Virus record (IMG/VR): IMGVR_UViG_3300005839_000006
Coordinates: 1-22,021 of that record
Reading direction: 5' to 3' (one strand)
Source: a virus
DNA: 22,021 bases
The translations under genes were made by a program, and so were the position numbers. The notes beneath the pieces are model-generated. The model searched no databases and was not told the origin of the DNA. It saw only the letters and a list, made by a program, of their open reading frames with translations. Below, piece by piece: positions 1 through 22,021 of this stretch (positions are counted from its first letter, which is position 1; each line of letters opens with the position of its first letter).

Positions 1-1
1 G

Positions 2-250
2 GCTCAGCTTTATTCTCTGGTATTTCTGGTTAGGGGCTTGGCTAGCCAGCTTGCTTGGTCTTCCAACCTTATACCCATGGCCTCTGGAGGTGCCATAGTG
101 AGGTATCACTGCGATAGCGCGCCTAAGACATGTCCAGGTGAGCTCTGGCATCCCCACAGGATAGACCTCATAGCGGCCATTATCACCCCTGATCCCCTTG
201 AAGGTGCTGAGAAGCTACACGCTATTCTCACAGAGGAGGCACAGCTATGA
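2..250 (+). CDS. 3' end of an unrecognised protein, cut by the window
   Basis: The frame is open from base 2 to the TGA at 248-250, so the gene probably begins outside the window. A TTG at 38 could start a 70-residue protein, but no good ribosome site precedes it. The first visible residues are hydrophobic (LYSLVFLVRG), which could be the end of a membrane segment. The rest holds two Cys and two His around CPGELWHPH and an acidic C-terminus. The stop overlaps the next gene's start as ATGA, so the two are probably co-translated. A neighbour of a lytic-type hydrolase might be a holin or tail-tip protein, but nothing in the residues proves either. Confidence 0.5.
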   Translation, partial: AQLYSLVFLVRGLASQLAWSSNLIPMASGGAIVRYHCDSAPKTCPGELWHPHRIDLIAAIITPDPLEGAEKLHAILTEEAQL

Positions 251-801
251 TAGGGGACCTGATATTTGTTCACGATAAAGGGCTTGGGGCGTGGCTTATC
301 CGCTTTTGGACACGCAAGGGTGCGCCCCAGGACTTTCCTAAGGGCTTCAACCATGTAGCAATTTATGTTGGCCCTAACAAGTGGCTCTCAGCTGAGCCCA
401 CGGGAATTAGGGAGCGAACAACAAAGTGGCTTCTGAGGAGTGCGTCTGGCTATGTGGTTCTGAGATACGACGGACGGCCTATTGCGATTGCGGACGAGGC
501 CAGGATTAACAAAGCTCCAGTTGTTGCGGTCTCATGGGCCAAGAAGCTTGCCGAGGGCCGGCCCTATGATTTCCTGGGGATTGTAGGGTTTGTGCTACAT
601 CGCCTTCTAAACATTAAGGTTGACTGGGGAAACAAATGGTTTTGCTCAGAGCTGTGTTGCGAGGCTTACCTGAGGGCTTTTGACGAGTTGGGTATTCCCC
701 ATTCTTACCGCGATCCCGCGGATACTACTCCTAATGACCTTTATAAGTGGGCCAGGGCCAACGGCTTTAGGATCGTGGCCGCCCTAGAAACAAAGAAATA
801 G
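247..801 (+). CDS. Permuted NlpC/P60-like (YiiX/LRAT-type) cysteine hydrolase
   Basis: This 184-residue protein has the marks of the circularly permuted papain-like family: an N-terminal GD motif (MIGDLIF), the His motif FNHVAIYVG (His36), the YDFLG motif (107-111), then the Cys motif WFCSELCCEA (nucleophile probably Cys133) and a late TPNDLYKW. His before Cys is the permuted order. Related proteins cut peptide or amide bonds in cell walls or lipids, so it may be a wall hydrolase used in lysis or entry. No signal peptide or wall-binding domain is visible, and 184 residues is normal for the fold. The start overlaps the preceding stop (ATGA). A terminator-like hairpin follows 28 bases downstream. 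Confidence 0.75.
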   Translation: MIGDLIFVHDKGLGAWLIRFWTRKGAPQDFPKGFNHVAIYVGPNKWLSAEPTGIRERTTKWLLRSASGYVVLRYDGRPIAIADEARINKAPVVAVSWAKKLAEGRPYDFLGIVGFVLHRLLNIKVDWGNKWFCSELCCEAYLRAFDELGIPHSYRDPADTTPNDLYKWARANGFRIVAALETKK

Positions 802-828
802 ACCTCCTATCATATAACCTCCTTCTAT

Positions 829-857
829 CCCTCTCCTTTACGGAGGGGGGTAGTTTT
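829..857 (+). terminator. Probable terminator after the hydrolase gene
   Basis: Bases 829-836 pair with 842-849 as an 8-bp stem (one G-U pair) over the loop TTTAC, followed by GTAGTTTT. It would end the transcript coming from the left. The short, interrupted T tract makes the call moderate. Confidence 0.5.
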
Positions 858-867
858 GGCTCATTTT

Positions 868-894
868 GTAAGTCCTATTTTCTCTAGGACTTAC
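868..894. repeat. Perfect 10-bp inverted repeat in the intergenic region
   Basis: GTAAGTCCTA (868-877) and TAGGACTTAC (885-894) are perfect complements over a 7-base loop. No T tract follows, so it is not a classic terminator; it could be an operator or an RNA processing hairpin. The rest of 895-1052 holds a possible stem (905-916 with 963-974, one mismatch) around a direct repeat of GGCCGGAAA (925-943). No gene is seen between 802 and 1235. Confidence 0.6.
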
Positions 895-1052
895 GATATC
901 AAACTTAGAGCTGTTTCTAGTTTTGGCCGGAAAAGGCCGGAAACCAGTCTTTCTAAACCTACAAACAACTCTAAATTACATGGCTTAAGTATAGGCCTAG
1001 CAACAACTTACGGATTATAACTTATACCTGATTAGACCCACCAAATTACCCC

Positions 1053-1081
1053 TTGACAGGCCATAGCAAATCGGTTATAAT
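1053..1081 (+). promoter_or_regulatory. Exact consensus sigma70-type promoter
   Basis: TTGACA at 1053-1058 and TATAAT at 1076-1081 are separated by exactly 17 bp, matching the bacterial housekeeping consensus at every position. Transcription should begin near 1088, just before the first arm of the structured leader. I saw no other perfect promoter in the window, so this is likely a strong early promoter using host RNA polymerase. Confidence 0.88.
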
Positions 1082-1087
1082 TTGCAC

Positions 1088-1235
1088 CTGTATGAAGCTG
1101 AGTGGCACCTCAGGCAAATGGAACCCCGGAACCCCCGGAGAGGCGTCCTATGCCACTCAGCTAGGTCTCTCCGGGGGTTCCCCCAAACCCGCCGGCCCGG
1201 CGGTCCCTTGTGGGAAAATGGGCAAAGGAGGTATC
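1088..1235 (+). promoter_or_regulatory. Structured 5' leader with two interleaved long stems
   Basis: Stem A pairs 1096-1107 (AGCTGAGTGGCA) with 1151-1162, 12 bp. Stem B pairs 1128-1142 (GGAACCCCCGGAGAG) with 1167-1181, 15 bp. The left arm of B lies in the loop of A and its right arm lies after A, so the order is A-B-A'-B': either a pseudoknot or two competing folds. A partial copy of the B arm at 1120-1127 could also compete. A short hairpin (1189-1194 with 1198-1203) follows, then the ribosome site AAAGGAGGT (1224-1232). A role in control of the gene behind it is inference. Confidence 0.7.
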
Positions 1236-1847
1236 ATGACGAGGTCTCATTTGATATATTTACTCCGGACGGGCAAGTGGAATGACTGGGATACATTCCC
1301 AGTCATATCGGAATTGTATGATGTGGTCAGATGGGAACAGGAACGCGGTTGGTATATTGAATATATACCAACCGCGGGAAAGGGCCTGCCCGCAATTTGG
1401 GAATTCGGGGGGGCCAGCACGCACCTGGGTCAAGCCCAAGTGGTGGGCAATAGAGACGGGCAACCTAAGGTGCCCATATATGTAAGGAAGCGTGGCCACC
1501 TGTCCTGTGGTGCCCACGGGCTATTTGTAGTCCGTCCGGGCATGAAAATCGCCACCTGCCGCCGCTATAGGCGGCAGTGGGTTGCCGCCTTATTTGAAGT
1601 GCGGGATGTGATTAAGGGAATCACCCCAAATACGGGGTTGATTCCCCTCAGGCTTATTGATGCCTATATGGGCATCAATAACGAAGCCGCGTGGGATATA
1701 GAAACCGAACACGCGGCTATCATAAATGCAGTGATAGACAAGGCCCATTGCTATCACTGCAGGGAGCTTCACTTTTGGCGCGAACCGGATCGCGATCGCG
1801 CCAAAAGGCCCGAACAGGAATGCGAATGCGGGCAGGAACACGAGTAA
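1236..1847 (+). CDS. Unrecognised Cys/His-containing protein from a hairpin-rich gene
   Basis: The start at 1236 is chosen because AAAGGAGGT ends 3 bases before it; the longer frame from 1053 would begin inside the promoter. The product is 203 residues and matches no family I know. It has a CGAHG motif, a second Cys in IATCRRYRRQ, and a C-terminal CYHC pair followed by CEC and a final HE-rich end, so one or two zinc sites are possible. The middle is basic (RKRGH, RRYRRQ), which suits nucleic-acid binding. Codon use resembles the neighbours and supports translation, yet seven long perfect hairpins lie inside the frame. The alternative is a noncoding RNA with a fortuitous frame; the strong ribosome site and length argue against it. 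Confidence 0.65.
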   Translation: MTRSHLIYLLRTGKWNDWDTFPVISELYDVVRWEQERGWYIEYIPTAGKGLPAIWEFGGASTHLGQAQVVGNRDGQPKVPIYVRKRGHLSCGAHGLFVVRPGMKIATCRRYRRQWVAALFEVRDVIKGITPNTGLIPLRLIDAYMGINNEAAWDIETEHAAIINAVIDKAHCYHCRELHFWREPDRDRAKRPEQECECGQEHE

Positions 1848-1930
1848 AGTGGCGTGGGTGTGCCGGTCAGGAGTCCGACCCTCTGACCGGCACCAAAGAT
1901 GAAGCCGAAAAGATATAAAAGAATAAAAGA

Positions 1931-1964
1931 AAGCGCCGGGCTTGGCTTGGTAGCCCGGCGTTTT
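1931..1964 (+). terminator. Rho-independent terminator
   Basis: CGCCGGGCT (1934-1942) pairs with AGCCCGGCG (1952-1960), and AAAG before it pairs with TTTT after it through one G-U pair. A T-rich run TTTTAATTT follows. It closes the transcript begun near 1088, giving an RNA of about 875 bases. Another GC-rich hairpin lies at 1981-2009 without a T tract. Confidence 0.8.
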
Positions 1965-2091
1965 AATTTAGCTCAAATAAACCCCGGAGCGTTGCAACAA
2001 CTCCGGGGTCATAGGCCCATAGTATCGCTATACAAATCCCATAACCATAAACCCCCGGCTCCGAGGGCTAAATCGGGCAAAGGAGGATAAG

Positions 2092-2451
2092 ATGAAGGTT
2101 TATAACTTCACTCCTCACCCGATAGTAATAAAGATACCGGGTGGAGATGATGTAGTCATAGAGCCTAGTGGTTATACTGCTAGGCTTGAGGAGAAACTTG
2201 CCCCTGCGGGCACTATTTGGCTTGAGGGGCATGTGGTTGACCTCTACAAGCGTGAGCTAGGAGAGGTCAAGATCATCCCCACCGAGCTGAAGCTGGAACC
2301 TGGAGATGTTGTCATAGTCTCCAGCTTGGTGGCCTATACTCTCAAAGAGCAGAGGCCGGAACTCATAGTCCTCGTCCCGGGCGAACCCGTCAGGGACGAG
2401 AAGGGAGCGATCATAGGAGTCAAGAACTTGTTTGTGATTGAGGGTTCTTGA
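2092..2451 (+). CDS. Conserved phage-type small protein of unknown function
   Basis: The 119-residue product starts MKVYNFTPHPIVI and ends with a PGEPVRDEKGAIIGVKNLFVI segment. From memory this resembles a small protein family seen in phages and actinobacterial prophages (N-terminal NLTPH motif, C-terminal PVRDxxGxIIG motif) with no assigned role. It looks mainly beta-stranded, with an SSLVAYTLKEQRP core. AAAGGAGG at 2081-2088 sets the start. The last codons and stop lie in a perfect 9-bp hairpin (2419-2427 with 2444-2452). It comes after the 1960 terminator with no clear promoter of its own, so read-through or an unseen promoter is needed. Confidence 0.7.
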   Translation: MKVYNFTPHPIVIKIPGGDDVVIEPSGYTARLEEKLAPAGTIWLEGHVVDLYKRELGEVKIIPTELKLEPGDVVIVSSLVAYTLKEQRPELIVLVPGEPVRDEKGAIIGVKNLFVIEGS

Positions 2452-2477
2452 CCCATGCAAAAGAAAAGGAGGCTATG

Positions 2478-2777
2478 ATGAAGGAGCTGAAAAGCATAGA
2501 AGAAGCCGTCTCCTGGTTTTCAAGCTCTTTACAGGACCAGGAGACATATCAGGCAATAGAGGAGCTAGTGAAGACGCTCAGGGAAAATGGTTTTGCGGTT
2601 GATCTGTTTCCGCCCCAATTTTATTGGGAGGAACCTCGCCGTGTAAGGATCACTAAAACCCTGGTCTTGATTGCGAAAGGCAAAGACGAAGCGGAAGTGG
2701 AGGCGCACTTTGTCAGAGATTTCTCAGAGGTGCCTCCACTCTACTACTGGGAAGTTCTTTCCCAAGAGGAGGCGTAA
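2478..2777 (+). CDS. Unrecognised small acidic protein
   Basis: The frame could start at TTG 2448, but AAAGGAGG at 2465-2472 points to ATG 2475 or 2478; 2478 has the better 5-base spacing. The product is about 99 residues, with an N-terminal helical, acidic part (SIEEAVSWFSSSLQDQETYQAIEELVKTL) and a C-terminal part that looks like beta strands ending in PPLYYWEVLSQEEA. Two perfect 9-bp hairpins lie in the gene (2508-2516 with 2537-2545; 2696-2704 with 2732-2740). No family is recognised. It sits in a run of small early genes. Confidence 0.65.
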   Translation: MKELKSIEEAVSWFSSSLQDQETYQAIEELVKTLRENGFAVDLFPPQFYWEEPRRVRITKTLVLIAKGKDEAEVEAHFVRDFSEVPPLYYWEVLSQEEA

Positions 2778-2778
2778 G

Positions 2779-3000
2779 ATGAACTTAGAGGAAATAAAAA
2801 AAGCGGCCAAGAAGCTAGCGCTAGAGTGGCCTACCCTAGATTGGTGCGACGACGATGACAAAACAGACTGGGCTTTGGTGGTGATATGGGATGTCTTAGT
2901 TCCTCTATGCGAGGGCGACCCCGAGGTGGAAAATGCGGTGAAAAAAGGGATAGAATACCTAACCTGGCAACGGGCAGGGGAATGGGAGGTTGACGACTGA
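2779..3000 (+). CDS. Unrecognised small acidic protein
   Basis: The 73-residue product starts at ATG 2779 behind GAGGAGG (2766-2772), directly after the previous stop. It begins with a lysine-rich helix (LEEIKKAAKKLALEW), then a strongly acidic WCDDDDKTDW stretch and a mixed helical end. It is probably cytoplasmic, with no membrane segment. Small acidic early phage proteins often bind host proteins, but nothing specific is visible here. Confidence 0.6.
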   Translation: MNLEEIKKAAKKLALEWPTLDWCDDDDKTDWALVVIWDVLVPLCEGDPEVENAVKKGIEYLTWQRAGEWEVDD

Positions 3001-3001
3001 T

Positions 3002-3214
3002 ATGAAACAGAAAGAAAAGAGACGGGTGGTATACTGCCCTCAGTGTCAACAAGATGTCCAACCTGAGGGCGTCTGGTATCAGGCCCGGCATGGAGAGTGC
3101 CGGGCTTTTGTTTCTTGCCCTCTCTGTGAGGCAAGAATTGAGATAGACCCTATAACGATGAGACCCATAGCCGCCGTCCCCGGCCATAACGATGAAACCG
3201 GGGATACAAGATAA
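3002..3214 (+). CDS. Small zinc-ribbon protein
   Basis: The 70-residue product from ATG 3002 holds two CxxC pairs (YCPQCQQDV and SCPLCEARI) spaced as in a zinc ribbon. Such modules bind nucleic acid or partner proteins. A TTG at 2990 would give a longer form but touches the ribosome site GGGAGGT (2984-2990). The 12-base spacing to ATG 3002 is rather long, so the start is uncertain. Several short perfect hairpins lie inside the gene, for example at 3080-3110. It is one of two small zinc-ribbon-like genes in the early region. Confidence 0.6.
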   Translation: MKQKEKRRVVYCPQCQQDVQPEGVWYQARHGECRAFVSCPLCEARIEIDPITMRPIAAVPGHNDETGDTR

Positions 3215-3225
3215 GGAGGTGTAAG

Positions 3226-3432
3226 ATGAGAGAGCGGTATTTTACCGCAATAGTAAAGATAGAGGTTATCCTCAAGACCCCCGATGAGGGGCAGGTGGAC
3301 ATCCAGTATACGGGAGACCACTATTCCACGGAGGCCTCAGAGGCCGTCCGTGGAGCTGTGGAGAAAGCCGCAAAGAAGGCCATTTCCGTGAACGGCCTTC
3401 TGGATAAAGAAAAGGAGGTGAAGCATGGATGA
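3226..3432 (+). CDS. Short relative of the Rad52-like core in the next gene
   Basis: Residues 4-60 of this 68-residue protein align by eye with residues about 66-122 of the next gene's product: both run aromatic-x-A-(I/V)-x-(I/V)-E-x-x-L-(K/R)-TPD, then (Q)xxG(D/N), then EA(V/L)(R/K)GA(V/I) and KA(I/L)SVxG. That pattern resembles the conserved part of Rad52/Sak single-strand annealing proteins. This copy lacks the N-terminal part and the C-terminal helical domain, so it may be a partner or decoy subunit from a partial duplication. AAGGAGG supports the start and the stop overlaps the next gene by 8 bases. Confidence 0.6.
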   Translation: MRERYFTAIVKIEVILKTPDEGQVDIQYTGDHYSTEASEAVRGAVEKAAKKAISVNGLLDKEKEVKHG

Positions 3433-4087
3433 GTTCATCCGCAGGGTAAACGAACTCCTGGATAGCTATGGCTCGGAGGCTATCCAGGAATATGACGCCG
3501 GCTATGATACTCTAAGGGGTTATAGCCCGGCATATGTTTTCCGGGCCATTAGAGAAGCCGGAGGTATCATCCGGCGCACGCAAATCCTACAACATGGTGA
3601 ATCTCGCGAGGATAGATCGTGGACAGCGTGGGCTATTGTAGAGGCTACGCTACGGACCCCAGACGGCGAGGTAATAACTTTACAACATGTTGGCAATAGC
3701 AGGTCTAATACGGCCCCTGGCGAGGCTCTGAAAGGAGCAATAACGAATGCTTTGGAAAAAGCCCTCTCTGTAATAGGAGTGGGCGAAAAGGCTTACATGG
3801 GCTTGTTGAGTCAAGACAGGGGCGTGGAGAAAACATCGGAGAAGCCCACATCCGCCACATCCGCGAGAGATTACCCTCCTATGGCGACTGTAAATCAGAT
3901 AAACCGCATAGCCGCACTGGGGCGCACCATAAAGGCGCACCCGGAAATAGAAAAACAGTATGGCGCGGAATTACAGGAATTTCGCGAACAGATGCGACGC
4001 GGGATGACGAAGAAGGAGGCTTCAGCTTTTATTAGCTGGTGCGAGCAACACGGCATCATGCCAACCTGGGAGGGTGAAGATGGGTGA
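3425..4087 (+). CDS. Putative Rad52-like single-strand annealing protein
   Basis: The 220-residue protein has three parts. Residues 1-60 are helical with GYSPAYVFRAIREAGG. Residues 65-127 carry WTAWAIVEATLRTPDGE, then GEALKGAITNALEKALSVIGVGEKAY, which resembles the Rad52/DdrA/Sak signature (a beta strand with DG, then A-x-K-G-A-x-T-x-A-x-x-x-A-L plus G-x-G). Residues 153-206 (MATVNQINRIAALG ... MTKKEASAFISW) resemble the small helical tail often found on phage DNA-handling proteins. Such proteins bind single strands and anneal complementary DNA. The helicase and resolvase close by suit this. The start follows AAAGGAGG and overlaps its paralogue. The match is by motif memory and may be wrong. 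Confidence 0.5.
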   Translation: MDEFIRRVNELLDSYGSEAIQEYDAGYDTLRGYSPAYVFRAIREAGGIIRRTQILQHGESREDRSWTAWAIVEATLRTPDGEVITLQHVGNSRSNTAPGEALKGAITNALEKALSVIGVGEKAYMGLLSQDRGVEKTSEKPTSATSARDYPPMATVNQINRIAALGRTIKAHPEIEKQYGAELQEFREQMRRGMTKKEASAFISWCEQHGIMPTWEGEDG

Positions 4088-4523
4088 GAAACGGATAACT
4101 CTACCGGCTCCTGGCTTAGAGGACTTTGACCGGCTTATCCCTGGTATAGGCCGGTTCATTTTGAATGCTGTGGCCCTCATAAACTCGCAGTCTCCGTCTG
4201 AGGTAGCTGATACTATGTTGGTTTGTGAGGGCTATTTGGCTTTCGCAAGCCAGGAGAGGGCCAAAGCCGAAATCTGGAAGCGGGAACAAGAGACCATGAA
4301 TTACCAAGCCCTTACAGCAACCGGACCTGACGGGAAACCCCTTACTTCTGCGACTGCGGCCGCAGAGCTAAAATACCTCACGAACGGCCGGCTAAATGAG
4401 AGCTATGCCCAGTTAAAACTCTGGGAGGCTCTAGAGACTCGTCTAGAAGGCCTCCGTGATACCCTCCTTTCCTATCTCCGAACTTTGGAGAAGGAAAGGG
4501 AAAGAACTGAAAGGGAAATTTGA
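4080..4523 (+). CDS. Coiled-coil protein of the recombination cluster
   Basis: The 147-residue product is almost wholly helical. Residues from about 52 on (YLAFASQERAKAEIWKREQE) and the C-terminus (ALETRLEGLRDTLLSYLRTLEKERERTEREI) have heptad-like charged patterns, and a loop TATGPDGKPLTSAT lies between them. ATG 4080 follows GGGAGGGTG and overlaps the previous stop by 8 bases; GTG 4074 is less likely. Lying between a Rad52-like gene and a RuvC-like gene, it could be a UvsY-like recombination mediator, which is also a short helical oligomer, but this is inferred from context only. Confidence 0.6.
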   Translation: MGEKRITLPAPGLEDFDRLIPGIGRFILNAVALINSQSPSEVADTMLVCEGYLAFASQERAKAEIWKREQETMNYQALTATGPDGKPLTSATAAAELKYLTNGRLNESYAQLKLWEALETRLEGLRDTLLSYLRTLEKERERTEREI

Positions 4524-4547
4524 CCGCCTTAACCGCCCTTTCACCAT

Positions 4548-4589
4548 CACCCTCAGGGGTTCGGGTTCAATTCCCGGCCCCTGAGGGTG
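4548..4589 (+). ncRNA. Long hairpin resembling a tRNA acceptor/T-arm minihelix
   Basis: CACCCTCAGGGG (4548-4559) pairs perfectly with CCCCTGAGGGTG (4578-4589). Inside lies a second stem CGGG/CCCG (4562-4565 with 4573-4576) over the 7-base loop TTCAATT, which matches the canonical tRNA T-loop. A 12-bp helix with a T-loop is the shape of an acceptor-plus-T-arm minihelix. There is no D arm or anticodon arm upstream and no T tract downstream, so it is neither a tRNA nor a terminator. It lies in the gap before the resolvase gene, upstream of its ribosome site. Confidence 0.6.
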
Positions 4590-4601
4590 TTATGAGGTGG
4601 C

Positions 4602-5165
4602 ATGTCTGAGATCATCATAGGTATTGACCCTGGCATTACGACGGGGATTGCTGTCATATGCCAGGAGGAGCTTGTTCTTCTCACCGAGGGAAAGATAGAT
4701 ATCCCGGCTCCAGGTATTGTCTGGTATAACAGATACGAGAAATACGAGAGAAGTCATATAGAGGATTTCCTATGCCGGGATTCTGTGGTGATATATTTAG
4801 AGATTCCCTGGGAAGGATGGGCCAGAGTAGGAGAGAAGGCCTTGAATGTAGCCTCTCTGGCCAAGTGTTCGTTCTATGCAGGAATGCTATATCAGTGGTT
4901 CCTAGCACATCGCATAGGGGCTATAAACCTTGTAGAACCCCGTAAATGGCGTGAGACCATAGGGGGACGCCGGGCTTCAGATGAAGATCTCTGGCGTATA
5001 TTTGAGTGGGAAATGTTGGATCAAAAGCTATGGAATAAGATATACGATATCTTTCTCAACAAAGAGGGAAACTACATCCAAGCTCGCGAGCATATCCGGG
5101 ATGCTTATCTGATAGCCCGATATGGCGTAGGGCTTCTAAACCTAGAAAGGAGGATAAAACCATGA
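4602..5165 (+). CDS. RuvC-like Holliday junction resolvase
   Basis: The 187-residue protein shows the RNase H-fold acid set of RuvC-type nucleases: Asp9 in IGIDPG, Glu67 at the end of a strand in VVIYLEIP, and Asp167 in EHIRDAYLIARYG, near Glu163. VEPRKWRE at 111-118 resembles the matching region of other phage RuvC-like proteins. Such enzymes cut four-way junctions and branched DNA in the cytoplasm, using metal ions, and clear replication and recombination intermediates before packaging. The ribosome site GAGGTGG precedes ATG 4602. Length is normal. The next gene overlaps its stop by 4 bases. Confidence 0.8.
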   Translation: MSEIIIGIDPGITTGIAVICQEELVLLTEGKIDIPAPGIVWYNRYEKYERSHIEDFLCRDSVVIYLEIPWEGWARVGEKALNVASLAKCSFYAGMLYQWFLAHRIGAINLVEPRKWRETIGGRRASDEDLWRIFEWEMLDQKLWNKIYDIFLNKEGNYIQAREHIRDAYLIARYGVGLLNLERRIKP

Positions 5166-5389
5166 GAGAGGTCAGGATATCAGGGGTGTCGTCATTACAG
5201 GGGGATATGATTGACCTGGTCTTATTCCCCTGTGGGGATACGACCCTCACCACGATTCAGCTCAGCGTAAAAAGGGCAAAGGAATGTCTGGACAAACAGG
5301 CTAACAAAGGCAAGGGATATTGCATAATAGAGGGGACAAACATTTGTCCCCTCCTAAACCTATCCCTTATAAAGAAGAAGGAGGACTAA
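5162..5389 (+). CDS. Unrecognised small protein
   Basis: The 75-residue product begins MREVRISGVSSLQGD and appears to have an N-terminal beta part and a lysine-rich middle (VKRAKECLDKQANKGKGY), with a basic tail ending KKKED. It has Cys residues but no paired zinc motif. AAAGGAGG before ATG 5162 and the ATGA overlap with the resolvase stop support translation. Codons for its C-terminal part include a perfect 11-bp hairpin (5330-5340 with 5343-5353) with only CA between the arms. No family is recognised; the place between resolvase and helicase suggests a DNA-metabolism accessory. Confidence 0.6.
   Translation: MREVRISGVSSLQGDMIDLVLFPCGDTTLTTIQLSVKRAKECLDKQANKGKGYCIIEGTNICPLLNLSLIKKKED
5330..5353. 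repeat. Near-perfect palindrome with 11-bp arms
   Basis: GAGGGGACAAA (5330-5340) and TTTGTCCCCTC (5343-5353) are perfect complements separated by two bases. It lies inside the small gene ahead of the helicase, about 40 bases before the helicase start. No T tract follows. It could be an operator-like site or an mRNA hairpin. Confidence 0.7.
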
Positions 5390-5390
5390 C

Positions 5391-7514
5391 ATGAAGGCAA
5401 ACCCCACCGAACAAGCCCTCATAGGAACACTTCTTGTTTATCCTGAGGAGTGTCCACGCGTACTAGAGGTCATAACCATAGATGACATAAAGGGCCAAGC
5501 CGAGAGATTTATATTCCAAGCTATACAGGCCCTCTATAATAACGGGAACAAAACCCCTGATGTAGTGCAGATAATAGAGGAACTGGAACGCCGCGGGTGG
5601 CTTCAGGCCATAGGAGGCCGTGAATATCTGGCCAAGCTCCAGGATTATGCATTATCAGCGCGTCAGATAGACGAGTATGTTGAAACCCTGCTCAGGCGCC
5701 GGTATCGTTATCAGATCATCCGCATGGCCACTGATATTATTCAGGCCGCCAAGCATGGAGATAAACCTCAACTTACTGAGGCTTTCACCAAGCTGTCTGA
5801 GACCGCTCAGCTATTCTTTGCGGATTATGAAGGAACCGAGGAATTCATCCCCATGTCCCATGTGGAGCCTGAGACCCCTCAGTGGGTTATTGAGGATTGG
5901 ATTCCCCGGAATGGCCTCTCAATCATGGCTGGCCATCCCGGCACTGGGAAAACCTGGGCCGCCCTAGCCATGGCCGCCTTTGTAGCTTCTCAGGGGGGCC
6001 GTGTTGTAATTATTTCCACTGAGGACGCGGCGGGGATTCTGAGGAATCGCCTAGACGCAATAGGAGTGGACATGGCCCAGATAGGAGACAACATTCTGGT
6101 TCCCTCTAAGCCGTTAAACCTCCTTCTTGTTCCGGATCAGGAGGCCCGGTGGCAGGAAATAGGCCAAAGGCTCCAACCTGATCTTGTTATCCTGGACAGC
6201 TTACAATCGTTCTTTCCGGGACGAATAGACATTAACCGGGCCAACGAGGTAAGGGAGGCTCTAAACATCCTGGATAGGGCTTTTCCTGGCGCCGGAATCC
6301 TAGCTCTTTACCACCGGCCCAAATCCGGCAGTGATCCCATTCTAGGTTCCGTGGACTTCAGGGCAAAGGCTCGCTCGGTGATAAGCATAGAACAAGACCC
6401 CCTGACTGGAGAAAGAATCATGCGAATTGTAAAGTGCAATTACAAAGACATGAGCCTTATCCGGCCAATCAGCTTTGGGATTACCCCTGAGGGGTTTAGG
6501 TGGAAAGGGGCTTCTGTGGAGAGTGTAGCCGGTCTTACAACTGAGGAACAAAGACATGCCGCGGAGGTAATCATAGAGGCCCTCAAGGAGGCCGGGCCAG
6601 AGGGAATATCGGTATCTGACCTCAAAGCCAAGCTGAAGAGTGAGGGGATACCTGAGAAAATATACCGCGACACATGGGAACACCTGGCCAGGGTTGGCTA
6701 TGTTCCCCGACTAAGCCGAGGTGGAAATCCTAAAGAGAAGAAAGCAGTTCTACTACGCCGCGGGGAAGTCCCCAGGGGGTTCGTATATCATGCTAGAGGT
6801 GAGAATGGAAACCAATCGCCCAATCGCCATAGTATATATGAGGGCGATTGGGCGATTGACGGAAACCCTAATAATGACGCGGATTTCCAGCAAGAAGAAG
6901 TTCCTGAGACCACAGGAGGAGAGGGCGATTGGTTTCCAAGGGGAGAACCAATCGCCCAATCGCCCTACCCTATATATGGCGATTGGGCGATTGAAAGAAA
7001 CTCTAATGGTGGTGCGGGTTCCCAAGAAGGGGTTCCTGAAACTGAAGGGCGATTGGAGGGCGATTGCTTTTGCCCGGGGGAAAGACCAATCGCCCCAATC
7101 GCCCCAGGAGAGGAAATGTCCTCAGATTCTCTGGAGGGCAATCGCCCCAATAGCCCAGGGGAGAGCTCAGATAGGGCGATTGAAAAAATAAGTCCTGATA
7201 ATGAAGAGAACAACCAATCGCCCAATCGCCCCAATAGCCCAACCCCAGCTGAGCTAGACGCCCTAGAAGCCGAGGAGTTTCCTCTAGACCCGTCCCTCAG
7301 GGATGATGACTCTGGCCGGTTCCCTGAGGAACTGGGGGAGACCAAAGAGGAGAGGGATGACTATACGCCCCCACCACCCCCACGGGGTATGGACCCGGCC
7401 CAGTGGGAATATCTATGCCGTCTGTTTGGGCTAGAGGAGATACCCGATGATAGATTTCCACCCCCAAAGAACCCTAAAGGAAAAAACCAAAACCATAAGG
7501 AGGTAAAACCATGA
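5391..7514 (+). CDS. Replication ATPase: DnaB N-domain, RepA-like core, repeat tail
   Basis: Residues about 3-100 match the DnaB N-terminal domain (PTEQALIGTLL, GGREYLAKL). Residues about 155-370 form a RecA-fold ATPase of the RepA/AAA_25 type: Walker A GHPGTGKT at 181-188, IISTED after it, Walker B LVILDS at 265-270. Residues about 380-460 look like a winged helix (GISVSDLKAKLKSEGIPEKIYRDTWEHLARVGYV). Residues about 470-707 are low-complexity and disordered, rich in Pro, Glu, Asp, Gly and Asn. The protein is most likely the replicative helicase or its loader; no primase motifs are seen. The DNA for residues 475-616 carries the 8-bp repeat array. AAGAAGGAGG precedes the start, and the stop overlaps the next gene (ATGA). 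A classic DnaB C-terminal domain is not evident. Confidence 0.8.
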   Translation: MKANPTEQALIGTLLVYPEECPRVLEVITIDDIKGQAERFIFQAIQALYNNGNKTPDVVQIIEELERRGWLQAIGGREYLAKLQDYALSARQIDEYVETLLRRRYRYQIIRMATDIIQAAKHGDKPQLTEAFTKLSETAQLFFADYEGTEEFIPMSHVEPETPQWVIEDWIPRNGLSIMAGHPGTGKTWAALAMAAFVASQGGRVVIISTEDAAGILRNRLDAIGVDMAQIGDNILVPSKPLNLLLVPDQEARWQEIGQRLQPDLVILDSLQSFFPGRIDINRANEVREALNILDRAFPGAGILALYHRPKSGSDPILGSVDFRAKARSVISIEQDPLTGERIMRIVKCNYKDMSLIRPISFGITPEGFRWKGASVESVAGLTTEEQRHAAEVIIEALKEAGPEGISVSDLKAKLKSEGIPEKIYRDTWEHLARVGYVPRLSRGGNPKEKKAVLLRRGEVPRGFVYHARGENGNQSPNRHSIYEGDWAIDGNPNNDADFQQEEVPETTGGEGDWFPRGEPIAQSPYPIYGDWAIERNSNGGAGSQEGVPETEGRLEGDCFCPGERPIAPIAPGEEMSSDSLEGNRPNSPGESSDRAIEKISPDNEENNQSPNRPNSPTPAELDALEAEEFPLDPSLRDDDSGRFPEELGETKEERDDYTPPPPPRGMDPAQWEYLCRLFGLEEIPDDRFPPPKNPKGKNQNHKEVKP
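6813..6858. repeat. First 16-bp perfect dyad of the array
   Basis: CAATCGCCCAATCGCC (6813-6828) pairs perfectly with its reverse complement at 6843-6858, across a 14-base loop containing TATATAT. Each arm is two 8-bp units in tandem. Confidence 0.9.
6949..6993. repeat. Second 16-bp perfect dyad of the array
   Basis: The same 16-base arm at 6949-6964 pairs with 6978-6993 over a 13-base loop that again ends in TATATAT. A single reverse unit at 6924-6931 precedes it. A looser third dyad joins 7048-7066 to 7087-7103. Confidence 0.9.
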
Positions 7515-7813
7515 ACATCAAGACAAAGCAAGGGAAATATAGTCAGGTATATCACCTGACTATGTCAGAACAGGAGGTAAAGGACATCCAAGCTCTCCTG
7601 TTATGCGTGTTCAAGGCAATAGCAGAGAACAACGACATAACCATAGGCCTAAGGAACTGGTGCTTACAGATGAACAGCTTACAGGGGAGCAATAAGATCA
7701 GTGAAGGTCTCAGGGATATGGGCTCTATGATTCTAACAGCGTCAACGCTATTACACCTGATCAACATGAACAAGAAGGAGGAAAGCCATGGACAAAGTGA
7801 TAGCCGTATATGA
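7511..7813 (+). CDS. Unrecognised small helical protein
   Basis: The 100-residue product starts at ATG 7511, overlapping the helicase stop, behind AAGGAGG. After a short N-terminal part it looks helical (SEQEVKDIQALLLCVFKAIAENN, ISEGLRDMGSMILTASTLLHLINM). A perfect 10-bp hairpin (7539-7548 with 7554-7563, loop ATATC) lies in the first codons, where it could affect translation. It overlaps the next gene by 26 bases. No family is recognised. Confidence 0.6.
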   Translation: MNIKTKQGKYSQVYHLTMSEQEVKDIQALLLCVFKAIAENNDITIGLRNWCLQMNSLQGSNKISEGLRDMGSMILTASTLLHLINMNKKEESHGQSDSRI

Positions 7814-8066
7814 CAAATGGAAGCGAGTCAAATGTAGGGCCCACATCAAAGAGGAGAGGAATAAGCTGACCATAGAGGTGGATAGGAACCCGGAGGTCTG
7901 GCTCCCACAAATCCTCGCGGCGATAACAAACTGCGACGGCAGTGATTATAGGGGGGTGCTTGATATGCTAAATGATGGTAAGATCCACGAGTGGGGAACT
8001 TGGTATGACGAAAAAGGCAGGGATTTTGACGGAGCTTTAAAGGAGGATAAACATGAAGGAGGATAA
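7788..8066 (+). CDS. Unrecognised small charged protein
   Basis: The 92-residue product starts at ATG 7788 behind AAGGAGGAAAG, inside the end of the preceding gene. It begins with beta-like, basic residues (YDKWKRVKCRAHIKEERNKLTIEVD) and has an acidic, glycine-rich end. No motif is recognised. Its last codons contain the ribosome site and start of the next gene, so the run is tightly coupled. Confidence 0.6.
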   Translation: MDKVIAVYDKWKRVKCRAHIKEERNKLTIEVDRNPEVWLPQILAAITNCDGSDYRGVLDMLNDGKIHEWGTWYDEKGRDFDGALKEDKHEGG

Positions 8067-8235
8067 ATACCGATCAAGATACGGCTATTGCAAATGGTGT
8101 GGCCGTATCATTTCCTCGTGGAGTGCGATGTTTAGAAAAAACTGTGGAGCAAAATATCCCGTGTGGGTTTATTGTTCCGGCTGTTGTTGGCGGGAGGCCA
8201 AAAAAGCTAAGAAACAAAAGGAGGTGAAGTCATGA
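8053..8235 (+). CDS. Small zinc-ribbon-like protein
   Basis: The 60-residue basic product has YCKWCGR near the start and YCSGCCWRE later, two CxxC pairs that would form a zinc ribbon, then a lysine-rich tail. This suggests a nucleic-acid or protein contact module. The start lies behind AAAGGAGG and overlaps the previous gene by 14 bases; the stop overlaps the next start (ATGA). An 8-bp hairpin (8078-8085 with 8102-8109) spans the first Cys pair. Confidence 0.6.
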   Translation: MKEDKYRSRYGYCKWCGRIISSWSAMFRKNCGAKYPVWVYCSGCCWREAKKAKKQKEVKS

Positions 8236-8912
8236 CAGACAAAACCGTAAACATCGCCATGCTAGGCCCTGAGCTTACACCAGCTCAGGTGGAGAAGATA
8301 CTCAACGAGATGGAGCTTTTCATCCGCCTGGAATACCCCAGGTCTGAGAAGCCCGCTAAGCCCTTGTCTGATCTGGAAAGCTGGAATAGTCTCTTTTCAT
8401 GCGAAGAAGAGACTGTGGTGGCGATAGCCCCTAAACATCTGCTTGACTTGGATACCCCACCTGGCTCTTGGGGGGCATTCCACTTTGAGTTCCCCCACTA
8501 TGAGTTCCTGCAAGCAGTCTATTACTACGACTATGGTAATGTGAAGGTGCATGGACATCTCCTTAGGATAACCGACAAGATGTATAACGAGTTAAAGCGG
8601 TTTCTCCGGGATAACTTTAACGAACATGTATGTGTGATTGAGACGATGTTGGTTTACATACCGGATCTGCCTAACAAACAAGAGCGCTGTGAGACTGAGT
8701 CTGTGATAGCTTACAAAGCTGGTGGTGCAGTTGTTGCTCGTGAGGACTTTGAAGGTGCAAAACGATATAGAGACGAGGTGCTGGATGAGTTCTTCACCTG
8801 GATTGACGAGGCGGTAGAATATTATACAAAGATAAGGTCAAGGACAAGGCGCTCAAGAAAGGAGGATAACCATGACAGACAAGACCATAACCATAACCCT
8901 AAGCACAGATGA
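8232..8912 (+). CDS. Unrecognised early protein with His-rich tail
   Basis: The 226-residue product has an N-terminal helical segment (LTPAQVEKILNEMELFIRLEYP), an aromatic middle (FHFEFPHYEFLQAVYYYDYGNVKVHGHLLRI) and a tail rich in Asp, His, Asn and Arg. The tail is encoded where the frame overlaps the next gene by 41 bases, so its composition may follow from the overlap. AAAGGAGG precedes ATG 8232. It starts MTDKTVNI, almost the same as the next gene. No family is recognised. Confidence 0.6.
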   Translation: MTDKTVNIAMLGPELTPAQVEKILNEMELFIRLEYPRSEKPAKPLSDLESWNSLFSCEEETVVAIAPKHLLDLDTPPGSWGAFHFEFPHYEFLQAVYYYDYGNVKVHGHLLRITDKMYNELKRFLRDNFNEHVCVIETMLVYIPDLPNKQERCETESVIAYKAGGAVVAREDFEGAKRYRDEVLDEFFTWIDEAVEYYTKIRSRTRRSRKEDNHDRQDHNHNPKHR

Positions 8913-9198
8913 GGCCAGGAGGATCGTGAATGGTCTTCACCTCCTCCTGATAGTCTTGGCAGACGACAGGGATTTTCCTGATCTAGAATATGCTCAGGAA
9001 ATCATGAGCGAATGGCTCTTAGCGAAGTATAAAGACGACGAGGAGGAAGCTTGCGAGGTAATAAAGGCTCTGTGGCGGCTAAACCATGTTCTCCTTGAGA
9101 GAATTGAAAAGACCGGGGAGCCACTTCTGAGCGAGGACGAAATCTCTAGCAGGGACGCACTGGAGGTAGTCAAGCGAAAGAAGGGGGTAAGACCATGA
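8872..9198 (+). CDS. Unrecognised small acidic protein
   Basis: The 108-residue product starts MTDKTITI behind AAAGGAGG. It looks mainly helical (STDEARRIVNGLHLLLIVLADD, QEIMSEWLLAKYKDDEEEACEVIKALWRL) with a basic C-terminus. The shared ribosome site and first five codons with the gene before it suggest that a translation-start segment was copied between neighbours. Its stop overlaps the next start (ATGA). No family is recognised. Confidence 0.6.
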   Translation: MTDKTITITLSTDEARRIVNGLHLLLIVLADDRDFPDLEYAQEIMSEWLLAKYKDDEEEACEVIKALWRLNHVLLERIEKTGEPLLSEDEISSRDALEVVKRKKGVRP

Positions 9199-9539
9199 AA
9201 AACCCGTCAGAGATATGGAAAGAGCTGGAACTAGGGAAAAACCTGGGAGAAATAACTATCCCAGAAGAGCTATGGCGAAAGATAGAAGAGCTAACCCGGC
9301 AGTATAACAGCAGGGCAACCAAGAAGAGAAGGAAAATATTTCCTCAAGCGATGCTGGTATTCCTGCTGGTAAGTGCTGTGGATAAGGCATTCTTCTGTGG
9401 GATAGACTATCTCATTGGCATGGTAAAAGAGGCCCATGATCATCTTAGGCCTATGTGGCGTGAGGATTGGAGAGCCTTTTGGGAGAAACAACGGAAAGCC
9501 CTAGAAGAGGAAAAGGTTAAACAAGACGAGGAGGTGTAA
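9195..9539 (+). CDS. Unrecognised small protein
   Basis: The 114-residue product is helical and charged, with a hydrophobic stretch at about 48-70 (FPQAMLVFLLVSAVDKAFFCGIDYLIG) that could be a buried helix or a weak membrane segment. The C-terminus is a charged helix (FWEKQRKALEEEKVKQDEEV). The ribosome site is weaker here (AAGGGGGT), but the ATGA overlap supports coupling. No family is recognised. Confidence 0.55.
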   Translation: MKNPSEIWKELELGKNLGEITIPEELWRKIEELTRQYNSRATKKRRKIFPQAMLVFLLVSAVDKAFFCGIDYLIGMVKEAHDHLRPMWREDWRAFWEKQRKALEEEKVKQDEEV

Positions 9540-9542
9540 ACC

Positions 9543-10025
9543 ATGGAAAGGTTAACAGAACAAGCTGTGAGGATGAAGCTAGCTAAAGCCGGCCTAGAGC
9601 TTGAGAAGGAGTGGATTGATGGCCGGTTATATCATGTGAGGGTTTCTCCTCTTATATCCTCGTATAATAGCTTCATAGCATCCTTCAAGTCCCTTAGGGC
9701 GCTAGACGCGTGGTTTGACGAGAGGTTCAAGGACAAGGAGACCATGCTCAGGTTGATTGATGAGACGGATATAGACGAGATTACAATACGGCAAATACAA
9801 AGTAAAACTCACGCTAGCAGGGATGAGGTCATAGAGCGGATAAAGATGTTGAAAAAGGTTATCGTCCGCGAAAAAGGGATATTCCCATATGGGATGTCTA
9901 TCGTGTGGTCATATGAGCATAGGTTAATCTTAGGTCTGATACCTCGTTATTCACCTGATTTCATAAGAAGGTGTCTTCAGGAGGTTGGTATAAGTGAGTG
10001 GTTTGACGAGGTGATAACCATATAG
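9543..10025 (+). CDS. Unrecognised protein ending the early run
   Basis: The 160-residue product starts at ATG 9543 behind GAGGAGGTG. The first 60 residues include a strand-like DGRLYHVRV and aromatic SPLISSYNSFIASF. A middle segment (ITIRQIQSKTHASRDEVIERIKMLKKVIVREKG) looks like a helix-turn-helix or winged helix, so DNA binding is possible. The end holds RRCLQEVGISEWFDE. No family is recognised. A 12-bp perfect palindrome lies at 9893-9904. Confidence 0.6.
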   Translation: MERLTEQAVRMKLAKAGLELEKEWIDGRLYHVRVSPLISSYNSFIASFKSLRALDAWFDERFKDKETMLRLIDETDIDEITIRQIQSKTHASRDEVIERIKMLKKVIVREKGIFPYGMSIVWSYEHRLILGLIPRYSPDFIRRCLQEVGISEWFDEVITI

Positions 10026-10036
10026 GAGGTAAAACC

Positions 10037-10072
10037 ATGAGTAAAGTCCATTTTGAGGACGAGGAGGCTTGA
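10037..10072 (+). CDS. Eleven-residue micro-ORF with a full ribosome site
   Basis: TAGGAGGT (10023-10030) precedes ATG 10037, which reads MSKVHFEDEEA and stops. The spacing and site equal those of the real early genes. It could be a leader peptide, a true micropeptide or the remnant of a deleted gene. Its stop overlaps the -35-like TTGACT of a possible promoter at the early/late boundary. Confidence 0.35.
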   Translation: MSKVHFEDEEA

Positions 10073-10096
10073 CTTTTGCATTATTTACATTATGAG
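10069..10096 (+). promoter_or_regulatory. Possible promoter before the packaging genes
   Basis: TTGACT at 10069-10074 and TATGAG at 10091-10096 are 16 bp apart. The -35 box is one base from consensus and the -10 two. A TATAAT at 10122-10127 also exists but abuts the next start codon, so it cannot serve that gene's usual leader. The site falls where the early run ends and packaging genes begin. Confidence 0.35.
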
Positions 10097-10127
10097 GTTG
10101 TTGTCAGACAAGGGATAGGAGTATAAT

Positions 10128-10814
10128 ATGCGAACGAAGCAACCTAGAATGCAAAAAAAATGCAAAAGGGGATTCACCCCCTATTCTGATATGACAGGGA
10201 AACCACACTGGCCTGAGAGCTTGAGAAAACGAGCTCGTGAGATTTACATCTCCTATCCGGGCCATGTAAGTGAAGCTATGGACTATACTTACAGAGCTCT
10301 TCAATACGAATTCCCTAAGGTTCCTCACTTAGTTACCCTATACAGGTGGGCAAATAAAGAGGAATGGGAGAAAGCAAGACAGACAAATCTCAAAGCCAAG
10401 GCCCTGGACGAAATCGCCAAAGAAGCTGGTAAGCCCGTGGAGCAAATAGCCCCTGAGGACTTTCTGGTGTTCTTACAGGGTGCCCTAGAGAAAGACCTCA
10501 AGCGCTCAGAGATAGATCAACAATTTATTGAGGTTTTCCAGAAGCGTATCATGGAGGTGGCAAAGGATAGCGGCTCAGTCAAAGAACTAGCCTCAGCTCT
10601 CATAGCGACCTCGCGGGCCGCGGACGCAAAGCTGAGACGGGCCTCAGTGATAGGCACCGTTCTCAGGGCCATAGGAGAAGCTATACAGGCCAGAGCAGAG
10701 GTTATGAGGGAGGGCGTGTGTCCGGCCATGTCCGGTGGCCCTATCCCAGAAGGATGTCCCCTAATACGAGGACTATTAGATGATAACGACAGCACTTCAG
10801 AAGGCCAAGACTGA
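10128..10814 (+). CDS. terS: Probable terminase small subunit
   Basis: The 228-residue protein directly precedes and overlaps the large terminase gene. It has a basic N-terminus, then a helix-turn-helix-like segment with PHLVTLYRWANKEEWEKAR at about 65-83, a pattern common in small terminases that recognise the packaging site. The remainder is helical, suitable for oligomer formation (SVKELASALIATSRAADAKLRRA), with a Pro/Gly/Asp-rich tail. Small terminases bind viral DNA and hand it to the large subunit. AGGAG sits 6 bases before ATG 10128. The role rests on position plus the HTH. Confidence 0.7.
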   Translation: MRTKQPRMQKKCKRGFTPYSDMTGKPHWPESLRKRAREIYISYPGHVSEAMDYTYRALQYEFPKVPHLVTLYRWANKEEWEKARQTNLKAKALDEIAKEAGKPVEQIAPEDFLVFLQGALEKDLKRSEIDQQFIEVFQKRIMEVAKDSGSVKELASALIATSRAADAKLRRASVIGTVLRAIGEAIQARAEVMREGVCPAMSGGPIPEGCPLIRGLLDDNDSTSEGQD

Positions 10815-12093
10815 CCCTGTGGCCCTGGCCCGGGCTCTATGGAACCAGGAATTATGGGAGGGTGGCCGGGCTATCCTAGAGGCCGTGGCCCGGAATTCTC
10901 GTGTGGTTGTTATAGGAGCTAATGGTGTTGGTAAAAGTCATGCCATTTCCCTGGCCGTCATGCATTATTTTCTCACGCGATCCCGTGCTATGGCTATCAT
11001 AACCTCCGCGTCCTGGGGTCAGCTTCAAAGAGGTCTGTGGCGCTATACCTCCTCGTTGGCTAGGAGAATAACACTACTCAGGATTGTCCAAGACAGGATT
11101 GAATACCGGGATAGGTGGATATGGGCCGTCTCTACAAACGCTAAGGAGCGGCTTCAAGGTCTTCATGGCGAGCATGTTCTCGTTGTTGTGGATGAGGGCT
11201 CCGGTGTCCCGGATTGGCTTCCTGAGGTTATCATAGCCATGTCCCCTGAGAAGGTTGTCATATCCGGGAATCCCTTGGAGCCTCGTGGCCCTCTGTGGGA
11301 GGCCTGGAACGACCCTCATTATACCCGCTTGGCCATATCAGCTCTAGATTTCCCAAATGTAAAAGAGGGACGGATTGTTTTCCCCGGCGGCATTACCCGC
11401 GAGACAATAAACGAGGTCATAACCAGATATGGAGAAGATAGCCCCGTATATCAGGCCAGGGTCTTAGGTCAATTCCCTGAGAACCTGGAGAACATAGTAA
11501 TCCCGTGGAGCATAATCTCCATAGCCACCCAGAGAGAGCTGGTGGCGGCCGGAGAGGCCGTCATAGGTGTGGATGTGGCCCGCGGTGGTGAGGATAGGAC
11601 AGCTGTAGCTGTTATACGAGGAAATAGTGTATCACGAATTGAGACCTGGCAAATCCCAGACCTTATGGCCACGACAGGTAAAATCATAGCCCTGTGGGAA
11701 CAAGAGGGCCGGCCTCAGATTGTTGTTGACGAGACAGGTTTAGGAGGTGGGGTTGTGGATAGACTGCGAGAGCAAAACATCCCGGTAAGGGGCGTGAATT
11801 TTGGTGCTGGAGCTGTAAGGGGAGACAGATTCGCGAATATGAGGGCAGAGCTCTGGTGGACACTGAGAGAGGCCCTTCAGGAATGGCTTGCAATCCCTGA
11901 TAACCGAGAGCTACATGATGATTTGATGTCAGTGAGATATGGTTTTGATAGCCGCGGACGGATAAAGCTAGAACCGAAATCCGAGCTGGCTCGTTCTCCG
12001 GACATAGGAGATGCCCTGGCCCTGGCAGTGTGGGGCCGGGCTTCTAAAGGAGCTGCCCAGACATGGCTAGAGGTGCTAGAGAAACTAAGATAA
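10780..12093 (+). CDS. terL: Terminase large subunit (packaging ATPase and nuclease)
   Basis: The 437-residue protein has both terminase domains. The ATPase has Walker A GANGVGKS at 46-53, Walker B VLVVVDEG at 133-140 with Glu139, and SGNP at 162-165 as a likely coupling motif. The RNase H-like nuclease has Asp265 in GVDVARGGEDRTA, Asp317 in VVDETGLGGG, and Asp408/Asp411 in SPDIGDALALAVWG. It drives DNA into the prohead and cuts genomes at the portal. The start lies 35 bases inside the small-subunit gene with only a weak ribosome site, so coupling is likely. Its end overlaps the next gene by 31 bases. Confidence 0.95.
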   Translation: MITTALQKAKTDPVALARALWNQELWEGGRAILEAVARNSRVVVIGANGVGKSHAISLAVMHYFLTRSRAMAIITSASWGQLQRGLWRYTSSLARRITLLRIVQDRIEYRDRWIWAVSTNAKERLQGLHGEHVLVVVDEGSGVPDWLPEVIIAMSPEKVVISGNPLEPRGPLWEAWNDPHYTRLAISALDFPNVKEGRIVFPGGITRETINEVITRYGEDSPVYQARVLGQFPENLENIVIPWSIISIATQRELVAAGEAVIGVDVARGGEDRTAVAVIRGNSVSRIETWQIPDLMATTGKIIALWEQEGRPQIVVDETGLGGGVVDRLREQNIPVRGVNFGAGAVRGDRFANMRAELWWTLREALQEWLAIPDNRELHDDLMSVRYGFDSRGRIKLEPKSELARSPDIGDALALAVWGRASKGAAQTWLEVLEKLR

Positions 12094-12311
12094 ACGCCGC
12101 GTGTGAATGGGCCATTCAAAAGGGCCGGTTCACAATACAGGAATTCTGTGAGAAGTGGGATGTAAGCAAGGCAATGGCCCGGGTTTACATCACGCGCATA
12201 AAGGAAAGGCTTGAGGCTAGGGGAATAGCCCTCAGGCATGTAAGCTATTATGTTGTAGGCCAGACGACAGATTGGGAAGCGATAATTGAGCGTATCAGAA
12301 ACGAAAAATAG
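12063..12311 (+). CDS. Small helix-turn-helix protein between terminase and portal
   Basis: The 82-residue basic product has a clear HTH-like core: FTIQEFCEKWDVSKAMARVYITRIKERL at about 23-50, as in winged-helix regulators, followed by a short beta-like part (LRHVSYYVVGQ). AAAGGAG lies 10 bases before ATG 12063, inside the terminase gene. It could be a late transcription regulator or an extra packaging-site binder. No partner domain is present. Genes in this place are usually absent. Confidence 0.6.
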   Translation: MARGARETKINAACEWAIQKGRFTIQEFCEKWDVSKAMARVYITRIKERLEARGIALRHVSYYVVGQTTDWEAIIERIRNEK

Positions 12312-12351
12312 CTTTTATTTCCACATAGCTTGAGTAATAATTTGCGACTGA

Positions 12352-14238
12352 ATGAGAATAAACTGGAAATTTTGGCAACAACCAAAGGCCCCGGTAAGGG
12401 AAAAGGAGCTTTCTGGCTCTGAATTTTGGACGCTCCTGAGGTCTCTCCGTAGTCTCAGTGTAGACACGAATATTACCGGGTGGGTCTTTGCATGTTTAAA
12501 CCGGATTAGCCAAGATATAGAAACCGCAATCATAGAGGTCTATGACGGCGAAAGACCCATCCAGCATAAGCTCACTGATTATCTCATAACTCCCAATCCT
12601 TACAACCTGAGGGAATTCCTATACCAGACCACATGGCTTCTAGAAACTGAGGGCCGTGCAGTCTGGTGGCTCACAGACGAATACATGATACCCCTGCCCG
12701 GGGCACAGCCGGTTCTTTCTCGCGAGGGTTCGGCCAGGATAGTGGGCTACAGGACAGGGACTCTCCAGCTGGGTCTTGATAGCCTTCTCGTTATAGCCCG
12801 TTATCATCCCGGCGATCCTACGAGGACTATTTCCCCTATGCAGGCCCTCCAAGATGTTGTGGAGGCCGATAAACTCTCATGGCAGTGGACAAAGTCAATC
12901 CTGGAAAAGTGGTGGCACATCCAATACGGCGTGAGAATTCCCTCTGAGATTACGGGCATGGAGATAGATAAACTCATAGAGGAGCTCAAGGTTCTCCACG
13001 AGGGCCCCGCGAATGCTGGCCGACCGGCTATTTTACCCCCTGGGACTGAGATGATTTCCCTGTCCAGTCTTAATCCCGGCGAAATGGCCGGGAAAATGCC
13101 CTATGACCCCGTGCGGGACAGAATCTTAGGAGTGTTTGGTGTCCCGGCCTCAATTCTGGGGCTTGTAAAGGATGTTAATCGGGCCAACGCTGAGGCCAAC
13201 CGGCAGGTTTACCGCGAGAATGTTATAGCTCCTATTCTTACACTCATAGCTGAGGCTCTCACGAACATAACGCCCCGGTTTGGAAGGCCGGCACAGGTTT
13301 ATCTGACTTTGCCAGTCTCGCCCGATCCGGACGCTATCCGTGAAAACATCCTCTCTCTGACCGAAAAGGACATTATTACGATTAACGAGGCCAGGCGAGA
13401 GCTGGGATATGATGAGGTGGAGTGGGGCAATATTCCCCTAAGTGTATTAAGAATACTGACACAGCAAGGATTCTACACTCCACAGCTAGGAAAGTCTCTC
13501 AAGAAGAAAGCCCTCACTAAGGCCACATATAGGAGAGAGGCTCTTAAAGTAAAGCGAAAGCTAGAAAGCCAGGGCAAGGTGGCTTACGGGGCCGTCATAG
13601 GAGAATTCATATCACACATAGAAGGAATCCCCTATGCGGACATGCGGAGAAAAGCCCGTGAGGTCATAGCCGAGATGAGAAGTCAAAAACCCGGGTTTAG
13701 ACCCGTGGCCCTCTTACATCAACGAGCTTATGCGTCCGGCATGGGCTTTGGGTTTGCTCAGACGGGGAAACACCTCCCAGATTGGGAGATTGAATTCAAA
13801 CAGACTGAGCGTGTTATGGAGGTAAGCTTCCAACGCGCTGAGAGAAGCTATGCCCTTATGCTTGATGCGCTTGAGCGTGAGATAGTAGAGGAATTCCCAG
13901 AGGGTCTTACCGATGAGGAATTTGCAGATTGGCTCGCTCAACGCTATGATTTGCTCTATAACAGGACAGTCATAGCCGCGGCAAGGCTCTCAGTAACTAG
14001 CGAATTTGCTGACGGCCAGATAGGAGCCTTTGCTGAACAAAATATTGCAAACAAAATCTGGCTCACAACCGGAGACGATAAGGTTCGTGATACCCACCGG
14101 GAAATGGAGGGGGTTTCGGTTCCTTTGACAGAGGACTTTGTTCTCCCGTCCGGGGCGCAGGGGCCAGGCCCCGGGCTTCTGGACGATGATGATGAGAACT
14201 GGAATTGCCGTTGTATCTTGGCCCCGGAGGTAAGATAG
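12352..14238 (+). CDS. Portal protein fused to a MuF-type head protein
   Basis: Residues about 1-350 match HK97-type portals: DTNITGWVFACLNRISQDI, LITPNPYN, a GTEMISLSSLNP strand, FGVPASILGL and NRANAEANRQVYRENVIAPIL. Residues about 380-628 are a SPP1 gp7/Mu F-type domain: helical ARLSVTSEFADGQ, then WLTTGDDKVRDTHREMEG at about 570, and the final NWNCRC near 616. The portal is the twelve-fold DNA gate at one capsid vertex; MuF proteins are minor capsid components, some ejected with DNA. Usually two genes, here one frame. No good ribosome site precedes ATG 12352, and 40 bases separate it from the HTH gene. Confidence 0.88.
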   Translation: MRINWKFWQQPKAPVREKELSGSEFWTLLRSLRSLSVDTNITGWVFACLNRISQDIETAIIEVYDGERPIQHKLTDYLITPNPYNLREFLYQTTWLLETEGRAVWWLTDEYMIPLPGAQPVLSREGSARIVGYRTGTLQLGLDSLLVIARYHPGDPTRTISPMQALQDVVEADKLSWQWTKSILEKWWHIQYGVRIPSEITGMEIDKLIEELKVLHEGPANAGRPAILPPGTEMISLSSLNPGEMAGKMPYDPVRDRILGVFGVPASILGLVKDVNRANAEANRQVYRENVIAPILTLIAEALTNITPRFGRPAQVYLTLPVSPDPDAIRENILSLTEKDIITINEARRELGYDEVEWGNIPLSVLRILTQQGFYTPQLGKSLKKKALTKATYRREALKVKRKLESQGKVAYGAVIGEFISHIEGIPYADMRRKAREVIAEMRSQKPGFRPVALLHQRAYASGMGFGFAQTGKHLPDWEIEFKQTERVMEVSFQRAERSYALMLDALEREIVEEFPEGLTDEEFADWLAQRYDLLYNRTVIAAARLSVTSEFADGQIGAFAEQNIANKIWLTTGDDKVRDTHREMEGVSVPLTEDFVLPSGAQGPGPGLLDDDDENWNCRCILAPEVR

Positions 14239-14240
14239 CT

Positions 14241-15155
14241 ATGACAGAGATCATAAGAAAAACCTGGTTGGCTACGATAAAGGCCATGCAAGGAGAGGAC
14301 GAGGGAATAGTGGAGGCCATTATCTCCACGGGAAATCCAGACCGACAAGGGGATATAGTTGTCCCCTCTGGCCTCAGGTATCAGACCCTTCCCCCTGTTT
14401 TAACTGACCACAGGTATGAGGCCAGGAATGTCGTGGGCCGCGTCAAGGAGATAACCGCGACTGAGAACACCGTGAGGGCCACGATCCTGTGGGATATGGC
14501 CGATCCTGAGGCCAAACTCCTATACGACAAAATCCAGAGGGGGTTCGTAAATAGCTTCAGTATAGGCTTTATCCCCCTCAAGTGGGAACCGCGTGAGAGC
14601 GGGGGCTACATATATCGCGAATGGGAGCTCATAGAGGTCTCAGTTGTAGCCGTTCCCGCGAACAGAGAGGCCATGACCATATCCGTTCGTTCCGTTGTGC
14701 CATTCCAGGATTTGCCTCTGGACATGGAGAGGAGTTGGGACGCGGCCGCGGCAAGAGCCCGTGTGGCTAAGTGGGCAGGCGGGCCCGATAAAGAGACGAT
14801 AGATTGGGGGAAATATCGGAAAGCTTTTGTGTGGTATGACGAGGAAAACCCCGATAATTACGGTTCCTATAAGCTTCCCATAGCGGATGTTGTTGATGGC
14901 CGTCTTACCGCTATCTGGCGGGGAATCGTGGCCGCTATGGCGACCCTTCTAGGAGCCAGAGGAGGGGTTGACATCCCAGAAAAAGACCGTGAGAAGGTCT
15001 ATAACCACCTGGTAAAATATTATCGGAAAGCTGACCGCGAACCCCCTGAGTTCCATGAGCTTTCCATAGAGGAGCTTGAGAATAAAACCTGTAGCTCATT
15101 CCAGGAGCTAGAGGATGTTATTACCATGTTGGAGGTGCTTCATGGTCAGGTATAA
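14241..15155 (+). CDS. HK97-family prohead protease with C-terminal extra domain
   Basis: GGAGGT (14226-14231) supports ATG 14241 over the longer frame. The 304-residue protein has the protease marks DRQGDIV (34-40), His57 in VLTDHRYEARNVVGRV, SFSIGF with probable nucleophile Ser107, and ELIEVSVVAVPAN (129-141). It trims the capsid protein and itself during head maturation. Residues about 160-275 form a second domain starting WDAAAARARVAKWAGG and including SYKLPIADVVDGRLTAIWRGI; I recall similar domains joined to phage prohead proteases, function unclear. It overlaps the portal gene's end by none and the next gene by 14 bases. Confidence 0.85.
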   Translation: MTEIIRKTWLATIKAMQGEDEGIVEAIISTGNPDRQGDIVVPSGLRYQTLPPVLTDHRYEARNVVGRVKEITATENTVRATILWDMADPEAKLLYDKIQRGFVNSFSIGFIPLKWEPRESGGYIYREWELIEVSVVAVPANREAMTISVRSVVPFQDLPLDMERSWDAAAARARVAKWAGGPDKETIDWGKYRKAFVWYDEENPDNYGSYKLPIADVVDGRLTAIWRGIVAAMATLLGARGGVDIPEKDREKVYNHLVKYYRKADREPPEFHELSIEELENKTCSSFQELEDVITMLEVLHGQV

Positions 15156-15396
15156 ATCCCCATTCCCCACACTGACCCCATGGGGTTGGGTTAAAGACGG
15201 CGATGAGCTTACCCAGGAGCAGGTCAAGTGGCTCCAGGATAGGGGCTTTGCAAACAGGATAGAAGAGGAAATCATCCTCACTAAGACAGAGGAAACAACC
15301 GAGAGAAAACCCTCTAAAACAAAAACAAAAAACAAAGGAGGTAGACATGACAAACGAGGGAATGAGTGTCAAAGAGGCACTCACGAAAATAGCTGA
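15142..15396 (+). CDS. Small protein between protease and capsid genes
   Basis: GGAGGTG before ATG 15142 gives an 84-residue product: an N-terminal aromatic, proline-rich part (YKSPFPTLTPWGWVKDG), a short LTQEQVKWLQDRGFANRI helix, then a Lys/Thr/Glu-rich tail. The frame ends 50 bases inside the capsid gene, so the last residues follow from overlap. The middle resembles small phage head proteins with a helix-hairpin segment that accompany capsid operons. No family is assigned. Confidence 0.55.
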   Translation: MVRYKSPFPTLTPWGWVKDGDELTQEQVKWLQDRGFANRIEEEIILTKTEETTERKPSKTKTKNKGGRHDKRGNECQRGTHENS

Positions 15397-16513
15397 GGCC
15401 TCAGAAGGCCTCACAAAGGCGACTGAGGCTCTGGCCCAGACAGCTGAGGGCCTCGTGAAGGTAGCTGAGACCAAACCTCAGTCGGCGGCGATACCGGTCG
15501 TGAAGGCGGTTCCAGCTGATCCTATGGCTCTGTGGGTTGCGGCCCACATAGCGGCCAAAGGAAAGGATATGGGCGTTGCGGGGACTGAGGCCTATCAGCA
15601 GGCCATAAGCCTTGCAAAAGCCCATCTCGGTGAGGCAGTCGTCCAGAAGGCCCTCACTAGCTCAGAGGTTCCTTTCTTGCCCGTGGACATCGTGGCCGAG
15701 GTGGAGGCGGCATTCAACGCCATGGTTGTGGGGAGAAGGATATTCCGCACGATTCGTTCCGCAACCAAAACCGGAAAATACCCCCTGGCCGGGGCCGCAA
15801 CGGCCTATGTAGCTACAGAGGGGCAGGCTCCTGCGAGCGAAAGTGAACCCACGCTAGGTTCGGCGAACTGGGAGATTTGCTATGTCGTTGCGCCTCTCAC
15901 TATCACCTATGAAGCCGCGAACGACTTTGCGATCCTCCAATCCAGCATAACCAACATCCTCTTACAGGCTTTGGGTGAGAAAGAGGACGAGCTCTTTCTC
16001 ACCGGGTCAGGCACGGGCCAACCCCTGGGGATTTATACGGCTCTCAACGCGGCCGCAGACCTCTTGGACGGGACGAACAAAGGCCTGGGCGCTCTCATTA
16101 CGATCTGGAACCAGCTCAAAGAGCCCTACAAGGCCGACGCGGTCTGGTTCATGAACGCCGCGACCTTAACCAAGCTCCAACGCCAGGAAACATCCTCGGC
16201 TGGCTTCTACATGGGCACGCTGACGGACGGCTTTAGGAGCATGCTTTTCGGACGGCCTATCTATGTGAGTCCGGCCCTGGCCGATAATGTGGTTCTTGTT
16301 GGTTCGGCCAACAAGTATGTCATCATAGACAAGCTTAATGCCGCGACAGGAACACGCGAGCTCTACATAGACGCGACGCGTGAAGGTAAAACCCTCCTTT
16401 CTACGAGGAGCATATACCTCATGCTCGCAGACGGAATAGGTGGTATACCCCTCTATTCCTCTAGCCTCAACCTCAAGACCTGGCGTGGCATTACAAACTT
16501 CCTGACTCCATAA
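15347..16513 (+). CDS. Major capsid protein, HK97 fold
   Basis: The 388-residue protein has the usual HK97-family layout. Residues about 5-50 are a predicted coiled-coil delta domain (VKEALTKIAEASEGLTKATEALAQ), and the mature shell probably starts near 105-120 after the protease cut. FLTGSGTGQPLGI at about 215-227 is the most typical capsid motif, and GTLTDGFRSMLFGRPIYVSPAL near 285 is the P-domain loop before the C-terminal strands. It assembles the icosahedral head. AAAGGAGGT precedes ATG 15347. Perfect hairpins lie early in the gene (15394-15401 with 15406-15413). Confidence 0.93.
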   Translation: MTNEGMSVKEALTKIAEASEGLTKATEALAQTAEGLVKVAETKPQSAAIPVVKAVPADPMALWVAAHIAAKGKDMGVAGTEAYQQAISLAKAHLGEAVVQKALTSSEVPFLPVDIVAEVEAAFNAMVVGRRIFRTIRSATKTGKYPLAGAATAYVATEGQAPASESEPTLGSANWEICYVVAPLTITYEAANDFAILQSSITNILLQALGEKEDELFLTGSGTGQPLGIYTALNAAADLLDGTNKGLGALITIWNQLKEPYKADAVWFMNAATLTKLQRQETSSAGFYMGTLTDGFRSMLFGRPIYVSPALADNVVLVGSANKYVIIDKLNAATGTRELYIDATREGKTLLSTRSIYLMLADGIGGIPLYSSSLNLKTWRGITNFLTP

Positions 16514-16515
16514 GT

Positions 16516-17049
16516 ATGGCCTATACGGGCATAAACGAGGTAAAGGCGGTTCTGACACGGCGAGGCGAGGAGCTCCGGTGGTCTGATACGGACATAGAGA
16601 ACGCGATAGACCTTGCCGAGCGGATAATCAATGCTTACTGCGGCCGACATTTCTATGACGAGGCCACAACTGAGATACACATGCCCTATAATGGCCTTGT
16701 AATCCTGGATTGCTGGCCGATAATGCGCATGATTTCCGTGAAGGACGCCGAGACCGGGGATGATATAGACTACACGATCCGCTCAGCTGAGCTAGGCCAC
16801 ATGTGGGTTTCTTCTGACAGCTTTGTAAAGATAACCTATACCTACAACGACCCCAGTAATCCTGTCCCGGCCGATGTAGCGCGTGTGGCCGCGGAAACCG
16901 CCGCCAATATCCTCACTCTAGCCCATGAAGCCTACACAGATCTTAGGTTGGGTGATATAGACATGGCAGGCCCGGAGGGGGGACGATACCTTACATCCTC
17001 TCTCCGGGCCATTCTCACGCGGTATAGGTGTGTAGGGATTCCGCGATGA
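16516..17049 (+). CDS. Head-tail connector, HK97 gp6-like adaptor
   Basis: The 177-residue product follows the capsid gene by 2 bases. Its N-terminal helices (DTDIENAIDLAERIINAYCGRHFYD), the strand block with LDCWPIMRMISVKDAETGDD, and a C-terminal helix (PADVARVAAETAANILTLAHEAY) match the gp6/gp15 adaptor layout. Such proteins ring the portal and form the first joint for the tail. There is no clear ribosome site, so translation is probably coupled to the capsid gene. Confidence 0.75.
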   Translation: MAYTGINEVKAVLTRRGEELRWSDTDIENAIDLAERIINAYCGRHFYDEATTEIHMPYNGLVILDCWPIMRMISVKDAETGDDIDYTIRSAELGHMWVSSDSFVKITYTYNDPSNPVPADVARVAAETAANILTLAHEAYTDLRLGDIDMAGPEGGRYLTSSLRAILTRYRCVGIPR

Positions 17050-17378
17050 TCTGGACAAATAGGCTCGTGGAGCTGGCCCTCTTAGGGGAACGAGACAGAG
17101 CCGGGGCCGATAAGAAGGTCTTTATCCGCGGGGTAAGCCACAGGTGTTCTGTGGTTCACGATCAGACCCTGTGGAAAGCCACCATAGCCGGGCCTGAGGA
17201 GGCCGATGTCCCTGTGATAGTATGTCCTATCGTCCCGGCCACGGATTGGATTGAATTTCCCGCGGGCTCCGGGGAGGCCTATCACATCACGAGCCGGCGT
17301 GTTGCCTCGCATGGTTGTCAACACCTGGTTTTCCTGGGTCTGACCAAGCTCATAGGAGCTGAGGTGAGAGATGCTTGA
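17046..17378 (+). CDS. Probable head-closure (stopper) protein
   Basis: The start ATG 17046 overlaps the adaptor stop (ATGA). The 110-residue product looks beta-rich (KVFIRGVSHRCSVV, DVPVIVCPIVPATDWIEFP, HLVFLGLTKLIGAEV), as expected for a stopper that seals the filled head. The assignment is from position after the adaptor and size; no firm motif is visible. Confidence 0.5.
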   Translation: MIWTNRLVELALLGERDRAGADKKVFIRGVSHRCSVVHDQTLWKATIAGPEEADVPVIVCPIVPATDWIEFPAGSGEAYHITSRRVASHGCQHLVFLGLTKLIGAEVRDA

Positions 17379-17742
17379 GGCGGTAAGGGACATAGTAAAT
17401 GGTCTGGCCTCTGAGGGGATAAATGTATATCCCTCAGAGGGGGCCATATCCGAGCCTGGCCAGACACGGATCATCTACACACCGCGGTTAGTTGTCCAAA
17501 CCTGGGACTACCCTTATGTGCGTGGGATTCTGACAATGACCTTCACGATCATATCCTATACACCTGACAGAGAAGATAGCCTATATGAGGCCACGGATAG
17601 CCTCATAAATGCCCTCAATGATAAGTGGGGCAACCGCGTGAGAGCCTATGTAGAAGCTGTATATGCTGATGAGGCCACTCTGAGAGCCGATGTAATTGCT
17701 GAGTGGCCCGTCATAACAAACCAGCAAAAGGAGAACCCATGA
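17371..17742 (+). CDS. Probable tail terminator or completion protein
   Basis: The 123-residue product begins with a helix (LEAVRDIVNGLASEG), then strands and a helix (REDSLYEATDSLINALNDKWG), followed by a last strand region. This helix-strand pattern and the position before the tail-tube gene fit tail terminators (lambda gpU, HK97 gp10 neighbours) that cap the tail. The start lies 8 bases inside the previous gene. A nested inverted repeat is in its early codons: 17402-17409 with 17458-17465, and inside it 17408-17417 with 17431-17440. Confidence 0.55.
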   Translation: MLEAVRDIVNGLASEGINVYPSEGAISEPGQTRIIYTPRLVVQTWDYPYVRGILTMTFTIISYTPDREDSLYEATDSLINALNDKWGNRVRAYVEAVYADEATLRADVIAEWPVITNQQKENP

Positions 17743-18521
17743 AGAAGACTATACTTTCGGGGGGTGCTGGAACGGCTTACCTGGCCGTGGCTGGCCACAA
17801 CGACCCCGTTGAGATACAGCTGGATGAGGTTTCTGTCATTCTCCATGACGACACGACAGAAATCCGCAACGACTTTCTCCGTCAACCTGTCCAGCTCAAG
17901 ATAGGAGATCGCAAAGCCACGATCCGTGCAAGGGTTACGGCCCTTGTGGACGGCGAGCCAATCTGGAACCTGTTTGGCCTGGAGCAGGCGACCGGAATCA
18001 TAGCCCGTAAACGCTACCAGCAAAAGCTTACGATCCCAAGTCAACCCCCCTATACCCTCACTCTTACCCCGGAGACGGGCTATGACATAGACTATGACGC
18101 TCTCGTGGTCATAGATTACAACGGCGATACACCCTCAGGGGCGCAATATGACCGCGTGAGCGGCAGTCCCGCCACCGGTGAGTATGTTGTGGATGAGGGC
18201 ACTGATACTCTCACTTTCTCGTCCGCAGATGCCGGCAAGGTAATCTTGGTGCGGTATCTAGAGACCAAATCCGGGACTTACTATGCTTATGGCGAGGGTT
18301 ATAGGAGGTGTGTCCGGATAGAAGCCGCGTTCCCGGTTCTCAGTGAGTTCGGTTGCCCGGGCGCGCTGAACACCTATCTGGCCGTTGTTGTTCCGCGTGC
18401 CGTTCCTGTCTCTGACTATCAGATTACGGGTTCGCGAGAGGCCGCAACCCTAGACATAGAGTTCACGGCTCTTGCCGATCCGGACGGTGTGGCGATTCTC
18501 ATCTCACCCCTGAGCGAGTAG
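17739..18521 (+). CDS. Major tail (tube) protein
   Basis: ATG 17739 behind AAGGAG overlaps the previous stop. The 260-residue product is beta-rich, with repeated strand-turn patterns (VILHDDTTEIRNDFLRQPVQLKIGDRKATIRARVTAL) and an ending in EFTALADPDGVAILISPLSE. Place between the terminator-type gene and the tail chaperones, size and fold suggest the tube monomer that stacks around the tape measure. A middle insert (residues 105-190, TPETGYDIDYDALVVIDYNGDTPSG) may be a surface domain, though this is unproved. Confidence 0.75.
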   Translation: MKKTILSGGAGTAYLAVAGHNDPVEIQLDEVSVILHDDTTEIRNDFLRQPVQLKIGDRKATIRARVTALVDGEPIWNLFGLEQATGIIARKRYQQKLTIPSQPPYTLTLTPETGYDIDYDALVVIDYNGDTPSGAQYDRVSGSPATGEYVVDEGTDTLTFSSADAGKVILVRYLETKSGTYYAYGEGYRRCVRIEAAFPVLSEFGCPGALNTYLAVVVPRAVPVSDYQITGSREAATLDIEFTALADPDGVAILISPLSE

Positions 18522-18525
18522 TGCT

Positions 18526-18984
18526 ATGGCCGATCTCAAAGAGGCCGCCAAAAGAGCGGCCTCAAGACGACAAGAGAAAGACAAACGAGACCTGATCCTA
18601 GCCCTGGATTGCTGGGATGGCCAGGTGTATAGGATAGGCCCCCTTATCCTCAAGCCTCCTACCATGCTTTCGCTCCTCATTCTAGAGGAGCTGGGGGGTT
18701 TGGAGGCCTTACTGGCGGCTAAGGTCTCGTTAAGTGCTGTCCTCAGGGTTCTCGTTGTTGTAGAGCTTACCTCAGGGGACGAGGATAAGCTCTCAGGTCT
18801 GACAACTGAGGAACGAAAAGCCACAATAGAGGCACGAATACGAGAGATAGCGAATCAGATACCTCTTCATGAAGCTCCTAAGTTCATAGAGCAAGCCCTC
18901 GGGGTCATAGGCCATATGCTCACACCACCTGAGGAGGCTCGTGGTAAAGGAGGTGATAGTGTTCCCTTTCCCACGCCTAAGTAG
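18526..18984 (+). CDS. Tail assembly chaperone, first frame (gpG-like)
   Basis: The 152-residue product starts with a basic helix (LKEAAKRAASRRQEKDKRD), then a small beta part (LILALDCWDGQVYRIGPLILKPPTM) and helices, ending in a Pro/Gly-rich tail. This matches chaperones that coat the tape measure before tube assembly. Size and position just before the tape measure agree. Its last 26 bases overlap a second frame. A perfect 8-bp hairpin (18541-18548 with 18556-18563) lies at the start. Confidence 0.7.
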   Translation: MADLKEAAKRAASRRQEKDKRDLILALDCWDGQVYRIGPLILKPPTMLSLLILEELGGLEALLAAKVSLSAVLRVLVVVELTSGDEDKLSGLTTEERKATIEARIREIANQIPLHEAPKFIEQALGVIGHMLTPPEEARGKGGDSVPFPTPK

Positions 18985-19105
18985 CCTAGGCCATGTAGCC
19001 CGTGCCTTGAAAATGAGACCGCGAGATGTCTTGCACTTGAGGCTCTCAGAGGTTTGGGCCATAGCCCTTGCAGGCCAGTCCCTAGAGGAGGTGCTGGATG
19101 CCTAG
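18959..19105 (+). CDS. Tail assembly chaperone, second frame (gpT-like)
   Basis: This 48-codon frame starts at GTG 18959, with AAAGGAGGT (18946-18954) 4 bases before it. It encodes a helical product whose core RPRDVLHLRLSEVWAIALAG resembles the short second chaperone segment of many siphoviruses. It lies in the +1 frame relative to the first chaperone. It may be translated separately, or joined by +1 frameshifting near CCC-TTT-CCC (18964-18972), where a Pro tRNA on CCC could slip to CCT. Its stop overlaps the next start by 8 bases. Confidence 0.6.
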   Translation: MFPFPRLSSLGHVARALKMRPRDVLHLRLSEVWAIALAGQSLEEVLDA

Positions 19106-19523
19106 TTTCCAGTTTCTCCCCTGGGGTGTGGAGCATGAGATAAACCGCCTTCTCCTTGCTGTGGCCAGAAGGGGGGTTGAAGAGGCCAGGCGCTTGGCTC
19201 CTAAGGACACAGGCCGCCTAGCCGCGTCTATCAGGGCCGATGAAGGCGACAGGAGAACGGCACGGATCTATATGACATATTACACCTGGTATCAAGAAGA
19301 GGGGACTGGTTTATATGGCCCACGGAGAGCTTACATCTATCCTCGCTATGCTAGGTATCTCGTATGGCGAGTGCGTGAGAAGGACATAGCCTGGGGAAAA
19401 TATCCCGGCCACCGGGCCGGGGATATTATCCGTGCCAGGCGTGTCCGGGGCGTCCCGGGCAGGAAATTTATTTATCGCGGCCTCCAAATAGCGGTCAGGG
19501 CCATGAAATCTAGGAGACCCTAA
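19098..19523 (+). CDS. HK97 gp10-like neck/tail component
   Basis: The 141-residue basic protein has the family hallmark LAPKDTGRLAASI (about 35-47), after a helix that starts with LLLAVARRGVEEARR, and a beta-rich remainder with TWYQEEGTG and a Tyr/Arg-rich stretch. Such proteins belong to the head-tail neck. ATG 19098 follows GAGGAGGTG. Here the gene sits between the chaperone and tape measure genes rather than in the connector block. A 12-bp stem with one bulge (19399-19410 with 19415-19427) encodes part of it. Confidence 0.75.
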   Translation: MPSFQFLPWGVEHEINRLLLAVARRGVEEARRLAPKDTGRLAASIRADEGDRRTARIYMTYYTWYQEEGTGLYGPRRAYIYPRYARYLVWRVREKDIAWGKYPGHRAGDIIRARRVRGVPGRKFIYRGLQIAVRAMKSRRP

Positions 19524-21298
19524 TGGCCGAGCGAGTTGGCGAGGTTTATGTAGATGTCAAGGCCAGGGGGCTTCAACAAGCCCAGAACCAGATACGCTCA
19601 TTCCTGGGCCAGCTGGGCCCCTTAGGAGCTATAGCAGGCGGCGTTTTCGCAGGCCAGCTGGCCACAACGGCCTTGGCTCAGCTCCAAGCTTTCGCTAGTG
19701 GGTTTGTTAATTTCTTCAAGGAGGCCGTGGAGCAAGCCTCTGTCCAGGAGCAAGCCTCGCTCAAGCTTGCTCAGGCACTCAAGCTTTCAGGTCAGTATAC
19801 GGATGAGTTGTATCAATCCCTCCTGGGAGTCGCCTCAGCTATTCAGGCAACCACGACCTATGGTGATGAGCAGCTTATTCCTGTTATGGCCATGTTTGCC
19901 CGGACAGGGCGGTTTGGGGCCGATGAGATTGAACGCATGACGCGGCTCACGGCCGATCTGGCCGCGGCCACAGGGATAAATCTGGAAACCGCGGCCAGGA
20001 TGGTTCTCAGGGCAATCCAGGGTCAAGCAGCTGGCTTGACCCGGATAGGGATAGTCCTGGATCAGAACATCCTCAAGTCCCGCGATCAGGCCGCAATCAT
20101 AGCCGCAATTGAGCGTCAGATTAAGGGAACCGCGAATGTGCTGGCTAATACCTGGGCCGGCAAGCTACAGCAAATCAACAACCTCTGGGGCGATATGCAG
20201 GAAAAGATAGGCGAGGCACTCACCAAATCCCCTGAGATGTTGAATTTCCTAGATAGGATAAAGGTTCTTATGACTGGGATAGTGAACATGGCCCAAAGGT
20301 TTGCAGACATGGGGATGTGGGATAGGCTCGGCCGGGCCCTATCTAGGATTTTAAACGATATTTTGCAGATAGCCGTGGCCCTCTCGCGGGTCTCGGTGGC
20401 CCTCGCTCCTCTCATAGCCTTTTCGCCTGGCGGTATGGCTATGATAGCGGCTATGGGAATGACGCCGCTGGAATATATTCGCCTCCTCAGGGATGAAGCA
20501 GACGCTCTCGCGGCTTTATACGAGGAGGTCAAAAGGGGTTGGGGTGAGCTAGAGGACGCCCGGAGAAAAGGTCTCATGGAGGCCCTCGGAGGCAAGAGGG
20601 GGCCTTACGCTCCTATACCAGGGGGCTACATGGCCCCGGTTGAGGCCACGGAGACAGCAACCGCGACGGGGGTAATAGCAGAAAATATGACAGAGGCCAA
20701 TAAGGCGGCCCTGGCATTCGCGCATGCTTTACAGGTTGCCCGCGAAAGTATTTCATCCCTTTCTGAGGATATTATGGAAACAGGCCACGAGGAGACGCTA
20801 GGGAAAATTACTGAGAGAGTGAAGAGCTATGAGCAAGATATAGCACAGATTCAGCATGTTCAAGTCAACCTCACACGCGAACAAATAGACCTCATAGACT
20901 TATGGGCCGCGAGACTATCGGGAGGGCTTTTACCTCGCTATGAAGCCATCAAGGCCGCTATGTATTCCCTCCAAACCGCAACTATATCCCTCCTAGAGGG
21001 CCAGCAGGATTGGGGAAAGGCCCTGGCGCAGTCTCTCGCCTTTATAGCCACCAATCTCATTCCGGGCGTGGGCCAATTCCTCGCTCCTATTGCGGGGGCT
21101 GCCACGGGCCGTCTGTGGGACTGGCTATTTGGCCATGGCCTCAAACAGGAAGTTAATTTCCGGCAGGAGATTGTCATAAATATCGGCGAAGGGATGATCT
21201 CCGAGAAAGCCTTCTGGGATAACCTCGTTCACTATTACATCTTACCTGGCCTCAGGCGTGGAGGCCTCATTCCTCAACCAGTAGGAGGTGCGGGATGA
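19523..21298 (+). CDS. Tape measure protein
   Basis: The 591-residue protein has the standard features: an N-terminal GEVYVDVKARGLQQAQNQIRS, long helices, and hydrophobic stretches near 35-55 (GAIAGGVFAGQLATTALAQL), 285-310 and 505-530 (LIPGVGQFLAPIAGAATG). It sets tail length, is probably released with DNA, and may help DNA cross the host envelope. By the common rule of about 0.15 nm per residue the tail would be near 90 nm. It is relatively short for the family. A 9-bp perfect hairpin lies at 20020-20042. Confidence 0.88.
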   Translation: MAERVGEVYVDVKARGLQQAQNQIRSFLGQLGPLGAIAGGVFAGQLATTALAQLQAFASGFVNFFKEAVEQASVQEQASLKLAQALKLSGQYTDELYQSLLGVASAIQATTTYGDEQLIPVMAMFARTGRFGADEIERMTRLTADLAAATGINLETAARMVLRAIQGQAAGLTRIGIVLDQNILKSRDQAAIIAAIERQIKGTANVLANTWAGKLQQINNLWGDMQEKIGEALTKSPEMLNFLDRIKVLMTGIVNMAQRFADMGMWDRLGRALSRILNDILQIAVALSRVSVALAPLIAFSPGGMAMIAAMGMTPLEYIRLLRDEADALAALYEEVKRGWGELEDARRKGLMEALGGKRGPYAPIPGGYMAPVEATETATATGVIAENMTEANKAALAFAHALQVARESISSLSEDIMETGHEETLGKITERVKSYEQDIAQIQHVQVNLTREQIDLIDLWAARLSGGLLPRYEAIKAAMYSLQTATISLLEGQQDWGKALAQSLAFIATNLIPGVGQFLAPIAGAATGRLWDWLFGHGLKQEVNFRQEIVINIGEGMISEKAFWDNLVHYYILPGLRRGGLIPQPVGGAG

Positions 21299-21972
21299 GT
21301 GTAGACATCACGCGCTTAGCTGTAAAATGTGCACCTGTGATAACAAATGCCTTAGGCGGTCAGGAATGGAAATTGCGATCCCCGTGGAAGGCCAGCATGG
21401 AGCTGGCCCCGGTATTCTGGGGTGAGGGAGATACTTTGATGTTTTCTGGGAACTATCTTGACCCTATCCGGGGATATAGGTTCAAGGGCAAACTTACGAC
21501 CCAGGCCATAGACCTCAACGACCTGGGAATCCTGAACGAATACCGCCGGACTTCTGCTCCCCTGGTATTTTACCCATGGGGAAAGGAAAGGCCTGGTTGG
21601 GGAACCTATATCCCTGGTTCCCTGTATACCCTTCACCGCGAAACCCCGGAAACGGCCTCGTATGAGCTTGAGCTTCTCGGAACCCGTATACTCACTCCTG
21701 AGGAAACTAAGACCCTGGCTATTATCATTGAGTCTCAGGTTGATGTTGAAGTAGGAACCGGCTATTGGGAAATTACCGCTACATGGCTTCCCATGATAAC
21801 AGCTGGGGACATAAGCCTCAAGGTTGAGGATATTGGGGAACACTCAGATACCGGGACGGCCCCCATAGTGGTTGGCCGGCTAAGCTTCCGAACCCAAAAC
21901 ATAACCTCTGACCCGGTTAAGGCCACTTTTACTCATAGCCTTAGCCCATATCAAAAGGAGATAAGCCTATGA
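21295..21972 (+). CDS. Tail protein after the tape measure, probable distal tail
   Basis: The 225-residue product overlaps the tape measure stop (ATGA). It is beta-rich with few helices (AVFW-type strands such as MELAPVFWGEGDTLMFSGNYL and YELELLGTRIL). The place right behind the tape measure usually holds the distal tail protein or a baseplate hub, so it likely joins tube to tip. No specific motif is recognised. A 7-bp hairpin (21390-21396 with 21402-21408) lies early in it. Confidence 0.55.
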   Translation: MSVDITRLAVKCAPVITNALGGQEWKLRSPWKASMELAPVFWGEGDTLMFSGNYLDPIRGYRFKGKLTTQAIDLNDLGILNEYRRTSAPLVFYPWGKERPGWGTYIPGSLYTLHRETPETASYELELLGTRILTPEETKTLAIIIESQVDVEVGTGYWEITATWLPMITAGDISLKVEDIGEHSDTGTAPIVVGRLSFRTQNITSDPVKATFTHSLSPYQKEISL

Positions 21973-22021
21973 GCTGTTGTAGCGATAAGAACATCCTCAA
22001 GATACTGAGAGGGACAAAGGC
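21969..22021 (+). CDS. Start of a tail-region gene, cut by the window end
   Basis: AAAAGGAG precedes ATG 21969, which overlaps the previous stop (ATGA). The frame reads MSCCSDKNILKILRGTK and remains open to the end. Too little is seen to name it. The CC pair near the start is uncommon. Confidence 0.6.
   Translation, partial: MSCCSDKNILKILRGTK

Follow-up and report, generated by a model that had tools for sequence, protein, structure and literature searches.

Why is one gene of a double-stranded DNA phage packed with hairpins from its leader to its 3′ UTR? The question is raised by positions 1053 to 2009 of the window, by which we mean the whole stretch analysed, a viral contig of 22,021 bases that carries genes for DnaB-like replication, terminase, portal, capsid and tape-measure proteins. 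An earlier note, made from the letters alone, had described here an exact promoter and a T-tailed terminator enclosing ten or more perfect stems and a 203-codon frame, and had proposed a large structured RNA that is also an mRNA.

Hairpins of the transcription unit

The promoter and the terminator are as that note described them, and are listed with the other features in Table 1. Transcription would start at about position 1088 and give a monocistronic early phage mRNA; the early status of this gene, and of the similar genes discussed below, is suggested by genome position. Relatives are identified here by locus numbers. Promoters upstream of the same gene match at 12/12 positions in L008 (17 bp spacing) and L018 (16 bp), and at 11/12 in L012.

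Table 1. Features of the hairpin-packed transcription unit and of the gene that follows it
Feature	Position	Strand	Remarks
Sigma-70-type promoter, exact TTGACA-17-TATAAT	1053..1081	+	12/12 match, 17-bp spacing
Putative 5′ leader pseudoknot	1096..1181	+	Interleaved arms, from coordinates
Leader stem 1, 12 bp	1096-1107/1151-1162	+	Perfect-stem scan
Leader stem 2, 15 bp	1128-1142/1167-1181	+	Perfect-stem scan
Ribosome-binding site AAAGGAGG	1224..1231	+	Read from sequence, before frame 1236-1847
203-codon gene	1236..1847	+	
Hairpin, 10 bp	1282..1306	+	Perfect-stem scan
Hairpin, 14 bp	1344..1376	+	Perfect-stem scan
Imperfect hairpin, 8 + 6 bp	1510..1543	+	Computed fold
Imperfect hairpin, 4 + 7 bp	1552..1582	+	Computed fold
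Hairpin, 12 bp, one mismatch	1616..1646	+	
Hairpin, 11 bp	1654..1681	+	Perfect-stem scan
Hairpin, 9 bp	1685..1718	+	Perfect-stem scan
Hairpin, 11 bp; 3′ arm codes for conserved CYHCR motif	1727..1761	+	
Hairpin, 12 bp	1772..1807	+	Perfect-stem scan
3′ UTR hairpin, 11 bp	1860..1893	+	Perfect-stem scan
Intrinsic terminator, 9-bp GC-rich stem then TTTT	1934..1964	+	
Next gene, small protein	2092..2451	+	Matches PADLOC 'Unk_01, sometimes fused to CARF'

The interval 1086-1975 contains ten perfect Watson-Crick stems, 9-15 bp long with loops of 3-60. In 200 dinucleotide-preserving shuffles of the same sequence the mean number is 0.2 and the highest is 2, and the estimate of ten or more stems beyond chance is thus borne out. 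An eleventh perfect stem lies at 1981-2009, beyond the terminator. The stems mostly follow one another, as had been stated, except that the two longest leader stems interleave, giving a possible H-type pseudoknot with 27 bp in total, and that 1377-1500 contains imperfect stems only. Tandem copying of one unit was rejected, because the arms are not explained by any direct-repeat family; on this the earlier reading was correct. The predicted transcript (1088-1975) has a folding energy of -414.5 kcal/mol, compared with -322 on average for its shuffles (z -15.4). All folding was computed, at 37°C.

The coding sequence alone contains 6 stems of 9 bp or more, while 600 synonymous-codon shuffles, made within the gene such that protein and codon usage are preserved, have a mean of 0.37 and a maximum of 3. 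The folding z score of the gene on the same basis is -9.75. Since the folding is lost on synonymous-codon shuffling, the structure is no by-product of the protein. Dinucleotides vary in these shuffles, and for this reason neighbouring genes were used as the main control.

The protein family and its folding in other phages

The 203-codon frame is a genuine gene and belongs to a phage protein family. The protein is 31% identical to proteins of Fusobacterium phages JD-Fnp4, JD-Fnp6 and JD-Fnp7, and iterated searches extended the family to about 25 members. Alignments place the family core at approximately residues 39-176 of the window protein, with a conserved WExGG...H...YHCR pattern. The invariant or near-invariant residues of the family are W-E-x-G-G, H, H-H-R-x-D-F and Y-H-C-R, where H-H-R-x-D-F is altered in the window protein and in those of the Fusobacterium phages. 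Outside the core, residues 1-37 and 177-203 form extensions that lack conservation and have low confidence in the AlphaFold2 model, in which the core is modelled confidently. Prediction of the core gave a pLDDT of 88.

Searches of Pfam, PHROG, NCBIfam and PADLOC gave no family covering the protein, and two scans of genome contigs gave no cellular homologues. The best solved match of the core in Foldseek is AFV1 ORF157, whose catalytic glutamate is E86 (probability 0.98-1.00, TM 0.51-0.53), with a weak E of 0.013-0.076. ORF157 of Acidianus filamentous virus 1 is a nuclease, whose activity has been reviewed (PMC4187194). The predicted fold of the family protein resembles this nuclease, although identity over the alignment is only 10-14% and no catalytic residues are matched; a nuclease role is possible.

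The folding itself is widespread in the family. Synonymous-shuffle z scores are -9.4 for L008, -8.7 for L009, -7.8 for L003, -7.0 for L016 and -6.7 for L013, and range from -2.3 to -5.8 in ten further members. Over-folding is slight or absent in L014, L015 and L012 (-1.4 to -1.9) and in L020 (+0.9). The mean z is -4.18 for the family (n=20) and -1.35 for neighbouring genes on the same contigs (n=205), with P about 1e-7, and the family gene ranks first for folding in 13 of the 20 loci. It is concluded from this comparison that over-folding recurs at the family gene in very different phages, with unrelated hairpin sequences.

Structured leaders are present in the window, L008, L007 and L012, and differ among family members; several members sit inside operons and have no leader of their own. 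In L008 there are two copies of a leader element, TTGACYRGAAACCCGATAACYRGTCCGCA, one preceding the family gene and the other the gene after it (L008:2878-2910 and L008:3808-3838), and its stem co-varies between the copies (GACCAG/CTGGTC and GACTGG/CCAGTC). It was considered as a widespread RNA, and rejected because among the viral contigs searched the pattern matched its own contig alone. On the 3′ side of the stop codon, L038, L012 and L016 have CACGAC or ACGACAC, a small variable hairpin and ACCGTCACCG, followed by a terminator; the 3′ UTRs of L045, L048 and L056 have a common GGGCACGAGGCCACTTG in place of the ACCGTCACCG-type motif.

Selection on the RNA and the explanations considered

Stems containing G-U pairs number 65 in 13 members, where about 37 are expected. 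Stems with A-C mismatches, which are G-U stems seen from the opposite strand, number 36 in the same members, with about 33 expected. In most of the strongly folded members the gain in stability is greater for the sense than for the antisense strand, clearly so in the Fusobacterium phages, L013 and L016. The four close Fusobacterium phages allow a stricter comparison, in which synonymous codons are swapped between phages such that the protein and the composition of each column are kept. On swapping, the stability of the consensus drops (z -4.6), and the compatible double changes, of which there are 19, fall to 9.8 ± 2.1; for six neighbouring genes in these phages the codon-exchange test gives z of 0 to -1.3. 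By a separate count there are 18 double-changed pairs, where shuffles have 8.1 ± 2.2 (0 of 500) and slid controls 2-5. RNA-level selection on the structure at the family gene is thus supported in relatives.

According to the earlier note, the structured-RNA reading would be refuted if arms mutated without compensation in relatives that conserve the protein. Distant relatives do keep the protein with completely different arms, whereas in the Fusobacterium quartet the changes in the arms are compensatory. The window itself shows neither an excess of G-U stems (3, with 2.1 expected) nor a sense-strand advantage greater than expected, perfect stems being dominant there; the sole near relative found is identical, and therefore offers no arm changes for compensation.

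No single shape is shared by the family. A consensus fold for the whole family was rejected, because the codon alignment of 22 members shows none beyond synonymous shuffles (energy z +0.2). Two hairpin positions do recur, over the KATCYHCRxP codons (Stouffer -8.8) and more weakly over the PAxWExGGG codons (-5.4). In 14 of 24 members the former is stronger than synonymous sampling predicts (P<0.05); it shows no covariation in a fixed register. Membership of a known RNA family was likewise rejected: Rfam covariance models found nothing at gathering score, and relaxed-threshold matches were far below gathering. Avoidance of a self-cleaving RNase motif was also discarded, as k-mer counts deviate only weakly from synonymous shuffles.

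The comparison with GOLLD and ROOL, to which the earlier note saw no identity, can now be drawn more closely. Like the window RNA they are long structured transcripts of phages and prophages, but they have conserved architectures (PMC12286853) and form RNA-only cages, whereas the window RNA encodes a conserved protein. With no shared fold and no Rfam match the present case is distinct from both; the proposed reading as a highly structured mRNA is supported, but not one as an ornate RNA in the GOLLD/ROOL sense. HEARO/OMEGA systems likewise pair a structured RNA with an ORF, which here may have a nuclease fold. There, however, the RNA has an overlapping nuclease ORF, while here the hairpins lie within the coding sequence and vary between members, and Pfam, NCBIfam and PADLOC searches found no HNH, RuvC or IsrB domain in the window protein.

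The nearest known parallel is the ordered structure in coding regions of RNA viruses (GORS), discussed in PMC6563262. It too is pervasive folding of the sense strand through coding sequence, detected with synonymous-codon controls, in which selection is apparently on the amount of folding and not on one shape. Folding beyond such controls is found here, and sense-strand selection, seen as G-U use and compensation, is found in relatives but not from the window alone. GORS concerns whole RNA genomes, while the genes described here are single early genes of double-stranded DNA phages, only some early genes being affected, with compensatory evolution in relatives.

Our preferred explanation, which we would put at somewhat below an even chance, is that the transcript is an armoured early mRNA, densely folded on its sense strand by selection, from a probable counter-defence module. 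The target of selection would be the quantity of pairing, and the hairpins would act as armour by keeping unpaired stretches rare. Such armour could give a longer-lived early transcript, or could conceal it from host RNases or from RNA-guided or RNA-sensing immunity. This presumes that the stems form in cells and benefit the phage.

The main rival is autoregulation, in which the gene product, which may be a nuclease, would exert feedback control by binding or cutting the hairpins of its own mRNA, with the leader pseudoknot and the recurring YHCR hairpin as operators. The structured leaders, the strength of the YHCR hairpin against synonymous choice and the nuclease-like predicted fold are all consistent with it. 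One operator, however, needs no hairpins throughout the coding sequence; moreover, leaders vary or are missing in the family, no fold is shared, the YHCR hairpin lacks fixed-register covariation, and similar arrays occur in unrelated genes of the same phages. We consider autoregulation unlikely.

Folding might instead follow from high expression or host temperature, if highly expressed phage mRNAs simply fold more without any specific role. The early genes of the window do fold more than the late ones (mean z -3.4 and -2.0, P 0.048, in a comparison made post hoc), and the mean z of neighbouring genes is slightly negative. Nevertheless the late genes expected to be highly expressed fold less than the window gene, as with capsid (-4.2), and the other structural genes are far less folded; neighbouring genes, which share its genome and temperature, are unaffected. 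This explanation is distinctly unlikely.

A mutational origin would make the hairpins functionless, as products of DNA polymerase template switching at quasi-palindromes, which perfects inverted repeats. Template switching is reported to homogenise arms in coding genes (PMC8604942), and the window arms are indeed unusually perfect and without G-U excess. A palindrome in JD-Fnp4 also counts in its favour: at L003:3211-3240 clustered changes relative to JD-Fnp6 and JD-Fnp7 (L004 and L005) have produced a perfect 30-nt palindrome, apparently a quasi-palindrome perfected by template switching. What this origin leaves unexplained is why this gene and a few others are hit in distant phages while neighbours are spared. 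The G-U excess without an A-C excess, the sense preference and the compensating arms of the Fusobacterium quartet argue against a purely mutational origin, which we regard as improbable.

Finally, we give little credence to a bifunctional RNA, a transcript with a role of its own as scaffold or as decoy for dsRNA-binding proteins or nucleases and with the protein as its partner, since no architecture is conserved family-wide, there is no Rfam family and several members are operon-embedded without a leader of their own, even though a strong promoter and terminator bound the transcript, hairpins occur in leader, gene and 3′ UTR, and some members have 3′ UTR elements in common.

Neighbouring genes and other folded phage genes

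It is from its neighbours that the gene is suggested to form part of an early module for counter-defence or host takeover. The next gene (2092-2451) is the second most folded in the window, with z -7.5, and a 36% identical relative of its protein directly adjoins the family gene in L044. In L018, L045 and L055 the adjacent gene is similar to the STIV-B116/DUF1874 (AcrIII-1, Csx16) family, and in L014 an ArdA gene lies close by. DUF1874/AcrIII-1 proteins are viral ring nucleases that act as type III anti-CRISPRs. They are related to the family gene only as neighbours, adjacent in three loci and also with folded mRNAs, but forming a separate protein family.

The CARF-associated, DUF1874 and ArdA neighbours are among the most folded genes outside the family, an association seen in few loci. 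Of 13 DUF1874 genes examined, nine reach a z of -3.4 or lower, and several are first in their own locus. A rule that all DUF1874 (AcrIII-1-like) mRNAs are folded is not supported, because eight such genes fetched independently from phage records gave pooled folding not above that of their neighbours (P 0.28). Nor is the CARF-associated small protein always encoded by a folded gene, as two relatives have z of only -1.5.

Evasion of RNA-targeting immunity is plausible, because structure in the target RNA reduces detection by type III CRISPR in vitro by up to two orders of magnitude (PMC8682760). Protection from ordinary RNases is equally compatible with the results. On the evidence of its neighbourhood, the family gene may be linked to type III anti-CRISPR function. 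The specific proposal that early counter-defence mRNAs are armoured against type III CRISPR, Cas13 and defence RNases until their protein is made, with this gene as a new counter-defence family, seems to us rather doubtful. If the hairpins do shield transcripts, the strength of folding could be used to flag unknown early or counter-defence genes, and the hiding of phage mRNA from RNA-guided immunity would be open to test by synonymous recoding.

Similar folding is found elsewhere in the Fusobacterium phages. The family gene of JD-Fnp4 ranks 5th of its 165 genes by z. Those folded more strongly include a radical-SAM gene at 133020-133772 (L059:33020-33772, z -10) and the gene at 57193-57690 (L058:7193-7690, z -7.6), both of them evident hairpin arrays. 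Both are short genes with AT-rich promoters and leaders similar to those of the family gene; the test for an association of promoter motif with folding in JD-Fnp4 was a post hoc one, made once the motif had been spotted. In phage phiFN37 four genes next to a CI-like repressor have z of -6.3 to -9.4 (L069:1049-3882), and the set includes an annotated GTP 3′,8-cyclase adjoining a DUF1874 gene. These arrays indicate that the phenomenon characterises a subset of early or accessory genes in phages, with the window gene at the extreme.

Three further elements were noted. Within the window, positions 6812-7231 hold many copies, in both orientations, of CCAATCGCCC/GGGCGATTGG in the C-terminal region of the DnaB-like gene; these repeats have no relation to the hairpin-packed gene. 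A Type II hammerhead ribozyme (Rfam RF02276) is located at L016:1971-2030, about 1 kb upstream of the family gene, and a DUF3800-VIII RNA (Rfam RF03075) at L018:2073-2139, about 0.9 kb upstream.

Follow-up and report, generated by a model that had tools for sequence, protein, structure and literature searches.

A word array within a phage helicase gene

The window analyzed here, i.e., the whole stretch of 22,021 bp, is an entire IMG/VR record that comprises an early region and a siphovirus-type head/tail region with genes for terminase (10780-12093), portal, protease, capsid, adaptor, and tape measure. On the plus strand of the early region, an open reading frame of 707 aa at 5391-7514 encodes a replicative helicase according to its Pfam and PHROG matches (PHROG 19, DnaB-like replicative helicase), and the gene of a RuvC-like Holliday junction resolvase lies two genes upstream on the same strand (4602-5165; PHROG 1770, E = 3.6e-11). 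The helicase consists of a DnaB_N domain (aa 6-100) followed by a RecA-fold, RepA-like AAA_25 domain (aa 158-313; 5862-6329, plus strand; PF13481, E = 1.5e-25; Walker A at aa 181-188). Its PF13481 score of 90.4 bits, compared to a cut-off of 27, places it among the RepA-like (AAA_25) helicases, and neither SF3 helicase nor primase domains were found among its Pfam profiles.

Behind this motor, we predict a winged-helix domain at aa 385-455 (6543-6755, plus strand), which we propose as the reader of the words described below. The AlphaFold2 model of aa 374-470, which was built from a single sequence, shows three helices and then two strands (H-H-H-E-E; mean pLDDT 69.7), and its matches in structure comparisons were overwhelmingly winged helices (best Z 9.1), each of them individually weak. 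Given these weak individual matches and the single-sequence model, we take the prediction as support for the fold and not for a function.

Directly behind the code for the predicted winged helix begins an array of short words (6813-7239; no strand is assigned to it or its parts) that lies inside the helicase gene and ends 275 nt ahead of the stop codon. All 17 exact copies of the 8-bp word CAATCGCC in the 22,021-bp record fall within 6813-7230, with zero exact copies elsewhere, compared to an expectation of 0.70 and a maximum of 4 in 100 shuffles. The array further includes two copies that deviate by one base (CAATAGCC at 7148 and 7232) and thereby reaches to 7239. These counts and shuffles confirm the initial annotation of this DNA, which had listed seventeen words and two variants in both directions. 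As is general for iteron origins, copies of a short word are clustered at one place, here within a helicase gene.

The words occur on both strands and in all six combinations of strand and codon register, one of which is represented only once. Shuffling of synonymous codons with the protein left unchanged produced 1.2 words on average and no more than 6 in 5000 trials, compared to the 17 observed. The words are therefore not explained by the encoded protein but kept as DNA or RNA, just as the initial annotation had argued.

The first part of the array is organized as two dyads, and their perfect 16-bp arms and TATATAT-containing, AT-rich loops are as originally described. Dyad 1 (6813-6858) is composed of two tandem words, a 14-base loop (ATAGTATATATGAG), and two inverted words, with its arms at 6813-6828 and 6843-6858. 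Dyad 2 (6949-6993) has the same composition around a 13-base loop (CTACCCTATATAT), with arms at 6949-6964 and 6978-6993. The remaining words (7048-7230) form an inverted pair at 7048/7059, a direct pair at 7087/7096, singles at 7139 and 7175, and another direct pair at 7215/7223. Spacing inside pairs is mainly 8 bp, with 9 and 11 bp also represented.

Most of the array is held by a 135-bp segmental duplication (6809-7104; 2.2 copies with 77% matches according to TRF) from which dyads 1 and 2 arose, and the 17 words therefore did not all arise independently. This enlargement by duplication would also be expected if the array were a functionless product of neutral slippage and duplication in a fast-evolving disordered tail. 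However, inverted copies are not made by slippage, and the words are better kept than their surroundings since the two copies of the duplication are identical at 43 of 45 word positions but only 62 of 86 positions elsewhere (Fisher p = 0.001). In light of these observations and of the relatives and other helicases presented below, we regard neutral amplification as very improbable.

Conservation of the array in a phage with different structural genes

Two scans of viral contigs both returned the same two other contigs carrying the window helicase, while a protein scan of genome contigs found zero further relatives of it. The first relative is nearly identical to the window, with 99.9% identity over 15 kb. 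The second, L007, is 43,020 bp long with a 55-bp terminal overlap, which suggests that it is a complete circular genome. The core of the L007 helicase is 85% identical to that of the window, and 38% of the four-fold degenerate sites in the core differ.

L007 has an array at the same position of the gene with 11 AATCGCC words in ca. 270 bp, and the base ahead of AATCGCC has shifted in concert from C to A or T (AAATCGCC/TAATCGCC). The array includes a dyad around TTATATATATAA that is homologous to dyad 1 and has periods of 8 and 9, with the two arms of this dyad spaced unequally (8 and 9). Across the complete L007 genome, 11 of 14 AATCGCC copies are found inside the helicase gene. Two expectations tied to the initial annotation thus came out in its favor, i.e., that the helicase genes of relatives would keep the array and that its words would not be spread over the genome, be it the window or L007.

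The length of the helicase tail is unequal between the window and L007, and such variation among relatives would fit neutral amplification. However, conservation at the DNA level is again concentrated on the words, because the two tails agree at 87 of 92 word positions and 349 of 436 other aligned positions, a contrast that is mildly overestimated by the repeat-favoring aligner.

The dyads could alternatively act at the RNA level if they fold into strong hairpins within the helicase mRNA and thereby control its translation, stability, or termination. Folding is indeed far above that of shuffled sequence in both the window (z = -8.2) and L007 (z = -6.1), but inverted repeats in any DNA yield such a score. 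Furthermore, the unequally spaced arms of dyad 1 in L007 leave the long stem bulged while each word is kept, and many of the words occur as tandem singles that have no partner nearby. We therefore consider RNA-level action quite improbable.

The early region of L007 resembles stretches of window positions 1-10045 (early and lysis region) with 71-93% DNA identity in pieces. In contrast, the structural genes of the two phages (terminase, portal, tail) have no DNA similarity, and their portals belong to different families. The replication module appears to have been transferred between differently built phages. This bears on the possibility that the array might serve as a site of packaging or recombination, or that a REP-like element was inserted here, an idea that can draw on intergenic palindromes with similar words in some bacteria, e.g., in Caldilineaceae. 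However, L007 has the same array with an unrelated head module, while in the window the terminase gene (10780-12093) is far from the array and the phage carries zero copies of the word elsewhere. We consider this explanation extremely improbable.

L007 also has a long intergenic region (2513-3113) ahead of a tRNA-Met gene. It contains tandem repeats of 13 bp (GCTATTGCTCCTAG), degenerate repeats rich in pyrimidines (TCCTCACCTGAGAA type), and a single tandem pair of the CAATCGCC word. This region is possibly a second control site, and its extra word pair could be the real replication start in place of the array.

The word is private to its lineage

Word scans of millions of viral contigs and the genomes of 84,980 species revealed no comparable array outside the lineage with the exception of a single virus (L073), and the BLASTN matches of the array to phages and plasmids were weak and at chance level. 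Scans of viral and genome contigs for tandem pairs, triplets, or dyads as a cross-virus signal of the word were abandoned because they mostly retrieved collagen-like coding repeats, HIP1-like cyanobacterial repeats, REP-like palindromes, and chance pairs. The word is therefore private to the lineage, while its layout recurs widely, as described in the next section.

The exception, L073, has GGGCGATTT iterons that face each other across an AT-rich stretch at 2655-2785, directly downstream of an NrS-1-like primase-polymerase/helicase gene. This 9-bp word is identical to that of L007, though the virus is unrelated, and judging from its layout the site looks like an origin.

Similar words were also encountered in other contexts. 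One viral contig (L138:11776-11839) has seven GGGCGATgg repeats beside several TTGGCAATCTTGGCAAT repeats. Genomes of Caldilineaceae (L155, L162, L174, L185, L196, and L198) contain recurrent intergenic palindromes in which AATCGCC/GGCGATT lies beside runs like GGGGATTGGGGATT; these are probably a REP-like family unrelated to the helicase array.

Recurrent arrays at the 3' end of AAA_25 helicase genes

Since the word is private to the lineage, we tested the layout in its place. Most of 17 distant helicase loci taken from collections of phages and plasmids were without a cluster beyond shuffles. One of the 17, Microbacterium phage Fizzles, has three copies of GTGTCACAA, a short gap, and three inverted copies within the end of its primase/helicase gene.

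Several repeat clusters were observed at other positions around helicase genes. Vibrio phage 1.123.O has seven intergenic CCGCGAG words upstream of its helicase gene (L219:2296-2556), which we regard as a candidate origin. A Streptomyces mobaraensis plasmid carries AATCGGGGAAAACCC dyads (L232:2335-2510) within the gene that immediately precedes the one for a DnaB-like helicase. In Campylobacter coli plasmid pCOS502, seven TAAATGAGG-type words begin at L233:5978 where no gene is listed, ca. 2 kb behind an AAA_25 ATPase gene.

For a systematic survey, we sampled ca. 300 genomes from each of three bacterial phyla for AAA_25 matches with E <= 1e-22, which gave 79 loci with a clear ORF that were counted whatever their element type. 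A cluster was called significant if a 7-base word within 250 bp exceeded each of 20 shuffles, with word length and window size set after the first examples had been seen. Significant clusters were found in 43 of the 79 loci compared to ca. 4 expected by chance, though some loci are close relatives (L326-L335) and these counts therefore overstate independence; nearly half of the surveyed AAA_25 helicases are without a significant array. All but two of the 43 clusters (41) are located at the 3' end of the gene (binomial p = 6e-17), defined as the zone from 300 nt past Walker A to 500 nt past the stop codon, which makes up 35% of the sequence. Strong both-strand arrays of 6-13 words were present at 25 of the 79 AAA_25 loci and at none of 27 RadA/DnaB-type controls (p = 0.0004).

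With one cluster located upstream of the domain excluded, the remaining 24 strong arrays begin 806-1165 nt past Walker A, and the arrays of the window (882 nt), L007 (884 nt), and Fizzles (937 nt) start at comparable distances. Ten of these 24 begin well within the ORF and the rest near or just beyond the stop codon. The ORF can thus end before, in, or after the array, while the array itself keeps its place behind one and the same protein region. In the surveyed arrays, copies on the same strand often have a period of 9 bp; the 8-bp period of the window had originally been set apart from known iterons, but 8-9 bp is ordinary for the class.

The words vary between elements, while near-identical helicases (L331/L332, 99%) have a common word. 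In one pair of helicases with 82% identity (L347/L349), the words differ by one base in all copies. Compared to the remainder of the winged helix, the putative recognition helix is enriched in differences between these two proteins (p = 0.01), but no such enrichment is seen when the whole protein serves as the reference (p = 0.17), so that a coupling of word and recognition helix is suggestive only.

RepA-like (AAA_25) helicase genes therefore recurrently carry word arrays on both strands at their 3' end, with other words at other loci, and this fits the reading of the window array as an origin. Such recurrence at a common position next to other helicases also adds to the case against neutral amplification.

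A candidate replication origin, probably read by its own helicase

We think it probable that the array is the replication origin of the phage, or its main helicase-loading site, and that it is read by the helicase itself. The initial annotation had already proposed a candidate origin inside this gene, which L007 and the AAA_25 survey now support, while origin activity itself is what we infer from them. Several lines of evidence argue for this reading, beginning with the 17 of 17 words that fall into the helicase tail and are unexplained by its protein sequence. The array and its dyad with AT-rich loop are kept in place by a relative with different structural genes, a predicted winged helix is encoded ahead of the array, and the survey found clusters at the 3' end (41/43) as well as strong arrays (25/79 vs. 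0/27 controls). Finally, there is precedent in SaPI Rep, SCCmec Cch2, and the PICI origins.

Mechanistically, the 8-bp words would be bound by the winged helix, with which the conserved part of the helicase ends, and word pairs facing each other across the short TATATAT stretch would join two helicase assemblies head to head. The AT stretch could then melt, so that helicase rings would be loaded onto the opened strands with no need for an additional initiator. As the reading frame continues through the array, the disordered tail may largely be what the origin DNA happens to encode.

GC skew, which the initial annotation had suggested as a check, turned out to be uninformative as an origin marker. 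It is positive almost throughout the window, and the detrended skew of the complete relative L007 has its minimum ca. 5 kb from the array at a block of reversed genes, i.e., at a switch of gene strand.

Alternatively, the array might be bound by another factor such as a phage repressor or partition protein, or the helicase might bind it as an autoregulator only, in which case it would control expression or segregation and not the start of replication. Operators and centromeres also use both-strand arrays of short words, and the additional word pair of L007 sits in an intergenic region. However, no partition gene was recognized among the window genes searched, and across many unrelated elements the array tracks the winged helix of the helicase and not a promoter or par operon. 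We consider this alternative unlikely, though it deserves to be kept in mind.

Beyond the single phage, layouts that closely resemble that of the window seem to be common next to AAA_25 helicases, judging from the survey. We see about an even chance that these elements form a widespread replicon class in phages and mobile elements across several phyla that is so far unrecognized (judged from open-access papers, so that an earlier description elsewhere is possible). Its RepA-like (AAA_25) helicases would be their own initiators, each with a fused winged helix, a private word, and the origin directly behind, which would often be translated as a throw-away tail. If this is true, word and winged helix should co-evolve, and origin and reader would travel as one cassette. 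The model would also give the winged-helix ends of RepA-like phage helicases a concrete, testable function and provide a simple rule for finding origins in phages and mobile elements without a known initiator, i.e., to look directly behind the winged helix. Moreover, the array would be a clean case of a cis-acting site that dictates the sequence of coding DNA.

Comparison with known replication systems

The origin repeats of phage lambda lie within the gene of the protein that reads them, O, and the initial annotation had named lambda O as a parallel. However, systems of the SaPI/PICI Rep and P4 alpha type are closer because they combine a C-terminal DNA-binding domain with iterons beside the gene. 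Lambda O is a replisome organizer without helicase activity that recruits the helicase, as are TP901-1 ORF13 and Tuc2009 Rep2009, whereas the window gene encodes the helicase itself. The alpha protein of phage P4 combines a primase and an SF3 helicase motor with a winged helix at its C-terminus that binds the origin by reading short iterons, and these ori/crr iterons are located outside the alpha gene. The window helicase resembles it in the winged-helix fold behind the motor, which is a predicted fold in our case, but differs in its RecA-fold motor and in the array inside the gene.

For TP901-1 ORF13 and Tuc2009 Rep2009, origin repeats have been described within the gene of the reader protein (PMC8965321). 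Plasmid RSF1010 shares with the window a RepA-like hexameric helicase and an iteron origin, but there a separate protein, RepC, melts oriV where RepA is loaded (PMC8965321), while the DNA-binding domain of the window appears to be fused to the helicase.

In SaPI Rep and SCCmec Cch2, the C-terminal domain is what binds the iterons, which are located shortly downstream of the respective gene (PMC7581432), and PICI origins are found immediately 3' to the initiator gene (PMC6092414). The window shares with them a helicase with a C-terminal DNA-binding domain, predicted in our case, and short iterons beside its own gene (PMC7581432, PMC6092414). In PICIs, two sets of iterons flank an AT-rich region (PMC6092414, PMC7581432). 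The two dyads of the window place word pairs around AT-rich loops of 13-14 bases that are much shorter than the AT-rich region of PICIs. The helicases of SaPI, PICI, and SCCmec are of the DUF927 or D5/Primase_Cterm type, while that of the window is RepA-like (AAA_25) with a DnaB N-terminal domain. Their origins lie downstream of the gene and the window array inside it, with related AAA_25 loci showing arrays inside, across, or just beyond the stop codon. Furthermore, SaPI and PICI are satellite islands without capsid genes of their own, whereas the window belongs to a tailed phage with its own head genes. By analogy, our best reading is that the window follows the logic of SaPI/PICI Rep and P4 alpha with another helicase family and, as often among its AAA_25 relatives, within the coding sequence.
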